In this document: positions 1-64,000 of the stretch, in pieces | How the letters are laid out: each line of letters opens with the position of its first letter | How positions within the stretch are numbered: position 1 is the first letter of the stretch | NCBI RefSeq assembly: GCF_007671685.1 | Contig: NZ_VCNL01000003.1 | Coordinates: 124,001 to 188,000 of the forward strand | Reading direction: 5' to 3' | Length of the DNA: 64,000 nt | Source: Halorubrum salsamenti | GTDB lineage: Archaea > Halobacteriota > Halobacteria > Halobacteriales > Haloferacaceae | Made by a program: the position numbers and the translations under genes | Notes under the pieces: generated by a model | What the model was told of the DNA's origin: nothing | The model's input: only the letters and a program-made list of their open reading frames with translations | Database searches by the model: none

Positions 1-1038
1 GGCGAGGGGGAAACCGTCTACTGGGACGAGCGGGAGACGCTAATGACGGAGACCGTCTCGGGGGTCGAGCCCGAAGAGCCGGCGACCGCGTCGTTCGCGC
101 TCAACAGCTCCGAGGTCGCCGCGACGGCCAGCGAGATCGAGTCGGACCTCGGGACCTCGCCCGGCGAGACGGAGACGTTCGTCGAGACCGACGTGACCGT
201 GGAGGGCACGATCAACGGCGAGGCGACCTCGTACACGCAGCCGATCGAGATGACGATCGAACACGGCGGCGACACGTACACCGTCTCGGAGCCGGGAGTC
301 CAGTCGAACACGCGGGAACAGTCCGAGCAGGTCACCGTCGAGCGGAGCTACGGGCCCCTCCGTTCCGTGGGCGGGCCGCTGCTGTTCCTGGCGGGGCTCG
401 CCGGGGCCGGCGGGCTGGCGTACGCCCGCCGCGAGGTCGGCCTCGCGCTCACGCCGGCCGAGCGCGAGTACCTCTCGTACCGGGACGATCGCGCCGAGTT
501 CGCGGAGTGGATCACCTCGATCCGGCTCCCCGAACCGGTCCACGAGCGCCCCGAGGCCGAAGCGTCGACCCTCCGGGATCTGGTCGACTTCGCGATCGAC
601 AACGACACCGGCGTCGTCGAAGACCCGGCGACGGACGCGTACCACGCCGTGACCGACGAGTTCGTGTACACCTACACCCCGCCGGCGCTCGCGGCCGAAC
701 GCGGTGACACGAGCGGGGGGGCCGGGGGAGGAGCGGCGGCCGGCGCAGTCGGCGAGACGGCCGGCGCGGCCGCCTCCGACGAGGCGACCGGCGGCTCCGC
801 GGCGATCGACGACGACGTAACCCTCGCCGGCGCGTGGACGCGCGCCGGACACGATCCGGGGACCGTCCCCGGCCACCGACTGTCGGCCTCGGAGCGGACC
901 GAGTCGGGGTCGCCGCTCGACGACGGGGAGGCGTGGGTGGACACCGACGTGAGTTCGACGCCGACGCCCGACGGTCGGGAGCGCGACAGCCGCGACCCCA
1001 GCGCCGGCGATTCCGGGTCATTCGGCGGGGGGGACTGA
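1..1038 (+). CDS. DUF5305-type membrane protein, 5' partial
   Basis: The frame is open from the first base, so the N-terminus lies outside the window; 345 residues are visible. The first ~120 form a beta-rich, Thr/Glu-rich extracellular-type domain. One membrane segment (GPLLFLAGLAGAGGLAYA) sits at about visible residues 123-142. A predicted cytoplasmic part follows with the conserved-looking stretch AEREYLSYRDDRAEF, then a Gly/Ala/Asp-rich disordered tail. This layout matches the haloarchaeal DUF5305 family, often found beside signal peptidase genes. The family assignment is from memory of the pattern, and the function is unknown. An in-frame ATG at 43 is internal, because upstream codons continue the domain without a stop. 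Confidence 0.7.
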   Translation, partial: GEGETVYWDERETLMTETVSGVEPEEPATASFALNSSEVAATASEIESDLGTSPGETETFVETDVTVEGTINGEATSYTQPIEMTIEHGGDTYTVSEPGVQSNTREQSEQVTVERSYGPLRSVGGPLLFLAGLAGAGGLAYARREVGLALTPAEREYLSYRDDRAEFAEWITSIRLPEPVHERPEAEASTLRDLVDFAIDNDTGVVEDPATDAYHAVTDEFVYTYTPPALAAERGDTSGGAGGGAAAGAVGETAGAAASDEATGGSAAIDDDVTLAGAWTRAGHDPGTVPGHRLSASERTESGSPLDDGEAWVDTDVSSTPTPDGRERDSRDPSAGDSGSFGGGD

Positions 1039-1141
1039 CTCCTCATCACTCGGACGATTCGCTGAGTGCGTCGCGATCGGCGGTCGGTGAGGGTCAGTGA
1101 AAAGTAACCTACTTGAGTGCGGGCGGGCAACCGTCGAGTGC

Positions 1142-1292
1142 AGTCCCGTGGTGTAGTGGCCAATCATAATGGCCTTTGGAGGGAATCCGTCCGCGTCAGC
1201 GGCCGAGACGCGATCACGGCCCGTCTCTTCGGAGATGCCCGTCGGATGCCCGAAGTCAGCCATTGACGGCGGTTCGAATCCGCCCGGGACTA
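1142..1292 (+). tRNA. tRNA-Gln (anticodon UUG) with intron
   Basis: The acceptor arm AGTCCCG (1142-1148) pairs with CGGGACT (1285-1291), followed by discriminator A1292. CCA is not encoded. The T arm is GGCGG-TTCGAAT-CCGCC (1268-1284). The anticodon stem ATGGC (1169-1173) pairs with GCCAT (1259-1263), and the loop carries TTG at 1176-1178. A 78-nt intron (about 1180-1257) separates positions 37 and 38, the canonical archaeal site cut by the splicing endonuclease. Haloarchaeal tRNA-Gln(UUG) is known to carry an intron. Exact intron ends could shift by a few bases because the bulge-helix-bulge was not folded computationally. An AT-richer stretch around 1098-1115 is the probable promoter. Confidence 0.9.
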
Positions 1293-1395
1293 TTCTCCGA
1301 GCGAAGTGAGGACGAACAGTCGCAATGCGGATTCGAACCAGAGAACGGAGCGGCGCGGAGTGACCGAGGTCCGATATCCGCCCGGGACTGTTCTC
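1278..1395 (+). repeat. Partial direct copy of tRNA-Gln 3' end
   Basis: The 14-nt string ATCCGCCCGGGACT occurs at 1278-1291 (T arm and acceptor end of tRNA-Gln) and again at 1376-1389. After one differing base, each copy continues with TTCTC. The 84 bases between them include another fragment reading ATTCGAACC. A duplicated tRNA 3' end is the usual footprint of integration at a tRNA gene, so this may be an attL/attR scar left by a lost element. No integrase is seen nearby. Local tRNA duplication is an alternative explanation. Confidence 0.6.
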
Positions 1396-1475
1396 TCGCC
1401 CGGTGCGCGTTCACCCGACCCTTTCGCCTCCGTCGTGTATGTCATTTTTTACCATTCAGTTCGTGGGATCCCGAC

Positions 1476-1946
1476 ATGGGCCCGAACCAGTACCGCGACG
1501 CAGTCGTCGAGAAGCGGCGGGAACACGGCTTCGAGGTGGTCGACGGGTACACGAGGGGGTTCGATCCGGTGTGGGTGACCCGCGACGACGACCCCTCAGT
1601 GGGCGAGTGCGTCGCGCTCGCCACGCTCGTCGACGAGTCGGACCCCACTCCCGACGACGTCACCGCGACCGCCGACGAGTTCCGAGACGTGCTCGTCGAG
1701 CAGGTCGACGACCGACGAGGGCCGACGACGCCGCTCGGCTACGTCGTCTTCACGGTGTCGGACCCCGATCGGTCAGTCATCGACGCGGCGAAGTCGTACA
1801 CGGTCGCCAACCGCCGGACCAACGTGTTCCCGATCGTGTACGACTGCGACGAAGAGACGCTCCACCGACACGAAGTCCCGCGGCTGAAGGGCAGGGGGAT
1901 CTACCGTAGACAGGCCGAGGACGCCGAGCGGCTGTTCGAGGTTTAA
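1476..1946 (+). CDS. Conserved-type hypothetical protein, 156 aa
   Basis: This is an acidic soluble protein beginning MGPNQYRDAVVEKRREHGFE. It alternates predicted strands and helices, with a hydrophobic strand (PLGYVVFTVSD) near the middle and a basic C-terminal stretch ending in ARLF-like sequence. There is no signal peptide or membrane segment. The start at 1476 was chosen over the upstream in-frame ATG at 1176, because the region from 1176 would read through the tRNA gene. A TATA-like TTTTTTACC lies about 25-35 bases upstream. I do not recognise the family, and the neighbours give no hint of function. Confidence 0.7.
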   Translation: MGPNQYRDAVVEKRREHGFEVVDGYTRGFDPVWVTRDDDPSVGECVALATLVDESDPTPDDVTATADEFRDVLVEQVDDRRGPTTPLGYVVFTVSDPDRSVIDAAKSYTVANRRTNVFPIVYDCDEETLHRHEVPRLKGRGIYRRQAEDAERLFEV

Positions 1947-1980
1947 AGGGTAGAGAGGCGTCAGGAAACCGGTCGCCCGC

Positions 1981-3036
1981 TCAGATCAGGCGCTCGGCGA
2001 TCCGACCGGCGCCCTCGGCCGCGGCGGTCGCGGGGTCGTCGGGGGAGACGACCTCGACGTCGCGGTCGAGTTCGGCGGAGAGCCGCGTCTCGAACTCCTC
2101 GGTGAGCCCGGGGATGCAGGCCATCCCGCCGGTGGCGGCGATGGGGCGGCCCAGCGCGAGCTGGTACGGTTTCATGTGGTCGTTCGCGAGCTCCGGGAGG
2201 AACTCGTTGGCGACGGCGTCGACGGCCTCGTCGATGTACCGGTCGACCGGCTCCCGCACGCCGCGGTCGACGGTGAACTCGTGGCTCCCGCCGCCGGGCT
2301 GTTGGATCACGTCCGTGAACGGCTCGAAGTCGTCCACGTCGGCGTGTTCCTCTTTATATTCCCGGGCGGTCGTCCGGTCGATGTGGACGCGGCCCTGGCT
2401 CTCCTCCTCGACGGCGGCGACGATCCGGCGGTCGACCTCGTTACCCGTCACCGAGCCGGTCGAGAACGGCGAGAGCTGTTCGCCGCGCCGGTAGGCGCAC
2501 GCCTCGAGCGTCGTCGACCCCATGTTGATCGAGACGAACACCTCGTCGATGGCGGAGAGGTCGTCGCCGTAGGCGGGGATCGCCCCGCACAGCGACTCGG
2601 GGTAGCTCCGCGTCTCGACCTGTCCGATAGAGGATCCCTCGATCACCGACTTGAGGTTGTTCACGCCCTCCTCGTTGTCGATCGTGGGCACCGCGTAGAC
2701 GACCGCGCTGTCCGCGGGCACGTCGTGGGCGTCCACGAGCGCCTCGAAGAAGCGCTCGGCGTCGGCGACGCTCTCGTCGTCCTCGGGGAGCCCCGACCGG
2801 AGCATAAAGCGCACCGTGTCGGGGTACTCGATCGCGGCCTCGTGGCCGAACAGGACTTTCTCGTCGCCCGTGATGGCGTCCTCGTAGGTCGCCAGACACG
2901 TCAGCGTCGAGTGTCGCTCGCGGCCGCCCCGCCCGTCGGGGAGATCGAGCACCGTCCGGGTGCTACCGAGTTTCACGCCGACCGCTTCGGGGCCGTCTGT
3001 ACCGTTGATGTCCGTGGATTCGTCGTCGTCGCTCAT
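1981..3036 (-). CDS. Actin-like ATPase (salactin/volactin/MreB-like)
   Basis: This 351-residue protein has an actin/Hsp70 ATPase layout. A first phosphate loop reads VGVKLGSTRTVL after a short acidic tail. A second nucleotide motif, INMGSTTLEA, lies near residue 190, and an adenosine motif, ATGGMACIPG, lies near residue 310. The length is that of haloarchaeal actin homologues (salactin of Halobacterium, volactin of Haloferax) rather than DnaK. These are known to form dynamic filaments linked to cell shape or DNA inheritance; orthology here is inferred. The ATG overlaps the stop of the upstream FlaD/E-domain gene (ATGA), so translation is probably coupled. The larger upstream in-frame extension reads into that gene and was rejected. 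Confidence 0.7.
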   Translation of the reverse strand: MSDDDESTDINGTDGPEAVGVKLGSTRTVLDLPDGRGGRERHSTLTCLATYEDAITGDEKVLFGHEAAIEYPDTVRFMLRSGLPEDDESVADAERFFEALVDAHDVPADSAVVYAVPTIDNEEGVNNLKSVIEGSSIGQVETRSYPESLCGAIPAYGDDLSAIDEVFVSINMGSTTLEACAYRRGEQLSPFSTGSVTGNEVDRRIVAAVEEESQGRVHIDRTTAREYKEEHADVDDFEPFTDVIQQPGGGSHEFTVDRGVREPVDRYIDEAVDAVANEFLPELANDHMKPYQLALGRPIAATGGMACIPGLTEEFETRLSAELDRDVEVVSPDDPATAAAEGAGRIAERLI

Positions 3037-3530
3037 GATGTACTCGCACACGAAGCGATCCGGACGATGGAGACGAGGCTGATCCGGTGGTCCGCGGGGG
3101 TGAAGGGCCGGTCGTACCGCGGGGCGTCGAATCCCGCTAACCGGCGTCGGAGGGCCTCGGCCGCGTCGTCGTCGACCCAGCCGAGCTCGGCGTAGTACGA
3201 CAGCGCGTCCCGGCTCCGCACGTGGCCGCCGACGTCGACGAGGTAGCCGAGCCACTCGCCGATCTCGTGTTCCGCCTCCGGAGAGGCCGGAATCGCCGTC
3301 AGGTACGGTCGATCGCCGGCGTCGGATCGGTCTCCGTCGCCGGACAGCCGCAGCCCCCGCTGACGCTGGAGCAGCTCGGTGAACGCGGCCGAGCGGGCCG
3401 CCTGCTCCGCTCGGTTCCGGTTCGGCTGACGAAGCGACCGCTCCCGAGGCGCTTCGTCGACGCCGTCCCGCGGTGCGTCCGCGATCCGGCGCAGTTCCCG
3501 TACGTCGTATTGCCGTGGATTCAGACTCAT
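3033..3530 (-). CDS. FlaD/FlaE (ArlD/E)-domain protein
   Basis: The protein has 165 residues. The N-terminal ~70 are basic and probably disordered. The C-terminal ~90 match the archaeal FlaD/E domain: PYLTAIP, EWLGYLVDVGG, YYAELGWV, a double-Arg helix, FTPADHRISL and IVRIA. In the archaellum, ArlD/E domains join the motor to its cytosolic ring. Here no arl genes are nearby. Instead the gene lies upstream of, and overlaps by 4 nt, the actin-like gene, so a role as partner or anchor of that filament is a reasonable inference. The start ATG at 3530 gives MSLNPRQYDVRELRRIAD; the ORF continues further upstream, but this start excludes an AT-rich leader that looks like promoter. Confidence 0.75.
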   Translation of the reverse strand: MSLNPRQYDVRELRRIADAPRDGVDEAPRERSLRQPNRNRAEQAARSAAFTELLQRQRGLRLSGDGDRSDAGDRPYLTAIPASPEAEHEIGEWLGYLVDVGGHVRSRDALSYYAELGWVDDDAAEALRRRLAGFDAPRYDRPFTPADHRISLVSIVRIASCASTS

Positions 3531-3614
3531 GTTCCGTCCGTCGTTCGCGTCCGTATCGATACTCTCAGGGGACGGATATATGATAGTTACCACGCAGTTA
3601 TCAGATGTGAGAAA

Positions 3615-4046
3615 CTACTCGGCCGTTCTCCGGCCGACAACGGTCTCCATCTCCAGCGTATACAGGTCGAATTCAACGCTCTCGACCGCTTCGTCGAACA
3701 GCCGAAACGGCTGAAACCACTCATTGAGCGTCGTTTCATCGACATCTCCCTGCCACTTCCGGATCGGGCCGCGAACATGGACGCTCCACGACTCGTTCGT
3801 CGATGCCTCGTAGCACACGAACGTGGCGGTCTCGGTCGTTTCGAGGAAATCCACCTTTTCGCTCTCGCCGTCGTGCTCGCTCACTCGGAGGAGAAACCGG
3901 TCTCCGTCGTAGTGATAGCTCAGCGGGACGGCGTACGCGTCGTCATCATTTGCCAGTCCGAGGACGCCGTACTCGCCCGCTCGCAGGTAGCCGTCGATGT
4001 CGGATTCGGACATCCCGCTGGTGTATACGTACCTAGCGTGTTCCAT
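3615..4046 (-). CDS. Pyridoxamine 5'-phosphate oxidase-like flavin split-barrel protein
   Basis: The protein has about 143 residues. The pattern GEYGVLGLANDDDAYAVPLSYHYDGDRFLLRVSE, read as separate strands, is typical of the FMN-binding split barrel (Pyridox_ox_2 group) common in haloarchaea. It continues with K-x-DFLE, ATFVCYE and WSVHVRGPI. These proteins bind FMN, heme or F420; the true substrate is unknown. The start at 4046 (MEHARYVYTSGM) is preferred over the ATG three codons earlier, but the two cannot be separated by sequence. It stands alone on the minus strand, between two other minus-strand genes with gaps of about 85-120 bases. Confidence 0.7.
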   Translation of the reverse strand: MEHARYVYTSGMSESDIDGYLRAGEYGVLGLANDDDAYAVPLSYHYDGDRFLLRVSEHDGESEKVDFLETTETATFVCYEASTNESWSVHVRGPIRKWQGDVDETTLNEWFQPFRLFDEAVESVEFDLYTLEMETVVGRRTAE

Positions 4047-4167
4047 GCGGATCACACGTGACGAAAGAACAAATAGGCACCTTGGCCGTCAGGCAGTCCC
4101 GGTCTCGTACCCCCAGCGCACACTGACGGGCTTCCCCCATCGGAAGAGATCTCCCAAACGGACCGGT

Positions 4168-4710
4168 TCACCCGCTGTCGGCCCACGGGAGCGGCTCGGT
4201 ACACCAGTGACAGAAGTCGAGATCGGCGTCGGTCTCTTTACCGCAGTGGGGGCACTCCACTTCCGCCGGCCGAGCGTCGCTCCCGGTAGCGGTCACCGTC
4301 GGGGACGGGGAACTCGCGCCGGAGGAGTCGCCAGAGAGGTCGGCGTCGCCGCTCTCGCCGTCGTCGCTCGCAGTGCGGCGTCGGATCGCCTCGGCGGTCG
4401 CGTCGGCACGCCGTCGTTCGGCGACAGCCGCCCGTCCGACGAGATAGGCGTCGACCGCGGAGAGCGTGTACAGGACGGCGATCGGCAGTGTCACCTCCGT
4501 CGGGAGCGCGGCGGCCGCCTCGACGGCTTCCGTCGGTGAAATCGTCGACGCGACGGGCACGTCGTACAGAGCGAACAGCGCCACGCTGCCGCCGACGATC
4601 GTCAGGTGCCACAGCAGCGCCCGCCCCCATCGGCGCAGGGTGAGGTGGCCGAGTCCCGGCAGCGCCATCGCCAGCAGCGCGGCGAGAAGGGGGCGGAACT
4701 GGTCTCGCAT
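4168..4710 (-). CDS. Membrane protein with C-terminal zinc ribbon
   Basis: This 180-residue protein starts MRDQFRPLLAALLAMALPG. It has three or four hydrophobic segments in the first ~110 residues, including a GLGHL motif seen in small membrane proteins of the DUF5683/TM2-like type. A disordered Asp/Ser-rich linker follows. The protein ends in a CPHCGKE-x7-CHWC zinc ribbon, which should face the cytoplasm. The layout matches the haloarchaeal zinc-ribbon family called DUF7575, an assignment made from memory. The gene is divergent from pantoate kinase, and the 141-base gap holds both promoters. Confidence 0.65.
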   Translation of the reverse strand: MRDQFRPLLAALLAMALPGLGHLTLRRWGRALLWHLTIVGGSVALFALYDVPVASTISPTEAVEAAAALPTEVTLPIAVLYTLSAVDAYLVGRAAVAERRRADATAEAIRRRTASDDGESGDADLSGDSSGASSPSPTVTATGSDARPAEVECPHCGKETDADLDFCHWCTEPLPWADSG

Positions 4711-4851
4711 ACCTCGCCGGTTCGGCCGGACGATACTTAGGGCTGCGGTGTCGGCGTCGCCGGCCGCGAGGCGGTCGGTTCCCGCATTCGGATCGCCGCC
4801 TCGCCGCCGCGGATAACAACCGTTAATCGACGGCCACCCGTCCGACTCGGC

Positions 4852-5739
4852 ATGAGCAGGCAGCGGGCGACCGCGTTCGTTCCCGGTCACGTCACCGCCT
4901 TCTTCAGCGCGCACCCGGCCGAGCGCCCCGCGGCCGCCGGTTCGCGTGGCGTCGGGGTGACGCTCACTGACGGGGTAACGGTCCGGGTAACGGCGGCGGC
5001 GGGCGAAGCGGACGCGAGCGGCGACTCCGGAGACTCCCCCGAGCCGGCCGGCTCCCGCACCATCGACGGCGAGACGGGGACGATCGGGGCGGTCGAGGAC
5101 GTGCTCGCGGCACTGGGAGCTTCGGATGTCGACGTCGCGGTGGAGGCGGACCTCCCGATCGGCGCCGGCTTCGGCGTGTCGGGGGCGGCCGCGCTCGGGG
5201 CCGCGCTCGCCGCGAACGACGCCCTCGACCGCGGGCGCTCGGAGAACGAGCTGGTCCGGATCGCCCACGAGGCGGAGGTCAGTCGCGGGACCGGGCTGGG
5301 CGACGTGGTCGCGCAGGCGCGCGGCGGCGTTCCGATCCGGCTGGAGCCGGGCGCCCCGGGAGTCGGCGAGCTCGACGGGATCCCGGCGACCGCGCGCGTC
5401 GAGTACGTCACGTTCGGCGAGCTGTCGACCGAAGGCGTGTTGGGAGGGGACACGGCGGCCCTCTCGACCGCCGGCGAGGACGCCCTCGACCGGCTCCGCG
5501 GGGACCCCCGACTTCCGACGATGATGGACGCGGCCCGCGCGTTCGCCCGCGAGGCGGACCTCCTCGTTCCCGAGGTCGCGGAGGCGATCGCGGCGGTCAA
5601 CTCCGCCGGCGGCGAGGCCGCCATGGCGATGCTCGGCCGCACCGTCTTCGCGCTCGACACCGGGCTCTCCGACGCGGGCTACGACCCGGAGGTCTGTCGG
5701 ATCGACGCCGCGGGCGCGCGGCTCGTTGAGCAGCAGTGA
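4852..5739 (+). CDS. Pantoate kinase (archaeal CoA biosynthesis)
   Basis: This is a GHMP-family kinase of 295 residues. The N-terminus ATAFVPGHVTAFFS is the typical archaeal pantoate kinase start. The glycine-rich ATP loop is PIGAGFGVSGAAA at about residues 102-114. The enzyme phosphorylates pantoate to 4-phosphopantoate, which phosphopantothenate synthetase then uses, replacing the bacterial PanC/PanK order. There is a disordered Asp/Gly/Ser insertion at about residues 50-70. No other CoA gene is adjacent. A structured repeat begins ten bases after the stop codon. Confidence 0.85.
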   Translation: MSRQRATAFVPGHVTAFFSAHPAERPAAAGSRGVGVTLTDGVTVRVTAAAGEADASGDSGDSPEPAGSRTIDGETGTIGAVEDVLAALGASDVDVAVEADLPIGAGFGVSGAAALGAALAANDALDRGRSENELVRIAHEAEVSRGTGLGDVVAQARGGVPIRLEPGAPGVGELDGIPATARVEYVTFGELSTEGVLGGDTAALSTAGEDALDRLRGDPRLPTMMDAARAFAREADLLVPEVAEAIAAVNSAGGEAAMAMLGRTVFALDTGLSDAGYDPEVCRIDAAGARLVEQQ

Positions 5740-5748
5740 GGTTCTTGT

Positions 5749-6055
5749 GCGGTGGCGCGTGCCGCCGAGCGCCCCCAGGGCGCGAGGTGCATGCGCGAGG
5801 GACGCCGCGAGCGCTTTTAAGCGCGAGCGGCGAGGCTGGGGAAGCGTGAGGTGCGGGGAGGTGCGGTTGGGTGGGACTCAAAGGGGCAGCCGTGAGGCGG
5901 GCGCAGGCGATGTAAGCACTGCAAGGAGCGAGCAACGCGAGCGACTGAAGCGCGCAACGAGCGTGCGCCCGCCTCACGGCTGGGGCTTTGGCGGTGTTCA
6001 CGGTCGATCCGCCGTCGACTGCTTATAAGCGAGCGGCTGGGCCTTTGAAAGTGGC
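5749..6055 (+). repeat. Dispersed intergenic repeat, copy A
   Basis: This copy fills most of the 398-base gap between pantoate kinase and srp54. The head begins GCGGTGGCGCGTGCC, followed by a hairpin (GAGCGCCC/GGGCGCGAG) enclosed by an outer stem (GCGTGCC/GGTGCATGCGC). The middle carries GAGGCTGGGGA, GCGTGAGGTGCGG and GGGACTCAAAGGGGCAG. The tail is CTGGGGCTTTG at 5980-5990, followed by a unit with GCTTATAAGC at 6021-6030 and a second CTGGGCCTTTGAA. The same modules occur in four other copies in the window. Short Arg-rich ORFs here are by-products of the head sequence. Confidence 0.8.
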
Positions 6056-6137
6056 CACCCTCGATCCACAGTCAGCAACGTATCCCGCGCCCGCCGACGA
6101 ACAAAGCTTTACCGCGTCGACCGCCTATCTCCGGCAA

Positions 6138-7535
6138 ATGGTACTCGACGACCTCGGTACGTCCCTCCGGAGCAGCCTCGACAAGCTCCAGGGGAAGTCC
6201 CGACTCTCCGAGAGCGACGTCGAGGAGATCGTCAAGGAGATCCAGCGTTCGCTCCTCTCCGCCGACGTCGACGTCTCCCTCGTGATGGAGCTGTCGGACT
6301 CGATCAAGTCCCGCGCGCTCGAAGAGGAGCCGCCGGGCGGCACGACCGCAAAGGACCACGTCCTCAAGATCGTCTACGAGGAGATGGTCGAGCTGGTCGG
6401 GGACTCCACCGAGCTCCCCCTCGAGAACCAGACGATCCTGCTCGCCGGCCTGCAGGGGTCCGGGAAGACCACCTCCGCCGCCAAGATGGCGTGGTGGTTC
6501 TCGAAGAAGGGGCTCCGCCCCGCCGTCATCCAGACGGACACCTTCCGGCCGGGCGCGTACGACCAGGCCAAGCAGATGTGCGAGCGCGCCGAGGTCGACT
6601 TCTACGGGAACCCCGACAACGACGATCCGGTCGACATCGCGCGGACGGGACTCGAAGAGACCGAGGACGCCGACGTGCACATCGTGGACACGGCGGGGCG
6701 CCACGCGCTCGAAGACGACCTCATCGCCGAGATCGAGGAGATCGAGTCGGCGGTCGACCCCGACCGCTCGCTCCTCGTGCTCGACGCCGCGATCGGGCAG
6801 GGCGCGAAGGAGCAGGCCCGTCAGTTCGAGGAGTCGATCGGCATCGAGGGCGTGATGATCACCAAACTCGACGGGACCGCGAAAGGCGGGGGCGCGCTGA
6901 CGGCGGTCAACGAGACCGACTCCTCCATCGCCTTCCTCGGGACCGGCGAGACGGTCCAGGACATCGAGCGGTTCGAGCCCTCCGGGTTCATCTCGCGGCT
7001 GCTCGGGATGGGCGACCTCAAGCAGCTCTCGGAGCGCGTCGAGCGCGCCATGCAGGAGGCTCAGGAGGAGGACGAGGACTGGGACCCCGAGGACATGCTG
7101 CAGGGCGAGTTCACCCTGAAGGACATGAAAAAGCAGATGGACGCGATGAACCGGATGGGGCCCCTCGATCAGGTGATGGACATGATCCCCGGCATGGGCG
7201 GCGGGATGATGGACCAACTTCCCGACGACGCGATGGACGTGACCCAGGACCGGATGCGCCGGTTCGAGCGCATCATGGACTCGATGACCGAGGAGGAACT
7301 CGAGAACCCCCGCGTCGTCGGGCAGTCGCGCACCCAGCGGATCGCGCGCGGCTCCGGCACCGACGAGGAGACGGTCCAGCAGCTCTTAGAGCAGCACTCG
7401 ATGATGGAGCAGACGATCAGCCAGTTCCAGGGGATGGGCGAGGGCGACATGCAGCGCATGATGAAGAAGATGGGCGGCGGCGGCGAGGGCGGCGGCCTCG
7501 GCGACATGATGGGCGGCGGCAAGGGGCCGTTCTGA
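6138..7535 (+). CDS. srp54: Signal recognition particle 54 kDa GTPase
   Basis: This 465-residue protein has the complete SRP54 order. An N-domain helical bundle begins [17 protein letters not shown]. The NG domain carries G1 GLQGSGKTT (about 105-113), DTAGRH (about 184-189) and [11 protein letters not shown] (about 242-252). A methionine-rich M domain runs from about 300 to the end, with MGGGM-type clusters that bind signal sequences and 7S RNA. It targets membrane and secreted proteins to the translocon with FtsY and 7S RNA. The start at 6138 is supported by the family N-terminus; the longer open frame extends into repeat copy A and is rejected. It appears to be a single-gene transcript. Confidence 0.95.
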
Positions 7536-7597
7536 AGCGTTGATCGCGGGTAGGTATTGATGAGTGAACGTTGCTGACGGCGGATCGACGGGGAACG

Positions 7598-7711
7598 GCT
7601 CCGAAGCTCCAGTCGATCGCTTATAAGCGATTGCTGGTAGATCGGTGATGAACGCCTCCAAAGTCCCTGTCACTCGCTTATAAGCTGTCGACGGAGGACC
7701 GTCCGTGAAGA
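7598..7711 (-). repeat. Tandem ~58-nt units with TTATAAGC motif
   Basis: Two adjoining units repeat with a period of about 58 nt. Each runs on the minus strand as a CTTTGGAGG-like block, a short variable stretch, a GATCGxC-like block and a CTTATAAGC palindrome (7620-7628 and 7678-7685). A third CCTCCAAAGCCCCAG block at 7712-7726 begins repeat copy B. The same unit follows the tail of copies A, C and D. The palindrome resembles an archaeal TATA box, but no start codon follows at promoter distance, so promoter function is unproven. Confidence 0.65.
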
Positions 7712-8063
7712 CCTCCAAAGCCCCAGCCGTGAGGGCTCGGTGCGGTCGTTGCGGTCCTCAGTCAGTCGCTAGCGCTCCCTCCTTGCGGTCCTTACGTCCC
7801 GCGCCTTCGCCCTCACGGCAGCGAGGCGCTTCGCGCCTCTGGCAGCCGGCGGCAGCGCCGCCGGCGACTGCCCCTTTGAGTCCCACCCCGCACGGCACCG
7901 CACAGCCTCACGCCTCCCCAGCCTCGTCACCGGCGCGGAGCGCCGGTTGCAAGCGAGAGCTTCGCTCTCGCCCTGTCGGTGGTCCTCCGCTTCGCTCCGG
8001 ACCACCGACTCCCTCGCGCGTGCACCTCGCGCCCTCCGGGCGCTCGGCGGCACGCGCCACCGC
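7712..8063 (-). repeat. Dispersed intergenic repeat, copy B (inverted)
   Basis: This is the longest copy, about 350 nt, oriented on the minus strand. The head at 8049-8063 is the complement of GCGGTGGCGCGTGCC and lies seven bases past the stop codon of the minus-strand gene at 8071. The shared blocks follow: the hairpin around 8028-8045, GCGTGAGGCTGTGCGG, GGGACTCAAAGGGGCAG and, at the other end, GCTGGGGCTTTGGAGG. Between them sit several copy-specific short inverted repeats (for example GAGCGAAGC and GGCGCGAAGCGCC types). Together with the tandem units it fills the 535-base gap after srp54. Confidence 0.8.
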
Positions 8064-8070
8064 AGACGAT

Positions 8071-8757
8071 TTATAAGGAAACGTCGGTCTCCATATCCTC
8101 GGTCGCCTCTTCGAGCCCGTCGTCGCGGGCTGTCTCGGCGTGTGAGTCCTCGATCTCGGCGTCGGTGAGGAGGTCGCGGAACTCGTCGCGGAACCGGTCG
8201 TTCGCGCGGGTGGAGGTCAGGTCCACGCGGGCGACGCGGGCGTGCTTCGCGACGACGTCGGGGTCGGCGTCGAGGGCCTCGGCGCACTCGGGGATAGAAC
8301 GTCCCTCCGCGGTCAGCTGCTTCAGGTCGTCGTACTCGAACGAGGCGTCGTCGACCTCGCGGTCGGCCTCGCGGACGAGGTGGAGGTCGAGTCGGGCGTC
8401 GCGGACGGTCGCGGGATCGACGACGGGCGGGACTCCCGAGCCGTCCCCAGCACCGGCTCCCGCCCCCTCCCCGTCCCCGTCCGCCTCCCGCTCCTCGACG
8501 AGCGCGGCCGCGATCGCTTCGTCGTCCCCCTCCTCGAAGCGGCCGCGGGCGATCCGGGCGTAGGTCGCGTCGTCGAGGTCGGTCGAGAAGTCGTACCGGT
8601 CGCGCATCGCGGCGACGAGCTCGCGGACCCGCTCGTCGACCGCCGCCTCGTCGCGGTCGGTGAGCGTCCCGCGCGACTCCGCCTGCCGCTCGGTGACCGT
8701 CTCGGACCCGGTGGTCTCGACGAAGATGTCGCGGAGCTCGGAGGTCTTCTCGTCCAT
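8071..8757 (-). CDS. Conditioned medium-induced protein 4-like
   Basis: This very acidic soluble protein has 228 residues and begins MDEKTSELRDIFVETTGSETVTERQ. Helical regions predominate: YDFSTDLDDATYARIARGRFEEGDDEAIAAAL reads as a helix pair, and a Gly/Ala/Asp linker sits near residue 95. The block LTAEGRSIPECAEALDADPDVVAKHARV looks like a helix-turn-helix. The N-terminus resembles haloarchaeal proteins annotated conditioned medium-induced protein 4. That name comes from expression data and the molecular function is unknown. The ortholog call is from memory. The stop codon overlaps a TTATAA sequence beside repeat copy B. Confidence 0.55.
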   Translation of the reverse strand: MDEKTSELRDIFVETTGSETVTERQAESRGTLTDRDEAAVDERVRELVAAMRDRYDFSTDLDDATYARIARGRFEEGDDEAIAAALVEEREADGDGEGAGAGAGDGSGVPPVVDPATVRDARLDLHLVREADREVDDASFEYDDLKQLTAEGRSIPECAEALDADPDVVAKHARVARVDLTSTRANDRFRDEFRDLLTDAEIEDSHAETARDDGLEEATEDMETDVSL

Positions 8758-8898
8758 GGACGGGGCGATACGCGCCGACGATAAATAAGCCTCGCGTCCG
8801 GTCTGAGCGGTTTCCAGCGGTGTCGAACGGAGATCGTCGGAGCCTCTCCCGTGTCGTCAACCAGTACCTTCAAGTCGGTTTACGAGTGTGTCGGAGAC

Positions 8899-9480
8899 AT
8901 GGCAACCAGCACGGAGTCGGTGGATCTCGTCGGCGACGAGGCCGCGACGAACCTCGCCCGCGCGGCGCTGTTCGCCGCGCTCGTCGGCGCGTTCGCGTAC
9001 GTGACGTTCCCGAATCCCGTCTCGCCCGTCTCGGTGACGCTCCAGGTGCTCGGCGTGTTCCTCGCCGGGATCTACCTCGGTCCGGTGTGGGGGGCCGCGT
9101 CGCTCGTCCTCTACCTCGCGGCCGGCGCGCTCGGCGCCCCGGTGTTCCAGGGCGGATCCGCGGGGGTCGGACAGCTCGTCGGCCAGTCGGCGGGCTACCT
9201 CTGGTCGTACCCGCCGGCCGCCGCCGCGGTCGGCGCGGTCGTCCACCGCGGCGCGACGCTCCGCGACCTCGACACCGTCGGGCTCCCGACGCTCGTGGGC
9301 GCGATGGTCCTCGGTACCGCCGTCATCTACGCGCTCGGCGTCACCGGGCTCGCGTACGTGCTCTCGCTCGGTCCCGTCGAGGCGGTGACCGTCGGTGCCG
9401 CCGCGTTCCTCCCCGCGGAGGTGCTGAAGGTCGCCGCCGCGGTCGGCATCGTGCGCTCCGACGCGGTCGCGGCCGCGTGA
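8899..9480 (+). CDS. bioY: Biotin ECF transporter S component BioY
   Basis: This is an integral membrane protein of 193 residues with about six hydrophobic segments. The BioY hallmark region FPNPVSPVSVTLQVLGVFLAG and the downstream GAPVFQGGSAGVGQLVGQSAGYL form the biotin-binding part. It is the substrate-capture subunit that works with the ATPase and EcfT encoded next. It is the first gene of bioY-bioM-bioN, with a gap of 31 bases to bioM. The start ATG at 8899 gives MATSTESVDLV; the upstream ATG at 8851 lies in the promoter region (TACCTTCAAG). Confidence 0.9.
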   Translation: MATSTESVDLVGDEAATNLARAALFAALVGAFAYVTFPNPVSPVSVTLQVLGVFLAGIYLGPVWGAASLVLYLAAGALGAPVFQGGSAGVGQLVGQSAGYLWSYPPAAAAVGAVVHRGATLRDLDTVGLPTLVGAMVLGTAVIYALGVTGLAYVLSLGPVEAVTVGAAAFLPAEVLKVAAAVGIVRSDAVAAA

Positions 9481-9511
9481 GGCGGTCGGTGACGGACTCG
9501 GAGGTGAAACC

Positions 9512-10306
9512 GTGATCGAGGCGAACGGCGTCACGTGTCGGTACGGCCGGACCGGAGACGGCGGGAGCGACGCGGACGACGGTGACAGCGTCGTCGCCGT
9601 CGACGACGTGACCCTCTCGGTCCCCGACGGCGAGCTCCTGGTCGTCGCCGGCGCGAACGGCTCCGGCAAGACCACGCTCGTCAGGACCTTCAACGGGCTC
9701 GTCGAGCCCGACGACGGAACGGTCTCGGTCAACGGCACCCCCGTGAGCGACGACCTCGTCGCCGCGCGCTCGGCGGTCGGGATGGTGTTTCAGGACCCCC
9801 GCGACCAGCTGGTCGCCGCCACCGTCGGCGCGGACGTGGCGTTCGGCCCGGAGAACCTCGGACTCTCGCACGCCGAGATCGACCGGCGGGTCGCGGCGGC
9901 GCTCGACGCTGTGAACATGGACGGCCGCGAGGCCGACCGGATCGCGAGCCTCTCCGGGGGCGAGCGCGAGCGCGTCGCGATCGCGGGCGCGCTCGCGATG
10001 GAGCCCGCCCACCTCGTCTTGGACGAGCCGTTCACCGGCCTCGACGAGCCGGCTCGGCGGTCGGTGCTCGATCGGCTGCGCGAACTTCGCACAGCCGGAA
10101 CGAGCGTGATCGTCGTCACCCACGACCTCCGCGAACTGCTCGGGCTCGCGGACCGGGTGGTGGGGCTGTCGGCGGGACGAGTCGCCGTCGACGACGCGCC
10201 TCGGGAGGCGGCCGCGGAGCTGCCGGGGCTCGACGTTCGAGTGCCCGCGTCGTTCGAGACGGACGGCTCGCCGCCGGCCAGAACCGGCGGTGCCGACGAC
10301 CCGTGA
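9512..10306 (+). CDS. bioM: Biotin ECF transporter ATPase BioM
   Basis: This ABC ATPase of 264 residues has Walker A GANGSGKTT (about 47-55), a Q-loop near FQDPRDQL that is typical of ECF ATPases, signature LSGGERERVAIAGAL near residue 146, and Walker B LVLDEPF near 170. It powers biotin uptake with BioY and BioN. A haloarchaea-style acidic insertion (about 13-26) sits ahead of Walker A. It starts with GTG. Its stop overlaps the GTG start of bioN (GTGA), which indicates translational coupling. Confidence 0.88.
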   Translation: MIEANGVTCRYGRTGDGGSDADDGDSVVAVDDVTLSVPDGELLVVAGANGSGKTTLVRTFNGLVEPDDGTVSVNGTPVSDDLVAARSAVGMVFQDPRDQLVAATVGADVAFGPENLGLSHAEIDRRVAAALDAVNMDGREADRIASLSGGERERVAIAGALAMEPAHLVLDEPFTGLDEPARRSVLDRLRELRTAGTSVIVVTHDLRELLGLADRVVGLSAGRVAVDDAPREAAAELPGLDVRVPASFETDGSPPARTGGADDP

Positions 10307-11016
10307 CCCTCTCGTACGTCCCCGGCGACTCCCTCGCCCACCGGCTCGATCCGCGGTCGAAGCTCCTCGTGCAGGTCGGGTTCGCGGCCGCGGCGTACGC
10401 GCACACGGCCCCCCGCGGGCTCGCCGCGCTCACCCTCCTCGCCGTCGCCTGCCTGTCCCTCGCCGGCGGCGGCCCCCGCGACCTGTGGACCTACCGAGCC
10501 GCGTTCCCGGTGCTCCTCCTCGCTCCCCTCGTCGCCGGCGCGACGCTCGGGGCGCCGTGGTTCCGGGTCGAGCGCGCCGCGACCACGGGGCTCGCGAGCT
10601 ACCGCGTCCTGCTGATCCTCGTCGTCGCCGCCGGCTACGTGCGGTCGACGCCGGTCCGCGACTCGCGGGCGGCGATCCAGCGCGCGGTCCCCGGCAAGCC
10701 CGGGCAGTTCCTCGGAACCGGAGTCGCGCTCGTGTTCCGGTTCCTCCCGCTCCTGAAGCGGGACCTGCTGACGGCCCGCGAGGCGGTTCGGGCGCGCGGC
10801 GGCGGTGCGCTCCCGGTCCGCGAGCGCGTGCGGCTCGTCGCCGTCGCGGGGATCAACCGGGCGTTCGGGCGGGCCGACCGGCTGGGAACCGCGCTGAACG
10901 CTCGGTGTTTCGCGTGGAATCCGACGCTCCCGCGGCTCGCGCTCGGGCCCGCCGACTACCCGGCGCTCGCGGTCGGTGGGGGGCTGGCGGCGGCGGCCGT
11001 GGCGAGCGTGGTGTAG
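10303..11016 (+). CDS. bioN: Biotin ECF transporter T component BioN
   Basis: This EcfT-type membrane protein of 237 residues has several hydrophobic helices. Its two coupling motifs are at EAVRARGG and ALNARCF; the second deviates from the usual Ala-Arg-Gly. These helices contact the ATPase and hold the S component. It is the last gene of bioYMN and starts at GTG 10303 inside the bioM stop. The motif deviation, the small 94-base gap to the next gene's promoter, and the absence of other ECF genes suggest a dedicated biotin system. Confidence 0.82.
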   Translation: MTLSYVPGDSLAHRLDPRSKLLVQVGFAAAAYAHTAPRGLAALTLLAVACLSLAGGGPRDLWTYRAAFPVLLLAPLVAGATLGAPWFRVERAATTGLASYRVLLILVVAAGYVRSTPVRDSRAAIQRAVPGKPGQFLGTGVALVFRFLPLLKRDLLTAREAVRARGGGALPVRERVRLVAVAGINRAFGRADRLGTALNARCFAWNPTLPRLALGPADYPALAVGGGLAAAAVASVV

Positions 11017-11140
11017 CCCCGAGCGGCGACCGCAGTCCGGGCGTCCGAGCGGCGACCGCCGTGTCGCCCTCACGGAAACGCCAGACGACGCGCCCCGCGT
11101 TGTGGCAAGTTTTAACCCCGCAGTATCCGCCTGATCGATC

Positions 11141-13294
11141 ATGACTCCCTTGCAGGCGGCCACCCGGGAGACGTTCTGGACGATCGGTCCGGTCGGGAAG
11201 GCCGCGTTCTACTGGCTCGCCGCGGTCGCGATCCTCGTGTTCCTGTACGGGGTATACGCCCGGTTCGCGGCGTACGCGCGCGGGAGTGAGGACCCGCGCG
11301 ACCGCCTGTCGAACCTCCCCGCCCGGACGGTCGCGGCGACGAAGACGGTGCTCTCGAACGAGAACCAGTTCGACCGGGACCTGTACGCCGGCGTGATGCA
11401 CACGTTCGTGCTGTGGGGCTTCCTCACCCTGCTGGTCGCGACGACGATCCTCGGGTTCGACATCGACGTGTACCGCCCGATCGCGGGCGAGTCGTTCTGG
11501 GTGGGAGAGTTCTACTTAGCCTACCAGTTCGTCGTCGACGCGTTCGGCCTGCTGTTCGTCGTCGGCGTCGGCATGGCCGCGTACCGCCGGTACCGCGACC
11601 GCGACGGGCGGCTGTGGGGGAAACACACCTCGCTGGAGGACGACGCGTTCGTCTGGACCCTCTTCCTCCTCGGCGTCGGCGGCTTCGTCGTGCAGGCGCT
11701 CGGCATCGTCGGTCAGCCCGCCCGCGCCGACGAGACGGTGAGCTTCGTCGGGATGGCGATGGCGGCCGGCTTCCGGTGGCTGGGGCTGACGGCCGGCGGC
11801 GCGGAGGCGGTCTACGGCGTCGTCTGGTGGAGCCACTCGCTGCTCGCCTTCGCGTTCATCGCGTGGATCCCGTACGCGAAGCCGTTCCACATGATCTCCT
11901 CGTTCGCGAACGTCGTCGCCCGCGACGAAAAGGCGGGCGCGCGGCTCCCCAACGTCCCCGCCGACCTCGATCACACGAACGCCGAATCCATCGAGGACTT
12001 CACGTGGAAAGAGCTGATGGACGGCGACGCCTGTACGAAGTGCGGGCGGTGTACCGACGCCTGCCCCGCCGACACCGTCGGCCGGAACCTCGACCCGCGG
12101 GACGTGATCTTAGACCTGAAGGCGTACCGCGAGTCCGTGAGCGACGACCCGGTGGCCGGACGCGGCGACAGAATCGCAACAGACGGCGGCACCGTCCCCA
12201 TCGTCGCCGACGAGGGCGGCGTCATCGCCAGCGAGTCGATGGAGTCGTGCATGTCGTGTATGGCCTGCATGGACGCCTGCCCCGTCGACATCGAACACCT
12301 CACGTCGTTCACGAAACTGAACCGCCAGCTCGTCGACGAGGGGGCGGTCGACTCGAACCTCCAAGACGTGTTCCAGGACGTGATGCAGAAGGGGAACACC
12401 TTCGGCGAGTCGCAGTCGGCCCGCGGCGACTGGGCGGACGAGCTCGACGACGTGGAGGTCCCGGATGCCCGCGAGCGCGAGGTGGAGTATCTCTGGTACG
12501 TCGGCGACTATCCGAGCTTCGACGACCGGAACAAGAAGGTCGCTCGCGCGCTCGCTCGCCTGTTCGACGAGGCCGACGTGTCGTTCGGAATCCTGTTCGA
12601 CGACGAGAAGACCGACGGCAACGACATCAGGCGGATCGGCGAGGAGTTCCTCTACCTCGAACTCGCGGGCCACCACGTCGAGACGTTCGCCGACTGCGAG
12701 TTCGACTCGATCGTCTGTACGGACCCGCACTCGTACAACACCATCGAAAACGAGTACCCCGAGGTCGACTTCGCGGAGTTCGCGGACGACCCGATGATGC
12801 CGTTCGACCGCGAGGAGCCGTGGAACGCCGACGGCGCAGTCGACGTGTTCCACTGGACGCAGGTGGTGGAGGAACTGGTCGACGAGGGGCGGCTCGGCCT
12901 GTCCGGCGACGAGCTCGACTACACCGTCACCTACCACGACCCCTGTCACCTCGGGCGGTACAACGACGAGTACGAGGCGCCCCGCGAGCTGATCCGCGCG
13001 ACCGGCGCGGACCTCCACGAGATGCCGCGCTCGCGGGACGAGTCGTTCTGCTGTGGCGGCGGCGGCGGCGGCCTCTGGACCGAACACGACGAGGCGGTGA
13101 AGCCGAGCGAGGAGCGCCTCCGCGAGGCGGTCGAAGACACCGACGCGGGCGCGGCGATCGAGAAGTTCGTCGTCGCCTGCCCGATGTGTACGACGATGTT
13201 CGAGGACGGCCGGAAGACGGGCGACTTCGAGGAGGACGTGGAGATCGTCGACGTCGCGGAGCTGTTGATCGAGGCGGTGGAGGCGCGGTCGTAG
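11141..13294 (+). CDS. Membrane-bound (Fe-S) oxidoreductase, HdrD/GlpC-like
   Basis: This 717-residue fusion has about six N-terminal membrane segments (to about 250) with NarI/DUF3483-like character. Two [4Fe-4S] ferredoxin motifs follow, CTKCGRCTDACP (about 297) and CMSCMACMDACP (about 370). The C-terminal part is HdrD-like, with one full CCG cysteine motif (CH near 605, CCGGG near 635, CPMC near 683) and a first CCG domain lacking its double cysteine. Such proteins pass electrons between soluble donors, such as electron-transfer flavoprotein, and the quinone pool. Donor and acceptor are not shown by context. A TATA-like AGTTTTAACC lies 20-30 bases before the ATG, so the mRNA is probably nearly leaderless. 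Confidence 0.85.
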   Translation: MTPLQAATRETFWTIGPVGKAAFYWLAAVAILVFLYGVYARFAAYARGSEDPRDRLSNLPARTVAATKTVLSNENQFDRDLYAGVMHTFVLWGFLTLLVATTILGFDIDVYRPIAGESFWVGEFYLAYQFVVDAFGLLFVVGVGMAAYRRYRDRDGRLWGKHTSLEDDAFVWTLFLLGVGGFVVQALGIVGQPARADETVSFVGMAMAAGFRWLGLTAGGAEAVYGVVWWSHSLLAFAFIAWIPYAKPFHMISSFANVVARDEKAGARLPNVPADLDHTNAESIEDFTWKELMDGDACTKCGRCTDACPADTVGRNLDPRDVILDLKAYRESVSDDPVAGRGDRIATDGGTVPIVADEGGVIASESMESCMSCMACMDACPVDIEHLTSFTKLNRQLVDEGAVDSNLQDVFQDVMQKGNTFGESQSARGDWADELDDVEVPDAREREVEYLWYVGDYPSFDDRNKKVARALARLFDEADVSFGILFDDEKTDGNDIRRIGEEFLYLELAGHHVETFADCEFDSIVCTDPHSYNTIENEYPEVDFAEFADDPMMPFDREEPWNADGAVDVFHWTQVVEELVDEGRLGLSGDELDYTVTYHDPCHLGRYNDEYEAPRELIRATGADLHEMPRSRDESFCCGGGGGGLWTEHDEAVKPSEERLREAVEDTDAGAAIEKFVVACPMCTTMFEDGRKTGDFEEDVEIVDVAELLIEAVEARS

Positions 13295-13330
13295 TCGCGG
13301 GCGGAACGAACCGGCGGAAACCGAGCGGCG

Positions 13331-13654
13331 TCAGGCGCCGCGATGCGCGTCTCGGGGGGGCGACGACGACTCGACCGCGTCGTCGACCCGGCGCAGCAGC
13401 GCCCGCCCCGGCGCTCGGTCGCGCACGGGCGCGTCGCCGAGGTAGTCGATCAGCGCGTCGCGGAGGACGACGGCGTCGCCGGGCGCGAACGGACGCTCGC
13501 GCTCGACGCGGCGGATCGGTCGGCACTGCGCGGGAGCGTCGTCGCCGGCGTCGACCGCGGCCGCGCCCGCGTCGAGGAGCGCGGCATGGGCGACCCACGC
13601 CTCCTCGCGGGAGAGCGAGAGCGGGATTGGGTCCCCGGTCGTCGGTGGAGTCAT
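13331..13654 (-). CDS. Small conserved haloarchaeal protein
   Basis: This 107-residue acidic/basic mosaic begins MTPPTTGDPIPLSLSREEAWVAHAALLD. The LSREEAWVAHAALL helix is a pattern I have seen in small uncharacterised haloarchaeal proteins (possibly the DUF7853 group, not certain). There is no membrane segment, and the C-terminal half is Arg-rich. It lies between, and opposite to, the oxidoreductase and the phosphate operon. A TATA-like TTTTTAAGC sits about 25 bases upstream of the ATG on the minus strand, which supports a real leaderless gene. Confidence 0.6.
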   Translation of the reverse strand: MTPPTTGDPIPLSLSREEAWVAHAALLDAGAAAVDAGDDAPAQCRPIRRVERERPFAPGDAVVLRDALIDYLGDAPVRDRAPGRALLRRVDDAVESSSPPRDAHRGA

Positions 13655-13735
13655 CGTCCGGGTCTTCGCACGGAGGGGCTTAAAAATACGCCCGGACCGT
13701 CGATCGGCGGCGCGCGGGGAGTGCCGCTCGCCGAT

Positions 13736-13810
13736 CTATATAGAGTATATAGCACCGGGGAGCGATACTGGGTCGGTCGTACCGCTCATAGCATACTACT
13801 TAACTGGAAA
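13736..13810 (+). promoter_or_regulatory. pst operon promoter region with palindrome
   Basis: A perfect inverted repeat CTATATA-GAG-TATATAG lies at 13736-13752. A weak TATA-like element (TACTTAACT) lies around 13797-13805, about 25 bases before the pstS start. With archaeal spacing the transcript would begin at or within a few bases of the ATG. The palindrome is the best candidate for a phosphate-responsive operator, but it could itself be a TATA element for another start. Confidence 0.45.
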
Positions 13811-13827
13811 ACGCCCACGGTCAGGTG

Positions 13828-14826
13828 ATGGCATCAAGCCACGACGCGGATACCGAGGGGATCACTCGTCGGAAATCGCTCGCGACGATCGCCGGGGCGG
13901 GCGCGCTGGCGCTCGCGGGCTGTACGCAGAGCACGGGAGACGGCGGAGAGGGCGGCGACGGCTCGTTGTCCGGCCCGATCAACATCGCCGGCTCCTCGAC
14001 CGTCTTCCCGCTGATGAGCGCGATCGCGGAGGACTTCAGCGAACAACACCCCGACGTGGACCCCGATATCAGCTCGACCGGGTCGGGCGGCGGCTTCTCG
14101 AACTACTTCTGTGTCGGCGAGACCGACTTCAACAACGCGAGCCGGCAGATTCAGGAGGAAGAAGAGCAGCTCTGTGCGGACAACGGCGTCGAGTACATCG
14201 AGCTGATCGCGGCGACCGACGCCCTCACGGTCGTCGTCAACCCCGAGGCGGACTGGATCGACTCGCTCACCGTCGAGGAGCTTGCGACGATCTGGGAGTC
14301 CGACGCCGTCGAGACGTGGGACGAGGTCCGCGACGAGTTCCCGAACGAGGAGATCAACCGGTTCGGCGCGGCCGACACCTCGGGCACGTACGATTACTTC
14401 ATCGAGAACGTCATGGGCGAGCGCGGCCACACCAGCGACTACCAGGCGACCGAGCAGGACAACAGCATCGCCCAGGGCGTCATGGGAAGCGAGTACGCGA
14501 TCGGCTACTTCGGCTTCGCGTACTACTACCAGAACCCCGACCAGCTCAAGGCGCTCGGAATCGACGACGGCAACGGCCCGGTCAAGCCGAGCCTCGATAC
14601 GGCGTCGAGCGGCGAGTACAGCCCGCTCTCGCGGTCGCTGTACACCTACCCCTCGATCGAGTCGCTCGGCGAGGAGCACATCGCGGAGTTCGCCCGGTAC
14701 TTCGTCAGGCAGACGACGAACGAGGACCTCGTCGCCGGCGACGTGGGGTACGTCCCGGTGACCGAGGAGACCCAAGAGGAGCAGATGGAGATCCTCGAGG
14801 ACGCGATCGAGCAGGCGCAGGGGTGA
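13828..14826 (+). CDS. pstS: Phosphate ABC transporter substrate-binding lipoprotein PstS
   Basis: This 332-residue protein is exported by the Tat pathway: an RRKSLATIAGAGALALAGC signal ends in a lipobox cysteine, giving a lipid-anchored binding protein. The mature part has the PstS fold, with GSSTVFPL near residue 55, STGSGGGF and the later ADTSGTYDYF phosphate-binding loops. It captures phosphate for PstCAB. It is the first gene of pstS-pstC-pstA-pstB-phoU. The start is ATG 13828; a GTG directly before it is also possible. Confidence 0.92.
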   Translation: MASSHDADTEGITRRKSLATIAGAGALALAGCTQSTGDGGEGGDGSLSGPINIAGSSTVFPLMSAIAEDFSEQHPDVDPDISSTGSGGGFSNYFCVGETDFNNASRQIQEEEEQLCADNGVEYIELIAATDALTVVVNPEADWIDSLTVEELATIWESDAVETWDEVRDEFPNEEINRFGAADTSGTYDYFIENVMGERGHTSDYQATEQDNSIAQGVMGSEYAIGYFGFAYYYQNPDQLKALGIDDGNGPVKPSLDTASSGEYSPLSRSLYTYPSIESLGEEHIAEFARYFVRQTTNEDLVAGDVGYVPVTEETQEEQMEILEDAIEQAQG

Positions 14827-14882
14827 CTGAGCGCGATGAACCGGTGTATTGATTTACGACAGCGTGCGATACCCGACCGGTT

Positions 14883-15857
14883 GTGACAGATAGTACCGAG
14901 AGTCCCGATCTCCAGCGGCGGAGCGGGCTCAGACGACTGAAAGAGGGAACTTACGGCGGGTTCTTCGCCGCGTGCGCGGCGGTCACCCTGCTCACGACAG
15001 TCGCGATCTTCGTGACGCTGCTGTCGGACGCAGTGGTCTTTTTCCAAGAGATAGCGATCGCCGAGTTCCTGACCGGCACCAACTGGAGCCCGAATCCGGC
15101 GGGCGGCGGGCAGGCGTTCGGAATCATCCCGCTTCTGATCGGGACGCTCACCGTGACCATCACGGCGGCGTGCATCGCTCTTCCCATCGGGACGCTGACG
15201 GCGATCTACCTCAGCGAGTACGCGAGCCCGAACGCGCGCTCGATACTCAAGCCGCTGTTGGAGGTCCTCGCCGGTATCCCGACGGTCGTGTACGGGTACT
15301 TCGCGCTGGTGTACATCACGCCGGCGCTGAAGGCGACGGTGTTCCCGGAGATGAGCACCTTCAACGCGCTGTCGGCGTCGATCATGGTCGGGATCATGAC
15401 CATCCCGATGGTGTCGTCGATCTCCGAGGACGCGATGAGCGCGGTGCCCGACGAGCTGCGGCAGGCCGGCTACGGGCTCGGCGCGACCAAGTTCGAGGTG
15501 TCGACCGGGATCGTCGTCCCCGCGTCGATCTCCGGGATCGCCTCCTCGTACATCCTCGCCGTCTCGCGCGCCATCGGCGAGACGATGATCGTCGTCGTCG
15601 CGATGGGCGCACAGGCGCGGATGCCCGCAGTCCAAGAGGCGATTTTCGGGATCCCGTACATCAACCCCGCGGACATCCTCCTGGAGTCGGGGATGACGAT
15701 CACCGTCGCGATGGTACAGATCGCCCAGAGCGACCTCACCGGCGGGACGATCCCGTACGATTCGATGTTCGCGCTCGGTCTCTCGCTGTTCGTGGTGACG
15801 CTCGTAATGAACGTGATAAGTGACATCATCGCGGAACGCTACCGGGAGGAGTACTGA
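14883..15857 (+). CDS. pstC: Phosphate ABC transporter permease PstC
   Basis: This 324-residue protein has six or so transmembrane helices and the binding-protein-dependent transport motif (EAA loop region AGYGLGATKFEVSTGIVVPASI near residue 200). It forms the phosphate channel with PstA. It starts at GTG 14883. Its stop shares a base with the pstA ATG (TGATG), a sign of coupled translation. The spacing of 56 bases from pstS is compatible with one operon transcript or with attenuation after the highly expressed lipoprotein. Confidence 0.92.
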   Translation: MTDSTESPDLQRRSGLRRLKEGTYGGFFAACAAVTLLTTVAIFVTLLSDAVVFFQEIAIAEFLTGTNWSPNPAGGGQAFGIIPLLIGTLTVTITAACIALPIGTLTAIYLSEYASPNARSILKPLLEVLAGIPTVVYGYFALVYITPALKATVFPEMSTFNALSASIMVGIMTIPMVSSISEDAMSAVPDELRQAGYGLGATKFEVSTGIVVPASISGIASSYILAVSRAIGETMIVVVAMGAQARMPAVQEAIFGIPYINPADILLESGMTITVAMVQIAQSDLTGGTIPYDSMFALGLSLFVVTLVMNVISDIIAERYREEY

Positions 15858-17623
15858 TGGCGACGGACAACGCGACCGACGGCGGATTCGGCGAAGTGAG
15901 TCGGGTCCGGGGGATCGTCTTCGAGTACCTCTCGCTCGGCGCGAGCGTCGCCGGCCTCGTCGCGCTCGGCGTCCTCTTAGTGTACGTCGCGATCGACGCC
16001 TTCGATCTGGCGGACGCCAGCCCGGAGTGGCTGTTGACGTACTTCCTCACGCTCGTCGTCCCGTTCCTCGCCTTCTGCCTGTACAGCGCGGGCGATCGAG
16101 CGGTGACCCGACGGGCGCTCGGCGTCCTCGGCGGCGGCCTCGTCGCCGTCGCGGCGCTTTTCACCGCGGTCGAGGCGTTCGTCGTGGAGATTCCGCGGCT
16201 CTCCTGGCAGCTCACGTACCTCTTCGTCGTCGCCGCCCCGGTCACGGCGTACCTCGCGTACGTCGGGAGCCGCGGGCGCGTCGGCGCGGTCGGCTTCGGA
16301 CTGGTGGGCCGACTCGTCGGCGGGGCTGCGATCGGCCTCGCCGTCGGGACCCTGTTCTTAGTGTTCGACGAGCTGGTGTGGTTCCTCGCGTACACGCTGG
16401 GTGTCTTTCCGGCCGCGGTGCTGTACGCGTACGGCCGCTGGCGCTCGGCCGGCCGAGCGATGACCGCAGCGGCTCCCGTCGGACTCGTCGGGATCGTCGC
16501 CGCGGTGTTCCTTCGCGGCGTTATCGCCACGTACCCGTCGGACCTCCTCATCTACATCTGGACGCTCGCGGTTCCGATCGCAGTCGTCGGCGCGGTCGTC
16601 GTCGACGGGCGCGGAAGCCGGATCGCGGCGGCCGCGGCCGGCGGCGTTCCGCTCGCAGTTGCGACCGCCGGCGGGTTCCTCGCCGGCGGCTTCGGCGTCC
16701 CGGGCCCCACCGCGCTGATCGTCCTCATCGCGGTCGGCGTACCGACGGCGGTCTACGTTCATCGGGCGATCGACGAAGGCGACGGACTGATCGGTCTCGG
16801 GCTGCCGTTCCTGCTCGTCGTCGGCGCCCTCGTCGGCGCGCTCGTCGTCGAGGCGTGGGGCGTCCCCGCGCCAGACCCGTGGCTCGACGTCGGATTCGTC
16901 ACGGGGTCTCCCTCGCGGACCGCGGCGGATGCGGGGCTGTATCCCGCGATCGTCGGGTCCGTGATCATCATCGCGCTCGTCGCCGTGCTGTCGTTCGTCC
17001 TCGGAGTCGGTACCTCTATCTTCCTGGAGGAGTACACGGCCGAGAGCGGCCTCATCGGATCGCTAACGCGGCTGCTGCAGGTCAACATCGCGAACCTCGC
17101 AGCGATCCCGTCGGTGGTCTACGGGCTGCTCGGGCTGGGACTGTTCGCGAACCTCCTCGGGCTGGGCTTCGGGACCGCGGTGACCGCGTCGCTGACGCTG
17201 TCGCTTCTCATCCTACCGATCACGATCATCTCCGCACAGGAGGCGATCCGGTCGGTGCCGGAGGACCTCCGGCGGGGCTCGGACGCGATGGGTGCGACGC
17301 GCTGGCAAACGACGAAAAACGTCGTCCTCCCCGAGGCGTTGCCCGGAATCCTGACCGGGACGATCCTCGCACTCGGGCGAGCGATCGGCGAGACCGCGCC
17401 GCTCATCATGATCGGTGCGGCGACGACGGTGTTCAGCGCGCCGGACAGCCTCTTTAGCAAATTCAGCGCGATGCCGATGCAGATCTACGCGTGGGCCGGC
17501 TTCCCGCAGGCGGAGTTCCGGTACGGTGTCGTCGCGGCCGGCGTGATCACGCTTCTAGTCATTCTTGTCGGCATGAACGGCACGGCGATACTGCTGCGGA
17601 ACCGCGCGGAGCGGGGGAACTAA
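15857..17623 (+). CDS. pstA: Phosphate ABC transporter permease PstA, N-terminally extended
   Basis: At 588 residues the protein is about twice the size of bacterial PstA (~280-300). The C-terminal ~280 residues are the classic permease, with [23 protein letters not shown] and [22 protein letters not shown]. The first ~300 residues add roughly eight further hydrophobic segments that do not look like a second permease domain. It completes the PstCA channel. ATG 15857 overlaps the pstC stop, and the next gene starts one base after its stop. Long PstA proteins are, to my memory, usual in haloarchaea. Confidence 0.9.
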
Positions 17624-17624
17624 C

Positions 17625-18455
<831 letters not shown>

Positions 18456-19178
18456 ATGCCTCGCGAGAACTACCAGGAGAAGCTCGACGAGCTTCGAGCC
18501 GACGTGGTGGCGATGGGCGAGCTGGTGGGCGAGCGGTACGCGTCCGCGATCGAGGCGGCCGCGACCGGCGACGACGAACTCGCCGACGAGGTCATCGAGG
18601 GCGACTACGAGGTGAACGAGACGTACCTCGCCCTGGAGGACGACTGCACGGAGCTGCTCGCGCTCCAACAGCCCGTCGCGGGCGACCTCCGGTTAGTGAC
18701 CGCCTCGTTCAAGGTGATCACCGACCTCGAACGCGTCGCCGATCTGGCGACCAACCTCGCGGGGTACGGCGGGCCCGACGGGGGCGTCCACCCGGCCGTG
18801 GCGTTCCGCGAACTGGGCGAGGACGCCGGCGAGATGGTGGCCGACGCGGTCGCCGCCTACGAGGCGGGCGACGCCGCGGCCTGCCGCGAGATCGCGGCCC
18901 GCGACGACGAGTTCGACGAGCGGTGCCGGCAGGCGAGCGAGGCGGTCGTCCGCGAGCTGTTGGAGGCCGACCGCGCCCGCAACGAGGCGGCCGCAGAGAG
19001 CGGCTCCGATGCCGAGACCGACGCCGACGCCGATGCCGAGGCGCTGGAGGCCTCGCTCGACGAGGTCTCCCGCGCGCTGCTCGCGGTGCGCGACCTCGAA
19101 CGCGTCGCCGACCACGCGGTCAACGTGGCGGCGCGCACCCTGTACATGGTCGAGAACGACGACGAGCTGATCTACTGA
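18456..19178 (+). CDS. phoU: Phosphate-signalling protein PhoU
   Basis: This 240-residue, all-helical protein has the two repeated PhoU three-helix modules. Each carries the metal-binding DLERVAD motif (first near residue 90, second near 213). PhoU modulates Pst uptake and phosphate signalling. Between the modules is an Asp/Ala-rich linker specific to this protein. Its start directly follows the pstB stop, so it belongs to the pst operon. The downstream position, where haloarchaea often carry a low-molecular-weight phosphatase, holds only a gene fragment here. Confidence 0.9.
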   Translation: MPRENYQEKLDELRADVVAMGELVGERYASAIEAAATGDDELADEVIEGDYEVNETYLALEDDCTELLALQQPVAGDLRLVTASFKVITDLERVADLATNLAGYGGPDGGVHPAVAFRELGEDAGEMVADAVAAYEAGDAAACREIAARDDEFDERCRQASEAVVRELLEADRARNEAAAESGSDAETDADADAEALEASLDEVSRALLAVRDLERVADHAVNVAARTLYMVENDDELIY

Positions 19179-19180
19179 TT

Positions 19181-19280
19181 GGGACCCCCCTCGCGTTCGT
19201 CTGCGTCCGCAACGCCGGACGCAGCCAGATGGCGACCGCCTTCGCGGAGCGCGAACGCGACCGGCGCGGACGACGAAGGG
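19181..19280 (+). pseudogene. Fragment of low-molecular-weight phosphatase/ArsC-like gene
   Basis: Directly after phoU the frame reads GTPLAFVCVRNAGRSQMATAF followed by AERERDRRG. This is the N-terminal strand and the CX5R phosphate-binding loop (C-VRNAG-R-S) of the low-molecular-weight tyrosine phosphatase/arsenate reductase family. After about 33 residues similarity ends in a Gly/Arg-rich run, and the remaining ~100 residues expected for the family are missing. There is no start codon at the right place. It is therefore a decayed remnant, probably once co-transcribed with the pst operon. Confidence 0.7.
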
Positions 19281-19402
19281 AAGGCGACCTCACCGCGCCC
19301 CGACCGGTCGGAACCGGCGCACTAAACGTACATCATCAATATCGACGGATAGAGACCCTGAAGGCCAACGTTTAACGGAACAGAGGCCCTACTTGATCGC
19401 AG

Positions 19403-19789
19403 ATGAACAAGACCTTAGAGCGTCGCATTCGACGCCACAACACGAGCTTCGATCGCGAGACCGGCTTGGTCGTTCTGCCGAACGAACGCCTCGCCGCCCG
19501 CTGGTTCCACGGCGTCGTGGACGCCGCGGAACGGAACGACGAACTGAAACCGCTCGCCGAGCTCCGCATCGGGATCGATCCCGACAGCGACCGACCGACC
19601 GTCGTCAACGAGCGCGCGGCCGGCGCGGTCCGAGCCGCGCTCCCACCGAGCGCCGAGGCGCTGCGGACCGGGGAGCCCGCGTCCCTCGAACAGTACGGAT
19701 TCGACGACGACGAGACGACGCTCCGGGCGGACGTCGAGGCGCTGACCAACGTACGGGTCGGAAACGACGCCGAACCGGCGCTCGCGTAA
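19403..19789 (+). CDS. Hypothetical protein, 128 aa
   Basis: This soluble acidic protein starts MNKTLERRIRRHNTSFDRETGLVVLP. It has a basic N-terminal helix, a hydrophobic strand (GLVVLPNERLAARWFHGVVDAA) and a repeated ELRIGID-type segment. Codon use is like the neighbouring real genes. A TATA-like TTTAACGGA lies about 25-35 bases before the ATG at 19403. I do not recognise a family. The gene sits between the phosphatase remnant and a transposon-like element, so it marks the border of ordinary chromosome. Confidence 0.6.
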   Translation: MNKTLERRIRRHNTSFDRETGLVVLPNERLAARWFHGVVDAAERNDELKPLAELRIGIDPDSDRPTVVNERAAGAVRAALPPSAEALRTGEPASLEQYGFDDDETTLRADVEALTNVRVGNDAEPALA

Positions 19790-19871
19790 CGGCGCGCCGC
19801 TCGAGACGATGACGGCCTCGGACGCGAAAGCCTGACCGCTGCTTCTCTTTACCTGAATTGAGGCGCTAAGG

Positions 19872-19914
19872 CCCCTTCCTCAACGAACGAGCGAAGCGAG
19901 TGAGTAGGGAGGGG
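19872..19914 (+). repeat. Left-end hairpin of the IS200/IS605-type element
   Basis: CCCCTTCCT (19872-19880) pairs with AGGGAGGGG (19906-19914) with one wobble position. The enclosed sequence holds a second small stem (ACGAGCG/CGAAGCG-like). Such subterminal hairpins are the single-strand recognition structures of IS200/IS605 left ends. The bases just upstream (TTTACCTGAATTG) should contain the target-adjacent motif. Confidence 0.6.
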
Positions 19915-19982
19915 ATACAGCGCCGCACGGTTCTCAAACACGTTCGACGCTCGGTCCACAGGCCCACGCAATCGAAACAACT

Positions 19983-20132
19983 ATGCGCACAGATACGCAT
20001 AGTGCGTATGTAGTGAGGCGGAAGAACATCACCATCCGCGAAGACCAAGCCGAGTGGGTCGAGGAGAACCACCTCAACCTCTCGTCGTTCGTTCGCGGAC
20101 AACTTGACGAACTCATCGAAGAACGCTCGTGA
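19983..20132 (+). CDS. Small ribbon-helix-helix-like protein of the TnpB element
   Basis: This 49-residue ORF has a conserved part RRKNITIREDQAEWVEEN and HLNLSSFVRGQLDELIEE. That is a beta strand followed by two helices, as in MetJ/Arc (CopG-type) DNA-binding proteins. Its TGA overlaps the GTG of tnpB (GTGA), so the two are translationally coupled. The sequence before the ATG contains the palindrome ACTATGCGCA...TGCGTATGTAGT-like, a possible operator. Such short ORFs are commonly seen ahead of haloarchaeal tnpB genes; a regulatory role is inferred. Confidence 0.7.
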   Translation: MRTDTHSAYVVRRKNITIREDQAEWVEENHLNLSSFVRGQLDELIEERS

Positions 20133-21364
20133 ACTACAACTACAGGTATCGACTCCGACCGTCCGACGCTCTCGAAAAACAGTTAGCGTGGACTGTCGAT
20201 ACCTGTAGACAGGTCTACAACCACTTTCTCCACCGACTCAACCGCACCGACGACACCGCGGCATACTCCGAGCAGAAGCTCCTGCCGAGTCTCAAGAAGT
20301 GGTGGAGCGACCTGAAAGGCGTTCACTCGAAGGTACTACAGAAGGTCGTGCAACGGCTGTACGACAACCTCTCGACACTACGAGGGCACAAAGAGAACGG
20401 CTACCGCGTCGGGACGCTCAAGTGGAAGGCACCGGGCGAGTACCGCAGTTTCACCTACAGTCAATCCGGCTTCAAGCTCAAGAACACGGGCGGTCGGACC
20501 CGACTGTGGCTCTCGAAACTCGGAGAAATCCCGCTCACCTTCCACCGCGACATCCCCGCCGACGCCGACATTAAGACCGTCACGGTCAAGCAAGAACCTA
20601 CCGGGAAGTGGTACGCCATTCTCGGCATCGAGACGCCCGACGACCCGCCGGAGAAGCCGGAGAATCCCGAGAACTGCGTCGGTATCGACGTGGGGATTCT
20701 CAAGTACGCCCACGACACCAACGGAACCGCCGTCGAATCCCTCGAGCTGTCCGACGAACGCGAACGTTTGGAACGCGCACAGCGCGACCTCTCGCGGAAA
20801 CAGCACGGGTCGGACAATTGGGAGAAACAGCGTCGGGTCGTGGCAGAACGCCACGCCGAGTTGAAGAACAAGCGCCGCGACTTCCTTCACAAACTCTCGA
20901 ACTACTACGCTCGGGAGTACGACTTCGTGGCCGTCGAGGACTTGGACGCGAAGGGGTTGGTCGAACTACCGGGCAATTCGCGGAACCGGGCAGGTGCGGC
21001 GTGGGGGACGTTCCTGCGGATGCTCAAATACAAGTGCGAACGCGAAGGAACGCACTTCGTTGCTGTGAATCCGCGCGGAACGACGAAAGAGTGTGCGTCC
21101 TGCGGCGTTTCGACCGAGAAACCGTTGTGGATGCGCAAACACTCCTGCCCGGCGTGTGGGTTCGAGGCGGACAGAGACGCGAACGCGGCGTGGAACATTC
21201 TTTCTCGCGGTATCAGGAAGCGGTTAGGATCGGGACGCTCCGAATCAACGCCTGTGGAGACTGCGCTCCCTGTGTCCTCGGTTGTGGATGCAAAGCGCGT
21301 CGTGGAAACAGGAAGCCCCACCCTCAAGCGCGAGGGCGTCAGCCCGAGCGGTAGGGTGGGGTAG
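20129..21364 (+). CDS. tnpB: TnpB, RNA-guided DNA endonuclease of IS200/IS605 type
   Basis: The protein has 411 residues. The N-terminal helical domain begins NYNYRYRLRPSDALEK. The split RuvC nuclease is intact: Asp187 in GIDVG, Glu270 in VEDLD and Asp350 in RDANAAWN. A zinc ribbon (CASC...CPAC, about 318-342) lies between the last two. TnpB proteins are known to cut DNA using an RNA made from the 3' end of the element, which preserves the element's copies. It starts with GTG inside the stop of the small RHH ORF. The last ~60 residues after the RuvC domain are low in conservation and overlap the predicted guide RNA. Confidence 0.9.
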   Translation: MNYNYRYRLRPSDALEKQLAWTVDTCRQVYNHFLHRLNRTDDTAAYSEQKLLPSLKKWWSDLKGVHSKVLQKVVQRLYDNLSTLRGHKENGYRVGTLKWKAPGEYRSFTYSQSGFKLKNTGGRTRLWLSKLGEIPLTFHRDIPADADIKTVTVKQEPTGKWYAILGIETPDDPPEKPENPENCVGIDVGILKYAHDTNGTAVESLELSDERERLERAQRDLSRKQHGSDNWEKQRRVVAERHAELKNKRRDFLHKLSNYYAREYDFVAVEDLDAKGLVELPGNSRNRAGAAWGTFLRMLKYKCEREGTHFVAVNPRGTTKECASCGVSTEKPLWMRKHSCPACGFEADRDANAAWNILSRGIRKRLGSGRSESTPVETALPVSSVVDAKRVVETGSPTLKREGVSPSGRVG

Positions 21365-21384
21365 TTCACTCCGATCCCGTCCGG
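21250..21384 (+). ncRNA. Candidate omega RNA (reRNA) and guide of TnpB
   Basis: The 3' part of tnpB ends in a strong hairpin, CCCCACCCT (21316-21324) with AGGGTGGGG (21353-21361), with an inner GCGAGGGCG/CAGCCCGAGC-like stem. In known TnpB systems the guide RNA scaffold covers this region, and the 16-20 bases past the right end act as the guide, here beginning about 21365 (TTCACTCCGATCCC). The extent of the RNA is inferred from known elements. Nothing in the sequence fixes its 5' end. Confidence 0.5.
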
Positions 21385-22256
21385 ACGCGAACCTCGATCC
21401 CGTCAGCGTCGGTGACCGCGATCCCGTCGTCCCGCTCGTCGACGGCGAGATCGACCTCGCCCGCCGCCTCGACGCGGTCGAGCCGCTCTCGGACGGCCGC
21501 CAGCGCGGCCGCGTCCGGGACGACCACCTCGAACCACGCGAGGCCGCGTCCCGCGGACGGGGTCGTCCGTCCCTGCCACGTGTTCGCGCCGAGGTGGTGG
21601 TGGTAGCCGCCGGCCGCGACGAACCGGACGTTCGGCCCGGTCATCCCGACCTCGAAGCCGAGCCCGTCGACGTAGACGGCCTCGAACGCCGACAGCGAGG
21701 TGACTTCGAGGTGCATGTGACCCACGTCGGTGCCGGGCGGCGCGTGGTCGGTGGGGCCCGACTCATCCGCCGCCGCGACGACACCCTCGACGTCGAGCGG
21801 TTCGGTCGCCATCTGCACCGTCCCGTCGTCGGCGACGGGCCACTCCTCGCGGGAGCGGTCGCGGTAGATCTCCACGCCGTTACCCTCCGGGTCGTCGAGG
21901 TACAGCGCCTCGCTGACGAGGTGATCGGAGGCGCCGTCGAGCCGCCACCGGTCCCGCACGCGGGCCAGCGCCTCGCCGAGCGCGGCGCGAGAGGGGACGC
22001 GGAACGCGGTGTGAAAGAGGCCGGCGTCGGTCCGGCCCCGCTCCGGGCGGTCGCTGTCGCGCTCCAAGACGAGCAGGGTGGTCCCGTCGACGCCGAGGGC
22101 CGCTCGGTCGTCGTCGCGGTCGATCACCGCGAGGCCGACCACGTCCCGGTAGAACGCGGTCGTCTCGTCGAGGTCGGCGACCCGGAGCGCGGCGCGACCG
22201 ATCCGCGTCTCAGCGGGGAGTCGGTCGTCGGAAGGGTCGGGGGCGTCGATGTCCAT
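21366..22256 (-). CDS. VOC family (glyoxalase/extradiol dioxygenase-like) protein
   Basis: This protein of about 296 residues has two VOC modules. The first starts IGRAALRVADLDETTAFYRDVVGL and ends LYLDDPEGNGVEIYRD. The second starts GHMHLEVTSL and contains the metal-ligand-like YHHHLGANTWQGR. The layout resembles CatE-type catechol 2,3-dioxygenase-like proteins, but the substrate is unknown. ATG 22256 fits the family N-terminus; an in-frame ATG at 22316 fits a TATA-like element (TTCTAA) and cannot be excluded. The stop codon overlaps the right end of the TnpB element by a few bases. It is divergent from the methylmalonyl-CoA mutase genes. Confidence 0.75.
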   Translation of the reverse strand: MDIDAPDPSDDRLPAETRIGRAALRVADLDETTAFYRDVVGLAVIDRDDDRAALGVDGTTLLVLERDSDRPERGRTDAGLFHTAFRVPSRAALGEALARVRDRWRLDGASDHLVSEALYLDDPEGNGVEIYRDRSREEWPVADDGTVQMATEPLDVEGVVAAADESGPTDHAPPGTDVGHMHLEVTSLSAFEAVYVDGLGFEVGMTGPNVRFVAAGGYHHHLGANTWQGRTTPSAGRGLAWFEVVVPDAAALAAVRERLDRVEAAGEVDLAVDERDDGIAVTDADGIEVRVRTGSE

Positions 22257-22386
22257 GCGGGTCAGTACCGTCGCCGGCGCGTTGAACGCGTCGGTCCCGG
22301 AAGGATTCGGATCCATCACTTCCCGCTCACCCGAACCATCCTGAACGTCCGTTAGAATCAAACGGTCACGCGACGGAGAGGCAGAC

Positions 22387-22806
22387 ATGAGCGCCGAACA
22401 GGAGACGCGAGCCGTCCGCTGTCTGGTCGCGAAGGTGGGACTCGACGGCCACGACCGGGGAGCACACGTGATCGCGCGGGCGTTCCGGGACGCCGGGTTC
22501 GAGGTCGTCTACTCCGGGCTCCACCGCGCGCCCGAGGAGATCGTACAGGCGGCGGTCCAAGAGGACGTGGACGTGCTTGGTATCTCCATCCTCTCGGGGG
22601 CGCACAACACGCTCGTCCCGAAGGTGATCGAGGGACTCAAAGAGTACGACGCGTTCGAGGACACCCTCGTGTTGGTCGGCGGGATCATCCCCGACGACGA
22701 CGAGACGGAGCTCAAGGAGCTGGGCGTCGCCGAGGTGTTCGGCCCGGGCACGCCGATGGAGGAGACGATCGAGTTCATCCGGAACAACCTCCCGGAGCGA
22801 GCGTAG
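22387..22806 (+). CDS. Methylmalonyl-CoA mutase B12-binding subunit
   Basis: This 139-residue stand-alone cobalamin-binding domain has the B12 lower-ligand motif DGHDRG (about 20-25), then SILSGAH and LVGGIIPDDD, which cradle the nucleotide tail. With a separate catalytic subunit it interconverts methylmalonyl-CoA and succinyl-CoA (propionate and odd-chain metabolism, or the carbon assimilation cycles of haloarchaea). The catalytic subunit gene is not in the window. The meaB chaperone gene follows with no gap, which supports the assignment. Confidence 0.9.
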   Translation: MSAEQETRAVRCLVAKVGLDGHDRGAHVIARAFRDAGFEVVYSGLHRAPEEIVQAAVQEDVDVLGISILSGAHNTLVPKVIEGLKEYDAFEDTLVLVGGIIPDDDETELKELGVAEVFGPGTPMEETIEFIRNNLPERA

Positions 22807-23901
22807 ATGGGCGGGACGGACGCAACCGCGCTCGGCGACGGCGACGCCGAACTCGTCGAGGACCTCCTCGCCGGGAGCCACCGGGCCCTCGCCCGCGTCA
22901 TCACCCGCATCGAGAACCGGGCGGCCGGCTACCGCGGGATCGTCGCCGCGCTCCACGAGCACACCGGCGACGCCGACGTGATCGGGATCACCGGAGCGCC
23001 CGGCGCCGGGAAGTCGACGCTCGTCGACAAGCTCGCGGCCGCCTACCGCGACCGCGGCGACACCGTCGGCGTGGTCGCGGTCGACCCCTCCTCGCCGTAC
23101 ACCGGCGGCGCGGTGCTCGGCGATCGGATCCGGATGGCGTCGAACGTCGGTGACATGGACGTGTTCTTCCGATCGATGAGCGCGCGCGGACAGCTCGGCG
23201 GGCTGTCGATGGCGACCGCGGACGCCGTGAAGGCGCTCGACGCCTTCGGGAAAGATGTCGTCATCATCGAGACGGTCGGCGCCGGCCAGAACGAGGTCGA
23301 CGTGGTCCGCACCGCGGACACCGTCGCGGTGTTGGTCCAGCCCGGCTCCGGCGACGACGTGCAGACCCTGAAGGCCGGCATCCTGGAGATCGGCGACGTG
23401 TTCGTCGTCAACAAGGCCGACATGGACGGCGCGGAGCGCACCCTCGCCGAGCTAGAGGAGATGGTCCACCGACGCGAGAGCCCGACGAAGGGGCTCGACG
23501 GCGGCCATCACGGGTTCGAGGTCCCGGACCACCCGGACGACGAGGAGAGACAGGACGACGGAGACGGTGGAGACGACGAGACCACGTGGACCCCGGCGGT
23601 CCTCCGAACCGTCGCGAACACCGGCGAGGGCGTCCCGGAGCTGATCGAGACGTTCGACGCGCACGCGATCCACCTCCGCGAGTCGGGCGCGATCGAGTCG
23701 GCGGAGCGCCGGCGCTACGCCGAGGAGATCCGCACGCTGGTTCGCTCGGACGTGGGCGCGCTCGCGACCGCGGAGATCGAGCGCCGAGGCGGGATCGACG
23801 CGCTCGCCGACTCGGTCCGACGGCGGGAGACGGACCCGTACAGCCTCGCCGCGGAGATCGTCGAGCCGATCGCGGAGTGCGTCGACCGCGATGCGACGTG
23901 A
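22807..23901 (+). CDS. meaB: MeaB/ArgK-type GTPase chaperone of methylmalonyl-CoA mutase
   Basis: This 364-residue G3E-family GTPase has Walker A GAPGAGKST (about 65-73), VDPSSPYTGGAVLGDRIRM (the MeaB signature), a switch region ETVGAGQNEVDV and NKAD. It protects and reloads the B12 cofactor of the mutase. An Asp/Gly/Glu-rich insertion near residues 235-260 is a haloarchaeal addition. It starts directly after the stop of the B12-binding subunit, so the two form an operon. Confidence 0.9.
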   Translation: MGGTDATALGDGDAELVEDLLAGSHRALARVITRIENRAAGYRGIVAALHEHTGDADVIGITGAPGAGKSTLVDKLAAAYRDRGDTVGVVAVDPSSPYTGGAVLGDRIRMASNVGDMDVFFRSMSARGQLGGLSMATADAVKALDAFGKDVVIIETVGAGQNEVDVVRTADTVAVLVQPGSGDDVQTLKAGILEIGDVFVVNKADMDGAERTLAELEEMVHRRESPTKGLDGGHHGFEVPDHPDDEERQDDGDGGDDETTWTPAVLRTVANTGEGVPELIETFDAHAIHLRESGAIESAERRRYAEEIRTLVRSDVGALATAEIERRGGIDALADSVRRRETDPYSLAAEIVEPIAECVDRDAT

Positions 23902-23972
23902 CGCGATACCGTGGATCGTGACCGGTTAGCGAGCCCACGAGGTATAAGTCGCCCGCGGACCAACAGGTTTCC

Positions 23973-24923
23973 ATGAAGCTCAGGAACCTCGCCGGGACCG
24001 CCCTCCTCGGCGTCGGCGCGATCGCCGCCCTCAACACCGGGCTCCGGTACGAAGGGGAGTTAGAGTCGCCGCTCGACGGCGACGACGGCACGTTCCGCTG
24101 GCGCGGGATGGACGTGGCGTACACCGAGGCGGGCGACCCCGACGACCCCGACCTCGTGTGCCTCCACGGCGTCAACGCCGCCGGCTCCGCGGGCGAGTGG
24201 CGCGAAGTGTTCGACGATTTGGCCGCGGAGCACCACGTCGTCGCCCCCGACCTGCCGGGATTCGGCCGCTCCGACCGCCCGCCGCTGCGCTACTCCGCGG
24301 CGCTGTACGAGGACTTCGTCCGCGACTTCCTCGCCGAGTTCGATCGGCCCGCAGTCGTCGCCTCGTCGCTGTCGGCGGCGTACGCGGCCGCGGCGGTCGA
24401 CGGCTCGGCGGCGGACGGCGTCGAGACCCGCGGGTTCGTCGGCGTCTGTCCGACGACCGTCGCCGGACCGAGCCCGCCGAAGTCGTGGCTGCGCGAGCTG
24501 ATCCGGGCGCCGCTCGTCGGCGACGCGCTGTTCAACGTGATCGCCTCGAAGCCGTCGATCCGGTACTTCAACGCCGACCACGGCTACGACGACCCGACGA
24601 ACCCGAGCGACGAGTGGACCGACTACGAGTGGCGGACGAGCCACGTCGAGAACGCGCGGTTCGCGCCCGCGTCGTTCGTCTCGGGGTACCTCAACAGCGA
24701 CCTCGATCTCGCGGCGGCGCTCGCGGAGATGGACGCGGCGCCGACGATCGTGTGGGGCCGCGAGGCCGATGTGAGTCCGCTGGCCGACGGGCGCGAGCTC
24801 GCCGACGCGTCCGGCGCTCGCCTCGTCGTCTTCGACCGCGCCAAGCTGCTTCCGCACGTCGAACACCCGGACCGGTTCGTCGAGACCGTCGAGGAGACCC
24901 TCGTCGCGGGCGCGACGGCGTAA
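23973..24923 (+). CDS. Alpha/beta hydrolase
   Basis: This 316-residue protein has a hydrophobic N-terminal segment (residues 1-20), probably a membrane anchor. The alpha/beta fold motifs follow: VCLHGVNAAGSAGEW as oxyanion region, HVVAPDLPGFGRSDRP, a nucleophile elbow ASSLSAAYA (the first Gly of GxSxG replaced by Ser), and a C-terminal LLPHVEHP with the likely catalytic His. The substrate is unknown. TATA-like GTATAAGTC lies about 30 bases before the ATG, implying a nearly leaderless transcript. Confidence 0.8.
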   Translation: MKLRNLAGTALLGVGAIAALNTGLRYEGELESPLDGDDGTFRWRGMDVAYTEAGDPDDPDLVCLHGVNAAGSAGEWREVFDDLAAEHHVVAPDLPGFGRSDRPPLRYSAALYEDFVRDFLAEFDRPAVVASSLSAAYAAAAVDGSAADGVETRGFVGVCPTTVAGPSPPKSWLRELIRAPLVGDALFNVIASKPSIRYFNADHGYDDPTNPSDEWTDYEWRTSHVENARFAPASFVSGYLNSDLDLAAALAEMDAAPTIVWGREADVSPLADGRELADASGARLVVFDRAKLLPHVEHPDRFVETVEETLVAGATA

Positions 24924-24957
24924 GCGGACCTCGGTGGCCGACCTTCGACCACGTCGC

Positions 24958-25476
24958 TCACTCGTCCCGACGGACGTACAGCGTCTTCTCGCAGGCCGCG
25001 TGGACCGTCCCCGCCTCATCGACCAGCGAGACGCGGTACCGACGGTCGGTCGACTCGCCGGGCGCGAGCTCCTCGCGGAGCGTCGCTATCTCCTCGTCCG
25101 TGAGCGAGAACTCCGCGTACAGCGTGTCGCGGCCGGGTTCGAGGAACTCGATCGCGGCCGACTTGTCCCAGACGGTGAACCCGTCGCCGAGGGTCCGGCG
25201 GAGCATCGTCATGTAAACGGGGTCGATAGCGGCGTAGAGGCTCCCGCCGAAGATCGTGCCGACCGCGTTGCGCGTCCGCCAGTTGAACGGGACCCGGATC
25301 CGGACGTACCGCCAGTCCGCGCCGATGTGGTCGACTCGGGCGCCGGTGCCGCGGTAGGCCGGTAAGAGGTTGAACCCGTGGCGCCACAGCCGGGTGCGGA
25401 GGCTCTCCGCCGGCGGGTCCTCTCGGAGGGGGCGCGGGTCGGGATCGCGGTCGACGCCGGTCGGGGACTCGGTCAC
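24958..25476 (-). CDS. DUF4442 hotdog-fold thioesterase-like protein
   Basis: This 172-residue protein has the single-hotdog pattern FNWRTRNAVGTIFGGSLYAAIDPVYMTMLRRTLG followed by VWDKSAAIEFLEPG and AEFSLTDEEIATLRE, typical of the DUF4442/PaaI-like group. Such proteins hydrolyse acyl-CoA thioesters; the substrate is unknown. It starts with GTG at 25476. The open frame continues upstream into repeat copy C, which I reject as coding. It runs opposite to the hydrolase gene, with 34 bases between the stops. Confidence 0.75.
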   Translation of the reverse strand: MTESPTGVDRDPDPRPLREDPPAESLRTRLWRHGFNLLPAYRGTGARVDHIGADWRYVRIRVPFNWRTRNAVGTIFGGSLYAAIDPVYMTMLRRTLGDGFTVWDKSAAIEFLEPGRDTLYAEFSLTDEEIATLREELAPGESTDRRYRVSLVDEAGTVHAACEKTLYVRRDE

Positions 25477-25569
25477 GTCAACAGGAGACGGCGCCCCGGT
25501 CAAACCCGTATCGGAACCGGCGACAACGCGCGGGCGGTTGTCGATGTCGGATGTCCACTCACACCGGCT

Positions 25570-25990
25570 GCGGTGGCGCGCGCCTGTGAGCGCCCTTCGG
25601 GCGCGAACAGCGCGCGCGAGGGAGTCGGTGGTCCGGAGCGACGCGGAGGACCACCGACGAGGTTGGGGAGGCGTGAGGTGCGGTCGGCTGGGACTCGAAG
25701 GGGCAGTCGCGATTTCCGTGAGCGAAGCGAGCGGCAAGACGGGAGACGGAGTCTCCCGGAAGGACGAAGCACGACGACGTTAGCACCGCAGCGAGGGAGC
25801 GCCAGCGACCGAGCGAGGAGCGCAACGAGTCGCGCGAGGAGCGCAACGAGTCGCGCGAGGAGCGAGGACGACCGAAGGGAGCCCTCGACTGGCGAGCGGC
25901 CGGTAGGCCGCGATCCCCTCGCGACTGGGGCTTTGGAGGTCTTTGCCGCGGAGTTGCTGGCAACGGTTTATAAGCGATCGATTGGGGCTT
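25570..25990 (+). repeat. Dispersed intergenic repeat, copy C
   Basis: The head GCGGTGGCGCGCGCC at 25570 is followed by the GAGCGCCC-TTCG-GGGCGCG hairpin, GAGGGAGTCGGTGGTCCGGA with its complement, GTTGGGGAGGCGTGAGGTGCGG and GGGACTCGAAGGGGCAG. Local additions are three near-identical GAGGAGCGCAACGAGTCGCGC units (about 25823-25866). The tail is CTGGGGCTTTGGAGG at 25924-25938, then TTTATAAGCGATCG and a second TTGGGGCTTCG. It fills most of the 635-base gap between two divergent genes, upstream of both start codons. Confidence 0.8.
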
Positions 25991-26111
25991 CGACGGCGTT
26001 CGGGGTCGATACGAACGGACTCAGTCACAGAGACGCGTTCTCGTCATCACAGAGACGCGTTCCCGTCACGGCCCGAAACGGGTATCCGCGCGCGACCGCA
26101 ATCCGACACCG

Positions 26112-27092
26112 ATGGAGTGTGACAGGTGCGGAGACGACGCGATCCACCACGCCGCCTACTCCGGGGCGCACCTCTGTGGCGACCACCTCCGCCGGTCGGT
26201 CGAGAAGCGCGTGAAACGCCGCGTCCGCGAGGACAGCCTCCTCGACCCGGACGCGACGCCGGACGACCCCGACCGCTGGGTGATCGGCCTCTCGGGCGGG
26301 AAAGACAGCGTCGCGCTGACGCAGATCTTAGACGACGTGTTCGGAAAGGACCCGCGCGTCGAGATGCTCGCGCTAACGATCCACGAGGGGATCGAGGGGT
26401 ACCGCGACGAGAGCATCGACGCCACGATCGAGCTCGCCGAGGACCTCTCGCTCCGCCACGAGGTCGTCTCCTACGAGGAGGAGTTCGACGTGCAGATGGA
26501 CGACGTAGTCGAGAGCGACCCGGAGAACATGGCCGCCTGCGCGTACTGCGGCGTGTTCCGGCGCGACCTCTTGGAGAAGTACGCCGCCGAGTTCGACGCC
26601 GACAAGCTGCTCACCGGCCACAACCTCGACGACGAGGCCCAGACGGCGATGATGAACTTCCTGGAGGGCGACGTGCGGCAGGTGGCGAAACACTTCGACG
26701 CCTCGCTCGGCCCCTTCGACGAGCGGGAGGGAACCGACGCGTTCGTCCCGCGCGCCAAGCCGCTGCGGGACGTGCCCGAGAAGGAGATCGCCCTCTACTG
26801 TCACGTCCGCGACCTCCCGACCCACATGGCGGAGTGTCCGCACTCCTCGGAGGCCTACCGCGGCGAGATCCAGTCGACGATCCACGAGCTGGAGGAGAAC
26901 CACCCCGGCGCCCGCCACTCGATCATGGCCGGCTACGAGGAGCTGTCCGCGCTCGCCGCCGAGGCGTACCGCGAGGGCGGCGACGCCGCCGCCGACTCGC
27001 CCGACCTCGGCGAGTGCGATCGCTGCGGCTCGAAGACGAGCCGCGACGTCTGCCGGAAGTGTCGGCTACTCGACTCGATCGAGGCGGCGTAA
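26112..27092 (+). CDS. ncsA: tRNA 2-thiolation enzyme NcsA
   Basis: This 326-residue enzyme belongs to the TtuA/Ctu1 family. An N-terminal zinc ribbon begins ECDRCGDDAIHHA. The PP-loop SGGKDS (about 61-66) activates tRNA with ATP, and catalytic cysteines lie in ACAYCGVFRR (about 140-145) and CPHSSEAYRG. A C-terminal zinc ribbon, CDRCGSKTSRDVCRKC, follows. In haloarchaea NcsA thiolates wobble uridine of tRNA(Lys) using sulfur carried by SAMP2, whose gene is also in this window at 48798. Two copies of CACAGAGACGCGTTC around 26025-26065 lie upstream. Confidence 0.88.
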   Translation: MECDRCGDDAIHHAAYSGAHLCGDHLRRSVEKRVKRRVREDSLLDPDATPDDPDRWVIGLSGGKDSVALTQILDDVFGKDPRVEMLALTIHEGIEGYRDESIDATIELAEDLSLRHEVVSYEEEFDVQMDDVVESDPENMAACAYCGVFRRDLLEKYAAEFDADKLLTGHNLDDEAQTAMMNFLEGDVRQVAKHFDASLGPFDEREGTDAFVPRAKPLRDVPEKEIALYCHVRDLPTHMAECPHSSEAYRGEIQSTIHELEENHPGARHSIMAGYEELSALAAEAYREGGDAAADSPDLGECDRCGSKTSRDVCRKCRLLDSIEAA

Positions 27093-27201
27093 CTCGGCAG
27101 GCGGAGAGCTGGAGAGTCGGTCGGACGGAAAAACCGCGGTCAGCAGATCGATGCGACGACGCCGGGGCCGGTGACGACGCCGGAATCGGTCGGAGCGAGC
27201 G

Positions 27202-28419
27202 TCAGCGGATGACGTCGAGTCCGTTGTTCTTCTCGGTCGGCTCGCTGCCACCGTCGGACTCCCACGCGCCGCCCTCGGTACTGCCCGAGACCGCCGCGTT
27301 GCCGGCTGTGCCGTTCGTCTCGGCCGCCCGCGAGCGCGAGTCGCCGAGGTCGTCAGCGTCCACCGCGGCGCGGGATTTGTCGGCCTGCTTCTGGGTGGAG
27401 GGGCCGAGGACCTGCGCGCTCTGGACACCCGTCATGATCGCCATGACGCGGACCTTCCCCTTGTACTCGTCCTGAATGCGGGCGCCCCAGATCACGTTGG
27501 CGCTCGCCTCCAGCCGTTCGGTGATGTTGTTCGCGATGCCCTCGGCCTCTTTGAGCGTGAGGTCCGGACCGCCCGTGATGTGGACGAGCCCGCCGGACGC
27601 ACCGCGGTAATCGACATCTAAGAGAGGGTGGTTCATCGCGTCGTTGACCACCTCTTGGGTCTTGTTCTTGTCCTGGGTCTCGCCGACGAGCATGACGGCG
27701 ACCCCGCCCTGGTTCATGATCGTCGACATGTCGGCGTAGTCGAGGTTGATGAGGCTCGGCTGGGTGATCGTCTCGGAGATCCCCTTGACCGTCTCCGCGA
27801 TGATCTGGTCCATCACGGAGAACGCCTTCCCGATCGGCAGGTTCGGCACGTAGTCGAGCAGCCGGTTGTTGTCGAGGACGATGATCGAGTCGGCCTCGTT
27901 GCGGAGGTCCTCTAACCCCTCTTCAGCCTTCACAGTCCGGGCGCGCTCGACGTTGAACGGGGTCGAGACCATCCCGACGACGATGGCGCCCTGATCCTTG
28001 GCGATCTTCGAGACGACGGGCGCGGCGCCGGTACCGGTGCCGCCGCCCATCCCGGCGGTGACGAAGACGAGGTCGGCGTCGCCGAGCACCTCTTTGATCG
28101 TCCCTTGGGCCATCTCGGTGGCGCGCTCGCCCATCTTGGGGTCGCCGCCGGCGCCGAGCCCCTGCGTGAGCGACTTGCCCACGAGGATCTTGGTGTCGGC
28201 CTCGACCATCTTGAGGTGCTGTTTGTCCGTGTTGATCGCGACGGTGTCGGCGCCGTCGACGCCGATGTTGTACAGCCGGTTGACCGTGTTGTTACCGGCG
28301 CCGCCGGCACCGACGATGACGATCCGGGGGTCCCCGAACTCGTCGTCGTCCATGTCGACATCCATGTCGCGCTTCTCCGCTTCCGCGTTGTCGAGGGCGT
28401 CCTGAACGAGATCTTGCAT
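27202..28419 (-). CDS. ftsZ2: Cell division tubulin homologue FtsZ2
   Basis: This 405-residue protein has GTP-binding [12 protein letters not shown] near residue 37 and the tubulin signature [11 protein letters not shown] near 125. The N-terminus ([18 protein letters not shown]) and the T7-loop region (NLDYADM) are those of haloarchaeal FtsZ2, not FtsZ1, which has a different N-terminal block. FtsZ2 drives constriction of the division ring. The C-terminal ~60 residues are disordered and end in a short hydrophobic NNGLDVIR tail, a plausible partner-binding peptide. The start lies four bases after the stop of cdrS, so they are one operon. Confidence 0.95.
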
Positions 28420-28423
28420 CAGT

Positions 28424-28603
28424 TTACACCTTCGCCCAATTGCGGTTGCGGCCGCGCTCGTCGCGCTCGCCGTCCTGTTCGTTTAACATGTCGCGGACGG
28501 CCGACCGGATCGCCTCGCTCCGGTTCGGAAACTCGCCCGTCTCGACCATCTGTTCGACTTCGTCGATCTGCTGTTTCGGGATTCGTAGTGTCACACGCTC
28601 CAT
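28424..28603 (-). CDS. cdrS: CdrS, short ribbon-helix-helix cell division regulator
   Basis: This 59-residue ORF begins [20 protein letters not shown] and continues [20 protein letters not shown]. That is a strand followed by two helices, the classic CopG/MetJ-type DNA-binding fold. The basic tail is NRNWAKV. It sits four bases upstream of ftsZ2, exactly as the known CdrS gene does. CdrS is described as a transcriptional regulator that controls division in Halobacterium and Haloferax. It is too short for usual gene-length cut-offs. GTAAGAC-type motifs upstream are candidates for autoregulation. It starts with ATG at 28603. Confidence 0.92.
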
Positions 28604-28615
28604 TGTATTCCCCCG

Positions 28616-28769
28616 GTAAGACGGCGACCACGCGACGCGCGTGTCTTACAGCGACGAATCGCCCGACGACGGAGGGTCACCCCGACTCGGACGGTCGCTG
28701 TAAGACGACCGTCTTACGCAATTGAAGTCACCGAGGCTACCATTATAAAACTACCGGAGGGTGTAAGAC
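28616..28769 (-). promoter_or_regulatory. cdrS-ftsZ2 promoter with GTAAGAC operator array
   Basis: Five copies of GTAAGAC or its complement lie at 28616-28622, 28643-28649, 28700-28706, 28711-28717 and 28763-28769. The middle pair forms a perfect 8-bp inverted repeat GTAAGACG-AC-CGTCTTAC. A TATA box on the minus strand (TTTTATAATG, 28741-28750) places transcription start near 28715-28720, on that inverted repeat. The fifth copy lies just upstream of the TATA box. The array lies between cdrL and cdrS, so CdrS, CdrL or both are the likely binding proteins. This is inference. Confidence 0.65.
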
Positions 28770-28799
28770 AGATCGTGAAAACGCCATAATTCGAACGTA

Positions 28800-28904
28800 T
28801 ACGCGGCCTTAAGCGACTATCAACGATCCTTCAGTACGTCGGCAGCGGGAGATACGCGGCCTTAAGCGACTATCAACGATCCTTCAGTACGTCGGCAGCG
28901 GGAG
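28800..28904 (+). repeat. Tandem duplication of 52 nt covering the 3' end of cdrL
   Basis: The block beginning TACGCGGCCTTAAGCGACTA occurs at 28800-28851 and again at 28853-28904, with no difference seen between copies. The second copy contains the last ten codons and stop of cdrL. The first copy is therefore an extra, non-coding duplicate of that gene end. Perfect identity means the duplication is recent or is under selection, for example as a transcription terminator. Confidence 0.9.
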
Positions 28905-29484
28905 TTCGGCGCCCGCACCCGGGACAGAACGCCCAGTCGGTCCGGAGCTCGTCACCGCATTCGCAGAACGCTCGATGCGACTGCTTTTCACCGCAGTTCG
29001 GGCAGTATACATGGTCAGAGGGAACGTTTTCACCACATCCGCCACAGGTATTTTCGCGCGTTTGCACGTCCGGATCCCCGGGCGTCTTACGAGTCTGCGC
29101 GTCGGCGTCCTCGGTCGTCTCACGCGTCACACTCGCGTCGTCCTCGTCGGCACCCGGAGCGTCGAGCGAGACGTTTACGTTGATATCCCCGGCGCTTCCG
29201 GGCGTATACGCCGTATGAGGTGCCGACGGAGCGGCCGATCGATCGCCGAGCCGCTCGTCCAACGCGGCGTCGAGCCGATCGGCGATGAGGTCGTCGATCC
29301 GCTCGGCCAGCGCGGCGTCGATCGACGCGTCCGACGCGGCCGTATCGCCGCCGTCTTCGTCCCCCTCGATCGCGCCGTCGAGGTGGGTCCGGAGGGCCTC
29401 TCGCATCACCTCGCTTTTGGAGGCGTCACACGCTTCCAGCCGCTCGACGAGGTCGTCGTCGGCCCGGAAGGTGATCTTGCTCAT
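28873..29484 (-). CDS. cdrL: CdrL-like ribbon-helix-helix/double zinc ribbon regulator
   Basis: The protein has 203 residues. N-terminal residues 1-40 (MSKITFRADDDLVERLEACD, then SKSEVMREALRTHL) form a CopG-type ribbon-helix-helix. A helical and disordered acidic middle follows. The C-terminus is a double zinc ribbon, CGGCGENV...CPNCGEKQ and CECGDEL...CPGCGRR. This architecture next to cdrS-ftsZ2 matches CdrL, reported as the longer partner of CdrS in controlling division; the name rests on that context. The start ATG lies behind a TATA-like GATACTTG. The 3' end is duplicated downstream. Confidence 0.8.
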   Translation of the reverse strand: MSKITFRADDDLVERLEACDASKSEVMREALRTHLDGAIEGDEDGGDTAASDASIDAALAERIDDLIADRLDAALDERLGDRSAAPSAPHTAYTPGSAGDINVNVSLDAPGADEDDASVTRETTEDADAQTRKTPGDPDVQTRENTCGGCGENVPSDHVYCPNCGEKQSHRAFCECGDELRTDWAFCPGCGRRTPAADVLKDR

Positions 29485-29676
29485 ACAGAACCGATATCAA
29501 CTCTCACTACAAGTATCTTCTCCTCGTGTCCGACGATCGACAGACACGTTTCAGCGGTTCGAAATGTACGCACCCGCCATCGTTCAGGATCCCGCGGTTT
29601 ACATGGAGGATCATGCGACATGGACACACATGTCTGACGCAGATTTATACGGCCCGCGTGGGCATACGTGTGTATA

Positions 29677-30123
29677 ATGAGTAACCGCGTGGAGGACCTC
29701 GAACGACAGGTCGCGGAGCTACAGGCGGCGGTCAACGGGCTCACCGAGGAGCTCGTCGAGATGAAAGAGCGCGTCCGACAGGTGGAAGACGCTCAGGAGG
29801 TAGCCGTCGCAACCGACGCGACCGAGTCGGCGGAGTCAACGGAACCGACGGACGACGGGTCACCGAACGAAGCCGCAGAGGGGTCCGAAGCGGCGGACGG
29901 CGAGCGCCGGACCCACTCCGACGACCACGTCGAGGTCGTCGAACGGACCGACGACGGACCCGCGGCCGACGACGCCGGGACGGACGAGGGTGACTCGGAT
30001 GGGTCCGCGGGCGACGACGTGATCGTCCCCGAACAGGAGGCGACGACGCCCGACGCCGAGGCCGCCGAGGGGTCTGACGCGGAGAGCGACGAGGAGTCCG
30101 ACAGCGACATCATCGTCGCGTAA
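29677..30123 (+). CDS. DUF7518-type coiled-coil protein upstream of smc
   Basis: This 148-residue protein has a coiled coil in its first ~40 residues (MSNRVEDLERQVAELQAAVN, then LTEELVEMKERVRQVEDAQ) with clear heptads. The rest is a long, highly acidic disordered tail ending SDSDIIVA. The gene always-before-smc position is my recollection of haloarchaeal genomes, where the family is called DUF7518. The gap to smc is 23 bases, so it is probably co-transcribed and may act with the SMC complex. TATA box TTTATACGG at about 29643-29651 puts the transcript start about 5 bases before the ATG. Confidence 0.75.
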   Translation: MSNRVEDLERQVAELQAAVNGLTEELVEMKERVRQVEDAQEVAVATDATESAESTEPTDDGSPNEAAEGSEAADGERRTHSDDHVEVVERTDDGPAADDAGTDEGDSDGSAGDDVIVPEQEATTPDAEAAEGSDAESDEESDSDIIVA

Positions 30124-30146
30124 CCCGCCGCCCACCCTCCGCGCAC

Positions 30147-33100
30147 ATGCATATCACAGAAGTGGTTTTAGACGGGTTCAAGAGCTTCGGACGAACGACG
30201 AGGATCCCCTTTTACGACGACTTCACGGTCGTCACTGGGCCGAACGGCTCCGGGAAGTCGAACATCATCGACGGGATCCTCTTTGCGCTCGGGCTGGCCC
30301 GCACCCGGGGGATCCGGGCGAAGAAGCTCACGGACCTGATCTACAACCCCGGCCACGACGGCGGCGAGGGCTCGGACGGCCCGAACGAGGCGTCGGTGAC
30401 CGTGGTGTTGTCCAACGAGGACGGGACACTCGACCGGTCGCAGGTCGTCTCCGCGGCGGGCACGGAGAACGTCGGCGACGTCTCCGAGATCACGATCAAG
30501 CGCCGCGTGAAGGAGACCGAGGACAACTACTACTCCTACTACTACCTCAACGGGCGCTCGGTGAACCTCTCGGACGTGCAGGACCTGCTCGCGGCCGCCG
30601 GCGTCACGCCGGAGGGGTACAACGTCGTGATGCAGGGCGACGTGACCGAGATCATCAACATGACTCCCTACCAGCGCCGGGGAATCATCGACGAGATCGC
30701 GGGCGTCGCCGAGTTCGACGAGAAGAAGGAAGCCGCCTACGAGGAGTTGGAGACGGTCGAAGACCGGATCGAGGAGGCCGATCTCCGGATCGGCGAGAAG
30801 CAGGACCGGCTCGATCAGCTGTCCGACGAGCGCGAGACCGCCCTCCGGTATCAGGAGTACCGCGACGAGCTCGAGGAGTACCGCGGCTTCCTCAAGGCCT
30901 CCGAGCTGGAGGAGAAGCGCGAGACGCTCGCGGGCGTCGAGGACGACATCGACGAGGCCGAAGACGAACTCGAGGACCTTCGCGCCGAGCTCGACGCCAG
31001 ACAGGGGAAGCTCACGCGGCTGGAAGAGGACTTAGCCGACCTCAACCACGAGATCGAGACGAAAGGCGAGGACGAGCAGATCGAGATCCGCTCGGAGATC
31101 GAGGAGGTGAAAGGCGAGATCTCGCGGCTGGAGGACAAGATCGAGGCCGCCGAGGAGCGCGCCGCGGAGGCCGAGACCGAGCGCCGCGACGCGTTCGTCC
31201 AGATCGACCGCAAGGAGGAGACGATCGAGGAGCTCGACGAAGATATCCGCGAGGTGAAAGTCGAGAAGGCCTCGGTGAAATCCGAGATCGCCACGAAGCG
31301 CTCCGAGCTCGCCGACGTGGAGGCCGAGATCGAGGGCGCAGACACCGAATTCGACGAGCTGAAAGCGGAGCTCGCGGAGAAGAAGGAGGCGATCGAGTCG
31401 CTGCGCGAGGAGAAAAATGAACTCCAGCGCGAGAAGGACCGCCTGCTCGACGAGGCCCGCCGACGCTCGAACGCGGTGAGCGAGGCTCGGGACGATCTGG
31501 AGGAGGCCCGCGAGTCGCTCCCCGAGCACAAAGCCCGGATCTCCGAGCTACACAGCGAGCTCGACAAGGCGGAAAAGAACGAGGAGACGATCGAGGACGC
31601 GGTCGCCGACCTGTTCGCGGAGAAGGCCGAGAAGAGCGAGCGGCTGGAGGCGATCGAGGAGGACCTCCGCGAGAAGCAGAACGAGTACGCGAAGCTGGAG
31701 GCCGCGGCCGACGAGCGCGGCGACGCCTCGTGGCCCCGCGCGGTGACCGAAGTGAAGAACGGCGGGATCGACGGCGTTCACGGCGCGGTCGGCGAACTCG
31801 GTTCCGTCGAGGCCGAGTACGCCGAGGCGTGTGAGACCGCGGCCGGCGGTCGGCTCGCGAACGTCGTCGTCGACGACGACGGCGTGGGCTCGACGTGTAT
31901 CGACTACCTCAAGCGGCGCAACGCGGGCCGGGCGACGTTCCTTCCGATCACCGAGATGGACGACCGGAGCCTCCCGCGGAAGCCCTCGGTGCCGGGCGTC
32001 GTCGACTTCGCGCGCAACCTCGTCGACTACGACGGCGAGTACGAGGGGATCTTCTCGTACGTGCTCGGCTCCACGCTGGTCGTCGAGGACATGGACACCG
32101 CCCGCGACCTGATGGGCGACTACCGGATGGTGACGCTCGACGGCGACCTCGTCGAGAAGTCCGGCGCGATGACCGGCGGATCGGGCGGCGGTTCCCGGTA
32201 CGCGTTCACGAAGTCCGGCGGGGGGAAGCTCGAACGGCTCGCGACCGAGATCTCGGACCTGGAGGACGAACGGCAGGCGCTACAGGCGGAGATCGACGAG
32301 CTGGAAGCCGACATCGACGACGCGCGCGACCGGAAGGCCGACGCGGCCGAGCGCGTCCGGTCGCTGGAGGCCGACGTCGAACGCGCCGAAGACGAGCTGA
32401 CCGACGCCGAGGACCGCATCGAGGAGTTAGAGGCCGAGCTCGAAGAGCTGGAGGCTGAACGCGAGTCGGTCGACGCGGAGATGAGCGAACTCGACGCCGA
32501 GATCGACGAGCTGAACGCGGAGATAGACGAACTCGACGCCGATATCGACGAGATCGAGGCGGAGCTGGCCGACTCGAAGATCCCGGAGCTCTCGGAGCGC
32601 GCCGACGAGATCCGGGGAGAGATCTCGGACCTGGAAGACCGGATGAGCTCGCTCGACGGGCGGCGCAACGAGCTCGAGCTGGAGAAGGGGTACGCCGAGG
32701 ACGCGGTCGACGACCTCCACGACACCGTCGAGACGGCGCAGAACCGGAAGGCGGAGGCCGAGGAGGCGGCGGCCGAGCACGAGGCCGCGATCGAGGAGAA
32801 AGAGGAGACGCTGGAGTCGAAACGCGAGGCGATCGCGGAGCTCGAGGAGGAGCTGACGGAGCTGAAGGCGGACCGCGAGGACCTCCGCGAGGAGATCACC
32901 GAGGCGACCCGCGAGCGCGACGAGCAGCGCTCGCTCGTCTCGGAGGCGGAGTCCGACCTGGAGGGCCTCACCGACCGCCGCGACCGGCTGGCGTGGGAGA
33001 TCGACGAGCTGGAGTCGCAGGTCGGCGAGTACGACGCCGACGAGATTCCGGACCTCGACGAAGTCGAGTCGCGGATCGAGGAGCTGGAGGCGGAGATGGA

Positions 33101-33728
33101 GGCGCTCGAACCCGTCAACATGCTCGCGATCGACGAGTACGACGAGGTCGAGGAGGCGCTGGACACGCTCCAAGAGCGCCGGGACGTGCTCGTCGAGGAG
33201 CGCGACGCGATCGAGGAGCGCATCGAGGGGTACGAGGCGGCGAAGAAGGAGACGTTCATGGAGACGTTCGAGTCGATCAACGACCACTTCGAGGACATCT
33301 TCGCGCGCCTCTCGGCCGGCAGCGGAGAGCTCCTCTTGGAGAACCCCGAGGACCCGTTCGAGGAGGGGCTGACGATGAAGGCCCAGCCCGCGGACAAACC
33401 GGTCCAGCGGCTCGACGCGATGAGCGGCGGCGAGAAGTCGCTGACCGCGCTCTCCTTCATCTTCGCGATCCAGCGGCACAACCCCGCGCCGTTCTACGCG
33501 CTCGACGAGATCGACGCGTTCCTCGACGCCGTCAACGCCGAGCGCGTCGGCGAGATGATCGAGGAGCTGGCCGGGGACGCCCAGTTCGTCGTCGTCGGCC
33601 ACCGGTCGGCGCTGCTGGAGCGCTCCGACCGCGCCATCGGCGTCACGATGCAGGGCGACAACCTCTCGGCGGTAACGGGGATGCAGTTCGGCGACGACGG
33701 AGACGGGGAGGTGACCGCGGATGACTGA
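30147..33728 (+). CDS. smc: Chromosome segregation ATPase Smc
   Basis: This full-length SMC of 1193 residues has a head Walker A GPNGSGKS (31-38), a long first coiled coil and a hinge near 510-680 with GAVGELGSVEAEYAEACE and a GG-rich MTGGSGGGSRY end. A second coiled coil follows, then the C-terminal head with signature SGGEKSLTALS (about 1093) and Walker B FYALDEIDAFLDAVN (about 1116). It organises and separates the chromosome together with ScpA, whose ATG overlaps the smc 3' end by eight bases. The highly acidic helices are normal for haloarchaea. Confidence 0.96.
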   Translation: MHITEVVLDGFKSFGRTTRIPFYDDFTVVTGPNGSGKSNIIDGILFALGLARTRGIRAKKLTDLIYNPGHDGGEGSDGPNEASVTVVLSNEDGTLDRSQVVSAAGTENVGDVSEITIKRRVKETEDNYYSYYYLNGRSVNLSDVQDLLAAAGVTPEGYNVVMQGDVTEIINMTPYQRRGIIDEIAGVAEFDEKKEAAYEELETVEDRIEEADLRIGEKQDRLDQLSDERETALRYQEYRDELEEYRGFLKASELEEKRETLAGVEDDIDEAEDELEDLRAELDARQGKLTRLEEDLADLNHEIETKGEDEQIEIRSEIEEVKGEISRLEDKIEAAEERAAEAETERRDAFVQIDRKEETIEELDEDIREVKVEKASVKSEIATKRSELADVEAEIEGADTEFDELKAELAEKKEAIESLREEKNELQREKDRLLDEARRRSNAVSEARDDLEEARESLPEHKARISELHSELDKAEKNEETIEDAVADLFAEKAEKSERLEAIEEDLREKQNEYAKLEAAADERGDASWPRAVTEVKNGGIDGVHGAVGELGSVEAEYAEACETAAGGRLANVVVDDDGVGSTCIDYLKRRNAGRATFLPITEMDDRSLPRKPSVPGVVDFARNLVDYDGEYEGIFSYVLGSTLVVEDMDTARDLMGDYRMVTLDGDLVEKSGAMTGGSGGGSRYAFTKSGGGKLERLATEISDLEDERQALQAEIDELEADIDDARDRKADAAERVRSLEADVERAEDELTDAEDRIEELEAELEELEAERESVDAEMSELDAEIDELNAEIDELDADIDEIEAELADSKIPELSERADEIRGEISDLEDRMSSLDGRRNELELEKGYAEDAVDDLHDTVETAQNRKAEAEEAAAEHEAAIEEKEETLESKREAIAELEEELTELKADREDLREEITEATRERDEQRSLVSEAESDLEGLTDRRDRLAWEIDELESQVGEYDADEIPDLDEVESRIEELEAEMEALEPVNMLAIDEYDEVEEALDTLQERRDVLVEERDAIEERIEGYEAAKKETFMETFESINDHFEDIFARLSAGSGELLLENPEDPFEEGLTMKAQPADKPVQRLDAMSGGEKSLTALSFIFAIQRHNPAPFYALDEIDAFLDAVNAERVGEMIEELAGDAQFVVVGHRSALLERSDRAIGVTMQGDNLSAVTGMQFGDDGDGEVTADD

Positions 33729-34680
33729 GCCCCCGGAGTCTGCGGGCGGGGTCCCGGACCTCGACCTGACGAGCGAGCGCGACGGGGCGGACCCGTTCGC
33801 CGACGACGCCCCGGACGACGACCCCGACTCGACCGACGAATCCGGACCGGACGTGACCGGCGTCTCACCTCCGGACGAGACCGACGACGACGAGGTCGAG
33901 CCCGTCGAGCTCCTCGTCCAGCTCGCCGAGGAGGGCGAGATCGAGCCGTGGGACATCGACATCGTGCAGGTGACCGACGCGTTCTTAGAGAAGCTCGACG
34001 AGACGGACCTCCGGACGACCGGGCGGGCGCTGTTCTACGCCAGCGTCCTGCTCCGGATGAAGAGCGACGGGATGCTGGCCGACGACGACGACGACGAGGA
34101 GCCCGAGCCGGAGCCGTGGGAGGTCGCGATGGAGGGCGGCGCGCCCGACCCCGCCGACGGCGACTTCGACCCCATCGACGAGCTGGAGGCCGAGATGGAC
34201 CGCCGCCTCGAACGGAAGAACACCCGAGGGTCTCCGGAGACGCTCGACGAACTGGTCCGGGAGCTCCGCGAGGCCGAGCGCGGCTCGTGGTGGAAGGACT
34301 CCCGCGAGTACGACACCTCGGAGTCGCCGCACGGGCACGCCCGCGGCACGCAGACGCTCGATTACCACGCCGGCGACGAGTTCCGACAGGACGGCGAGCC
34401 GACAGCGGGCGAGGCGACCGACCGCACCCACGACGAGGACATCGAGGAGGTGATCGTGGAGATCGACAACGCTCTCCGGACCCACTTCGACCGCGGGCGC
34501 ACGGAGGTGCTGTTCGGCGAGATCGAGAGCGCCGGTGGACGGCCCTTCATGACGTACCTCGCGCTGCTGTTCATGGCCCACCGCGGTTCCGTCCGGCTCC
34601 AGCAGGACGACCTGTTCGGCGACCTGTGGGTGAAGGACCCGGCGGCGATGACCGGGGAGTCGGAAGCGATCGCGGACTGA
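33721..34680 (+). CDS. scpA: Segregation and condensation protein ScpA
   Basis: This 319-residue kleisin has a disordered acidic N-terminus (about 1-55). The conserved N-terminal domain follows: EPVELLVQLAEEGEIEPWDIDIVQVTDAFLEKL and GRALFYASVLLRMKSD. An acidic linker leads to a C-terminal winged helix around residues 240-305, including a TEVLFGEIESAGGRPFMTYLALLFMAHRG region. It bridges the Smc heads. It starts within smc. No scpB is visible in the window. Confidence 0.92.
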   Translation: MTEPPESAGGVPDLDLTSERDGADPFADDAPDDDPDSTDESGPDVTGVSPPDETDDDEVEPVELLVQLAEEGEIEPWDIDIVQVTDAFLEKLDETDLRTTGRALFYASVLLRMKSDGMLADDDDDEEPEPEPWEVAMEGGAPDPADGDFDPIDELEAEMDRRLERKNTRGSPETLDELVRELREAERGSWWKDSREYDTSESPHGHARGTQTLDYHAGDEFRQDGEPTAGEATDRTHDEDIEEVIVEIDNALRTHFDRGRTEVLFGEIESAGGRPFMTYLALLFMAHRGSVRLQQDDLFGDLWVKDPAAMTGESEAIAD

Positions 34681-34709
34681 GACGCGTTCGAGACCGGAGC
34701 CCAGTTCTC

Positions 34710-34848
34710 CCTTTTATAAATGGATACCGCAGAGCGGTGGTGAAATTCTCCAAACCCCAGCCTCGTCGGACCGGCGCTGTTGTGCCGGTCCGACTCCCTC
34801 GCGCGTGCACCTCGCGCCCTGCGGGCGCTCGGCGGCACGCGCCACCGC
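34710..34848 (-). repeat. Dispersed intergenic repeat, copy D (inverted, short)
   Basis: This compact copy fills the gap between the converging scpA and mtnP genes. On the minus strand the head GCGGTGGCGCGTGCC (complement at 34834-34848) is followed by the GAGCGCCC-GCAG-GGGCGCGAGG hairpin, GTGCACGCGCGAGGGAGTCGG, a copy-specific GGACCGGC...GCCGGTCC stem, GAGGCTGGGG and TTTGGAGAATTTC. A TTATAAA-containing unit follows at 34710-34740. The middle blocks found in copies A-C are missing, so it is an internally deleted or minimal version. Confidence 0.75.
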
Positions 34849-34860
34849 ACCGGGGGCTGT

Positions 34861-35748
34861 TTATAAGTAGTCGCCCAGCAGCGGATCGACGCGCTCGCGG
34901 GTGTCCTCCGGAATCGCCTCGGTCGGCGTGTTGACGGTGCCTTCGAGGGAGGTGTGCGCCTCGCACTCGAGGTCGTCGGGAAGCGACCGAACGGCCTCCT
35001 CGACGGCGGCCTTGATCGCTTTCTGGTTCTGCTCGGCGTTTTCGAGGACCTCTTCGAGCGTCACCTCGCTGTCCTCCTTCCAGACGTCGTAGTCGGTGAC
35101 GCCGGCGATCGTCGCGTACGCGATCTCGGCCTCGCGGGCGAGCTTCGCCTCCGGGATCGCGGTCATGCCGACGAGATCCCATCCCTGGCTCTTGTAGAAC
35201 TCCGACTCCGCGCGGGTCGAGTACTGGGGGCCCTCGATGCAGACGTAGGTGCCGCCCTTCACGACCTTCGTGTCGTCGCCGTCATCCCCCTCGTCGCCGT
35301 CCACGGCCGACTCCGCGGCCTCGGTGAGGTGATCGACCAGTTCCGGACTGTAGGGGTCCGCGAACGGCTGGTGGACGACGACGCCGTCGCCGTAGAAGGA
35401 GAGGTCGCGGTGTTTCGTCCGGTCGTAGATCTGGTCGGGGACGACGAGGGTGCCGGGCTCCAGTTCCTCCTTCAGGCTTCCGACCGCGTTCGACGCGAAG
35501 ACGTGGGTGACGCCAGCCTTTTTTAAAGCGTACATGTTCGCGCGGTACGGGAGGTCGGTGGGCGAGACGCCGTGGTTCGAGCCGTGACGCGGGAGGAACG
35601 CGACCTCCTTCCCGGTGTCGGCGAACTCGCCGATCGTGATCGCGTCGCTGGGCTCGCCGTAGGGCGTGTCGTACTCGACCTCGCGCACGTCGTTGAGCGG
35701 GAGCGCCTCGTAGATACCGCTGCCGCCGATGAAGCCGATGGTGCTCAT
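34861..35748 (-). CDS. mtnP: S-methyl-5'-thioadenosine phosphorylase
   Basis: This PNP-family enzyme of 295 residues begins MSTIGFIGGSGIYEALPL. The phosphate-binding region is FLPRHGSNHGVSPTDLPYRANMYAL, read as adjoining motifs. GPQYSTRAESEFY and the base-site VGMTAIPEAKLAREAEI complete the family set. It splits methylthioadenosine, a polyamine/SAM by-product, to adenine and methylthioribose 1-phosphate. An acidic insertion (GDEGDDGDD) near residue 155 is a lineage feature. It starts at ATG 35748, with TTATAAG about 25 bases upstream. Confidence 0.9.
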   Translation of the reverse strand: MSTIGFIGGSGIYEALPLNDVREVEYDTPYGEPSDAITIGEFADTGKEVAFLPRHGSNHGVSPTDLPYRANMYALKKAGVTHVFASNAVGSLKEELEPGTLVVPDQIYDRTKHRDLSFYGDGVVVHQPFADPYSPELVDHLTEAAESAVDGDEGDDGDDTKVVKGGTYVCIEGPQYSTRAESEFYKSQGWDLVGMTAIPEAKLAREAEIAYATIAGVTDYDVWKEDSEVTLEEVLENAEQNQKAIKAAVEEAVRSLPDDLECEAHTSLEGTVNTPTEAIPEDTRERVDPLLGDYL

Positions 35749-35793
35749 ACCCGGACTGCGCCCGCTCGCTACTTATAAGGAGTGAAAAGGGGG

Positions 35794-36789
35794 CTACAGC
35801 AGCCACCGCACCGCCGCCAGCGCGAGCGCGCTCACGACGAGCAGGTGGACGAGGACGGCGCCGACGGCGGCCCCGCCGACCTCACGCATCTCCCGGAGCC
35901 GGATCGAGAGCCCGAGACCGACGAACGCGAGCGTGAAGAGGGCGTCCGAGACGCGCCCGATCGACTCCAGCGCGGCCGGCGAGAGGAGTCCGCTGTTCGC
36001 GATCGCGGCGACCGCGATGAACCCGAGGAGGAACTTCGGGAACTCCGCCCACAGCCGCCGCACGCCCGGGTCGGTCGCCGACCGCGCGGTGTACGCCAGC
36101 GAGTAGGCGACCGCGACGCCCCCTAAAAGGGAGTTGCGCGCGAGCTTGGTCACGGTCGCCCACTGTCCCGCCTCCGGCGAGTGCGCGAACCCCGCGGCCG
36201 CGACGGGGCCGGTCGAGAACATGCTCACGCCGGCCCAGACGCCGAACTGCCGGCCGGTGAGCCCGAGCCACTCGCCGGCGACCGGGAACGCGACGAGCGT
36301 GACGGCGTCGAAGAGGAGGACCGTCGCCGCGGCGAACGTGATCGCCGACCCGCGGGAGTCGAGCACGCGCCCGATCGCGACGACCGCGGAGACGCCGCAG
36401 ATACTCGCGCCCGCCGCCAGGAGCGAGGGCGTCGTCCCGTCGAGCCGGAACAGCCCCCGAGCGATCAGCTCCGCGAGCAGGATCCCGCCGGCGACCGTCG
36501 CGACGACGAGCCCGAGCACGGTCGGCCCCGCGGCGAGGAACTCCTCGACGACGACCGCCGCGCCCAGCAGGACGATCCCGGTCTCCAAGAACAGCTTGTC
36601 GACGCCGACGCCGGGCTCGGCCGCGTCGGGCGTCCCGACGGTGTTGCCGACGAGCACGCCGACCGCGACCGCGACGACGAGCGGCTGGAGCCCGTCGACC
36701 GCGCCGGCGACGAGGTGCGAGAGGAGCGCGCCGACGGCCAGCAGCGCGAGGCCGGGGAGGTACGGCCGAGCGGCGGCGACGACCCCCAT
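35794..36789 (-). CDS. YeiH/UPF0324 family putative sulfate exporter
   Basis: This 331-residue membrane protein has about ten helices. The YeiH family landmarks are GLQPLVVAVAVGVLVGN, LFLETGIVLLGAAVVV, an intramembrane SICGVSAVVAIGRV and KLARNSLLGGVAVAYSL. The family is annotated as putative sulfate exporter, but substrates are not well proved. The ATG at 36789 overlaps the TGA of a 46-codon ORF upstream (TGATG), so I chose it over longer open frames that would run through that ORF. Confidence 0.8.
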   Translation of the reverse strand: MGVVAAARPYLPGLALLAVGALLSHLVAGAVDGLQPLVVAVAVGVLVGNTVGTPDAAEPGVGVDKLFLETGIVLLGAAVVVEEFLAAGPTVLGLVVATVAGGILLAELIARGLFRLDGTTPSLLAAGASICGVSAVVAIGRVLDSRGSAITFAAATVLLFDAVTLVAFPVAGEWLGLTGRQFGVWAGVSMFSTGPVAAAGFAHSPEAGQWATVTKLARNSLLGGVAVAYSLAYTARSATDPGVRRLWAEFPKFLLGFIAVAAIANSGLLSPAALESIGRVSDALFTLAFVGLGLSIRLREMREVGGAAVGAVLVHLLVVSALALAAVRWLL

Positions 36790-36929
36790 CAGAAGAGGCC
36801 CGCGGCCTGTCCCGCGGCGTGAACGGCGACGATCCCGAGTCCGAGCGCGAGCGCCTGCCAGCCGCGATCGAGCGCGGTCCACCGATCGACGACCGGGGAT
36901 CCGGTCCCGTCGGCGGCGTCCGATACCAT
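36789..36929 (-). CDS. Small single-helix membrane protein coupled to the YeiH-like gene
   Basis: This 46-residue ORF begins MVSDAADGTGSPVVDRWTAL. It has an acidic N-terminus and one hydrophobic helix (WQALALGLGIVAVHAAGQAAG). Its TGA overlaps the ATG of the transporter gene by one base. A very strong TATA box (TTATATATAG, about 36948-36957) sits 20-28 bases upstream, so this ORF carries the operon's start. It is too short for standard gene finding. A role as transporter accessory subunit is an inference from position only. Confidence 0.65.
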   Translation of the reverse strand: MVSDAADGTGSPVVDRWTALDRGWQALALGLGIVAVHAAGQAAGLF

Positions 36930-37055
36930 GCGTAAGGATCGCCGCGCTCGCTATATATAAGGACGGAATCGGGCGTTTCGGAGAGAGGGAGCGTGGTTGC
37001 GTCCAGAGGGGGACCGAAAGAGGCAGGTTTCGGGGCGGTGTCGTGTCCACAGTCG

Positions 37056-38495
37056 ATGCCCACCACCCAGATCAAAGACCCCGTCCACGGCTACGTCGAG
37101 CTGCCGGACGCGCTCGTCGAGGGCGTCGTCGACACCCGGCCGTTCCAGCGGCTGCGGTACGTCCGCCAGCTCTCGGCGACGCACCTCGTGTATCCGGGCG
37201 CGAACCACACCCGGTTCGAGCACTCGCTCGGCGTCTACCACCTCGGCCGAACCGTCTTCGAGAACCTCCGCCGACAGTCGTACTTCGCGCGGGACGCGAC
37301 GACCGACGAGTTGGAGGAGATCCAGCGCACGCTGGAGTGCGCCTGCCTGCTCCACGACGTCGGCCACCCGCCCTTCTCGCACCTCTCCGAGGGGTTCCTC
37401 GACGAGGGGGTCCTCCGAGAGCGCGTCGCGGAGACCGGACTGGTCGACGCCTTCGATTCGGCCGGCGTCGGCGGCGCCCCGCTCCGCTCCGCGAGCCCGC
37501 ACGAGCTGCTCGGCTGCGTGATCGTCGTCGAGGAGTACGGCGACGCGCTCCGCGCGTTCGGCGTGGACCCCTTCGAGGTGTGCGCGTACGTGCTCGGCTA
37601 CAGCCTCGCGTACGAGCGCGGTGAGCCGTGGCAGTACGGTGTCGGCGCTCAGCTGCTCCACTCCCCCATCGACGTGGACCGGCTCGACTACATCACCCGG
37701 GACAACTACATGACCGGTGCCGGCGTGTTGAGCTTCGACGTCGACCGCATGGTCGACGCCTACACCGCTCACCCCGAGGAGGGGCTGGCGCTCACCGAGA
37801 AGGCGCTGTCGACCATCGGCAACTACCTCGAAGGGCGGATCGCGCTGTACATGTGGGTCACCCAACACCACAAGTCGGTGTACGCCAACCGGCTCCTACA
37901 GGCGATGCTCGGCGAGTACGCGGCCGAGACGGGTGAAAGCCCCGTCACAGTCGACGGAATACTCGACCGAGAACTCGACGACAACGCGGTGCTCGAACGC
38001 CTCCGAATCGCCGCACGCGAGAACCCCGACTCGACGCTGGCGTCGATGTACGACCGCTTCCGCGGGCGGCGCTTCCCGGCCACCTGCTGGAAACACCGGA
38101 TCGCGCTGGCAGACCGGGTTGGCGGCGATCTCGGCGGAGACGGCGGTGGGGACGGCGAGGAGAGCGACGGCGGGCGCCTCGACGAGTTCACGGCGTGGCT
38201 CACCGAGGGCGACGACCGGCTGGAGCGGCTCCTCGCCGACGCCCTCGACGTGCCGGTCCACGAGGTGTGGATCGACCGCTCGTACGTGCCCGCCTACGAC
38301 CCCGACGAGCTGGAGGACATCCCCATCGCCTACGGCGGGACGACGCGGTCCGTCGGCGATTGGGGGCTGTACGGCGACCGCGCGTTCGACGTGCCGATCC
38401 CCTTCGTGTTCGTCCCCGACGGGGCGAAGCGGCGGGCGATCCGCGTGCTTCGTGAGGCGTTCGAGCGGGAGGTCGGCGAAGAGACGGGGGCTTGA
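37056..38495 (+). CDS. HD-domain phosphohydrolase (SAMHD1/YdhJ-like)
   Basis: This 479-residue protein has the metal-binding HD set: H in RFEHSLGVYHL (about 50), HD in ACLLHDVGHPPFSH (about 103-110), and D in SPIDVDRLDYITRD (about 208). This arrangement is that of dNTP triphosphohydrolase-like HD proteins. An acidic insertion lies near residues 355-365. The substrate is probably a nucleotide but is not shown. ATG 37056 (MPTTQIKDPVHGYVELPD) matches the family N-terminus; the open frame further upstream overlaps the divergent promoter. Confidence 0.85.
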   Translation: MPTTQIKDPVHGYVELPDALVEGVVDTRPFQRLRYVRQLSATHLVYPGANHTRFEHSLGVYHLGRTVFENLRRQSYFARDATTDELEEIQRTLECACLLHDVGHPPFSHLSEGFLDEGVLRERVAETGLVDAFDSAGVGGAPLRSASPHELLGCVIVVEEYGDALRAFGVDPFEVCAYVLGYSLAYERGEPWQYGVGAQLLHSPIDVDRLDYITRDNYMTGAGVLSFDVDRMVDAYTAHPEEGLALTEKALSTIGNYLEGRIALYMWVTQHHKSVYANRLLQAMLGEYAAETGESPVTVDGILDRELDDNAVLERLRIAARENPDSTLASMYDRFRGRRFPATCWKHRIALADRVGGDLGGDGGGDGEESDGGRLDEFTAWLTEGDDRLERLLADALDVPVHEVWIDRSYVPAYDPDELEDIPIAYGGTTRSVGDWGLYGDRAFDVPIPFVFVPDGAKRRAIRVLREAFEREVGEETGA

Positions 38496-38692
38496 TCCGG
38501 GACGGGCGTTCCGCCGACTGCTCGATATTCACATGGTCGAGCGACACGACGGGCGACGTACGCTGCACTCGACGCCAAAGCGGATCGACGAGCCTCCGTC
38601 GGCGATCGGCAATCGGTTAGCGATCAGACCCCGTTGGGCGGGGGAGGGCGCTATCGGAGATCGGGTGACGGTTCCCGGTCAGGGCGCCGGCG

Positions 38693-38977
38693 TTATCGAC
38701 CGGGGGCATTGCCTGCGGCACCGTTGGCGGCGTCGCCTGCGCCCTCGGAAGCGTCGCTTGCGCCCGCAGCGACGTCGCTCCCGCCGGGCGTCAGGTCGCT
38801 GACGGTCTCGCCGATCCCGCCGGCCGCGTCGCCGGCCGAGGACCCGACCTCGGCGAGGATGTCTTGAACGAACGCGGGGGGCTGCCCGGCGGCGTCCGCG
38901 GGCGGGCCAACCTGCAGGACCGTCTGGGCCGCGTCCGTTGCGAGCGTTGCCATCGTGACCGGATCTGCTTCGAACAT
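38693..38977 (-). CDS. Small Ala/Gly/Asp-rich hypothetical protein
   Basis: This 94-residue ORF begins MFEADPVTMATLATDAAQTV. One amphipathic or weakly hydrophobic segment is followed by low-complexity Ala/Gly/Asp sequence ending AAGNAPGR. The minus-strand TATA box CTTTTATTC at about 39004-39012 lies about 30 bases upstream of the ATG, which supports transcription and a leaderless start. No family is recognised. The low complexity lowers confidence that all of it is coding. Confidence 0.5.
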   Translation of the reverse strand: MFEADPVTMATLATDAAQTVLQVGPPADAAGQPPAFVQDILAEVGSSAGDAAGGIGETVSDLTPGGSDVAAGASDASEGAGDAANGAAGNAPGR

Positions 38978-39135
38978 TGCAACTCGTCGTAGCGGGTGAT
39001 TGAATAAAAGGGAGGATGGCCCTGCACCCGGTTAGGTGCGATTTCAACCGAGTTAAGCCGGTCACATCCGGCTCAACTCGGATAGCGGCGTCGCGCCCGG
39101 CAGTGACCGATATCGAGCGACGGTCCGGGCTGTTC

Positions 39136-39240
39136 CGCGCGTCGCACGACGATCGACTGGTCCCGCGCGTCGCACGACGATCCGCGCGTCGCACGACGAT
39201 CGACTGGTCCCGCGCGTCGCACGACGATCCGCGCGTCGAG
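39136..39240 (+). repeat. Four tandem GCGCGTCGCACGACGATC units
   Basis: The 18-nt unit GCGCGTCGCACGACGATC occurs four times between 39136 and about 39231. The first and third are followed by the spacer GACTGGTCCC, the second and fourth directly by the next GCGCGTCG. The third base group gives a higher-order unit of about 47 nt repeated twice. Each unit holds the inverted repeat CGTCG-CA-CGACG, so single strands can form serial hairpins. It lies 30 bases beyond the stop of mqo, which fits a terminator or RNA-stability element. Confidence 0.75.
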
Positions 39241-39267
39241 CAACAACTGCGGGTCGACCCGACCGGG

Positions 39268-40680
39268 TCAGTCGTCGGCTTCGGCGGGGACGCGATCGTC
39301 GGAGTCGTCGTCGTCCTCAGCCTCGGACTCGGCGCCCTCATCGTCGACCCGCGGGAAGTTCTCGATCGTCGCCTCGCGGAAGGCCTCCTCGTCGAACTCG
39401 TGGTCCTCGTCGAAGAAGTCGAGGACCGTCTGCACGTCGGTCATCGCGTTCTTCAGCGCGGTCGAGGCCCCCGGCGAGGGCGTGATGTTGAACAGGATCC
39501 CGTCACCGGTGATCTTCGCCTCGCCCATGTCGAGCTCCTTGTTCTCCGTGTCGACGATCTGCGGGCGCACGCCGCCGTACCCCTTGGCGCGCTCGATGTC
39601 GTCGACGTCGACCGTCGGCACGACCTTCTGGACGTTCGGGAGGAACGCGCGCTTGCCGACCTCGGGGAGGTCGTACACGAGGTTGCGCACGACGTAGGGG
39701 AACAGGATCCGGTCCGAGAGGATGTTGACGTAGCTCAGGACCGACGACGGCGAGAAGCCGAACACGTCGGCGAAGTCGCCCACGGTGGAGAGCCGGCCGC
39801 GTTCGAGCGTCGGGACGAGCTTCGCGGTGGGACCGAAGCGCGTGATCCCGTCGTCGTGGACGTCGGCGTCGCCGTGGACCGCGGCGAACGGGAGCTTCTT
39901 CATCTGAAGCGTGTACACCTTCCCGTTCAGCAGGTCGTCGGCGAGGAAGAAACTCCCCGCGACCGGGAGCAGCGACATGTGCTCGCCGTATCCCATCTCC
40001 TTCGCGAACTGGAGGCTGTGGGAGCCGGCGGCGACGGCGACCGCGTCGGCCTCGAAGTCGCCGTCGTCGGTCTCGACGGTGAACCCGTCACGGCCCTCGT
40101 CGACGTTCTCGACCGCGGTGCCGAGGTGGACGCCGACGCCCTCCTCGTCGCGGGCGGCGTCGACGAACGACTTCGCGACCGCGCCGTAGTCGACGACGTA
40201 GCCGTCGGGCGTCTGGAGCGCCTTGAGCTCCGTGCCCGGGTCGCGGCCCTCGACGACCTTCGGCTCCAGCTCCTCGATCTCCTCGCGGCCGATCTCGCGC
40301 AGCTTGGGGAAGAGGTCGCCGAACCCGTTCTCGTGGTAGCGCTCCTCCAGCTTGGCGACCTCCTCGTCGCCGACACCGAGCACCATCTTGCTGCGCTTGC
40401 TGTGCATCTCTCGGTCCGGGTCGGTCCCTTCGAGGTAGCCCGCGAGCAGCTCGGCGCCCTCCTTGACCTCCTCGGCCTTCTCGAGGGTGTAGTTCGTCTC
40501 GATGTCGCCGAAATGCAGCGTCTGGGAGTTGTTCGTCCGGTGGGAGTTGATCGCCGCGATCTCCCGCTCCTTCTCGATCAGCGTTACGTCGTCGATGTCG
40601 GTGAACTTCGCGACCGTGTACAGCAGCGACGCCCCGCTAATTCCCCCGCCGACGATGATCAGATCAGTGTTCTCGGACAT
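39268..40680 (-). CDS. mqo: Malate:quinone oxidoreductase-like FAD enzyme
   Basis: This 470-residue FAD protein has dinucleotide motif IIVGGGISGASLLYTVAKF (residues 8-26). NSQTLHFGDIETNYTLEKAEEVK is the Mqo signature block, and RFGPTAKLVPTLERG and NITPSPGASTAL lie near the C-terminus. It oxidises malate and feeds electrons to menaquinone at the membrane. L-2-hydroxyglutarate dehydrogenases share the fold, but the TLHFGDIETNY block favours Mqo. The disordered acidic C-terminal tail of ~25 residues is haloarchaeal. It is transcribed alone, with a tandem hairpin repeat after the stop. Confidence 0.8.
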   Translation of the reverse strand: MSENTDLIIVGGGISGASLLYTVAKFTDIDDVTLIEKEREIAAINSHRTNNSQTLHFGDIETNYTLEKAEEVKEGAELLAGYLEGTDPDREMHSKRSKMVLGVGDEEVAKLEERYHENGFGDLFPKLREIGREEIEELEPKVVEGRDPGTELKALQTPDGYVVDYGAVAKSFVDAARDEEGVGVHLGTAVENVDEGRDGFTVETDDGDFEADAVAVAAGSHSLQFAKEMGYGEHMSLLPVAGSFFLADDLLNGKVYTLQMKKLPFAAVHGDADVHDDGITRFGPTAKLVPTLERGRLSTVGDFADVFGFSPSSVLSYVNILSDRILFPYVVRNLVYDLPEVGKRAFLPNVQKVVPTVDVDDIERAKGYGGVRPQIVDTENKELDMGEAKITGDGILFNITPSPGASTALKNAMTDVQTVLDFFDEDHEFDEEAFREATIENFPRVDDEGAESEAEDDDDSDDRVPAEADD

Positions 40681-40834
40681 GCGTGGTGAAAGCTCTCACT
40701 CCCCGAAACGAACTCGGCCGTTAACGTTCTTGCTATCTCTCGCCGCTGATCGGCCGGGAGAGGACCTACAGTCGTCGTTTTTGAGGTTCGACAGACGTCG
40801 AATCGGCGGCGGTCGCGAAGGATCCCGCCGTCAG

Positions 40835-42124
40835 CTAGTCCTGTGCGATCGGGTCCGACGACGGCTCCGGCACTGGAGCGGGCGGCTCGTGGGTTCCGAA
40901 CTCGGGATGCGTCTCTTCCATCCAGACGTACACAACCGCGCCGGAGAGGAACATCAGGATGGCGGTCAGATAGAACGCCGCCTCGGCGCTGACGAACTCC
41001 ATCGAGAGTCCGATCAGGATCGCGCCGACGGCGTAGCCCGAGTCGCGCCACATCCGGTAGACCCCCATCCCGGCCGACCGCCAGGTCGGATGGGCCGCGT
41101 CGCTCGGAACGGTCATCAGGTTCGGATACAGCAGCGCCATCCCGAATCCGGAAACGCCGGCCAGCACGGCCCACGTGAGGTACCCCTCGACGAGTACCAT
41201 CCCGAGCACGCCCGCGCCGGCCAGGAACATCCCGGCGATGACCGGCGGCCGTCGGCCGATCCGGTCCGCGAGGCCACCGGTTCCGATCTGAAGGAAGTAC
41301 ATCGCGCTGTGGACGCCGACCACGGCCCCGACCGCCGCGATGTCGAGCCCCTGATTCAGCAGGTAGAGCGGGACGGCGATCCAGAACAGCGTGTCGACGA
41401 AGTTCTCGACGTGGCCGGCTTGCGCCGCCGCGAACAGCGTCCGGTCGCCGTAGGTCGCCCGCTTCAGCACCTCGTTGAACGGGAGGTTCGCGTCGCGGTC
41501 GTCGTCGTCGCCCTCGGCCTGCGCGTACTGGACGGTCTCTTTGATCAGGAAAACCGAGATGAGGAACGCCAGCACCACGACGACGGCGAGGAAGTAGAAC
41601 GGCTCCGGTCGGAGGCTCCACCGGCTGGCGATGACGCCCGTGATCCACGCGCCGACGGCCACGCCGGTGTAGCCGAACGACTCGTCGATGCCGACCGCGA
41701 GGCCGCGCTGATCGGGGCTCGCGAGGTCGATCTTGGCGTTGATCGCCATGCTCCACGTCAGCGCTTGGTTGATACCCAGCAGGACGTTCCCGACGGTGAT
41801 CCAGCCCCAGCTCGGGGCGAAGATGAGGATGACCGGCAGGGGGAGCGCCGTGACCCACCCGGCGACGAGCACTGGCTTTCGGCCGTACTCCTCGCCCCAC
41901 TTGCCGGCGTAGAGGTTGAGGATCGACTTCACGACCCCGAAGGAGACGACGAACGAGCCGATCACGAGGAACGATTCGACGCCGAGGACGTCCTCTCCCA
42001 GCGCGGGGACGACGGTGCGTTCGGACCCGATGGTCAGTCCGGTCGCGAACACGAGCAGGACGTGCAGCGAGAACTGGCCGAGGTGTTCGCGGACCCCCTG
42101 TTTGATATCGGTTGTCATGTTCAT
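40835..42124 (-). CDS. MFS transporter
   Basis: This 429-residue protein has about twelve helices. The MFS loop 2-3 motif is GKWGEEYGRKPVLVAG, and its second copy between helices 8 and 9 is GGLADRIGRRPPVIAG. The central loop is Asp-rich. It is encoded three bases after a rhodanese/metallo-beta-lactamase gene, and a regulator gene diverges from that pair. Uptake or export of a sulfur compound is therefore a context guess, not a demonstrated substrate. Confidence 0.85.
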   Translation of the reverse strand: MNMTTDIKQGVREHLGQFSLHVLLVFATGLTIGSERTVVPALGEDVLGVESFLVIGSFVVSFGVVKSILNLYAGKWGEEYGRKPVLVAGWVTALPLPVILIFAPSWGWITVGNVLLGINQALTWSMAINAKIDLASPDQRGLAVGIDESFGYTGVAVGAWITGVIASRWSLRPEPFYFLAVVVVLAFLISVFLIKETVQYAQAEGDDDDRDANLPFNEVLKRATYGDRTLFAAAQAGHVENFVDTLFWIAVPLYLLNQGLDIAAVGAVVGVHSAMYFLQIGTGGLADRIGRRPPVIAGMFLAGAGVLGMVLVEGYLTWAVLAGVSGFGMALLYPNLMTVPSDAAHPTWRSAGMGVYRMWRDSGYAVGAILIGLSMEFVSAEAAFYLTAILMFLSGAVVYVWMEETHPEFGTHEPPAPVPEPSSDPIAQD

Positions 42125-42127
42125 GGG

Positions 42128-43240
42128 TCACTCGGCCGCGCAGTTGTTCGGCCCCAGCTCCAGCTCGGCTAACTCGTCCGCGGGAACCGACTCCTCACCC
42201 ACGTTCGTGCGCTTGACGCGCTCGAAGTTCGGCGGGTGGTCCGGGACGTCCGACGCGAGCTCCTCGACGAACGCCTCGCGGTCGCGACCCAGGTCCGCGT
42301 TCCGCTCTTTGACCTCTCCGAGCGTCGCGGTCACCGGCGGTTCGGGCGAGCCGGGATCGTGCGCCGGCAGCACAAGCGCGTCGTCCGGCCTGCACAGCAG
42401 CCGTTGAAGGCTCTCGTAGAGCGTCGCCGCGTTCCCTTCGACGTCGGAGTCCTCGATGCCGGCCTCGACGCCGAGTTCGACGCGGCCGACGCTCTCGTGA
42501 AAGAGGGTGTCGCCGGTGAGCAGCGCCGCGCCGCCGACGTCGAACGAGACGCTTCCCTCGCTGTGTCCCGGCGTGTGGACGACTTCGACGGTGAGACCGC
42601 CGACCGCCACGGTCCGTCCGTCCTCGATCGGCGTCGCGTCGAGGGCGAGCGCGTCCTTCGGGTGGAGAAAGTAGGGAACGCCGTGACGGTCGGCGAGCTC
42701 CGCGGCGCCGGAAACGTGGTCGGCGTGAGCGTGCGTGTCGAAGACGCCGACGAGGTCGGCGTCGTGCTCGTCGAGAATCGCGTCGTACTCGTCGAGGTAG
42801 TGCGACGGGTCGAAGACGGCGGCCTCGCCGTCCGAGACGAGGACGTGTGAGAGACAGCCCTTGCCCGGGCGCGCAATCTGAACGAGCGTGCCGTCGATGT
42901 CGACCGGGACCTCCGCGTGCCGGTGGACGCGGCTCCAGCCGTTCATCCCGTCCGTGAGCGTCACCGCGTCGTAGCCCAGCTCGCGGAGTACGTCCGTCGC
43001 CGTCTGCGAGACGACGCCCGCGGCGCAGACGGTGACTATCTCCGCGTCATCGGGAAGATCGGAGAGGGCCGGCTTGGCCCGCTCGGGGTCTTCGGTCAGC
43101 TCGTCGTAGACGTCGACGTTGACGCTGCCCGGGATGTGCCACTCCTCGAACTCCGTCTCGTGGCGAATATCAAGGACGAGGGGTCCCGCGTCGTCGTTTC
43201 GCAGCTGTTCGCTGAGCGCGTCCGGCGATAGCTCCTGCAT
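42128..43240 (-). CDS. Rhodanese/metallo-beta-lactamase fusion, persulfide dioxygenase-like
   Basis: This 370-residue protein is in the reverse of the usual order. An N-terminal rhodanese domain (about 1-100) has active-site loop VCAAGVVS and begins with a PLVLDIRHETEFEEWHIPGS block. The metallo-beta-lactamase domain (about 110-370) has DTHAHADHVSG metal ligands, HTPGHSEGSVSF and LLTGDTLF. ETHE1-type enzymes oxidise glutathione persulfide; in archaea another thiol would be used. It starts at ATG 43240, as the first gene of an operon with the MFS gene. It is divergent from a Bat-type regulator gene. Confidence 0.85.
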   Translation of the reverse strand: MQELSPDALSEQLRNDDAGPLVLDIRHETEFEEWHIPGSVNVDVYDELTEDPERAKPALSDLPDDAEIVTVCAAGVVSQTATDVLRELGYDAVTLTDGMNGWSRVHRHAEVPVDIDGTLVQIARPGKGCLSHVLVSDGEAAVFDPSHYLDEYDAILDEHDADLVGVFDTHAHADHVSGAAELADRHGVPYFLHPKDALALDATPIEDGRTVAVGGLTVEVVHTPGHSEGSVSFDVGGAALLTGDTLFHESVGRVELGVEAGIEDSDVEGNAATLYESLQRLLCRPDDALVLPAHDPGSPEPPVTATLGEVKERNADLGRDREAFVEELASDVPDHPPNFERVKRTNVGEESVPADELAELELGPNNCAAE

Positions 43241-43328
43241 CGTACTCCGGAATAGCGGAGACAGGGGGATACGGCCGCTGCCGGACATGACCGGCACCGT
43301 TAATCAGTGCCAGTTCCAAAACCCCCGT

Positions 43329-44063
43329 ATGAGCCTGTACGAGGCCTCGATCCGGGTCAAACACGAGTGTCCGTACCGAGAGATATCGGAGCGGCATCCG
43401 GACTTGACCATTCGCGAGTGGCCGTTGAGCGACTGTCAGGTGCTCGAAATCACCGCGGAGACGACGCCGACGGACGCGCTGCTCGACGATATTGACCAGA
43501 TCGGAACCGTCCTCCACGAGTCCGAGGACGACGACGGGTACCACGTCGTCACGCAGTCCTGTCTCTGTTCGCTCGAGCAGTCGATCATCGATCGCTTCGA
43601 GAAACACAACTGCCTGTATCAGTCGCCGACGATCTACCGCCAGGGCTGGGAGCATTACACTGTGGTCGCGTTCGACGGCGAAGACATCCGAGCGCTGCTC
43701 GGTGACCTGCGCTCGGACAGGGAGATCGAACTGCTCTCGAAAACCTCGATCTCGGAGAAGCAGATTCCCCACAGCATGCTTGCGCCGGCGAATCAACTGT
43801 TCGAGAACATCACTGATCGACAGTTAGCCGCGCTCCAATTGGCGCTGGAACGCGGGTACTACGAGCAACCCCGGAAGACCTCGCTGCGGGACCTGGCCGA
43901 GCAGACGGCCGTCGCTCGTTCGACGTACGAGGAACACCTTCGGAAGGCGGAGAACAAGCTCCTCACGAACGCGGGACAGTTCCTGCGACTGGTCACCGCG
44001 ACGTCGACCGGCGACCCGCTGCAAGTGGAGGAGATCCGACGAGCCGAACGGGCTGACGACTGA
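43329..44063 (+). CDS. Bat-like HTH-10 transcriptional regulator
   Basis: The protein has 244 residues. The N-terminal ~150 form a haloarchaeal sensor-like domain (MSLYEASIRVKHECPYREIS, two cysteine-rich segments CLCS and NC). The C-terminal helix-turn-helix of the bacterio-opsin activator type includes LTDRQLAALQLALERGYYEQPRKTSLRDLAEQT-type sequence, then VARSTYEEHLRKAENKLL. The gene diverges from the persulfide dioxygenase-like operon across a shared 88-base promoter region, so it most likely regulates that operon. Cys residues could sense reactive sulfur; this is inference. Confidence 0.85.
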   Translation: MSLYEASIRVKHECPYREISERHPDLTIREWPLSDCQVLEITAETTPTDALLDDIDQIGTVLHESEDDDGYHVVTQSCLCSLEQSIIDRFEKHNCLYQSPTIYRQGWEHYTVVAFDGEDIRALLGDLRSDREIELLSKTSISEKQIPHSMLAPANQLFENITDRQLAALQLALERGYYEQPRKTSLRDLAEQTAVARSTYEEHLRKAENKLLTNAGQFLRLVTATSTGDPLQVEEIRRAERADD

Positions 44064-44119
44064 TCGACGCTAATTCGTGGGTGTTTATTTAAGGTATCCA
44101 ATAGTAGTTCCTCTGTGAG

Positions 44120-44725
44120 ATGAGCGACGTTCAGCGCTTCATTCGGTTCTGCGAGTCCGAGTTCGGGACCGCGGTCATGGATCGGGAGGCCGCATACGTC
44201 AAACGGCACGTCGCTACGGATGACCGAATTCTGGACATCGGCTGCGGCGTCGGTTCGCTCGAAGAGCGCTTTCCGGATCACGAGATCATCGGAGTGGACC
44301 GCTCGGAGGAGATGACCCGAGCGGCACGGGAGCGAGTCTCCGCGCCGATCGTTCTCGGCGACGCGACCGCGCTCCCCGTCGCAACCGGATCCGTTGACGC
44401 CGTCGTTTTCGTCTCGACGCTCGAATTCATTCCCGATGCCGATGCGGCACTCGCCGAGGCGACTCGCGTTCTCGCGTCTGGCGGGACGCTCATTGCGCTC
44501 GTGTTGAACACGCGCTCCGAGTACGTTCAATCGAACCTGCAACGAGAGGGGTCCTATTTCCGGCGGATGGCCCACCGTGATTCCGAGGTCTTGACCGACA
44601 CAGTGTCGGAATACGTCGACGGCGAGCGAGATCTCTTCCTGGGAATCTCCGGCGAGGAAGTCTTCGAGAGTTCCGATCCGACGGCTGCCGCTATCTCAGC
44701 GGTAGTCGGGACTCCAACCGAGTGA
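44120..44725 (+). CDS. Class I SAM-dependent methyltransferase
   Basis: This 201-residue protein has motif I ILDIGCGVGSLEERF (about 37-51), an acidic motif II IIGVDRSEEM, motif III/IV GDATALPVATGSVDAVVFVSTLEF and motif V EATRVLASGGTLIAL. It is a Methyltransf_11 type. No substrate motif is recognised. TATA-like TTTATTTAAGG (44087-44097) lies about 25 bases before the ATG. It stands alone; the GC content is slightly lower than that of the neighbours. Confidence 0.8.
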   Translation: MSDVQRFIRFCESEFGTAVMDREAAYVKRHVATDDRILDIGCGVGSLEERFPDHEIIGVDRSEEMTRAARERVSAPIVLGDATALPVATGSVDAVVFVSTLEFIPDADAALAEATRVLASGGTLIALVLNTRSEYVQSNLQREGSYFRRMAHRDSEVLTDTVSEYVDGERDLFLGISGEEVFESSDPTAAAISAVVGTPTE

Positions 44726-44764
44726 CCACAATCTCCTTGGACGGGTTGCGTGAACACGAAGTCG

Positions 44765-45574
44765 ATGACTGACTCGCCCGATACACTCTCATCTCCGCTC
44801 TTCGAGGCGAAGGCGTTCGACGAACCGTCCGTCTTCGCGCCGGAGGTCCTCCTGGAGAACGCCCGGCGGCAGAAGGACCTCCCGGAACGGTCGGTCCCGG
44901 ATATCTGCGTCCTCGACCCGGACGGGGACATCGTCCGCCAGTTGACGGCCGCCGGAAAAGCGGAGAAAGACGAGACGTGGCCCGGCTACCACACCGACCT
45001 CTATCGGTTCGAACGAAACGGAGAGGAGTTCGGGGTCGTGGGATGCGCCGTCGGGGCGTCGTTCGCGGTCCTCGTCGCGGAGCAGCTGTTCGCCGCCGGC
45101 TGCGAGTTCCTCGTCAGCGTGACCTCCTCGGGACGGATCGTCCCGAAGGACGACCCGCCCTACTTCGTCCTCATCGAACGCGCGCTCCGCGACGAGGGAG
45201 CGAGCCATCACTACCGATCTGCGGGTCAGTACGCCCACCTCGACCCCGAACTCCGGGTCTCGATCGAGAGCGCGTGCGAGGCGGTGTCGCGTCCGGTGTA
45301 CGCGGGAGCGACGTGGACGACCGACGCCCCCTTCCGGGAGACGGAGACCGCGATCGAACGCGCCCGGTCGGAGGGGATCCTCGCGGTCGAGATGGAGGCG
45401 GCGGCCCTGTACGCGTTCGCGGACGCCCGAGACCGGCCAGTCGTCTGTTTCGCGCACGTGACCAACCAGATGGGCCAGACCGAGGCGGACTTCGAGAAGG
45501 GCGACGCGGACGGCAGCCGAGACGCGCTGGAGGTGATCGAGGCGGCCGCGACCGCCTGGCGCGCCTCGATCTGA
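44765..45574 (+). CDS. Nucleoside phosphorylase (uridine phosphorylase-like)
   Basis: This 269-residue PNP/UDP family member has CAVGASFAVLVAEQL, VTSSGRIVPKD and a base/ribose region TTDAPFRETETAIERARSEGILAVEMEAAALYAF, where the VEMEAAAL motif is diagnostic. It splits nucleosides with phosphate to base plus ribose 1-phosphate; sequence alone does not fix which nucleoside. ATG 44765 is taken as start; a GTG five codons earlier is possible. It converges with a purine-salvage-like pair, separated by four bases. Confidence 0.82.
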   Translation: MTDSPDTLSSPLFEAKAFDEPSVFAPEVLLENARRQKDLPERSVPDICVLDPDGDIVRQLTAAGKAEKDETWPGYHTDLYRFERNGEEFGVVGCAVGASFAVLVAEQLFAAGCEFLVSVTSSGRIVPKDDPPYFVLIERALRDEGASHHYRSAGQYAHLDPELRVSIESACEAVSRPVYAGATWTTDAPFRETETAIERARSEGILAVEMEAAALYAFADARDRPVVCFAHVTNQMGQTEADFEKGDADGSRDALEVIEAAATAWRASI

Positions 45575-45578
45575 CCGA

Positions 45579-46226
45579 TCACTCCTCGTCCCGAGCCGCC
45601 CGATACCGATCGCGGAGTCGATCGAACAGCGCTCGCCCGGTCTCGGTCCGGAGGCGGGGCTCGGTCGTCGCGAAGAACTCGTCGAGGTCGTCGTACTCGC
45701 GGAACGCGTCCGGGTCGCCGTCGGCGGGGGCGTACCGGTCGCCGCGCTCATAGAGAACCGCCTGCAGGCAGACGTCGAGGAGGTCGCACTCCTTGACGAG
45801 GACCGCCTCCGGCGACTCGCGGGCCTCGTACGCCTCCCACGCGTCGCGGACGCGGTCGGGGAGCGCACCCGCGAGGTCCTCCATCGCCTCGCGCTCGGCC
45901 GCCTCTTTGGCGGCGGGGTCCACCGACTCCGCGGTCGAGTCGGCGCGGGTCGCGATATCACCGGTCTCGGCCTCAGCGACGTCGTGGACGACGGCGAGCC
46001 GGAGCGCGCGGTCGAGGTCGACGCCGGGCAGGTCCTCGCGGAACCGGTCGCCGAGCGCCAAGACGAGGTACGCGACGCCCCACGCGTGGGCGGCGACCGA
46101 CTCGGGGGCGTCGACGCCGCGGAGCTGCCAGCCCGTGCGCCGCTCGTCTTTCAGGGCGTAGGCGTCGAGGAGGGCGTCGAGGGCGGAGGTGGGGTCGTTC
46201 GGGTTCGAGGCGTCGTCTCCGTCCAT
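45579..46226 (-). CDS. HD-domain nucleotidase (YfbR/HDDC2-like)
   Basis: This 215-residue protein has the HD motifs H in VAAHAWGVAYLVLAL (about 47), HD in LAVVHDVAEAETGDI (about 80-94), and a later D in VKECDLLDVCLQAV. The short, single-domain layout is that of 5'-deoxynucleotidase YfbR and human HDDC2. Probable role: hydrolysis of nucleoside monophosphates. It starts eight bases after the stop of a phosphoribosyltransferase gene, so the two form an operon acting on nucleotide pools. Confidence 0.8.
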   Translation of the reverse strand: MDGDDASNPNDPTSALDALLDAYALKDERRTGWQLRGVDAPESVAAHAWGVAYLVLALGDRFREDLPGVDLDRALRLAVVHDVAEAETGDIATRADSTAESVDPAAKEAAEREAMEDLAGALPDRVRDAWEAYEARESPEAVLVKECDLLDVCLQAVLYERGDRYAPADGDPDAFREYDDLDEFFATTEPRLRTETGRALFDRLRDRYRAARDEE

Positions 46227-46234
46227 CGCGGGGG

Positions 46235-46930
46235 CTACTCGGCGAGCGTCCAGGCGTCGTCGCCGGCGGGGTCGGCCACGTCGCGGCGGACCATCTCGTC
46301 GAGCACCTCGTCGAGGCGGCCGGCCTGAGCGACCTCCATCTCGATGCGGCCGATGCTGTGGTACTCTTCGAGGTAGTGCCGAACGTCCTCGCGGTCGAAC
46401 ACGTTCTGGTCGGCGCGCTCCATCGCGCCCTCGGTGAGGTCGATCATGTCCTCGAGGAAGTTCCACGGGTAGACGACCCACGTCCACTGCTCCAAGCGCT
46501 CGCCGACGAAGTCGGGCTGGAACTCGGAGGTGCCGAGCAGTTGGAGTGTCGCGGTGCGGATCTCGGCGGCCTCGCGGTCCTCGACGTACTCCTCGGCGCG
46601 GCGGATCGAGCCGCCGGTGTCCGCGATGTCGTCGATGATCAGGACGTCTTTCCCCTCGACGCTCCCCTCCGGCATCGGGTAGCGGATCTGGGGCTCGTCG
46701 CTCTTCTCGGCGGCGCCGACGTAGTGTTCCATCTTCAGGCTCGTGAGGTCGTTGAGCCCGAGGAAGTCGCAGATACACCGCCCCGCGAACCAGCCGCCCC
46801 GGGCCAGCGCGACGACCACGTCCGGCTCGAAGTCGGCGCGCTTCACCGCGTTCGAGACGTTGCGGCAGAGCCCGTAGATGTACTCCCAGTTGGTGAGGGT
46901 GCAGTCGAAGTCGTCCGGGAGGTCGCTCAT
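46235..46930 (-). CDS. Purine/xanthine-type phosphoribosyltransferase
   Basis: This 231-residue type I phosphoribosyltransferase has PRPP motif VLIIDDIADTGGS (about 97-109), VVALARGGWFAGRCICD as the pyrophosphate loop, and an aromatic C-terminal stretch QWTWVVYPWNF that contacts the base. It makes nucleotides from a base plus PRPP. Haloarchaeal relatives are annotated hypoxanthine, xanthine or unspecified; the base is not certain. It is the first gene of a two-gene operon with the HD nucleotidase. The start ATG 46930 agrees with the family N-terminus. Confidence 0.82.
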   Translation of the reverse strand: MSDLPDDFDCTLTNWEYIYGLCRNVSNAVKRADFEPDVVVALARGGWFAGRCICDFLGLNDLTSLKMEHYVGAAEKSDEPQIRYPMPEGSVEGKDVLIIDDIADTGGSIRRAEEYVEDREAAEIRTATLQLLGTSEFQPDFVGERLEQWTWVVYPWNFLEDMIDLTEGAMERADQNVFDREDVRHYLEEYHSIGRIEMEVAQAGRLDEVLDEMVRRDVADPAGDDAWTLAE

Positions 46931-47031
46931 ACGGCCGTTCCTCCCACCCGCGCGCTGATAAGGGTTTAGCAACGTTCCCGGCGGGGAGGCGACCGCAGCG
47001 AGGACCGCGACAGAGCTCACTCGGAAACACC

Positions 47032-47185
47032 GCGGTGGCGCGTGCCACCGAGCGCCCATCGGGCGCGAGGTGCACGCGCGAGGGAGTCGCGAGGGAGCGG
47101 GCGACCGCCGGGAGCCCCGACCGAGCGACGAGGCTGGGGAGGCATGAGGTGCGGTCGCGGTGTGGGCGGCTGGGGCTTTGAAACT
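47032..47185 (+). repeat. Dispersed intergenic repeat, copy E
   Basis: Head GCGGTGGCGCGTGCC at 47032 is followed by the GAGCGCCC-ATCG-GGGCGCGAGG hairpin, GTGCACGCGCGAGGGAGTCG, GAGGCTGGGGAGGCATGAGG, TGCGGT and the tail GGCTGGGGCTTTGAAA at about 47168-47183. It lacks the GGGACTCAAAGGGGCAG block. It lies in the 372-base gap between the divergent phosphoribosyltransferase and gatB genes. The rest of that gap (47186-47302) holds no gene; TTTAGGTGA near 47270 is the probable gatB promoter. Confidence 0.78.
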
Positions 47186-47302
47186 GGTCACCGCGTCAGC
47201 GGGAGTAACGCCACACAGTCGAGAACCACACGAACGAGCCTCCGAATCGACATCGTATCGGTCCCGACACGATTTAGGTGACCCGCCTGCAACGAGTCGG
47301 TA

Positions 47303-48790
47303 ATGAGCACTCAGGCCGCGACGGAGGAGCGGACGGTCGTGATCGGGCTGGAGGTCCACGTCCAGCTCGAGACCGACACGAAGATCTTCTGCGGCTGCTC
47401 GACGGAGCCCGCCGACGAGGAGGAGCCGAACACGCGCACGTGCCCGACCTGCCTCGGACTGCCGGGCGCGCTGCCGGTCCTCAACGAGGGCGCCGTCGAG
47501 GCCGCCGTGAAGATCGGCAAGGCGATCGACGCCGACATCCCCGAGACGACCACGTTCCACCGGAAGAACTACTACTACCCCGACCTGCCGAAGAACTTCC
47601 AGCTCACCCAGTACGACGCCCCGATCTGCCAGTCCGGGGAGCTGGAGGTCCGCGTCGACGACGAGACCCGGACCATCGGGATCACCCGCGCGCACCTCGA
47701 AGAGGACCCCGGCAGTCTCCAACACGCCGGCGGGTCCATCGAGTCGGCGACGCACACCCTCGTGAACTACAACCGCGCCGGGACGCCCCTGATGGAGATC
47801 GTCACCGAGCCGGACTTCCGGTCGCCGGCGGAGACCCGGGCGTTCCTCGCGAAACTGGAGGAGGTCCTCGAATACCTCGGCGTCTTCGACCCGACCCGCG
47901 ACGGGAGTCTGCGCGTCGACGCCAACGTCTCGCTGGTCCCCGAAAGCGAGGTCGGCGACGACGGGGCGATCACGGAAGACGCGCTCGCCGACGTGAACCG
48001 CGCCGAGGTGAAGAACATCTCCAGTCACAAGGGCGCCGAGCAGGCGCTCGCGTACGAGGTCACCCGGCAGGAGAACGTGCTCCGGCGCGGCCGCGAGATC
48101 GAACAGGAGACCCGCCACTGGGACGAGGCGCGCGGCGTCACCGTCTCGATGCGCTCGAAGGAGGCCGAGAAGGACTACCGCTACTTCCGGGAGGCCGACC
48201 TCCCGGCGCTGGAGGTGTCGGACTGGAAAGAGCAGATCCCGATCCCGGAGCTGCCCGACGCCCGCCGCGAGCGCTTCCGCGAGGAGTACGGGCTCGACCG
48301 CGAGTCGGCCTCGAAGCTCACCTCCACGAAGGCCGTCGCCGACTTCTTCGAGGACGTGGCCGAGCAGTTCGACCCCGAACTCGCCGCGACGTGGGTCGCC
48401 GACAACCTGCTCGGCGAGCTCAACTACCGCGAGATGCAGATCACGGACGTGGAGGACCGCCTCGACGAGTTCAAGCGCCTCATCGAACTCGTCGCCGCCG
48501 AGGAGCTCACCGTCAAGAACGCCGAGGAGGTCGTCCTCCGCGAGATGCTCGACGAGGGCGAGGACCCCGAGACCGTCATCGAGCGCGAGGGGCTCGGCGT
48601 GGCCGACTCCGGCGAGGTCGAGGCCGCCGTCACGGCCGCCATCGACGACAACCCGGACGCGGTCGACGACTACCGCGACGGCGACGAGGGGGCGATCAAC
48701 TTCCTCGTCGGACAGGTGATGCAGGAGACGGGCGGCAGCGCCGACCCCGGCCAGGTGAACGGGCTGCTCCGCGAGGAGCTGGACGGATAA
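47303..48790 (+). CDS. gatB: Asp-tRNA(Asn)/Glu-tRNA(Gln) amidotransferase subunit B
   Basis: This 495-residue GatB has GLEVHVQLETDTKIFCGCS with the zinc-type cysteine cluster (C...CTCLGLPG), the kinase-like core FHRKNYYYPDLPKNFQLTQYD and GGSIESATHTLVNYNRAGTPLMEIVTEPD. The C-terminal helical and tail domains (YqeY-like) end NGLLREELDG. GatCAB converts misacylated Asp-tRNA(Asn), and in archaea mainly this rather than Gln, to the amidated form. gatA and gatC are not in the window. SAMP2 follows after seven bases and GNAT overlaps, so the three share a transcript. Confidence 0.94.
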   Translation: MSTQAATEERTVVIGLEVHVQLETDTKIFCGCSTEPADEEEPNTRTCPTCLGLPGALPVLNEGAVEAAVKIGKAIDADIPETTTFHRKNYYYPDLPKNFQLTQYDAPICQSGELEVRVDDETRTIGITRAHLEEDPGSLQHAGGSIESATHTLVNYNRAGTPLMEIVTEPDFRSPAETRAFLAKLEEVLEYLGVFDPTRDGSLRVDANVSLVPESEVGDDGAITEDALADVNRAEVKNISSHKGAEQALAYEVTRQENVLRRGREIEQETRHWDEARGVTVSMRSKEAEKDYRYFREADLPALEVSDWKEQIPIPELPDARRERFREEYGLDRESASKLTSTKAVADFFEDVAEQFDPELAATWVADNLLGELNYREMQITDVEDRLDEFKRLIELVAAEELTVKNAEEVVLREMLDEGEDPETVIEREGLGVADSGEVEAAVTAAIDDNPDAVDDYRDGDEGAINFLVGQVMQETGGSADPGQVNGLLREELDG

Positions 48791-48797
48791 GTCCGCG

Positions 48798-49016
48798 ATG
48801 CGTGTTTCCGTCGAGGTCGTCGGCGAGGGGACGGCGGAGTACGACCTCTCCGACGACGCCACCTACGCCGACCTCATTCGCGAGGCCGGCTACCACCCGC
48901 AGGAGGCGTCGGCGCTGGTCGACGGTTCGCCGGTCCCCGGCGACCGCGTCGTCGACGCCGAGTCGGTGAAGCTGCTCCGGCTTATAAAGGGCGGATCGAC
49001 GGACACCACCGCGTGA
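48798..49016 (+). CDS. samp2: Ubiquitin-like small archaeal modifier protein SAMP2, C-terminally extended
   Basis: This 72-residue beta-grasp protein has MRVSVEVVGEGTAEYDL, TYADLIREAG, ALVDGSPVP and VKLLRLIKGG. The pattern closely follows Haloferax SAMP2, including Lys58, the chain-linking lysine in that protein. In known SAMP2 the terminal Gly-Gly is the last residue and is adenylated by UbaA for conjugation and for tRNA thiolation with NcsA. Here the Gly65-Gly66 is followed by STDTTA. Its stop overlaps the GTG of the next gene (GTGA). Unless the tail is trimmed, activation should not occur. Confidence 0.85.
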   Translation: MRVSVEVVGEGTAEYDLSDDATYADLIREAGYHPQEASALVDGSPVPGDRVVDAESVKLLRLIKGGSTDTTA

Positions 49017-49552
49017 GCGGGGAGCGATCCGCCGGCGACCCGCCCGAGAACGTCGCGATCGAGACGGCCTCGCCGGACGACCGGCTCGATATGCTCCGCG
49101 TGCTCGACGCCGCCATGCTGGAGACGGATCCCGAAGTCGTCGACGCCGCGGTCGACGCCGGGGACGCCCTGGTCGCCCGGTTTAAAAAGACGGACACGGT
49201 CGTCGGCGCGCTGGTCGCGACGCGACCCGAGTCGGACCGGCTCCACGTCGACGCCGTGGCCGTCCGGCGGGCCCGTCGCGGACGAGGGACAGGCTCCGCG
49301 CTCGTCGCCGCGATAGTCCGACGCGCCGAGCGCGACGCCGACGTCGCGGTCGTCACCGCGGCGTTCGACGCGAAGCTGAAGGAGTTCTACCGAAACCTCG
49401 GATTCGCGGTCCGACCGGCCGAACGCGCGGGCGAGTTCCGAGGCTCCGACGCGACCGGAGCCCCCAGCACGGACCGCGTCCCGGAGGGCGACCCGGACCG
49501 CCTCTGGGGGCGGGCCGCGGTGGACAGTGCGGCGGAAGGGACGTCGCCGTGA
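49013..49552 (+). CDS. GNAT family N-acetyltransferase
   Basis: This 179-residue protein has the GNAT acetyl-CoA loop RRARRGRGTGSALVAAIVRRA (the Q/RxxGxG/A motif as RGRGTG) near residue 90. Strand LHVDAVAVRR precedes it, and the C-terminal FYRNLGFAVRPAE motif closes the domain. The substrate is unknown. The gene starts with GTG inside the SAMP2 stop codon, so it is translationally coupled to SAMP2 and in the gatB operon. N-terminal or lysine acetylation of proteins is one possibility. Confidence 0.8.
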   Translation: MSGERSAGDPPENVAIETASPDDRLDMLRVLDAAMLETDPEVVDAAVDAGDALVARFKKTDTVVGALVATRPESDRLHVDAVAVRRARRGRGTGSALVAAIVRRAERDADVAVVTAAFDAKLKEFYRNLGFAVRPAERAGEFRGSDATGAPSTDRVPEGDPDRLWGRAAVDSAAEGTSP

Positions 49553-49633
49553 ACCGGCCGGAAGCGGCGCGTCCGACTCGCGGCTGACTGAGCTTTTTCA
49601 GTGTGGTATATGTACACACATCTCCACCACACG

Positions 49634-50041
49634 ATGTCCTCTACATCCGGCTCCCACGAGACTCTCGATGGCACCGACGTTGAGGCGGTGGACTCGATCG
49701 ATGGTCCCCGGCTTCGAGCGACCTGGTCCGCGGGCGCTCGGCCGAAGAGCGACCGGCGCGCCGGCTACCACGACCGCGTCCGCGTCGCCGCGCTCGCGGC
49801 CGAGGTGGAAGCGCTGGAAGCGGAGGTAGAGGCGCTCGAACGGATCGTCGAGTCGAAGGAGCAACAGCGGCAGCAGATGATCGACAACTACGAGGCGATC
49901 GTCGCGGCGCGCTCGGAGACCGACGACGCACCCGATCCGGACACCACCGCGTCGAATGAGACCACAGGATGGCGACCGCTAGCCGCGGTCGCGTCCGGTA
50001 TTAAACGGGCGGTGGCGCGGTTGCGACGCTCGAAGGAGTGA
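49634..50041 (+). CDS. Hypothetical protein with central coiled coil
   Basis: This 135-residue protein begins MSSTSGSHETLDGTDVEAVD. A disordered acidic start leads to a predicted coiled coil VAALAAEVEALEAEVEALER followed by IVESKEQQRQQMIDNYEAIV, then a disordered stretch and a short basic/hydrophobic helix RPLAAVASGIKRAVARLRR that could bind membrane or nucleic acid. A TATA-like GGTATATG (49605-49612) lies 22-29 bases before the ATG, so the mRNA is nearly leaderless. I do not recognise a family. The gene lies 134 bases before rlmE. Confidence 0.65.
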   Translation: MSSTSGSHETLDGTDVEAVDSIDGPRLRATWSAGARPKSDRRAGYHDRVRVAALAAEVEALEAEVEALERIVESKEQQRQQMIDNYEAIVAARSETDDAPDPDTTASNETTGWRPLAAVASGIKRAVARLRRSKE

Positions 50042-50175
50042 CCGGATCGCTCGTCCGTCAGCGGCGGACCTCTCACCGATGTCCATTTCCGGGTTGACCC
50101 CGTCGTTCCGGGTATGAACGTCGATTCGCCCGCGGGTTCGACAGACATTCGGCCACGAGTCGTGGTGAGAGAGAC

Positions 50176-51000
50176 ATGAGCGGCAAAGACGAGTACTACA
50201 ACCGGTCGAAACAGCAGGGGTACCGGAGCCGCGCCTCCTACAAGCTGAAACAGATCGACGAGGAGTCGGACCTGTTCGAGCGCGGCGACACCGTCGTCGA
50301 CCTCGGCGCCGCGCCCGGCGGCTGGCTGCAGGTCGCCGCCGAAGAGGTCGAGGAGTCGGGGACCGTCGTCGGCGTCGACCTCCAGCGCATCGACGACCTC
50401 GAGGAACACGACGTGGAGACGATCCGCGGGGACATGACCGAGGAGCGCACCCGCCACTACCTGCGGGAGGCGATCGGCGAGCGCGGCGCGGACGCGGTGA
50501 TCTCGGACATGGCGCCGAACATGACCGGCGAGTACGCCCTCGATCACGCCCGGTCGGTCCACCTCGCGCGACAGGCGTTCGACGTGGCCGAGGAGCTGCT
50601 CGCGCCCGGCGGCGACTTCGTCGTGAAGGTGTTCCAGGGCGAGGACTTAGACGCGTTCCGCGAGGACGTGCGCGAGGAGTTCCAGTACCTCCGGACCGTC
50701 TCGCCGCCGGCCTCGCGCGACTCCTCCTCGGAGGTGTACCTCGTCGCCAAGGGACTGAACACGGCCCCCGTCGCGGCCGGCGACCGGATCGAGGTGACGG
50801 TCGAGGAGCGCGGCGACGAGGGCGACGGGATCGCGTACGTCGAGGGGTACTCGCTGTTCGTCTCCGACGCCGACGTGGGCGAGACCGTGACCGTCGAGGT
50901 CGACGACGCGAAGCCGCGGTTCGGGTTCGCGACGCGCGTCGACGCGGGGGAATCCGAGTCCGACGCCGCGGACCCGGCCGACAGCGACGGGGAGGTGTAA
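50176..51000 (+). CDS. rlmE: 23S rRNA 2'-O-methyltransferase RlmE (FtsJ) with TRAM domain
   Basis: This 274-residue enzyme has the catalytic K-D-K-E tetrad: Lys23 in RASYKLKQ, Asp about 110 in VISDMAPNMTG, Lys about 150 in FVVKVFQG, and Glu about 186 in SSSEVYLV. The SAM motif is VDLGAAPGGW (about 40-49). The C-terminal ~60 residues form a TRAM RNA-binding domain, as in archaeal versions. It methylates a uridine in the ribosomal A-site helix. A small membrane protein gene follows six bases after its stop. Confidence 0.92.
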   Translation: MSGKDEYYNRSKQQGYRSRASYKLKQIDEESDLFERGDTVVDLGAAPGGWLQVAAEEVEESGTVVGVDLQRIDDLEEHDVETIRGDMTEERTRHYLREAIGERGADAVISDMAPNMTGEYALDHARSVHLARQAFDVAEELLAPGGDFVVKVFQGEDLDAFREDVREEFQYLRTVSPPASRDSSSEVYLVAKGLNTAPVAAGDRIEVTVEERGDEGDGIAYVEGYSLFVSDADVGETVTVEVDDAKPRFGFATRVDAGESESDAADPADSDGEV

Positions 51001-51006
51001 GAGGCC

Positions 51007-51291
51007 GTGAGCGGGGACGGGATCTTCGAATCGCTGTCGCTCGTCGGGCTGCTCAGCCTCTGTTGTATCGGGCTCGGCGGGATCGCCGGCGGCGCCGCGC
51101 TCGCGGGCGGAGGGGCCTCGGCGACCACGCTGGCGACGGGGACGACGACCCCCCGCGGCGCGCTCGTTTCCGGACTGGTCACCGCCGCGACGGTGCTGGT
51201 CGTCGGGCTGGCGATAAAGTGGCGGCTGCGCCGGAGCGGCGACGGCGATACCGACACCGCCACCGGCGGCGACACCCGCCCCGAAAGCTGA
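51007..51291 (+). CDS. Small two-helix membrane protein
   Basis: This 94-residue ORF begins with GTG (MSGDGIFESLSLVGLLSLCC). It has two hydrophobic segments (LSLVGLLSLCCIGLGGIAGGAALAG-type at 9-34 and ALVSGLVTAATVLVVGLAI at 52-70), a Gly-rich first segment and a disordered acidic tail. It is six bases after rlmE and hence probably co-transcribed. No family recognised. It lies back-to-back with folA, with 6 bases between the stops. Confidence 0.55.
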   Translation: MSGDGIFESLSLVGLLSLCCIGLGGIAGGAALAGGGASATTLATGTTTPRGALVSGLVTAATVLVVGLAIKWRLRRSGDGDTDTATGGDTRPES

Positions 51292-51297
51292 ACGCGG

Positions 51298-51828
51298 TCA
51301 GGCCGCGTCGCCGCGCCGGACCCACTCGCGGAGCGTGAACCGGTCGAACGCGGTCTCGTCGGCGACGGCCCATTCCTCCGCGCCCCACGCCGGATAGAAC
51401 GTGTCTCCCTCGTAGCTCCCCGCCACGTGACTGAGCACCATCCGGTCGAGGTGCGGCTGGAACAGCTCGTAGATCGTCCCGCCGCCGAGGACGTAGACGA
51501 AGCCGTCGCCATCGGTTCCGTCGCCCCCATCGTTCCCGTCGTCGCCGTCGGCGATCTCCTCGGCGCGTTCGATCGCCGAGTCGACGCCGTCGGCGACGAC
51601 CGCGGACGGAACGTCGACCGAGTCGACGCTCCGGCTCACGACGATCTGGCGGGTGCCGGGGAGGTCGTCACGCATCGAGTCGAAGGTGCGGCGGCCCAAG
51701 ATCACCGGCGAGCCCGCGACGCGCTCACGGTACTGTCGGACGTCGGCCTCGATGTGGGGCCACGGAACCTCGCCGCGCATGCCGATCGCCCGGTTCTCCG
51801 CGACCGCTGCGACGCTGACGAGTTGCAC
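51298..51828 (-). CDS. folA: Dihydrofolate reductase
   Basis: This 176-residue DHFR has VQLVSVAAVAENRAIG, EVPWPHIEADVRQYRER (substrate loop), VILGRRTFDSM (NADPH), and YVLGGGTIYELF with the conserved Gly-Gly. It regenerates tetrahydrofolate. The GTG at 51828 is preferred over the longer TTG-start frame. The family starts at this point (M-L/Q-V-S-V-A), and a minus-strand CCCTTTTGTC element at about 51852-51860 sits at promoter distance for a leaderless GTG. A disordered Asp/Gly insertion lies near residue 105. Confidence 0.92.
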   Translation of the reverse strand: MQLVSVAAVAENRAIGMRGEVPWPHIEADVRQYRERVAGSPVILGRRTFDSMRDDLPGTRQIVVSRSVDSVDVPSAVVADGVDSAIERAEEIADGDDGNDGGDGTDGDGFVYVLGGGTIYELFQPHLDRMVLSHVAGSYEGDTFYPAWGAEEWAVADETAFDRFTLREWVRRGDAA

Positions 51829-51909
51829 AGGGTCTCGTACGGGCGCGGACGACAAAAGGGGTCGGGCGGGGGACCGACGGACAGCGCAACAGAGAGGAAA
51901 AACGCCGCG

Positions 51910-52977
51910 CTACTCCGCGAGCCCGAGGAGGTCGAACGGGTAGCCGTTGTCGTTGTCGTCGGCCTGCTCGTAGACGACGCGGGCGGCCGCCACGTCCTGG
52001 ATCGCGAGGCCGGTGGAGTCGAAGACGGTGACGCCGTCGACGCCGGCCTCGTCGCGGTCACTACCCTCTCTGCCGTCGCTCCCGAAGCCGGCCCCGGTGC
52101 GGCCCGGGCGGTTGCCGACGACGATCTCGCCGATCTCGCCGTAGATGTCGTCGTCGGTCAGGACGCCTGCGGCGTAAGGGACGTTGATCTCGCCGGAGTG
52201 GGTGCACTGCTCGTGATCGTCGATGACGACCGTCGCGTTCAACAGGAGGTCATCGGCGAGTTCGTGTTTGCCGGCCGCGTCGGCGCCCATCGCGTTGACG
52301 TGGGTGTGGTCGCCCACGTCGTCGGGGCCGACGATCGGCTCCTCGACGGGCGTCACCGTCGAGAGCACGTCGCAGTGCCCGGCCTCCGAGACCGAGCCCG
52401 CCCGCACGTCGAACCGATCGTCGAAGGCGTCGATGAAGTCGGCGACGCGCTCCTCGTCGAGGTCGCTCACGACGACCTCCTCGATGTCGCGCACCGTCGC
52501 GATCGCCTCGAGCTGGGTGTACGACTGGACGCCGGCGCCGACTATCCCGAGCGAGGTCGCGTCCGGGACGGCCAGCTCGTCGGTGGCGACCGCCGCCGCC
52601 GCGCCCGTCCGCTTCATCGTAAGGGTCGTGCCGTCGAGGACCGCCAGCGGGAACGCCGTCTCGGGGTCGGAGTAGATCATCGTCCCCATCACTGTCGGGA
52701 GGTCGTGGTCGGCGGGGTTGTCGGTGTGAACGTTCACCCACTTGATCCCGGCGGCGTCCCACCCGTCGTCCTCGGTCGTGTCCTCGGTGCGCACGTCGAG
52801 GTAGGCGGGCATCGACCGGAAGTCGCCGTTGTACTCGGGGAGGTCGATGTACGACTTCGCCGGCATCTTCGCGTTTCCCCGCTCGTAGGCCGTGAACGCG
52901 CCGCGCACCGCGTCGATGACGCGGTCCATGCGAGCGTTCTCGTCGACGTCGTCTGCGTTGAGAAGCAGCGTCTGCAT
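51910..52977 (-). CDS. Ornithine cyclodeaminase/alanine dehydrogenase family protein
   Basis: This 355-residue Mu-crystallin family NAD(P) enzyme has Rossmann motif LGIVGAGVQSYTQLEAI near residue 140, an Arg/Lys substrate site region MPAKSYIDL, GIKWVNVHTDNP and MKRTGAAAAVATDEL. It could deaminate ornithine or reductively aminate pyruvate; archaeal members of this subgroup are usually alanine dehydrogenases, so the function is undecided. An acidic insertion with GSDGREGSDRD lies near residue 305. The start ATG 52977 lies behind an AT-rich leader. Confidence 0.85.
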   Translation of the reverse strand: MQTLLLNADDVDENARMDRVIDAVRGAFTAYERGNAKMPAKSYIDLPEYNGDFRSMPAYLDVRTEDTTEDDGWDAAGIKWVNVHTDNPADHDLPTVMGTMIYSDPETAFPLAVLDGTTLTMKRTGAAAAVATDELAVPDATSLGIVGAGVQSYTQLEAIATVRDIEEVVVSDLDEERVADFIDAFDDRFDVRAGSVSEAGHCDVLSTVTPVEEPIVGPDDVGDHTHVNAMGADAAGKHELADDLLLNATVVIDDHEQCTHSGEINVPYAAGVLTDDDIYGEIGEIVVGNRPGRTGAGFGSDGREGSDRDEAGVDGVTVFDSTGLAIQDVAAARVVYEQADDNDNGYPFDLLGLAE

Positions 52978-53149
52978 GTTCGCAATCTTTGCCGGACGGG
53001 TAGTTAGCCTTTCGAACACGTGTCGAAAGACGCAAGCGGGCGTCGAGTGGTCACCGTGAGGATGCCGACCACATTCTAACACCGATCTAAGTGAGAATTA
53101 ATCGTGATTTCGAGCCTATTACAATTTGCTTCTGTCTGCTCGTGTGCGT

Positions 53150-54901
53150 ATGTCTGGCCGCAAGGCTGTTGTCGCGTGGGTTTGTGCGGCGGTTCTCCTC
53201 TCGACGTTCACGTTCGCTGGAGTCATCGGTGGGGGTGTCGCAGCTGCTGGAGACGACGCGGATATCCACGTGACGAACATCGATGTCGAAGACACGGATG
53301 TGTACGAGGACGAAGAATCCGACAGATCCGACGATTCTGACGACGACGACGAGCCAGACGAAGACGAGAACGAGGAAGAGGAAGAGGACGACGACGACGA
53401 GCCAGACGAGAGTGACGATCCCGGCGAAGACGATCCCGGCGAAGACGATCCCGGCGAAGACGATTCCGAAGATCCCGACAGAGGCGACGAGGGTGACGAT
53501 CCCACCGAGGACAGTGCCGGCGGGCACGACAATGACGGAGGCGATTCTGAAGATCTCGACGAATCTGAACAGGACGAGTCCGGTGAGAATGACTCTGACG
53601 AGAACAACCCCGACGACGGCGAGCAAGACGACCCCGACGACGGCGAGCAAGAGAATAGAAATGAGCCAGGTGAGAACAATTCTGACGAGGACGAGCCAGA
53701 CGAGGGCGATACTTCCGAAGGTCCGGACGAAGGTGAACAAGGCGAGCCCAGTGAGAACGATTCTAATGAGGACGAGCCAGACGAGGGCGATACTTCCGAA
53801 AGTCCGAACGAAAGTGAACAAGGCGAGCCCAGTGAGAACGATTCTAATGAGGACGAGCCAGACGAGGACGAGCCAGACGAGGGCGATACTTCCGAAAGTC
53901 CGGACGAAGGTGAACAAGGCGAGCCAGACGATTCTGAATCGTCTGGATCACCCGACTCCTCCGGATCGTCGGGGTCATCGGGGTCGTCTGGGTCGTCGGG
54001 GTCGACCACGACGGGCGGTGCGCCAACCGTGGTCCGGTCCATATCGGACGGCGCCGTCACGATCAGCGTTGACGGGGTGAACGGGGAGGGGTACGACTTC
54101 TCGGTGGGGCTTGCCGGCCCATCGGAGGTTCAAGAAGTGTCGCTGTCCACACTCACAATCGACCCGGCTGAAGATCAGGAGGCGTTCGAGGCGACGGTCG
54201 GGCGGCCGAGGGGCGACCCCGGAGCCCGCGCCGCCGTTCCGCGGGGTACCGTACTAGGGTATGTGAATATCACCTCGACGCTTGACGCGACCGACACGGG
54301 TGCGGCGACGCTGGAGTTCGCCGTGAACGATGAAGCGCTCCCCGATAGGCTTGGCCCCGAGGACGTCGCAGTGATGCGGTACGCGGACGGCGAGTGGACG
54401 ACGACCGACGTCACACACGAGACGACTGAAGACGGGCACCGGGTGACGCTCCCCCACGCCGCCCCCGTCGCCGTCGTCGCGCTTGGATCCGGTAACAGCG
54501 TCGCGCTTGAGTCCAGCAGCATCGAGGTCGTTGACGCCGAACTCCTCGCGGATCAGGTCCGGGCCGGCTACGAGACGACGCTGCGTGCGACAGTTCGGAA
54601 CACCGGCGACGCCCCGGCAAACCGAACGCTCACCGTTACGATAGACGACGAGTCCGTTGCCGAACGGGAGGTAGCGCTCGCTCCCAACGAGACGGTCATC
54701 ATCCGGATCGGGTTCACTCCGAGCGAGAGCGGCACGGTCTCACTCGATGGCGACGAGATTGGTTCCATCGACCTCTTCGTGGAGGACGACGCGGCCTCGC
54801 CGGCCACCGAGACGGAAGAGTCTGTCCCGGGCTTCGGTCCGGTCGTGGCGGTAGTCGCGCTTCTGGTCGCGACGCTGGCCCTTCGGGCCAACCGTCAGTG
54901 A
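53150..54901 (+). CDS. Secreted acidic repeat surface protein with PGF-CTERM anchor
   Basis: The protein has 583 residues. It has a signal peptide (MSGRKAVVAWVCAAVLLSTF, cleavage after AAAG or near residue 33). Residues about 45-260 are a low-complexity Asp/Glu/Ser/Pro repeat region with several duplicated blocks. A Ser/Gly spacer follows, then two beta domains, the second CARDB-like (SSSIEVVDAELLADQVRAGYE region). The C-terminal PGF-CTERM tail is SVPGFGPVVAVVALLVATLA followed by a short Arg-rich end. Such tails are recognised by archaeosortase and replaced by lipid, so the protein is cell-surface bound. Ligand unknown. Confidence 0.85.
   Translation: MSGRKAVVAWVCAAVLLSTFTFAGVIGGGVAAAGDDADIHVTNIDVEDTDVYEDEESDRSDDSDDDDEPDEDENEEEEEDDDDEPDESDDPGEDDPGEDDPGEDDSEDPDRGDEGDDPTEDSAGGHDNDGGDSEDLDESEQDESGENDSDENNPDDGEQDDPDDGEQENRNEPGENNSDEDEPDEGDTSEGPDEGEQGEPSENDSNEDEPDEGDTSESPNESEQGEPSENDSNEDEPDEDEPDEGDTSESPDEGEQGEPDDSESSGSPDSSGSSGSSGSSGSSGSTTTGGAPTVVRSISDGAVTISVDGVNGEGYDFSVGLAGPSEVQEVSLSTLTIDPAEDQEAFEATVGRPRGDPGARAAVPRGTVLGYVNITSTLDATDTGAATLEFAVNDEALPDRLGPEDVAVMRYADGEWTTTDVTHETTEDGHRVTLPHAAPVAVVALGSGNSVALESSSIEVVDAELLADQVRAGYETTLRATVRNTGDAPANRTLTVTIDDESVAEREVALAPNETVIIRIGFTPSESGTVSLDGDEIGSIDLFVEDDAASPATETEESVPGFGPVVAVVALLVATLALRANRQ
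53340..53930 (+). repeat. Degenerate tandem repeats inside the surface protein gene
   Basis: Three exact GATCCCGGCGAAGAC units lie at about 53418-53463, two GACGACGGCGAGCAAGA units at about 53613-53650, and about three copies of a 60-90-nt block containing GATACTTCCGAA, GGTGAACAAGGCGAGCC and GAGAACGATTCTAATGAGGA lie at 53690-53930. They encode Asp/Glu/Pro repeats. Near-identical copies suggest recent slippage or recombination, so repeat number probably varies between strains. Confidence 0.85.
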
Positions 54902-54969
54902 ACGGTGGGAGGAGCGGACAATTTCCACGTGATCTCTCGAAAAGGCGTCCGAGGCCCGGAAGCGTCGGA

Positions 54970-55797
54970 TCACACGACGACCGACACGATCCCGCCGCCC
55001 GCGATCGCCAGCCCGCCGAGGCCGAAACAGACGGCCCAGAAGGGAACGCGATCGACGACCCGCATGAGCGCGTCGATCGTGAGATAGCCGACGATCGCGC
55101 TCACAGAGAGCGCAACGAGGGCGGCCGTCGGGCTGATCCCCGGAAGCCCGCCGGCGCTGAGCAGGGTGAGAACGGCGGCGCCGAGACTCGCCGGAATCGA
55201 GAGCAGAAAGGAGAGCCGGAACGCGGCCGGTGGCTCGTAGCTGCGAAACAAAAAGGCACTCGTGGTCATGCCCGACCGCGATATCCCGGGCAAAATGGCG
55301 ATGCCCTGGACGGCGCCGACGAGGAGTGAGTCGGTGAGTGTTGGGGCGGTGTGTCCCCCCATCGAGACCGATTCGGAGGCAAGCTGGAGAAGGCCGGTCG
55401 CGATGAGCAAGACCCCGATCACGCTGATGAACATCCCACCGGTGAGTTGGCCAACGAGATCGACGGCGAAGACGTACAGCGGGATGCCGACGAGTCCCGT
55501 CATCAGGCAGGCGACGACGATGTACGAGGCGATCGCGTTGTCGCCCTCATACGCCGCACGGGGTCGCCAGCCCGGGACGGCTTCGAGCGCGGTCCGGATC
55601 TCGCCGCGGTAGTACGTCGCCGCCGACAGCGTCGTCCCCACTTGCAAGAACAGCGCGAGTTGCAGCGCGACGTCGGGCTCCATGCCCACCAACGCGAGGA
55701 CCAACGACAGGTTCCCCTGACTGGAGACGGGAAGCCACTCGACGATGCCTTGGACGATCCCCGCGAGGATCGCGATGAGCAGGTCCGAGAGCGTCAC
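54970..55797 (-). CDS. uppP: Undecaprenyl-diphosphatase family (UppP/BacA) lipid phosphatase
   Basis: This 275-residue integral membrane protein has active-site regions GIVEWLPVSSQGNL (about 17-30) and GAVQGIAILPGISRSGMT (about 155-172), which is the BacA pattern. It likely recycles polyprenyl or dolichyl diphosphate for glycan synthesis. The GTG at 55797 is chosen because a TATA-like CTTAAGTAG (about 55819-55827) lies at the right distance for a leaderless start; a longer open frame upstream has no such support. It neighbours glycan-related genes to the right. Confidence 0.88.
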   Translation of the reverse strand: MTLSDLLIAILAGIVQGIVEWLPVSSQGNLSLVLALVGMEPDVALQLALFLQVGTTLSAATYYRGEIRTALEAVPGWRPRAAYEGDNAIASYIVVACLMTGLVGIPLYVFAVDLVGQLTGGMFISVIGVLLIATGLLQLASESVSMGGHTAPTLTDSLLVGAVQGIAILPGISRSGMTTSAFLFRSYEPPAAFRLSFLLSIPASLGAAVLTLLSAGGLPGISPTAALVALSVSAIVGYLTIDALMRVVDRVPFWAVCFGLGGLAIAGGGIVSVVV

Positions 55798-56011
55798 TAC
55801 GTGAACTCGTGGGATCCGACTACTTAAGCGGCACAGATTCGCGATGCGGGTGACGGCGGATGTGGCGGCGTCGGGGCGAGCCACGGCGACGGTGACAGCA
55901 CGCTGGCCGCCTGCGGCAGCTCACCGAACCGCTTTCCGAGACAGTCGGACGGGTCGTCTTCCCACGTGACTGTGCCAAGGGAGTCTGCAAGGGCAGCGCT
56001 CCAGAGACGCG

Positions 56012-56647
56012 TCACGTCGAGTCATCGCGCTCGGTGTCAGACGGACCGTCTTCGCGGTGATCAGCGTCATCCACTTCCTGGTCTGTTCCAGAATCCGGCG
56101 GCGCCGGCGGTTCAAACGCCGTAATCGCGAGCTCGACGGGGCGCGTCTCCCGCAGCGTCGCCCAGTCGCGATCGTCTTGCATGGCGATCACCCCCGCCAC
56201 GGCCAGTCCGACGCCAACTGCGACGCGCGTGAGAGCGGTCGCACCGAGCACGCCGCTCACAGCGACGACGATTCCGAGGGCGGCAAGCACGAGCCCACCC
56301 GCGCGAAGCGGGGCCGCGATCGCGGCGGTACTCCCCCGGGTGGCGATAGCGACGGCACGCGAGCCCGCCGCCGCATCCGCGAGTCGATCGATGGTCCGAT
56401 CGAGCACGCGCAGGATCGGTCCCACGGTCCACGTTTCCCGTAAGTCGATCACGATGACCTCCGGGTCCGGCTCGGCGGTCAACCACTGGTAGATCGCGGA
56501 GTGACGCACCCACGACGAAATCCGCCGGCTCCCGGCCCGAACAGCGGACACGATCGTTGACCCAGCGAGTATGGACGAGCGCTCATCAGCCGGCGAGTCA
56601 CGCCGAGCGGTGGCCTGGCCAGTGTCGTCCGTCGGGCGCGGACTCAC
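56012..56647 (-). CDS. Hypothetical membrane protein of the DUF4330-associated locus
   Basis: This protein of about 211 residues has an acidic N-terminus, then SWVRHSAIYQWLTAEPDPEVIVIDLRETWTVGP, a two-segment hydrophobic region near 120-165 (GGLVLAALGIVVAVSGVLGA and VGVGLAVAGVIAMQDD) and a disordered acidic C-terminus. The start is uncertain (GTG 56647 or an internal start). No catalytic motif is seen. It lies 73 bases downstream of the DUF4330 gene, on the same strand, and may act with it. Confidence 0.6.
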   Translation of the reverse strand: MSPRPTDDTGQATARRDSPADERSSILAGSTIVSAVRAGSRRISSWVRHSAIYQWLTAEPDPEVIVIDLRETWTVGPILRVLDRTIDRLADAAAGSRAVAIATRGSTAAIAAPLRAGGLVLAALGIVVAVSGVLGATALTRVAVGVGLAVAGVIAMQDDRDWATLRETRPVELAITAFEPPAPPDSGTDQEVDDADHREDGPSDTERDDST

Positions 56648-56720
56648 GTGAGCGTCACCTCGACGGATCGAAGACGCGACTGCGACAGGCGGACACGGAG
56701 AGAGCAGCCGCCACACCGGG

Positions 56721-57821
56721 TCATCCGCCGATACTCACCACTTCGGCCTCGACGAGGACGGTCCCGAGATCGAGGGTGACGGTCGTGCCGCTGCGTAACG
56801 GCTCACCCTTGAACTGGACGCCAGTGGCCGTCTCGCGAACCTGCAGATCCGCGGTGATCGTCACGTCACGGTTGACCGGGTGGTCGGCGACGGTGACGCT
56901 GCCGTCGTCACCGGTCGCGATGATGATCGACGGCTCAGTGTCGACGGCCGTGACTTCGGCGACGGGATCGCTCGTGGAGCCCTCGGTCATTTCCGGTCGG
57001 ATCGCGTCGGCGGTGTCCCGGTGGACCTCGTCCATGCGGAGCGTGACCGATCGCGTCGCGGTCTCGCCCAACTGGAGATCGCCGTTCACGCGCTCGATCT
57101 GGCCGTCGATAGTGTACTCGTCGGCAGGCAGAGTGAGCGACTGGCCACGCTGGAGCGGGACACCACCGAAGCGAGCCTGCCCGTCCTCGCGGTGGGCGTC
57201 GAGCGTCGTTTCGAGGAAGACCCGCGTCTGGGAGGCGTTGCCCGTCGCGTAGGTCGCGACCTCCTCGACCGTCGCGACGGTCCGTCCGGCGAGACGGACC
57301 TCGTCGCCGGCGGTCACAGACGCCGCGGTCTCCGTATCGAGCGTGTCACGGAGGATCACGCGCTGGTCGGTGCGATCGAGCGCGTCGTCGTCGCCGACCG
57401 CCCGGATCTGCCCGCTCACCTCGTAGCGGGTGGTGGCGATAGTGAGGCTCCGGCCGAGCCGCGGCGGGGCACCCGCGTACGAGACGGTGTCGTCGCCCGG
57501 AGTGCCGTCCAGTTGGACGCGAAGCGTGACGCCGACGTCGTCCTCGCGTGGCGTGAGATGGACGTCCGTGACCGTGATCGTCGAGGAGCCGTCCGGTTCG
57601 TAGGTGTCGCCCTCGTTGATCGCGTCGACGACGTATGCGGGTTGCGTTCCCATATCGAGGGTGGCGTAGGTGGTTTCGGTGTCCGGTTCGGGTGCGGGAT
57701 CGTCGCCGCCGAAGACGAGCGCGACGCCCGCGACGACGACCGCGAGGAGAAGGAGGACAACGAGTGCGTCGACGACGTTGACCACGCCGAAGAGGTCGCC
57801 GTCGTCGTCGATCAGTTCCAT
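56721..57821 (-). CDS. DUF4330 family membrane-anchored protein
   Basis: This 366-residue protein begins MELIDDDGDLFGVVNVVDAL and has one membrane segment (DALVVLLLLAVVVAGVALVFG). A large extracytoplasmic beta part follows, with repeated QLDGTPGDD-, RYEVSGQIRAVGDDD- and YTIDGQIERVNGDL-like blocks that look like two or three homologous modules. The INVVDALVVL start is the DUF4330 hallmark. The function is unknown; bacterial and archaeal members occur beside polysaccharide genes, as here. It is divergent from a VanZ-like gene, with 132 bases between them. Confidence 0.75.
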   Translation of the reverse strand: MELIDDDGDLFGVVNVVDALVVLLLLAVVVAGVALVFGGDDPAPEPDTETTYATLDMGTQPAYVVDAINEGDTYEPDGSSTITVTDVHLTPREDDVGVTLRVQLDGTPGDDTVSYAGAPPRLGRSLTIATTRYEVSGQIRAVGDDDALDRTDQRVILRDTLDTETAASVTAGDEVRLAGRTVATVEEVATYATGNASQTRVFLETTLDAHREDGQARFGGVPLQRGQSLTLPADEYTIDGQIERVNGDLQLGETATRSVTLRMDEVHRDTADAIRPEMTEGSTSDPVAEVTAVDTEPSIIIATGDDGSVTVADHPVNRDVTITADLQVRETATGVQFKGEPLRSGTTVTLDLGTVLVEAEVVSIGG

Positions 57822-57953
57822 CTGAGACCCTCCGAAAGCGGCATTGTCACATGCAACTTGTGCATGGGTCAAAAGCGTATTCGTTCGGCCTGTCCTGCGC
57901 GGCGGGCGAAATCCTGTGGTCTTTAGTTGCTCTGCGAAGAGCTGCGAACAAAG

Positions 57954-58400
57954 ATGGTTCGCGTCCGGCTCCCGCTCGTCCCGCGATCGCTCCGGTGGGG
58001 AGTCGTCCTCGCGGTCGCGGCGACGATTCTGTACTTTTCGGTGTTTACCCCGCCCGGTAGCGGCGTGATCAGACGGGGGCCATTTGGCGTGCTCGCGTAC
58101 AGCACGTGGCTGCACGGGCTGGCCTATGCCGGGCTCGCCGTCACGCTCGCGTACGCGTTTCAGGATCGACCGTGGCGCGATCGGTCCGTCCTCGGTGTCG
58201 TGTTTCTGATCGCGGTGGGGTACGGGGCGGGTATCGAGCTGCTCCAGTTGACGCTGGACGCGCGGACTGCCAGTGGTGGTGACCTGCTCGTGAACGCGGT
58301 TGGAGCGGCCGTCGCCGCGGTCTGTTGGCGGGTGCTGACGCGTCGGGTGCGGTTCTATCGGGCCCGCCGGCTGGCAGAGTTTGAAGCGCCGGTTGAATAG
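57954..58400 (+). CDS. VanZ-like membrane protein
   Basis: This 148-residue protein has about four hydrophobic segments. The VanZ pattern is present: HGLAYAGLAVTLAYAF, then GAGIELLQLTLDARTASGGDLLVNAVGAAVAA with the conserved E-LLQ and D-N spacing. Molecular function is unknown; members affect surface glycans or antibiotic resistance in bacteria. ATG 57954 is preceded by the TATA-like TTTAGTTGC at about 57921. It lies 68 bases before the sugar epimerase gene and may be co-transcribed with it. Confidence 0.75.
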   Translation: MVRVRLPLVPRSLRWGVVLAVAATILYFSVFTPPGSGVIRRGPFGVLAYSTWLHGLAYAGLAVTLAYAFQDRPWRDRSVLGVVFLIAVGYGAGIELLQLTLDARTASGGDLLVNAVGAAVAAVCWRVLTRRVRFYRARRLAEFEAPVE

Positions 58401-58468
58401 TCAGAACCGGAGCATCTTCCAGTTCGACGAACCGCGCGAGTTTTGTGTCGGCCTTTAGAAAGGCGCGT

Positions 58469-59455
58469 ATGCGTATCCTCGTGACGGGAGGGGCCGGATT
58501 CATCGGCGGCCACCTCGCCGAGTCGTTCCTCGCCGACGGCCATGACGTGACTGTCCTCGACAATCTCGAACCCTTCTACGCCGAGGGGATCAAGCGCCAC
58601 ACGATCGACGTCCACCGCGAGGTGGCCGAGGACCGAGCCGTCGAGTACCGGTTCGTCGAGGGGGACGTGCGGGACGCCGAGACGGTCCGAGCGGTCGTCG
58701 ACGGCGCGGACATCGTGGTCCACCAAGCCGCGCAGGCGGGCGTACGCGAGAGCGTGGATAATCCCCGGAAGGTGACCGACATCAACGTTGACGGGACGGT
58801 GAATCTCCTGGAGGCGTCGAAAGCGGCGGACGTCGAGCGAGTGATCCTCGCGAGTTCCTCGTCGGTGTACGGCAAGCCGCGCTCGCTGCCCTACGAGGAG
58901 GATCACCCCACCGAGCCCGTGAGTCCCTACGGCGTGACGAAACTGACGCAAGAGCACATGGCGCGGGTGTACACCGAGCTTCACGGTCTCCCGACGGTCT
59001 GTCTGCGGTACTTCACCGTCTACGGCCCGCGGATGCGGCCGAATATGGCGATCTCGAATTTCGTCTCGCGGTGTCTGAACGGCGAGCCACCGGTGATCTA
59101 CGGGGACGGCCAGCAGACGCGTGACTTCACCTACGTGGCCGACGTGGTCGACGCGAATCGGACGCTACTGGAGTCGGACGCCGCCGATGGCGACGTGTTG
59201 AACATCGGGAGTTCGGACAACATCTCCATTCAGAAGTTGGCCGAGACGGTGCGAGACCAGTTGGCACCCGAACTGGAGATCGAGTACGAATCCGCGCGGG
59301 AGGCCGACGCCGAGCACACGCACGCGTCCGTCGAGAAGGCCGGCGGGCTGATCGGGTACGAGCCCTCGCGGACGATCGCGGAGGGGGTTGGGGAGTTCAT
59401 CGAGTGGTATCAGGCGAACCGCGAGTGGTACGAGCCGCTCGTGCGGGAGTCGTAG
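58469..59455 (+). CDS. NAD-dependent sugar nucleotide epimerase
   Basis: This 328-residue extended SDR has GGAGFIGGHLAESFL (NAD motif, 7-21), a catalytic Ser in ASSSSVYG and YxxxK in YGVTKLTQEHMA (about 150-161), RYFTVYGPRMRPNMA and YGDGQQTRDFTYVADV. This is the UDP-glucuronate/UDP-glucose 4-epimerase or dTDP-glucose dehydratase-like group; the exact sugar is not fixed by sequence. Probable role: providing UDP sugars for S-layer N-glycan or exopolysaccharide synthesis. ATG 58469 follows GGCCTTTAGAAAGG. Confidence 0.85.
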   Translation: MRILVTGGAGFIGGHLAESFLADGHDVTVLDNLEPFYAEGIKRHTIDVHREVAEDRAVEYRFVEGDVRDAETVRAVVDGADIVVHQAAQAGVRESVDNPRKVTDINVDGTVNLLEASKAADVERVILASSSSVYGKPRSLPYEEDHPTEPVSPYGVTKLTQEHMARVYTELHGLPTVCLRYFTVYGPRMRPNMAISNFVSRCLNGEPPVIYGDGQQTRDFTYVADVVDANRTLLESDAADGDVLNIGSSDNISIQKLAETVRDQLAPELEIEYESAREADAEHTHASVEKAGGLIGYEPSRTIAEGVGEFIEWYQANREWYEPLVRES

Positions 59456-59705
59456 GCGGCTCTGGTTTGAGACAGGATTGGGCTTGTTGACAGGGAACAA
59501 TGCCGTGGCCGGTGTGTGACGGGCTTCGAGAAGTCCGTCACGTGAGAGGGCGATTCACTCGGGCAGGGGCATCGCTTCGAGTTTACAAAGCGATGGACGA
59601 AATCGAACGCCGTTCACCGACTCATCAGGATCCGAAAGGGGTTGATTTGTCACTGAGACACACTATCGATGGATCTTTATCCGTTACCGACGGACGACTC
59701 CCTAG

Positions 59706-60221
59706 ATGGCTACTGCTGTCGGGTACCGACTAGTCGCACTCGGAGTCTGTGTTATCCTTCTCAGTGGGCTCTTTGTGCTTGCCGGCGCGGGATATCCAGC
59801 ACCCGCAAGCTCGGGGCCTGACCTCGCGGAGCCCGACGTAGCACCAGCCGATCTGGCCGGCGACCATGTCGAGACGGGTGGCGTCGTGATCGCAACTGAT
59901 CCAGTCATTATCGAGGTCACCGACCGCACCACCACACAACACCTCCCTGTCGAGAATGCGCCGGACGTCGCCGTGGGCCAAGAGATCGTCGTCGATGGCA
60001 CGCTCACGACGGACGGGACGCTTACCGCAGATCGGGACCGGGCAGTCGTGCGAGAGCCGTGGGAGACGGCGTACATGTACGCGGTCTCGGTGCTTGGAGC
60101 ACTGTTCGTTGCGCTCCGGATCGCCGATGGGTGGCGGTTCGATCCGGAGACGGTTACCTTCTCGCCGCGGGACACGCCACTTCACACCCGCTATTTATCG
60201 GAGGATGATGCCAGTGGCTGA
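59706..60221 (+). CDS. Hypothetical membrane protein
   Basis: This 171-residue protein has an N-terminal membrane helix (LVALGVCVILLSGLFVLAGAG). A beta-rich external domain (about 35-115) with EVTDRTTTQHLPVE and VGQEIVVDGTLTTDGT looks like an OB-fold or nucleic-acid-/sugar-binding domain. A second membrane helix follows (YAVSVLGALFVALRIADGW). A TATA-like TCTTTATCC at about 59671-59679 puts the transcript near the ATG. The stop overlaps the next gene by 17 bases, so the pair is an operon. No family recognised. Confidence 0.65.
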   Translation: MATAVGYRLVALGVCVILLSGLFVLAGAGYPAPASSGPDLAEPDVAPADLAGDHVETGGVVIATDPVIIEVTDRTTTQHLPVENAPDVAVGQEIVVDGTLTTDGTLTADRDRAVVREPWETAYMYAVSVLGALFVALRIADGWRFDPETVTFSPRDTPLHTRYLSEDDASG

Positions 60222-60735
60222 CCTCTTCACGCATATTTTGATTGGGTACACCCTCGCGATCGTGCTCTCGTGGCGGTACGAGTGGATCTCCTATCCGTTC
60301 GTCACGGCGGTAATGATCGGATCGACGCTCCCAGATCTCAATCGGATCGATCTGGTGGTCCCCGAGGAAACGGTGACAGCTCTCTTGGGGCTGCCGTTCA
60401 CGTGGAGCCCGCTCCACCGTGTCGGCGGCACGCTCCTGATCGTGTGCATTGGCGCACTCCTCGTCCCGAACGCGTATCGGCGTGTCGTGTTCGCTCTCTT
60501 GAGTGTTGGTACCGCGTCTCACTACGCGCTCGATTTGCTGTTGTATAAGCCGTCCGGGATCACGAGTCCGTTGCTGTGGCCGTTCGTCACACATGGCCTT
60601 GCCGTCGACGGGTTTTATCTCAGTACCGACCGGTGGCCGATAGTCGCTGCGACGGTGCTCGCTGGTCTCGTGTGGGTCGTCGATCGTCGCCGGATGCGCA
60701 CAGATCACTTCGACACGTCAGTGACCCACGACTGA
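60205..60735 (+). CDS. Membrane-bound metal-dependent hydrolase (YdjM/DUF457-like)
   Basis: This 176-residue protein begins MMPVADLFTHILIGYTLAIVL. Hydrophobic segments are interrupted by polar metal-ligand-like motifs: HILIG, GSTLPDLNRIDLV, HRVGGT and HYALDLLL. The pattern fits the YdjM/DUF457 inner-membrane hydrolase family. The last codons (HFDTSVTHD) read into a palindrome at 60716-60753, and the reading frame ends inside it, so the natural C-terminus may have been altered by an insertion. Confidence 0.7.
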   Translation: MMPVADLFTHILIGYTLAIVLSWRYEWISYPFVTAVMIGSTLPDLNRIDLVVPEETVTALLGLPFTWSPLHRVGGTLLIVCIGALLVPNAYRRVVFALLSVGTASHYALDLLLYKPSGITSPLLWPFVTHGLAVDGFYLSTDRWPIVAATVLAGLVWVVDRRRMRTDHFDTSVTHD

Positions 60736-60753
60736 AGTCGTGAGCCACTGACG
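60716..60753 (+). repeat. Nested palindrome at a gene junction, possible IS excision scar
   Basis: Outer arms CGTCAGTG (60716-60723) and CACTGACG (60746-60753) enclose inner arms CACGACT (60727-60733) and AGTCGTG (60736-60742) with three bases between the arms on each side. It could fold into one strong hairpin. The sequence resembles end hairpins of IS200/IS605-type elements, and it sits where a nucleotidyltransferase gene has lost its 5' end. It could alternatively be a transcription terminator of the upstream gene. Confidence 0.65.
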
Positions 60754-61251
60754 TACGTCCACCAGCGGGAGCGGCTGGGACTCGGGCATGCGGTGTTACA
60801 GGCGGAGCCGCACGTCGACGGGGCGTTCCTGCTCGTGAACGGCGACAACGTCTTTGCGGGTAGCGTCGAGCCCGCGGTCGAGGCTGTCGGGGAGGCGGAC
60901 GCCGCGCTTGCGGTCGAGGAGGTATCGTCCGAGGTCGCGGCGACGACCGGCGTGATTGAGACGGACGAGAGGGGGCGCGTGACGGGGATCGTCGAGAAGC
61001 CGGCGGAGCCGTCGTCGACGCTCGTCACGACCGGGTGTTACGTGTTGCCCGAGGACGTCTTTCACGCGTGTGCGCTGCTCCGGCCGTCGGCCGAGGGCGA
61101 GTACCAGCTGAGCGAGGCCGTGGGCCTGTTGGTGCGGGCAGGGTACGAGGTGGCGACGGTTCGGGTGGGTGAGCGCGTGAACGTGAACACGTCGGAGGAT
61201 ACCGAGCGGGCGAGCGAGTTGGTGCGCGGGGAGAAAGGGACGGGTTCCTGA
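60736..61251 (+). pseudogene. 5'-truncated sugar nucleotidyltransferase
   Basis: From 60736 the frame reads EPLTYVHQRERLGLGHAVLQ followed by AEPHVDGAFLLVNGDNVFAG. This is the middle of an archaeal glucose-1-phosphate uridylyl/thymidylyltransferase (AglF type). The catalytic start with GxGTRLRP and about 75 residues is missing; a palindrome takes its place. The downstream part (GVIETDERGRVTGIVEKP, EYQLSEAVGLLV, VNVNTSEDTERASEL) is intact. An internal GTG at 60793 exists, but without the nucleotide-binding loop it should be inactive. Confidence 0.85.
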
Positions 61252-61569
61252 TACTTCGCCGTGTCGAGTGTTCTCGGAGACGACAAACGACAGGTCTGCA
61301 TCGCACTCCACAGCGTCACGTGTTCGACATGGGTACCCAGATGGCTCCACCCCTCACCCCGTCTCGGAAGGAACACTCGACGCGGTGGGGTAGGGGAGCG
61401 GATGAACGCTTCGGGGGCCACGATCGACACCGATCCCACACAGAAGCGCTGGATCTGGCCGGTGAGATCGGCAAATGGCTTGTTCAGTTCGTCCAGTACG
61501 GACTGGACCAGTTGACCGGCGATTCCTCGGGCCAGAGCGATTAACGGCTTTCGAAATGTCCGTTTCGGT
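61252..61569 (+). other. Intergenic 318 bases without a recognised gene
   Basis: I see no supported gene, tRNA or strong hairpin here. Both strands have short open frames (for example the plus-strand end reading EIGKWLVQFVQYGLDQLTGD near 61455-61530), but none has a start, a promoter and a family pattern together. It lies between the broken nucleotidyltransferase and the small ORF at 61570 and looks like degraded sequence. Confidence 0.5.
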
Positions 61570-61695
61570 ATGGCCACGGAGAAAGAGACGGAAACAGCAT
61601 CTCCGCTCGATGAGGTGATAGAGGACATCCGGCGGGTGGCGGCGGACGACCGGGATTCGAACCGGAACATGTACGACGCGCTCAAAAGCGAGTGA
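61570..61695 (+). CDS. Small acidic ORF, 41 aa
   Basis: This ORF encodes MATEKETETASPLDEVIEDI and continues RRVAADDRDSNRNMYDALKSE. It is acidic and mostly helical, with codon use like the neighbourhood. Its stop is 53 bases before the ATG of the DUF7342 gene. The GATTAACGG stretch about 30 bases upstream is a weak promoter. Too short to assign; it may be a regulatory peptide or chance. Confidence 0.35.
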   Translation: MATEKETETASPLDEVIEDIRRVAADDRDSNRNMYDALKSE

Positions 61696-61747
61696 GAAAT
61701 ATCTACAATCCCTTGGATATATGTTTTTCCAGAGCATAGGAGGCCCT

Positions 61748-62269
61748 ATGCCGAACGAAACGGACGCTGCCGATTCAAACGCTCCCTCGATGACGCGAGG
61801 TGAGCGAGTTCGTGCGGCCGCGCGAACGCTCCGAACGCCCCGAACCGCATCGTGGGTGGCCGAGGAAACAGAAACCACGACGAAGACGGCCCAAAAGTAC
61901 CTCGATCAGCTCGTCGAGGATAACGTTTTACAGAAGACCGACCGCGGGAGCCAGACGCTCTACTGTGTCGATCAACTGATGGCGACCTATCGCGAAGTCG
62001 CGGCCCTCCAGCGCGAGCACGACCGAGAGGAACTTGCCGACGCCCTGGAGTCGATGCGGGCGCGGATCGCAGAGTGGGAAGCCGAGTACGACGTCGAGTC
62101 GCCAAGCGAACTCCTCGCGAGTGTCGCCGACGTCGATACCCCTGACGAGGCCGAGAGACGGCGTGCGATCGCCAGCGAGTGGGAACACCTCGCTGACCGG
62201 TTGCCGGTCGTGAAGGCAGCGCTGAAAGAGTACGATTGGGCGACCGATCGAGACGGGGTTCCGGTCTGA
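61748..62269 (+). CDS. DUF7342-type winged HTH protein
   Basis: This 173-residue protein has a winged HTH (about 17-70: GERVRAAARTLRTPRTASWV, then TTTKTAQKYLDQLVEDNVLQ). A long helical part follows (YREVAALQREHDREELADALESMRARIAEWEAEYDVESP). The pattern matches the haloarchaeal DUF7342 HTH family. The ATG is preceded by AGGAGG (61738-61743), a strong Shine-Dalgarno sequence that is unusual among haloarchaeal leaderless genes, and by TATA-like GGATATATG. The partner gene begins three bases after its stop. Confidence 0.8.
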   Translation: MPNETDAADSNAPSMTRGERVRAAARTLRTPRTASWVAEETETTTKTAQKYLDQLVEDNVLQKTDRGSQTLYCVDQLMATYREVAALQREHDREELADALESMRARIAEWEAEYDVESPSELLASVADVDTPDEAERRRAIASEWEHLADRLPVVKAALKEYDWATDRDGVPV

Positions 62270-62272
62270 ACG

Positions 62273-62716
62273 ATGGGGTTGCCAGGGACGATCGACACGT
62301 CTGTCTACGACGGGCTTCGTGACGTCTTAAATCGACATCCCAAAGTCACAACGGTTGGCTTTGAGCCGGACAGTATCTCGAAAGAATACATTCGGGCGAC
62401 TATCGCTCCGGATCGAATTGCGCCGCCAACTGGTCCGGAGTCCCCACTACTCGAAGTGGAGTGGCGGTTTCGACGAGAAACGGAATCCTATCGAATCCAC
62501 TACGCGGACCCGAACACAGGCTTCGACTGTGGGTGGCACCGCGACAAGGATCACCCGGATCTAGGTTCGGTACACTTTCAGTACGAACACCGAAACACAG
62601 GGGAATCCGATCGGACACGCACAGAATTCACGAAATCTGTTCCGACAGAAGTTCTGTGGACCGCGCTTCAGCGGTTGTTCGAAACGAAGATACCAGCATA
62701 TGCGTCGAATCGATAG
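62273..62716 (+). CDS. DUF7342 partner, TumE/DUF6516-like protein
   Basis: This 147-residue protein contains LEVEWRFRRETESYRIHYAD, then GFDCGWHRDKDHPDLGSVHFQYE. The alternating beta strands followed by a Trp-His-Arg...Asp-His...His-Phe block resemble DUF6516/TumE toxins. GC is lower (about 52%) than in neighbours. The gene is coupled to the HTH gene, the usual arrangement of a toxin-antitoxin-like module. The toxin identity and activity are inferred. The start ATG 62273 is three bases after the upstream stop. Confidence 0.6.
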   Translation: MGLPGTIDTSVYDGLRDVLNRHPKVTTVGFEPDSISKEYIRATIAPDRIAPPTGPESPLLEVEWRFRRETESYRIHYADPNTGFDCGWHRDKDHPDLGSVHFQYEHRNTGESDRTRTEFTKSVPTEVLWTALQRLFETKIPAYASNR

Positions 62717-62947
62717 GTGTTCGCTCAAAGCTCCGGATATCCGACTGTTCCACGGGGGCATAATACACGAACCCGTCCGTGGCAAATCATCACAGAGCCC
62801 GCTAAGACGGGTGAAGTTGATATCGACAATCTGTTTTGAGTACCGAAGACGCTTGATCACCTCTTCCGACGGCGTTCCTGTCGGTCCCTCTGTGTGGCCC
62901 AGCAGCTGATCGATGGAATTAGTGGACCCGTCGTTGGTGCCACTCAT
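62561..62947 (-). CDS. Possible small gene, 3' part antisense to the partner gene
   Basis: The open frame has 128 residues, starting MSGTNDGSTNSIDQLLGHTE, then TPSEEVIKRLRYSKQIVDIN. The first ~75 residues have protein-like composition and lie outside other genes. The last ~50 are antisense to the TumE-like gene and look unnatural (Cys/Arg-rich). A real gene may be truncated near 62720. It starts 20 bases downstream of the small ORF at 62968-63135 on the same strand. Low confidence. Confidence 0.3.
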   Translation of the reverse strand: MSGTNDGSTNSIDQLLGHTEGPTGTPSEEVIKRLRYSKQIVDINFTRLSGLCDDLPRTGSCIMPPWNSRISGALSEHLSIRRICWYLRFEQPLKRGPQNFCRNRFREFCACPIGFPCVSVFVLKVYRT

Positions 62948-62967
62948 TGCGACCTAACGAAAATGGC

Positions 62968-63135
62968 TTAGTCGTCGGAAAACATCCGGCGACGGTCCGT
63001 GGACTCCGACTCGGACTCTTCGGTATCGACCTGCTCTTCGGCCAGCTCGTGCCAGCCCCGGGCCACCGTTTCGATGGACTGGCCGGTCGCGTCGGCAACA
63101 TCTTCAGCAGTCACGACGTGGTCGGGGTCCACCAT
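62968..63135 (-). CDS. Small acidic ORF with HTH-like pattern, 55 aa
   Basis: This ORF encodes MVDPDHVVTAEDVADATGQS, then IETVARGWHELAEEQVDTEE and a Ser/Glu/Arg tail. The VVTAEDVADATGQSIETVARGW section has the helix-turn-helix look of small regulators or antitoxins. It is too short for normal gene calling. The GATGGTGGACC start is unambiguous. A downstream ORF at 62947 follows in the same direction. An antitoxin-like role is speculative. Confidence 0.45.
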   Translation of the reverse strand: MVDPDHVVTAEDVADATGQSIETVARGWHELAEEQVDTEESESESTDRRRMFSDD

Positions 63136-63493
63136 CTCATCTAGGTACAGTCACCGGCCCAACTAAAAGACTTCGAAAAGTCGAATTATGCGGTATGAAG
63201 GCCTTTCCAGTTGGTTTTGCGTTTTTCGGGACGAGCCCCTGACACCCCACGGCGTCGAGTGTTCGATACGGGTGACGTTCGCGTTCGAGCAGGACGCCCT
63301 GGCACGAACCCGCGATTCGTGTCGCTGTATCGACGTATTTCGGAGGCTTCCGAGTTGGATCGCGTACGGTGGGGGTGATAGGGACACACCTCGTTTCGTC
63401 TGCCCGGGAACGGTCCCGGCAGGGTTCCCCCAATTCTCACTCGCTTAGCAGCAAAGTGAGAGAGTACGTTTCGTCTGTCTTCGCGGCCGGGTG
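63136..63493 (+). other. Intergenic 358 bases without a recognised gene
   Basis: GC falls here to roughly 55%. A few short frames are open on both strands, but none has family features, and codon use is poor. AAAAGTCGAATTATGCGG near 63177 could be a promoter. I see no tRNA, IS end or strong repeat. It looks like decayed accessory sequence. Confidence 0.5.
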
Positions 63494-64000
63494 TCACCGG
63501 TCGCGTTCCGTTTCGATCTCGTCTCTAATCGCGAGGACGATCTCGGGGTCGAGATCGAGGCCGTACTCGTCGTACCGGCCGCCGCTCTCGCCGCGATTCC
63601 GGTTCGTCCGTTGGAGGAAGCCGAGCCTGTGGAGCTCCGAGAGGTGGTTCTGGATGCTTTTCAGCGTCGTACGCGAGTCCACGGCGTGTGCGTTCGCCCC
63701 GCGCTCGTACCGGGTTTTGATTGTCTTCGACCGGGCCGGCGTCGCGCCTCGTTCTTCGAGGGACGCGGGCGGTTCGATCAGCAGTTGGGCGTACTGGGTC
63801 TGGTCTCGGATCCGATTGCGTAGCTGACCGCACTGGACGAGGTCCTGGGCCTCGACGATGTGCGAATCGTCGACGCCGTCGTCGCTGCGCTTCTTCGCCA
63901 CCTCGCCGCCGACTCTGAAGAGGAAGCAAGCGGGCGAGTCGGTGGGCGGAGCGCTCGACACCCCACTGTGTCGAGTGCTTTCTTGGTCGGGGCAGCAGTC
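63494..64000 (-). CDS. Orc1/Cdc6-like C-terminal part, open at window edge
   Basis: The last ~130 codons fit the C-terminal section of an Orc1/Cdc6 origin-binding protein: a helical segment (FRVGGEVAKKRSDDG, SHIVEAQDLVQCGQLRNRIR) followed by a winged helix with the typical SKTIKTRYE, TTLKSIQNHLSELHRLGFL and GGRYDEYGLDLDPEIV. The stop is at 63494. Upstream the frame stays open to base 64000, but residues before SPACFLFR do not resemble the expected AAA+ part. Either the gene continues past the edge after a frameshift, or this is a remnant. Such accessory orc genes mark extra replicons or islands. Confidence 0.65.
   Translation of the reverse strand, partial: DCCPDQESTRHSGVSSAPPTDSPACFLFRVGGEVAKKRSDDGVDDSHIVEAQDLVQCGQLRNRIRDQTQYAQLLIEPPASLEERGATPARSKTIKTRYERGANAHAVDSRTTLKSIQNHLSELHRLGFLQRTNRNRGESGGRYDEYGLDLDPEIVLAIRDEIETERDR

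Follow-up and report, generated by a model that had tools for sequence, protein, structure and literature searches.

Salactin of Halobacterium salinarum (VNG0153C) forms dynamically unstable filaments that grow from the cell poles and then collapse back (mBio 2023, PMC10746226). Its foci are polar, and bipolar in 86% of cells; deletion of the gene caused no difference in motility, and under low phosphate the deletion led to uneven DNA distribution and altered shape and viability (PMC10746226). In the same paper, poor synteny was stated, no partner was named, the term "archaell" is absent, and the gene was placed in a DNA-repair neighbourhood (PMC10746226). As far as the open-access literature shows, work on salactin has been confined to H. 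salinarum. According to that study, the closest actin subfamily is MamK, the magnetosome-chain actin, whereas dynamic instability is shared with the ParM/Alp7A-type DNA-partition actins (literature). Volactin (H. volcanii HVO_2015) is likewise a haloarchaeal actin homologue.

ArlD (FlaD) is a switch protein of the archaellum. In H. volcanii, it is needed for motility and archaellation, and ArlD-GFP is polar, with small foci that sometimes move from pole to pole (PMC6509185). ArlD interacts with ArlCE and with adaptors of the CheF type, as shown in H. volcanii and H. salinarum (literature); in H. salinarum, FlaD binds the CheF-type adaptor OE2404R (PMC2666748). ArlC, ArlD, and ArlE carry no transmembrane segment and are thought to lie in a cytosolic ring or next to the polar cap (literature), and the polar foci of ArlD depend on MinD2 and MinD4 (literature). 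Here we describe a gene pair that links these two systems in a 64,000-nt stretch of the Halorubrum salsamenti genome (the window).

Salactin and an FlaD/E-domain protein overlap in the window

The first-pass annotation had described two open reading frames on the same strand with a 4-nt ATGA overlap, and both frames and the overlap were found where it had placed them. The features of the locus are as follows:

1981..3036, minus strand: salactin, 351 aa (PF25229, NF053533; single copy in the genome)
3033..3530, minus strand: ArlD-type FlaD/E-domain protein, 165 aa (PF04659, family alignment, ArlD-family profile)
3033..3036, minus strand: 4-nt ATGA overlap of the arlD stop codon TGA and the salactin start codon ATG (sequence reading)
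3054..3314, minus strand: FlaD/E domain, residues 73-159, predicted helical (Pfam match, AlphaFold2 model)
3489..3521, minus strand: NPRQYDVRELR motif near the N terminus of the ArlD-type protein (alignment of 29 sequences)
3576..3588, minus strand: candidate TATA-like promoter element AACTATCATATAT (position, Halorubrum comparison)

The actin is salactin. It matched Pfam PF25229 (Salactin) over its full length (E = 9.1e-176, 584 bits; cut-off 27.1) and the NCBIfam equivalog NF053533 with 571 bits (cut-off 400), which places it in the same family as H. salinarum salactin at the equivalog level. Of the "salactin/volactin type" that had been proposed, only the salactin half stood: the volactin match was weak and secondary (22.6 bits, below the cut-off of 35), and volactin identity was rejected. 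The match to MamK was also weak (34 bits against a cut-off of 400), so that by score the protein is not MamK.

The locus is an arlD-salactin bicistron. Because the two reading frames overlap, no promoter is possible between them, and the TATA-like AACTATCATATAT, 46-58 nt upstream of arlD, is probably the single promoter element of the pair. A locus comparison showed a TATA-like sequence with an almost identical leader, equally spaced, in the 12 other Halorubrum loci that it covered. The ATGA overlap was found in 29 of the 33 named Halorubrum loci, and in other genera the FlaD/E gene and salactin mostly met at a GTGA junction or stood a few nucleotides apart; ATGA coupling was ruled out as a general feature, being mainly a trait of Halorubrum. 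Elsewhere in the window, an SRP54-like gene (~6.0-7.5 kb) is bracketed by a 60-nt inverted repeat (5743-5802 and 8010-8069, 92% complementary), with further inverted pairs inside.

The partner protein is very probably ArlD

The 165-aa protein matched Pfam PF04659 (Arch_fla_DE) over residues 73-159 (E = 9.3e-17, 61.2 bits; cut-off 21), as the assignment of a FlaD/E-like domain had predicted, and its identity could be narrowed further, very probably to ArlD itself. Exactly two PF04659 proteins are encoded in the Halorubrum salsamenti genome: the salactin partner, which has no fused ArlC part, and a separate 603-aa ArlCE beside ArlF and ArlG. The partner is the only ArlD candidate in this archaellated genome. 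Against an ArlD-family profile it scored 165 bits, and ArlCE-type proteins scored 115 bits or less. Across 155 haloarchaeal genomes, the profile scores fell into two groups, the ArlD family at 120 bits or more and ArlCE and other FlaD/E proteins at 115 or less, with the exception of four divergent motif-bearing members that scored lower (G021, G036, G037, and G099).

Members of the salactin-linked family are ~150-175 aa long, or longer where the linker is long, and carry an N-terminal NPRxYDxxELR motif and a C-terminal FlaD/E domain, joined by a charged linker that varies between members. P5, Y8, D9, and R14 of the motif were invariant in 29 sequences, and the motif was found once in the Halorubrum salsamenti genome. 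The family includes a 156-aa ArlD of genus g21 (L154) that lies in a complete archaellum cluster, directly before ArlCE-F-G-H-I-J, and shares the N-terminal motif and the C terminus with the window protein. Genus g21 is probably Halobacterium, since its family is separate from the Haloferax and Haloarcula relatives and a gene near one of its salactins reads like one for a MutL-like protein, in keeping with the DNA-repair surroundings described for H. salinarum salactin (PMC10746226). A tree of the short FlaD/E domain alone was poorly resolved and weakly supported.

Together, the presence of two FlaD/E proteins in the genome, the motif shared with the Halobacterium-like ArlD, and the two groups of profile scores make it very probable that salactin is paired with the archaellum switch protein ArlD, and we infer that the paired protein is the functional ArlD in Halorubrum. 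A free-standing FlaD/E protein unrelated to ArlD is disfavoured by the Halobacterium-like ArlD motif and the gene content. Like the switch-complex ArlD/FlaD of H. volcanii (PMC6509185) and H. salinarum (PMC2666748), the window protein has a FlaD/E domain and no ArlC fusion, and its N-terminal NPRxYD motif recurs in the ArlD of a Halobacterium-like arl cluster; unlike the switch-complex proteins, it is encoded outside the archaellum cluster and is paired with salactin. In Haloferax-type and Halobacterium-like relatives, arlD does lie in an archaellum/chemotaxis cluster, and such a location is typical of the ArlD family but not defining.

An AlphaFold2 model of ArlD built from 29 sequences (mean pLDDT 80.5) began with a short helix that spans the N-terminal motif and is modelled at moderate confidence; a long helix comes next, followed by a confident helical FlaD/E domain with pLDDT mostly >90. 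ArlD is thus predicted to be a helical, soluble-looking protein. Comparison of the modelled fold with the PDB returned no significant match, and a sequence search for a solved relative found none. The partner had also been proposed as a membrane anchor; this is unlikely because ArlC, ArlD, and ArlE lack a transmembrane segment (literature) and the modelled protein is helical and soluble-looking.

The arlD-salactin pairing is conserved across haloarchaea

We fetched 80 public loci with the window salactin as the query. Such a query favours close salactins, so 155 haloarchaeal genomes drawn evenly were added, of which 78 carried a salactin over the cut-off, 122 a FlaD/E protein, and 80 an ArlD-type protein. 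The results showed that the adjacency extends well beyond the strain in which it was first noticed. A FlaD/E gene lay directly upstream of salactin on the same strand in 74 of the 80 public loci, and the pairing was present in 20 of the 24 salactin genera and, by profile coordinates, in 61 of the 78 salactin-bearing genomes (63 when the divergent G021 and G099 are added). The six exceptions among the public loci were one at a contig end (L049), two from Halosimplex with the FlaD/E gene 5 kb upstream (L072 and L076), a second Haloferax mucosum salactin followed immediately downstream by a FlaD/E paralogue (L046), and a pair from metagenome bins (L078 and L081). In genome G076, a second salactin copy is directly followed by a different FlaD/E paralogue (L121, 3471-5065).

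As a control, genes within 6 kb of salactin were compared. Of 68 full-flank loci, 67 had a FlaD/E protein, as did all 22 taxonomic groups, and each of five other window neighbours persisted near salactin in 1-3 of the 22 groups. The pairing is beyond chance, being kept in 74 of the 80 independent loci against the loss of the other neighbours, and general synteny was ruled out as its source, since those neighbours shuffle almost completely. Adjacency is not obligatory: arlD and salactin stand apart in Halobacterium-like genomes and in several that are Natronomonas-like, and Halobacterium seems to belong to a small number of lineages with a split pair.

Salactin co-occurs with ArlD-type proteins

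No salactin was found in the 33 haloarchaeal genomes without a FlaD/E protein, as opposed to 78 of the 122 with one; with phylogeny ignored, the Fisher test of this co-occurrence gave 1e-12 by genome and 0.004 by genus. For salactin and ArlD-type proteins, 73 of the 155 genomes had both, 70 had neither, five had salactin only, and seven had ArlD only, so that 12 were discordant. Among the five with salactin and no high-scoring ArlD, four (G021, G036, G037, and G099) carried a divergent motif-bearing FlaD/E protein, and no motif-bearing FlaD/E protein was detected in the fifth (G110). Genus g32 includes two of these genomes, G036 and G037, in which arlD and salactin are unlinked, and a third (G049) with neither gene and with archaellins present. 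In a single genome of the Halorubrum genus (G108), arlD and salactin were both lost and the archaellins were kept; at the place of the pair, this genome has an archaea-specific SMC-related gene (NF045487) and a gene for a 198-aa protein (L207, 8737-11473).

Among the seven genomes with an ArlD-type protein and no salactin, G001 and G007 had no N-terminal motif, G024 and G147 had a degenerate one, and in G003, G012, and G123 it was intact. By genus, it was lost in g19 (L199 and L208) and degenerate in g27 (L210 and L211), and all four of these genomes lack salactin. ArlD does not need salactin, because G003, G012, and G123 keep a motif-bearing ArlD without it. The motif was also rejected as a strict salactin marker, being kept in these three genomes and deviating in the salactin-bearing G093. 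The NPRxYDxxELR motif is a possible contact site.

The pair lies in a chemotaxis and archaellum island in some other haloarchaea

Within the window, no further archaellum or chemotaxis gene adjoins the pair, and the ArlCE-ArlF-ArlG genes of Halorubrum salsamenti lie on a different contig. The first-pass annotation had seen no archaellum genes around the pair; this holds locally but not for Haloferax-type genomes, in which the pair is part of a che/arl island. Haloferax, Halogeometricum, Halobellus, and relatives share the arrangement X-cheY-cheC-cheD-arlD-salactin. In L203 and L204, cheY-cheC-cheD-arlD-salactin runs opposite arlJ-I-H-G-F-CE and the archaellin genes, and a short gene between the two runs was read as a putative winged-helix regulator, CsmR. 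In G117, the order is cheC-cheD-arlCE-arlF-arlG-salactin-arlCE-arlH-salactin-arlCE-arlH-arlI, which puts two salactins inside the archaellum cluster; this region (L143, 2721-10945) is a duplicated archaellum segment with two salactin copies and three ArlCE-type proteins.

In H. volcanii, a co-regulated unit "ArlD/HVO_1202" is listed beside "CheY/C/D" (PLoS Genet 2026, PMC13286277), and the passage of that paper that names HVO_1202 gives no salactin identity. Because of the gene order in Haloferax and Halobellus-like loci, HVO_1202 would be salactin by synteny, and the second position of the H. volcanii unit would then hold salactin, as in the window pair.

Some salactins outside haloarchaea occur without detectable archaellum genes

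Salactin was next to a FlaD/E gene in none of the 18 non-haloarchaeal genomes examined, and archaellin-family genes were present in 14 of these 18. In G171, G206, G277, and G304, the last only 84% complete, salactin was present and neither an archaellin nor a FlaD/E protein was detected, which rules out a strict dependence of salactin on the archaellum outside haloarchaea. Because salactin occurs there without archaellum genes, an older role that does not involve the archaellum is probable, and the coupling to ArlD looks specific to haloarchaea.

The non-haloarchaeal salactins have neighbours of their own. In family f18 (L174-L177, four genomes), salactin is preceded by a protein of ~700-750 aa with a signal-peptide-like start. 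In 11 of the 14 genomes outside this family, genes for a coiled-coil protein and a MinD/ParA-type ATPase come after salactin (L184, 7336-9713, with NCBIfam on L184; also L179-L183, L185-L187, L189, and L190), and the three genes apparently form a conserved unit.

Discussion

Both proteins were already known, and the link between arlD and salactin is apparently the new part. A link of arlD, an actin, and the archaellum was not found in the open-access literature as far as it was available to us, and a report in a subscription journal or a preprint is possible. H. salinarum salactin was published without a partner, whereas the window salactin, like that of most haloarchaeal genera, is bicistronic with an ArlD-type gene. 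A filament and its pole anchor, as first suggested for the pair, is a reasonable model because the Pfam FlaD/E score and the conserved adjacency both held.

We propose, with about an even chance of being right, that polar ArlD ties salactin filaments to the pole that carries the archaella. From the motor ring or the polar cap, ArlD would recruit, nucleate, or hold the pole end of the filaments, whose growth and collapse would help to position, retain, or share out the polar motility machinery during growth and division, possibly with chromosomes attached to the same pole as further cargo. This is backed by the gene identities, the conserved pairing, the che/arl operon placement in some lineages, and the co-occurrence. 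It is favoured because salactin pairs with arlD, because the second Haloferax mucosum copy adjoins a FlaD/E paralogue, because two salactins lie in the archaellum cluster of G117, because g32, with its unlinked genes, includes a genome lacking both, because H. volcanii has the co-regulated ArlD/HVO_1202 unit (PMC13286277), and because the published foci of ArlD and salactin are both polar. What counts against it is that salactin deletion left motility unimpaired in H. salinarum, that some lineages have a split pair, that three haloarchaeal genomes have a motif-bearing ArlD and no salactin, and that salactin outside haloarchaea has no FlaD/E neighbour. The deletion result weighs against a direct motor role and less against positioning or inheritance, and it comes from H. 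salinarum, which appears among the lineages with a split pair. MamK positions a cellular organelle, and this is the analogy that we favour for salactin. Tentatively, ArlD-nucleated salactin filaments at the archaellated pole may position the archaellum/polar-cap assembly and divide it among the daughter cells, which would make salactin a MamK-like cytoskeleton of the motility organelle, the DNA phenotype in Halobacterium being secondary or older; we regard this version as possible, on the unlikely side.

In low phosphate, loss of salactin disturbs DNA partitioning and viability, whereas motility is unaffected by the deletion (PMC10746226), and both genes might simply be co-regulated as needed in the motile, polar, rod-shaped phase, with salactin segregating DNA and no contact between the two proteins. 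The co-regulation of archaellum and chemotaxis genes with the arlD/HVO_1202 unit (PMC13286277) and the salactins without archaellum genes outside haloarchaea are consistent with this, but in nearly every case the partner is specifically ArlD and not some other motility gene, it is kept while the window neighbours shuffle, and the second Haloferax mucosum salactin also adjoins a FlaD/E paralogue, all of which make co-regulation without contact a rather doubtful account. If ArlD were instead a spindle-pole anchor, from which salactin filaments start and move DNA at low ploidy, the motility pole would also be the segregation pole. The emergence of filaments from the poles, the uneven DNA distribution upon salactin loss (PMC10746226), and the MinD/ParA-type ATPase beside non-haloarchaeal salactins would fit such an arrangement. 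Nevertheless, we consider it unlikely, given that salactin is absent from all 33 FlaD/E-less haloarchaeal genomes, which must also segregate chromosomes, and that no conserved DNA-binding adaptor lies next to the pair. A DNA-partition actin operon of the ParMRC type has such an adaptor beside the actin; the conserved neighbour of salactin is an archaellum protein of the FlaD/E type instead, and its other neighbours are unconserved.

Salactin could also act on the motor, by binding ArlD in the switch ring and modulating rotation, switching, or assembly, with the filaments serving for storage or control. In some genomes salactin is surrounded by arl genes or follows cheY, cheC, and cheD, which, together with the binding of FlaD to OE2404R (PMC2666748), points in this direction; however, the unchanged motility of the H. 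salinarum deletion strain and the difficulty of explaining micrometre-long dynamic filaments as a motor subunit render a motor role very improbable.

The distribution of the pair suggests that H. salinarum, the source of the published phenotypes, is in the minority with an uncoupled pair. The missing motility effect may therefore not extend to H. volcanii, where arlD and HVO_1202 appear as a co-regulated unit. One gene pair thus joins two questions, that of the polar tether and purpose of salactin and that of how haloarchaea position their motility machinery, and it puts ArlD forward as a candidate partner, with the N-terminal motif of ArlD as the candidate contact site.

Follow-up and report, generated by a model that had tools for sequence, protein, structure and literature searches.

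The window analyzed here, a stretch of 64,000 nucleotides from Halorubrum salsamenti, contains five copies of a dispersed repeat, all of which lie between predicted genes. The original prediction had located five intergenic, structured copies in both orientations and had assigned to them a common, ordered set of modules. Inspection of the sequence and a module scan recovered all five at those positions, and each is also detected by R1, a covariance model of the head-to-middle part whose training alignment included only copy 3 of the five. The complete order of modules is present in copies 1 to 3, whereas copies 4 and 5 are incomplete. The features are as follows:

5749-5991, plus strand: copy 1, full core from the head to the CTGGGGCTTTGG tail (sequence, module scan; R1 110.5 bits)
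5756-5797, plus strand: arm 1 of copy 1, with P1 (5756-5761 with 5792-5797), P1b, tandem G.A pairs and the P2 hairpin (alignment columns, covariation)
5803-5831, plus strand: arm 2 of copy 1, the variable hairpin P3, CGC type, between GAGGGA and GAGGCTGGGGA
5832-5886, plus strand: linker of copy 1, with GAGGCTGGGGA, GCGTGAGGTGCGG and GGGTGGGACTCAAAGGGG, including two of the GGGG tracts (sequence)
5887-5982, plus strand: arm 3 of copy 1, the long hairpin P4, with CAG/CTG closing and with G tracts and CAAAG/CTTTG flanking
6023-6028, no strand assigned: TTATAA inside the tail unit of copy 1 (sequence; positional excess)
7712-8063, minus strand: copy 2, full core, arms 2 and 3 with extra nested hairpins (R1 94.4 bits)
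7598-7726, minus strand: tail of copy 2, three tandem units of about 57 nt, with TTATAA in two spacers (sequence, module scan)
25570-25939, plus strand: copy 3, full core, arm 3 enlarged (R1 123.3 bits)
34749-34848, minus strand: copy 4, truncated; retains the head and the first two arms, with GAGGCTGGGG running into the tail and arm 3 lost (R1 82.6 bits)
47032-47185, plus strand: copy 5, truncated; retains the head, the first two arms, the linker and the tail, with the 5' strand of arm 3 lost (R1 77.8 bits)

The stop codon of the gene at 8071-8757 is 8 nt away from the head of copy 2, whose tandem tail has unit motifs at 7726, 7669 and 7612; comparable tandem units are seen at a Halosimplex locus (L154). 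The head of copy 3, earlier given as GCGGTGGCGCGTGCC, is in fact GCGGTGGCGCGCGCC. In copy 4 (read from 34848 to 34749) GAGGCTGGGG runs directly into the tail, and copy 5 is without the GGGACTCAAAGGGGCAG module, so that the third arm is gone from two of the five window copies. Both joints fall at GGCTGGGG, a word present in linker and tail alike, so that the truncations would be most simply explained by a deletion from one occurrence to the other. Elsewhere in the window, a 151-base tRNA match at 1142-1292 is probably an intron-containing tRNA gene. The head had also been suspected of encoding false Arg-rich proteins that databases may list as genes. Four ORFs that overlap copies 1 and 2 lack Pfam matches, and the head ORFs are spurious as far as tested; the one plasmid copy checked for a gene listing is unannotated. 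For annotators, Arg-rich ORFs across these elements are suspect.

Fold of the element and the selected strand

The element measures about 240 bases and consists of three hairpin arms joined by near-invariant G/A-rich linkers. In plus-strand order, P1 with its six pairs, an inner loop, P1b, tandem G.A pairs, the hairpin P2, GAGGGA and the hairpin P3 are followed by GAGGCTGGGGAGGYGTGAGG, a linker that hardly varies, together with TGCGGT repeats and GGGTGGGA, and then by CTCAAAG-GGGG-CAG and the long arm P4; after P4 come CTG-GGG-CTTTGGAG and the tail unit, which is tandem in some copies. In an alignment that was not fitted to the structure, 98.5% of the cells of 16 pairs contain standard pairs, and 44 cells are changed on both sides, as against 12.5 +- 2.5 in shuffles and 1-8 with the partner slid. 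Parsing by pattern yielded 173 distinct P4 arms, in which the first 13 pairs are almost always paired, and several show changes on both sides.

A transition in a G-C pair yields either G.T or A.C. In P4, G.T is found in 66 cases versus 26 of A.C (p 2e-5), and the counts in P3 (15 versus 5) and P1 (108 versus 0) are skewed in the same direction. The triloops of P3 include 36 cases of GNA, and the complementary TNC is not among the 40 commonest loops listed. The excess of G.T over A.C, taken together with the GNA triloops, suggests that the plus strand is the selected single strand. DNA, too, can form stable GNA triloops (of the GCGAAGC type) and stable tandem G.A pairs. The earlier suggestion of a functional RNA is thus borne out to the extent that covariation and wobble bias point to selection on the plus-strand fold; the molecule concerned might be RNA or single-stranded DNA, which the tests used fit equally well. 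Folding is strong for either strand of a copy, at -154.8 and -126.1 kcal/mol (z -6.4 and -5.2).

Across 104 full-length copies the types of P2 and P3 show a mutual information of 1.12, versus 1.04 +- 0.07 in shuffles, and an orthologous copy in another genome (L205) carries a P3 hairpin of another type. This free assortment, along with the hairpin swap, suggests that arms are exchanged between copies. Such exchange across more than 100 copies offers a natural experiment on RNA structure.

Distribution of the family

The search of this and related genomes with a profile, which had been proposed together with the original prediction, reveals a family far larger than the five window copies. R1 detects at least 109 copies in the own genome (E <= 0.001), a number that is probably too low as 150 of 9,048 first-look candidates were scored, and it detects 128 and 104 copies in two relatives. 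BLAST with copy 1 as query yields 45 matches in the own genome, with E down to 3e-70, self-match excluded. The 20-base core motif GAGGCTGGGGAGGYGTGAGG, allowing at most one mismatch, is present in 66 of the 391 genomes scanned from the class, including all 46 Halorubrum genomes sampled (the own one among them) with 13 (G019) to 193 (G175) matches each; the reversed motif has no match in any of the 391. In these genome sets each species is represented by a single genome. Among the matches listed in named records, the family also occurs in Haloparvum, Halobellus, Halorussus and Halosimplex. It is missing from most haloarchaeal genomes, and within one other genus (g17) its copy number ranges from 0 to 87.

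The copies are concentrated on chromosomes. Contig C17 and thirteen small contigs make up 0.71 of the 3.67 Mb of the own genome, yet contain 2 of the 109 copies, and in the two relatives the largest contig carries all 150 matches listed, of 232. A core match was found in 2 of 72,556 plasmid records, and a search for viral carriage yielded neither an exact motif in viral contigs nor a phage match. No Rfam 15 family other than tRNAs was matched, either by the window at gathering score or by eight copy-bearing loci at E <= 1, and no account of the family was encountered in the literature searched, including the consulted portions of PMC3119063, PMC5018182, PMC6011602, PMC10927574 and PMC2864571. 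An 80-bp intergenic stretch of 76% GC that may have obstructed sequencing is mentioned for Hrr. lacusprofundi in the consulted part of PMC6011602. These repeats represent a large, genus-wide and apparently undescribed family of folded non-protein-coding elements in haloarchaeal chromosomes. A large share of Halorubrum intergenic DNA, nameless in Rfam and in the literature searched, is thereby named, and the model can detect it in any genome.

Transposon ends and sister cassettes

As had been noted, the element has no transposase of its own: in addition to the lack of Pfam matches in the window, ORFs over one cassette reach 106 aa at most. The proposal of a non-autonomous element is likewise supported outside the window, where some copies of this transposase-less family lie between IS5-type ends. 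By contrast, the supposed absence of a terminal repeat of known type applies to the five window copies and not to the family. Profiles of two ends, X and Y, were built solely from elements without the repeat. These match the flanks in outward orientation at 15 of the 85 own copies whose surroundings were fetched (out of 109, mostly better-scoring ones), and at 9 of 42 copies in a second species (G018, 42 of 58 model matches used); reversed controls gave 0 matches. No end was detectable on 70 of the 85 and 33 of the 42, all five window copies included.

The terminal sequence GGCTCTGTTGAAATCC and the longer ends X and Y also border elements with other contents. One of these, on a Halorubrum hochsteinianum plasmid (L388), is an IS5-family element of 1.4 kb that is complete, having both ends and the target duplication AGAAAATC; its transposase matches NCBIfam IS5_2 with 218.7 bits (cut-off 140). 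The own genome contains a full-length ORF 95% identical to this transposase, with one end found. Others include two 598-bp elements, one with a small predicted membrane protein and the duplication AAACGATC (L035, 1831-2429) and one with the duplication GGTTTTTG (L174, 1938-2536), and a 1.3-kb element with a 335-aa ORF (L169, 4105-5407). Exact 8-base duplications are present around five end pairs, including that of the IS (L388, L035, L174, L370 and L372). In the RNA-bearing elements, the complete element at L285 has the duplication GGATTTTT, matching 8/8 at a one-base offset, L343 has one matching 7/8, and comparison of the flanks of L339, L354, L031 and L131 yielded no target duplication. Near-identical copies with unrelated flanks represent moved blocks. 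These elements may form one family of mobile insertion cassettes among whose members the passenger is interchangeable.

Cassettes with IS5-type ends were seen at L035, L169, L174, L031:1624-2149, L370, L372, L385:6001-6632 and L386:7004-7490; where inspected, their cargo is a small protein gene (a predicted membrane protein, lipoprotein-like, DUF1059 or DUF6176) with no transposase. End X was located 163 times in 91 plasmid records of haloarchaea from many genera (e.g. NZ_KX906370.1, which is pR1SE2, and NZ_CP030065.1); pR1SE2 has 7 such places and pHrrPV6 has 15. An IS6 transposase beside an end on pHrrPV6 was considered as a partner and rejected, as it lies outside the end pair. In the own genome the 16-base end has 58 matches, 29 of them on contigs C17, C2, C4, C8 and C20, where 2 of the 109 cores are found. 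This rarity of the core on plasmid-like contigs where ends abound is not predicted by pure hitch-hiking.

An inner inverted repeat, GCGGGAGT/ACTCCCGC, was examined as an alternative mobile boundary. Both sides are present in 23 of the 85 own copies, one side in 12 and neither in 50; in the 32 of these 50 that could be parsed, P4 is still paired in 379 of 416 cells. Of 45 same-genus genomes, 15 are without the inner repeat, and about 60-130 cores are present in several of these 15, indicating that this boundary is not the general route by which the core spread; it was rejected for this reason and because the outer IS5-type ends explain more. In Halorussus the same head is joined to a different 3' module with a GTAGCTAGC palindrome; in this Halorussus-type version (L302-L314) TGCGGT repeats and GCAGTAGCTAGCTTC come after the head. 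This junction of the head with another 3' part suggests that the head or core may be older than, or independent of, the IS5-type ends. The Halorussus heads often form an inverted pair facing a central palindrome.

Gene context and interpretation

For the same 85 copies, with genes called by composition score, 45 gaps are convergent, 28 tandem and 12 divergent; the convergent share exceeds that among background gaps of the window (7 of 34; Fisher p 0.002). In tandem gaps the element runs against the genes in 18 cases and along them in 10 (p 0.18), and this lack of a preferred orientation speaks against a directional function for the terminator or 3' stabilizer suggested earlier. The upstream gene is co-directional for 55 of the 85, so that no fixed orientation to it was found. 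A two-sided block at the 45 convergent gene pairs is possible. Of the 85 own copies, 61 have a TTTATAA-like box near position -17 relative to the head, and 57 of 70 have one about 30 nt past the tail. We rejected these boxes as promoters of the element itself, as the G018 copies are mostly without boxes, and the inner head box, reckoned with the usual archaeal TATA-to-start distance, would start an RNA inside P1.

The gap between ffh and the 8071 gene is occupied in all three relatives that have both genes, and the gap before ffh in 2 of 8 relatives listed. In gaps shared with other species, orientation (scored by eye, with the own-genome row left out) is the same in 15 orthologs and opposite in 3, a count biased to occupied sites, as most loci were chosen for presence of the motif. 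The prevalence of the same orientation at shared sites suggests that many copies are old. In one relative (L266) a head remnant alone survives, suggesting deletion as one route of loss. Strictly conserved positions are rejected, as 23 of 86 elements have at least one adjacent gene in common with an own element, and 5 have both. The turnover of sites is mixed, with neither pure mobility nor pure conservation.

The reading that we consider probable is that of a structured RNA which is a passenger of transposase-less IS5-type cassettes, with a core that outlasts the ends and acts as a passive block in convergent gaps. The five repeats would then belong to a family of short, structured elements found throughout the genus, in which the selected form is one strand, as strand bias and covariation indicate, and would most likely be an RNA of about 240 nt. 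The element would be mobile now, or have been so until recently, carried by cassettes whose ends are of the IS5 family (GGCTCTGTTGAAATCC, 8-base duplication), and the observed ends and full IS5 element point to an IS5 transposase that might mobilize these cassettes in trans. After insertion the ends would decay, and the folded core would be kept through selection on the fold and exchange of hairpin modules, mechanisms suggested by the observed retention and assortment. In the weakest step of this scheme, copies would accumulate at the least harmful sites, above all convergent gaps, and there would probably provide a passive block or 3'-end structure for incoming transcripts. The chromosome bias and the old shared sites argue against a pure hitch-hiker; an essential host function is opposed by a distribution that is patchy and by copy numbers that vary widely. 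Against the passenger itself speak the many copies on which no end is detectable (70 of 85 own, 33 of 42 in G018), the joining of the Halorussus head to another 3' module, and the scarcity of clean 8-base duplications around RNA-bearing elements (one with an offset, one with 7/8). If this reading holds, it is an unusual case of a transposon cassette with a conserved structured RNA as passenger, and it makes testable the question of whether these RNAs are selfish or now part of chromosome function.

A host-serving intergenic structure, namely a two-sided block or 3'-end protector at convergent genes for which transposon ends are an occasional vehicle, would account for the convergent excess, the strong folds on both strands, the 15 to 3 retention of orientation, the constant occupation of the ffh/8071 gap and the near-absence from 0.71 of 3.67 Mb. 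Against it stand the absence of a preferred direction in tandem gaps and the 12 copies in divergent gaps; the range of 0 to 87 copies within g17 and the 66 positive genomes out of 391 indicate no general need, and selection against insertion into promoters would equally generate the convergent bias. We regard it as possible though on the unlikely side. We give still less weight to a new class of haloarchaeal structured RNA whose conserved GGGG tracts could close a potassium-stabilized quadruplex at molar intracellular K+, and which would be borne on interchangeable cassettes, spread as a chromosomal repeat almost universal in Halorubrum, swap whole hairpin arms between copies and perform chromosomal tasks such as insulating convergent genes.

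More improbable again is an element acting as single-stranded DNA, whose hairpins and G-rich linkers serve a transposase of the Y1/RAYT type, as in REP/BIME and PATEs, with any RNA being incidental. Its GNA triloops and tandem G.A pairs would suit DNA, and it is palindromic, intergenic and of high copy number like the PATEs, as described in the consulted portion of PMC3119063; however, its ends are inverted repeats that go together with a DDE transposase of the IS5 family and with duplications of 8 bases, which sets them apart from IS200/605 and PATEs, and the commonest pair at one P1 position is T.G (81 of 115), which is natural in RNA and weaker in DNA. The high GC and short repeated words such as TGCGGT might invite an explanation of the copies as chance look-alikes, merely GC-rich simple sequence or intrinsic terminators. 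This is refuted by E values down to 3e-70, by compensatory changes far in excess of shuffles, and by the combination of 45 BLAST matches and at least 109 model matches with no match of the reversed motif in 391 genomes, and we accord it virtually no credence.

The closest comparison of the preferred passenger reading is with MITEs and mobile insertion cassettes of the IS5 family, which likewise are transposase-less and small (about 450-650 bp when complete) and have IS5 end repeats; terminal repeats common to an autonomous IS are found here in the subset of copies listed above, outside the window, and duplications of 8 bases are exact around the IS and the protein cassettes and near-perfect around two of the RNA-bearing elements. 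The family differs from such MITEs in that a structured RNA, conserved and covarying, is the passenger, most copies lack ends while bearing the core, and hairpin modules appear to be exchanged between copies. The REP/BIME of bacteria are intergenic palindromic hairpin repeats that are present in many copies and favor the 3' ends of genes. The present element shares these traits, but is longer, with three arms and IS5-type ends. The SMR, PATE and MITE repeats of Haloquadratum walsbyi (Dyall-Smith 2011, PMC3119063) are also haloarchaeal, non-coding and present in tens to hundreds of copies with nested insertions, whereas the consulted portion of that report does not describe a conserved RNA fold for them. 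There, SMR are characterized by end repeats unlike those of known transposons and by no duplications, and PATEs, which derive from IS200/605 and have near-terminal palindromes, by the lack of inverted repeats. In contrast, the more complete copies of the present family do have inverted terminal repeats, with outer ends like those of an IS5 element; an SMR would be compatible with the inner GCGGGAGT boundary taken by itself. Candidate structured RNAs of the kind collected in Rfam 15 and in the survey of PMC2864571, the main text of which, as consulted, does not mention Halorubrum or Halobacteria, resemble this family in their compensatory changes and conserved loops.

Follow-up and report, generated by a model that had tools for sequence, protein, structure and literature searches.

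A GTAAGAC box array at the cdrS-ftsZ2 promoter of Halobacteria, best read as a retuned ancestral self-operator of CdrS

Operators of the Arc/MetJ/CopG type consist of short subsites spaced by roughly one turn of the DNA helix, on which adjacent dimers lie near the promoter of a ribbon-helix-helix (RHH) gene. In the case of NikR, whose E. coli half-site is GTATGA, the half-sites are separated by roughly two turns and binding depends on nickel. In Halobacterium salinarum, the sole reproducible ChIP site of CdrL lies upstream of cdrS-ftsZ2 (Darnell et al. 2020, PMC7439475), and ChIP of CdrS in Haloferax volcanii returned 18 sites, including ftsZ1 and hisB/HVO_2987 (Liao et al. 2021, PMC8406309). 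Both RHH operators and the contact of CdrL with this promoter are already known; the searchable literature, which is incomplete, yielded no description of the present box array, its class-wide conservation, the letters of the CdrS motif or the ancestral GTCNGAC ladders.

The window, that is the whole stretch of 64,000 nucleotides of Halorubrum salsamenti DNA that was analysed, contains five exact GTAAGAC/GTCTTAC boxes within 28616-28769 (154 bp), all of them housed in the 269-nt gap between cdrL and cdrS. The features of the locus are the following:

cdrL, 28873-29484, minus strand: regulator with an RHH domain and a double zinc ribbon, 203 aa
Box A, 28763-28769, GTAAGAC on the plus strand and GTCTTAC on the coding (minus) strand: separated from the TATA box by 13 nt, on its upstream side
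TATA box TTTATA, 28749-28744, minus strand: read from the sequence
Box B, 28711-28717, minus strand: reads GTAAGAC on the coding strand and lies where transcription is predicted to begin
Box C, 28700-28706, GTAAGAC on the plus strand and GTCTTAC on the coding (minus) strand: forms the core operator, 28700-28717, with box B
Box D, 28643-28649, minus strand: lies in the leader and reads GTAAGAC on the coding strand; conserved less than any other box
Box E, 28616-28622, GTAAGAC on the plus strand and GTCTTAC on the coding (minus) strand: 13 nt before the cdrS ATG
cdrS, 28424-28603, minus strand: RHH regulator, 59 aa
ftsZ2, 27202-28419, minus strand: second gene of the operon, four bases after cdrS

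On the coding strand, box A is followed by the TATA box, the pair B-C (GTAAGAC-GGTC-GTCTTAC), D, E, GGGGGAATACA and the ATG. Positions 28700-28717 read GTAAGACG-AC-CGTCTTAC, a perfect 8-bp inverted repeat. With the usual TATA spacing, the location of TTTATA predicts that transcription begins near 28717, where this repeat has its outer edge. The five copies of a 7-nt motif in 154 bases, the perfect inverted repeat over the expected start and the box just upstream of the TATA box that an earlier note on this DNA had claimed were all located. The box in its general form, GTANGAC, has symmetric GT...AC ends and an asymmetric position 3.

In the whole window, GTAAGAC occurs six times compared to 3.3 expected, the sixth copy being inside cdrL at 29084. 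The maximum number of copies per 154 bp was two in 200 dinucleotide shuffles, compared to five in the window, and the other 7-mers that reach at least five copies per 154 bp are GC-rich words present 23-213 times in the window, whereas GTAAGAC has just six copies. Chance clustering of the boxes was ruled out by these shuffles together with the conservation described below. As a separate observation, a perfect 53-bp tandem duplication was detected at 28799-28904, spanning the 3′ end and the stop codon of cdrL; it was not apparent in the upstream sequences of congeners.

When 391 Halobacteria genomes were scanned, the exact core GTAAGAC-N4-GTCTTAC was detected in 309 of them, belonging to 72 of 86 genera, and it was single-copy in 308 of these 309, the other one having two copies. 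The reversed control pattern was matched in one genome in the same scan, and the exact 18-bp core had zero copies in a viral sequence collection. Genera without the exact core mostly retained the boxes at a spacing of 5 nt, a few at 2, 3 or 6 nt, while a Haloquadratum group showed direct repeats in 10-bp steps. Of 131 loci, 104 had B and C 11 bp apart from start to start and 20 had them 12 bp apart, and upstream of cdrS in the genus-level loci GTAAGAC was observed 430 times against 3.7 expected. The search for the same motif upstream of cdrS-ftsZ2 in other haloarchaea, proposed in the earlier note as a check, was thus positive, and the array is kept in essentially every halobacterial genus sampled; lack of conservation at orthologous promoters, by which the note could have been refuted, is decisively contradicted.

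Within the genus, all five boxes were exact in 30 of 31 further loci, at nearly unchanged positions, and boxes A-C were 100% identical, compared with 83% identity at the positions around them. Among the 88 genus-level loci in which a TATA-like box was found, 84 have it 31-34 nt ahead of box B, a fixed distance that places B and C at the predicted start site. A counterpart of box A was present in most loci, either R-oriented at 52 bp or F-oriented at 62-65 bp before B. The array was found in Halobacterium salinarum DSM 3754 and in Haloferax denitrificans, and several Haloferax species had all or most of the boxes. In addition, Natrialbaceae-like leaders (loci L067 and L096-L115) carry a GTCTGAC box at −42 to −51 from the ATG, between D and E; this box is of the CdrS type defined below and lies within a conserved GCGTCTGACAGGGGCGCG stretch.

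If the boxes acted mainly in RNA, leader hairpins formed by B-C and D-E would control translation or decay of the cdrS-ftsZ2 mRNA. The arms of both pairs could pair, individual leaders show better folding than shuffled sequences (mean z −2.0, even with B-C left out), and some post-transcriptional control of the operon is suggested by ribosome data (PMC8303175). However, the RNAalifold consensus was reduced to the invariant B-C hairpin with no covariation support, and uncompensated arm changes were found (GTAAGAC with GTCATAC, direct repeats of GTAAGAC/GTATGAC, and D variants facing an unchanged E), whereas box A lies outside the transcript, upstream of the TATA box. RNA leader structure is therefore disfavoured as the constraint, and we consider a mainly RNA-based action highly improbable, although the better-than-shuffle folding makes a minor RNA role possible.

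Two RHH proteins are encoded at the locus, both scoring above the cut-off for Pfam RHH_1. CdrL is composed of an RHH domain, a middle region and the double zinc ribbon, and its recognition strand, K3-T5-R7, was invariant in 21 diverse sequences. CdrS begins with the same nine residues, MERVTLRIP, in all 131 loci compared, and its recognition strand, R3-T5-R7, was invariant. CdrS was detected in 387 of the 391 Halobacteria genomes, and CdrL in 377 of 391 by a profile search in which eight candidates per genome were scored and which a very divergent CdrL could escape.

A different box was found where CdrS is known to act. Just ahead of the ftsZ1 TATA region, 13 of 15 haloarchaeal genomes carry one or two GTCWGAC boxes, with GCAAGAC and other one-mismatch words also present in the same upstream sequences. 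The paired form GTCNGAC-N4-GTCNGAC was found 1-8 times per genome in all 15, whereas the control matched none. In Haloferax denitrificans, the pair occurs at three sites, the hisB divergent region, ftsZ1 and a DUF7093 gene. Because the ftsZ1 and hisB sites are published CdrS targets, this pair is the putative CdrS motif, and CdrS most likely reads GTCNGAC-N4-GTCNGAC. The array box differs from it at position 3 (GTANGAC versus GTCNGAC), and the array boxes have neither the GTCNGAC pair of the putative CdrS regulon sites nor an entry among the CdrS ChIP sites. Identity of the CdrS motif with the array was ruled out by the ftsZ1 boxes and the genome-wide GTCNGAC pairs.

Other occurrences of the CdrS-type pair were recorded. 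Paired GTCNGAC boxes at ftsZ1 are present in most haloarchaeal genera (L164-L178; L172, at G000:C1:163260, among them) and are probable CdrS sites. The pair also precedes similar hexapeptide/bactofilin-like genes (L284, at G000:C1:715806, L290 and L293) in the genome of the window, in H. salinarum and in a third family, the Pfam matches of these genes being below cut-off. It precedes the gene of the actin homolog volactin in one genus (L288) and the DUF7093 gene in three Haloferax genomes (L275, L279 and L282). HVO_1611 is presumably linked to halofilin, a point on which a literature search yielded nothing usable. The pairs before the hexapeptide/bactofilin-like genes suggest that cytoskeletal genes may belong to the CdrS regulon.

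The earlier note had found the layout to fit co-operative binding by RHH dimers, an interpretation that is supported in part. Paired subsites 11 bp apart beside two RHH genes fit such binding, while the motif that CdrS itself appears to read is GTCNGAC and not GTAAGAC. In the comparison with published ChIP data, also suggested there, CdrL has its site at this promoter, below base resolution, whereas the cdrS promoter (HVO_0582) is absent from the Haloferax CdrS list (PMC8406309 Table 1). The single reproducible CdrL site in H. salinarum matches the presence of one core operator per genome. The protein used for CdrS ChIP was expressed from a plasmid with an N-terminal tag (PMC8406309); such a tag adjoins the recognition strand, which is a caveat on the absence of the cdrS promoter from the list.

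The operator is not confined to genomes with a detectable CdrL. With genomes that were fragmented or lacked a detectable cdrS set aside, the core was retained in 11 genomes of seven genera without detectable CdrL, nine of them having the exact core (including one match counted without placing it relative to cdrS) and two having the 5-nt spacer. A single-sequence CdrL search in nine of the 11 gave no match, and in three of the seven genera a congener has CdrL. As these genomes keep the core, CdrL cannot be the sole reader, and that candidate was ruled out. Box D was exact in one of seven CdrL-less compared to 58 of 93 CdrL-bearing genus-level loci (Fisher p = 0.018, uncorrected for shared ancestry), a weak hint that box D may depend on CdrL.

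The comparison was extended to 37 loci of phylum members outside Halobacteria, which carry GTCNGAC-like boxes before the cdrS start. Box spacings of 11, 22, 33, 44 and 55 bp were represented by 46, 51, 37, 21 and 31 pairs, respectively, against about 0.1 expected for each, and the GTCNGAC ladders before cdrS-ftsZ2 reach up to eight units in exact 11-bp steps. CdrL has been reported missing outside Halobacteria (PMC7439475).

These ladders bear on the proposal that CdrS alone reads the array, in a true autoregulation like the one that probably operates in the non-halophilic relatives, with CdrL acting via CdrS or through other boxes. The CdrS-type arrays of the outgroup stand at the same operon, CdrS with its invariant recognition strand is nearly always present in Halobacteria, and the core persists in the 11 genomes without detectable CdrL. 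The subsite expected for CdrS is nevertheless GTCNGAC instead of GTANGAC, and the 18 Haloferax CdrS sites do not include the cdrS promoter despite the presence of boxes in Haloferax. Taking both sides together, we regard reading by CdrS alone as rather unlikely, although it deserves more weight than the other alternatives.

Heterodimers of CdrL and CdrS could also be envisaged, in which CdrL would recognise the GTA half, the GAC half being equal to half a CdrS site. A mixed dimer would suit three observations: one half of the symmetric CdrS-type box (GTC-N-GAC) is replaced in the array box, residue 3 of the recognition strand differs between the proteins (R in CdrS, K in CdrL), and the operator is nearly unique per genome. 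If true, an ancestral self-operator would have been turned into a private two-input switch, which would account for the presence of CdrS-type sites at several genes and for the near-uniqueness of the array operator. Against this, the same asymmetric boxes are kept in genomes without detectable CdrL, and asymmetric sites are also bound by other RHH dimers, so heterodimers appear to us improbable.

Our preferred reading, which we hold to be reasonably probable, is that the boxes are RHH-dimer subsites with CdrL as main reader and CdrS as ancestral and probably secondary reader, repression being exerted via B-C and tuning via A, D and E. While the boxes, their conservation and near-uniqueness, the TATA spacing and the outgroup ladder can be read directly from the genomes, we infer the identity of the reader and its binding. 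A CdrL homodimer would be symmetric whereas GTANGAC is asymmetric, and this would count against CdrL as main reader.

Archaeal sites at the transcription start usually repress. In the mechanism proposed, two RHH dimers would lie side by side on B and C, over the start site, and their occupancy would block transcription initiation; box A, before the TATA box, and the leader boxes D and E may raise occupancy or tune the output. For the CdrS site at ftsZ1, knock-down data suggest activation (PMC8406309). Given the location of B and C at the start site, and with box A placed before the TATA box much as the CdrS-type sites are at ftsZ1, we favour a model in which B-C mediates repression and A, D and E modulate it, a sign of regulation that we predict from sequence. 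Deletion of cdrS lowered ftsZ2 1.3-2.2-fold, and the published cdrL deletion strain carries second-site mutations (PMC7439475). The autorepression suggested in the earlier note is therefore unproven, as this decrease in ftsZ2 and the absence of the cdrS promoter from the CdrS list (PMC8406309) stand against it.

The array is most readily understood as an ancestral CdrS self-operator that was retuned in Halobacteria. In the simplest reading, self-regulation by CdrS would be ancestral, and in Halobacteria, where CdrL occurs, the array would have become sparser and changed by one letter. The retuning was probably for CdrL, whose recognition strand is K3-T5-R7 in place of the R3-T5-R7 of CdrS.

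Transcriptional control of archaeal division genes is poorly understood. For the published CdrL-cdrS-ftsZ2 circuit, the array offers a candidate operator at base level, directly testable with short DNA probes in the genetic systems already available. The analysis also yields a candidate motif for CdrS, distinct from the array, and both motifs can be used in any haloarchaeal genome. Moreover, an evolutionary change becomes traceable, from the 11-bp CdrS-type ladder of the relatives to the sparse, one-letter-shifted array of Halobacteria.

Among the described systems, the NikR half-site GTATGA is identical to letters one to six of a variant box found in this work, whereas no sign of metal control was found for CdrS. 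In sequence, CdrS matched NikR weakly (PDB 2bj1 and related), the RHH domain being common to both. The array is located at the same promoter as the CdrL target of PMC7439475, whose sole reproducible site corresponds to the one core operator per genome; the words motif and palindrome are unused in the main text of that paper, and the present analysis describes the array together with its conservation and its persistence where CdrL is not detected. The CdrS regulon motif (PMC8406309) likewise has RHH-type paired subsites with notable symmetry, and the putative CdrS-type pairs are spaced by 11 bp as are B and C, although the GTCNGAC subsite is usually upstream of promoters whereas the GTANGAC array covers the start site. 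Finally, while the array differs from the Arc/MetJ/CopG operators in its archaeal promoter, its fixed distance from box B to the TATA box and its asymmetric subsite, it shares with them subsites about one helical turn apart and the presence of RHH genes at the site.

Follow-up and report, generated by a model that had tools for sequence, protein, structure and literature searches.

Ubiquitin and SUMO in eukaryotes undergo an obligate C-terminal maturation before E1 activation, and the ribosomal protein partners of ubiquitin are freed by the same cut. In the Haloferax volcanii model, SAMPs are described as being made in their final, Gly-Gly-ended form, and JAMM1 is described as a deconjugase. 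HvJAMM1 also cuts a linear SAMP1-MoaE fusion precisely after the Gly-Gly, releasing working products in vivo (PMC4443979), and natural MoaD-MoaE fusions are known (PMC11237513). In Caldiarchaeum, CsJAMM cleaves SAMP precursors, and CsRpn11 is sensitive to the residue directly after the Gly-Gly, with Gly there speeding cleavage and Glu blocking it (PMC6043591). Here we describe a SAMP2 of Halorubrum salsamenti that continues past its Gly-Gly, together with its relatives across the Halobacteriales.

A SAMP2 with six residues beyond Gly-Gly

The window, a 64,000-nucleotide stretch of the H. salsamenti genome, codes for a SAMP2 (Table 1) matching the equivalog model NF041919 (100.6 bits, cut-off 70) and PF21965 (96.7 bits, cut-off 27). 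Its AlphaFold model (pLDDT 86.8) is a confident beta-grasp over residues 1 to 64, with 2L32, 4HRS, and ubiquitins as the best PDB matches; residues 65 to 72 are unstructured, and the Gly-Gly junction lacks structure in both predicted models. H. volcanii SAMP2 (HVO_0202; PDB 2L32 and 4HRS, both also matched by sequence) is of the same family, with the same beta-grasp fold and the same Gly-Gly end to the domain, but it stops there, whereas the window protein, MRVSVEVVGEGTAEYDLSDDATYADLIREAGYHPQEASALVDGSPVPGDRVVDAESVKLLRLIKGG-STDTTA, ends LRLIKGG-STDTTA and thus has six further residues, predicted to need removal. Translation bears out the sequence-only reading on this point. A terminal Gly-Gly in the translated product is no part of the SAMP2 profile, and because 118 of 249 family members share a tail, we regard it as a variant inside the family and not as grounds for exclusion.

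Table 1. Features of the samp2 locus and of ncsA in the window
Feature	Position	Strand	Basis and remarks
samp2	48798..49016	+	72-aa precursor, span includes the stop; NF041919 and PF21965 above cut-off, PDB 2L32/4HRS
Gly65-Gly66 codons	48990..48995	+	Translation; expected cleavage site directly 3' of 48995
Six-codon C-terminal extension STDTTA	48996..49013	+	Translation; every genus member has a homologous, variable tail; disordered in model
GTGA overlap, samp2 stop/GNAT start	49013..49016	+	Sequence and ORF list
GNAT acetyltransferase gene	49013..49552	+	PF00583, 39.6 bits
495-aa ORF, gatB-like by inspection	47303..48790	+	ORF list; name has no profile basis
ncsA, tRNA 2-thiolation protein	26112..27092	+	NF047749, 603 bits (cut-off 500)

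The samp2 stop is a TGA at 49014 to 49016, and the GNAT gene starts with GTG at 49013, giving a four-base overlap. Just the final base of the tail lies inside it. The earlier proposal that the extension is created within this overlap is therefore not upheld; we also rejected the overlap itself as the source of the tail, since relatives that stop at Gly-Gly overlap the next gene too (GGATGA), which makes the tail an insertion ahead of the overlap. The gatB-like ORF ends 7 bp upstream of samp2, and the two likely share one operon. As the sequence-only reading had it, the window has an intact gene for NcsA, the protein expected to use SAMP2, and the E1 enzyme UbaA is encoded in the genome (NF047750 above cut-off).

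A second SAMP2 ending in Gly-Gly could have made the tailed copy dispensable, but a genome-wide search of this 99.96% complete assembly found no second SAMP2. The other Ubls found in the genome are either tailed (VSGG-AVGR in SAMP1, VAGG-GGT in a SAMP3-like protein, and SGG-R in a MoaD-like one) or end in Cys-Cys. The label SAMP3-like follows the C-terminus that we take H. volcanii SAMP3 to have, and both this protein and SAMP1 fall under the NCBIfam SAMP1 model. The Cys-Cys-ended protein (G000:C12:592285-592557, L076) is a beta-grasp Ubl that finishes in FMFCC without an extension, resembling the Cys-Cys type of end noted for arCOG00539 (PMC2948915).

Tails throughout the genus

Residues beyond Gly-Gly are present in every SAMP2 of the genus (49 of 49 genes from 52 genomes, the named records being almost all Halorubrum), including those in assemblies of one to three contigs. 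Forty-seven of these tails are 2 to 25 residues long, and all but one of the 47 end in GTGA; the remaining two genes (G029 and G033) are in-frame fusions to GNAT. The stop is thus displaced past Gly-Gly throughout the genus and the extension is genuine. High-GC genomes have few chance stops, and a lost stop easily lengthens a frame. Yet independent assemblies show a tail in each of the 49 genus members and, order-wide, in 118 of 249 genes, and we therefore dismiss with near certainty both a fault in assembly or base calling and a meaningless species-specific loss of the stop codon.

Beyond the P1' position the tails are only 48% identical, compared with 86% for the domains (144 pairs). Their lengths cluster at 5n+1 residues (6, 11, 16, and 21; 26 of 47), and several of the longer ones contain 15-nt tandem repeats, as in G048, where GCGACGGACGGCGAC occurs twice and the autocorrelation at 15 nt is 1.0; tails therefore seem to lengthen through in-frame duplications placed after the Gly-Gly codons and before the gene overlap. 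The glycine itself is kept, while all four synonymous codons are used for Gly66 across the 49 members.

The other SAMPs of these relatives show similar ends. Among 30 Halorubrum-type genomes, 27 have an extended SAMP1, and the SAMP3-like protein is extended at all 30 loci examined in relatives, three of them fusions to the next gene. These three (L206, L214, and L230) run in frame into the downstream gene, adding 109 to 130 residues; most SAMP3-like tails are one to three residues long and end in an ATGA overlap.

Tails and fusions across the Halobacteriales

We extended the comparison to 249 SAMP2 genes from 58 genera of the Halobacteriales, of which 131 stop right at the Gly-Gly and the other 118 run on past it, several by only one to three residues. 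The Gly-Gly is kept in all 249, whether terminal or internal. Tailed SAMP2 proteins occur in 22 of the 58 genera, and a Halorubrum-only oddity was accordingly rejected; exact and extended forms coexist in nine genera, which indicates that the position of the stop is evolutionarily labile.

Long fusions to GNAT or redoxin domains make up 26 of the 118 extended genes. SAMP2-GNAT fusions are found in all 10 members of a Haloplanus-like genus and in two Halorubrum-genus genomes (L125, L129, and L153 to L162), and the two GNAT parts that were profile-tested both match GNAT domains. Fusions are also found in four further genera (g15, g17, g28, and g38), where one member each of g17 and g38 has a fused part that matches AhpC/TSA redoxins by profile, and the fusions of g15 and g28 are placed in the same type by visible similarity only. 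These redoxin-like fusions (L150, L148, L086, and L258) span two families and echo the Ubl-peroxiredoxin gene association reported in Thermococcales (PMC2948915).

Of 104 distinct tails, 88 open with Ser, Ala, Thr, or Gly and none with Pro, and Ala, Ser, or Gly is the majority first residue in 15 of the 22 genera. These preferences are in line with the steric limits at P1' measured for CsRpn11.

JAMM proteases and the distribution of tails

The sequence-only reading had suggested looking for a JAMM-type protease able to trim the tail, and the genome codes for two JAMM proteins. One is JAMM1, the orthologue of HvJAMM1 (G000:C1:415812-416237), which scores 155 bits against the desampylase model NF041370 (cut-off 130), carries the EXnHSHX7SXXD motif, and aligns to Pyrococcus furiosus JAMM1. 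The genes for the MoaD-like Ubl, UbaA, and JAMM1 are clustered within about 2 kb (G000:C1, ∼414.3 to 416.2 kb; L077 and L079), and two or three JAMM1 paralogues are present in the relatives G043, G045, G025, G028, and G020. The second JAMM protein is AfJAMM-like, of the group that includes HvJAMM2. We rejected the JAMM2 type as the discriminating protease; its genes are nearly universal whereas JAMM1 is missing from several genera, and the AfJAMM/JAMM2-type group is reported to be inactive alone (PMC4895103), leaving the active desampylase as the factor that distinguishes the genomes.

JAMM1 is absent from 34 of the 131 genomes with an exact Gly-Gly SAMP2 but from only one of the 118 with an extended form (Fisher p = 9e-10, a value inflated by shared ancestry), absence being called from searches of draft genomes, with protein searches inside the family and bimodal PF14464 scores outside it (64 to 89 versus 25 to 50 bits). 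Counted by genus, JAMM1 is absent from 11 of 36 exact and 0 of 22 extended genera (p = 0.004; family-stratified p = 0.011), and these values, computed from counts of genera, are the ones to weigh; the association is phylogenetically clustered, with 11 genera lacking JAMM1. The sole extended genome without JAMM1, G129, has an assembly of just 79% completeness and is only a possible exception. In each of the 13 JAMM1-less genomes in which SAMP1 was read, it too has nothing after its Gly-Gly. Many JAMM1-positive genomes also have exact SAMP2 ends, which an optional tail would lead one to expect, but JAMM1 thus does not predict tails. Across genomes, this pattern points to JAMM1 as the probable cutter. 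We note in addition that, of the 13 JAMM1-less genomes examined in the family, none has a clear SAMP3-like orthologue (best E value weaker than 1e-15), suggesting that JAMM1 and SAMP3 were lost together.

A proposed maturation pathway and its alternatives

The original interpretation offered two options, trimming by a protease or loss of the stop codon, and both hold in part: the stop does lie past Gly-Gly genus-wide, and the comparative data favor proteolytic maturation, with a Gly-Gly that is invariant though internal and tails essentially confined to JAMM1 genomes. Since E1 enzymes use a C-terminal glycine, an internal Gly-Gly needs a cut. We consider it quite likely, on these comparative grounds, that SAMP2 is a precursor with a disposable tail that JAMM1 matures for UbaA activation by cutting after Gly66; the cleavage, its site, and the identity of the enzyme are what we infer from the patterns above. 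SAMP2 would be translated as pro-SAMP2, its C-terminal tail unstructured; JAMM1, the JAMM/MPN+ desampylase, would cut the peptide bond after Gly66, and UbaA would adenylate the freed Gly-Gly end, which would then serve sampylation and, by way of NcsA, tRNA thiolation. Lying between the Gly-Gly codons and the GTGA overlap by which samp2 would be coupled to the GNAT gene, the tail is probably near neutral and would lengthen by duplication of 15-nt units. Because JAMM1 would strip whatever follows the Gly-Gly, stop codons could be lost and downstream GNAT or redoxin genes fused.

The best surviving alternative, which we nonetheless hold to be improbable, is that another enzyme matures the precursor, either a carboxypeptidase-type exopeptidase or an unrelated endoprotease, with JAMM1 acting only on conjugates. 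The tail is unstructured in the model and often short (two to six residues), and an exopeptidase might remove the several extensions of one to three residues, but it could not work its way back through the folded GNAT and redoxin domains of the long fusions. Moreover, tails are virtually absent where JAMM1 is absent, and the specificity reported for JAMM1 is the right one (PMC4443979).

It is much less plausible still that SAMP2 goes unprocessed and that its E1-dependent functions were lost in this lineage, with SAMP1 or SAMP3 giving the sulfur for tRNA thiolation. An unprocessed SAMP2 would indeed be inert, as E1 acts on the C-terminal glycine, but the invariance of Gly-Gly in all 49 genus members in the face of synonymous turnover at the Gly66 codon argues for retained function, as do the intact NcsA and UbaA, and SAMP1 and SAMP3, being extended in this genome too, would need processing as well.

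A broader reading has about an even chance of being correct: that throughout the Halobacteriales JAMM1 is both the SAMP-precursor maturation protease and the desampylase, and that where it is present the stop after Gly-Gly is dispensable. SAMP tails would then evolve again and again, as would natural fusions of SAMP2 to GNAT or redoxin that are split after synthesis like ubiquitin-ribosomal protein fusions; the supply of modifier would be tied to that of the fused enzyme, and JAMM1 could not be lost once a SAMP is extended. Should SAMP precursors be common among haloarchaea, JAMM1 would stand upstream of tRNA thiolation, molybdopterin synthesis, and protein tagging, and could be essential to them. 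SAMP maturation would become genetically testable in cultivable archaea, and SAMP constructs and annotations from tailed genera must allow for the tail. The haloarchaea would also show, in natural replicates, how Ubl precursors and Ubl-enzyme fusions arise once a processing protease exists, a step seen also in the history of ubiquitin.

Comparison with known systems

We found no report of tailed haloarchaeal SAMPs in the open-access literature, which does not prove their absence from it. The C-terminal maturation proposed for SAMP2 resembles that of eukaryotic ubiquitin and SUMO, but their precursors are processed by cysteine DUBs and SENPs instead of a JAMM protease, and we know of no processing enzyme common to the two. 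SAMP and CsJAMM, and CsUb and CsRpn11, of Caldiarchaeum subterraneum (PMC6043591) are closer, in that an archaeal Ubl likewise has residues past its Gly-Gly, in that case trimmed by JAMM. That system belongs to another phylum and its cleavage was measured in vitro, whereas cleavage of haloarchaeal SAMP1, SAMP2, and SAMP3 is our interpretation of repeat-grown, labile tails and enzyme fusions. The SAMP1-MoaE (PMC4443979) and MoaD-MoaE (PMC11237513) fusions share with the SAMP2 fusions the order of a Ubl followed by a second domain, but the SAMP1-MoaE substrate of HvJAMM1 was engineered, whereas the haloarchaeal SAMP2-GNAT and SAMP2-redoxin fusions are natural. Caldiarchaeum SAMP precursors and SAMP1-MoaE fusions are thus JAMM substrates already known, of which the tailed haloarchaeal SAMPs would be a variant.
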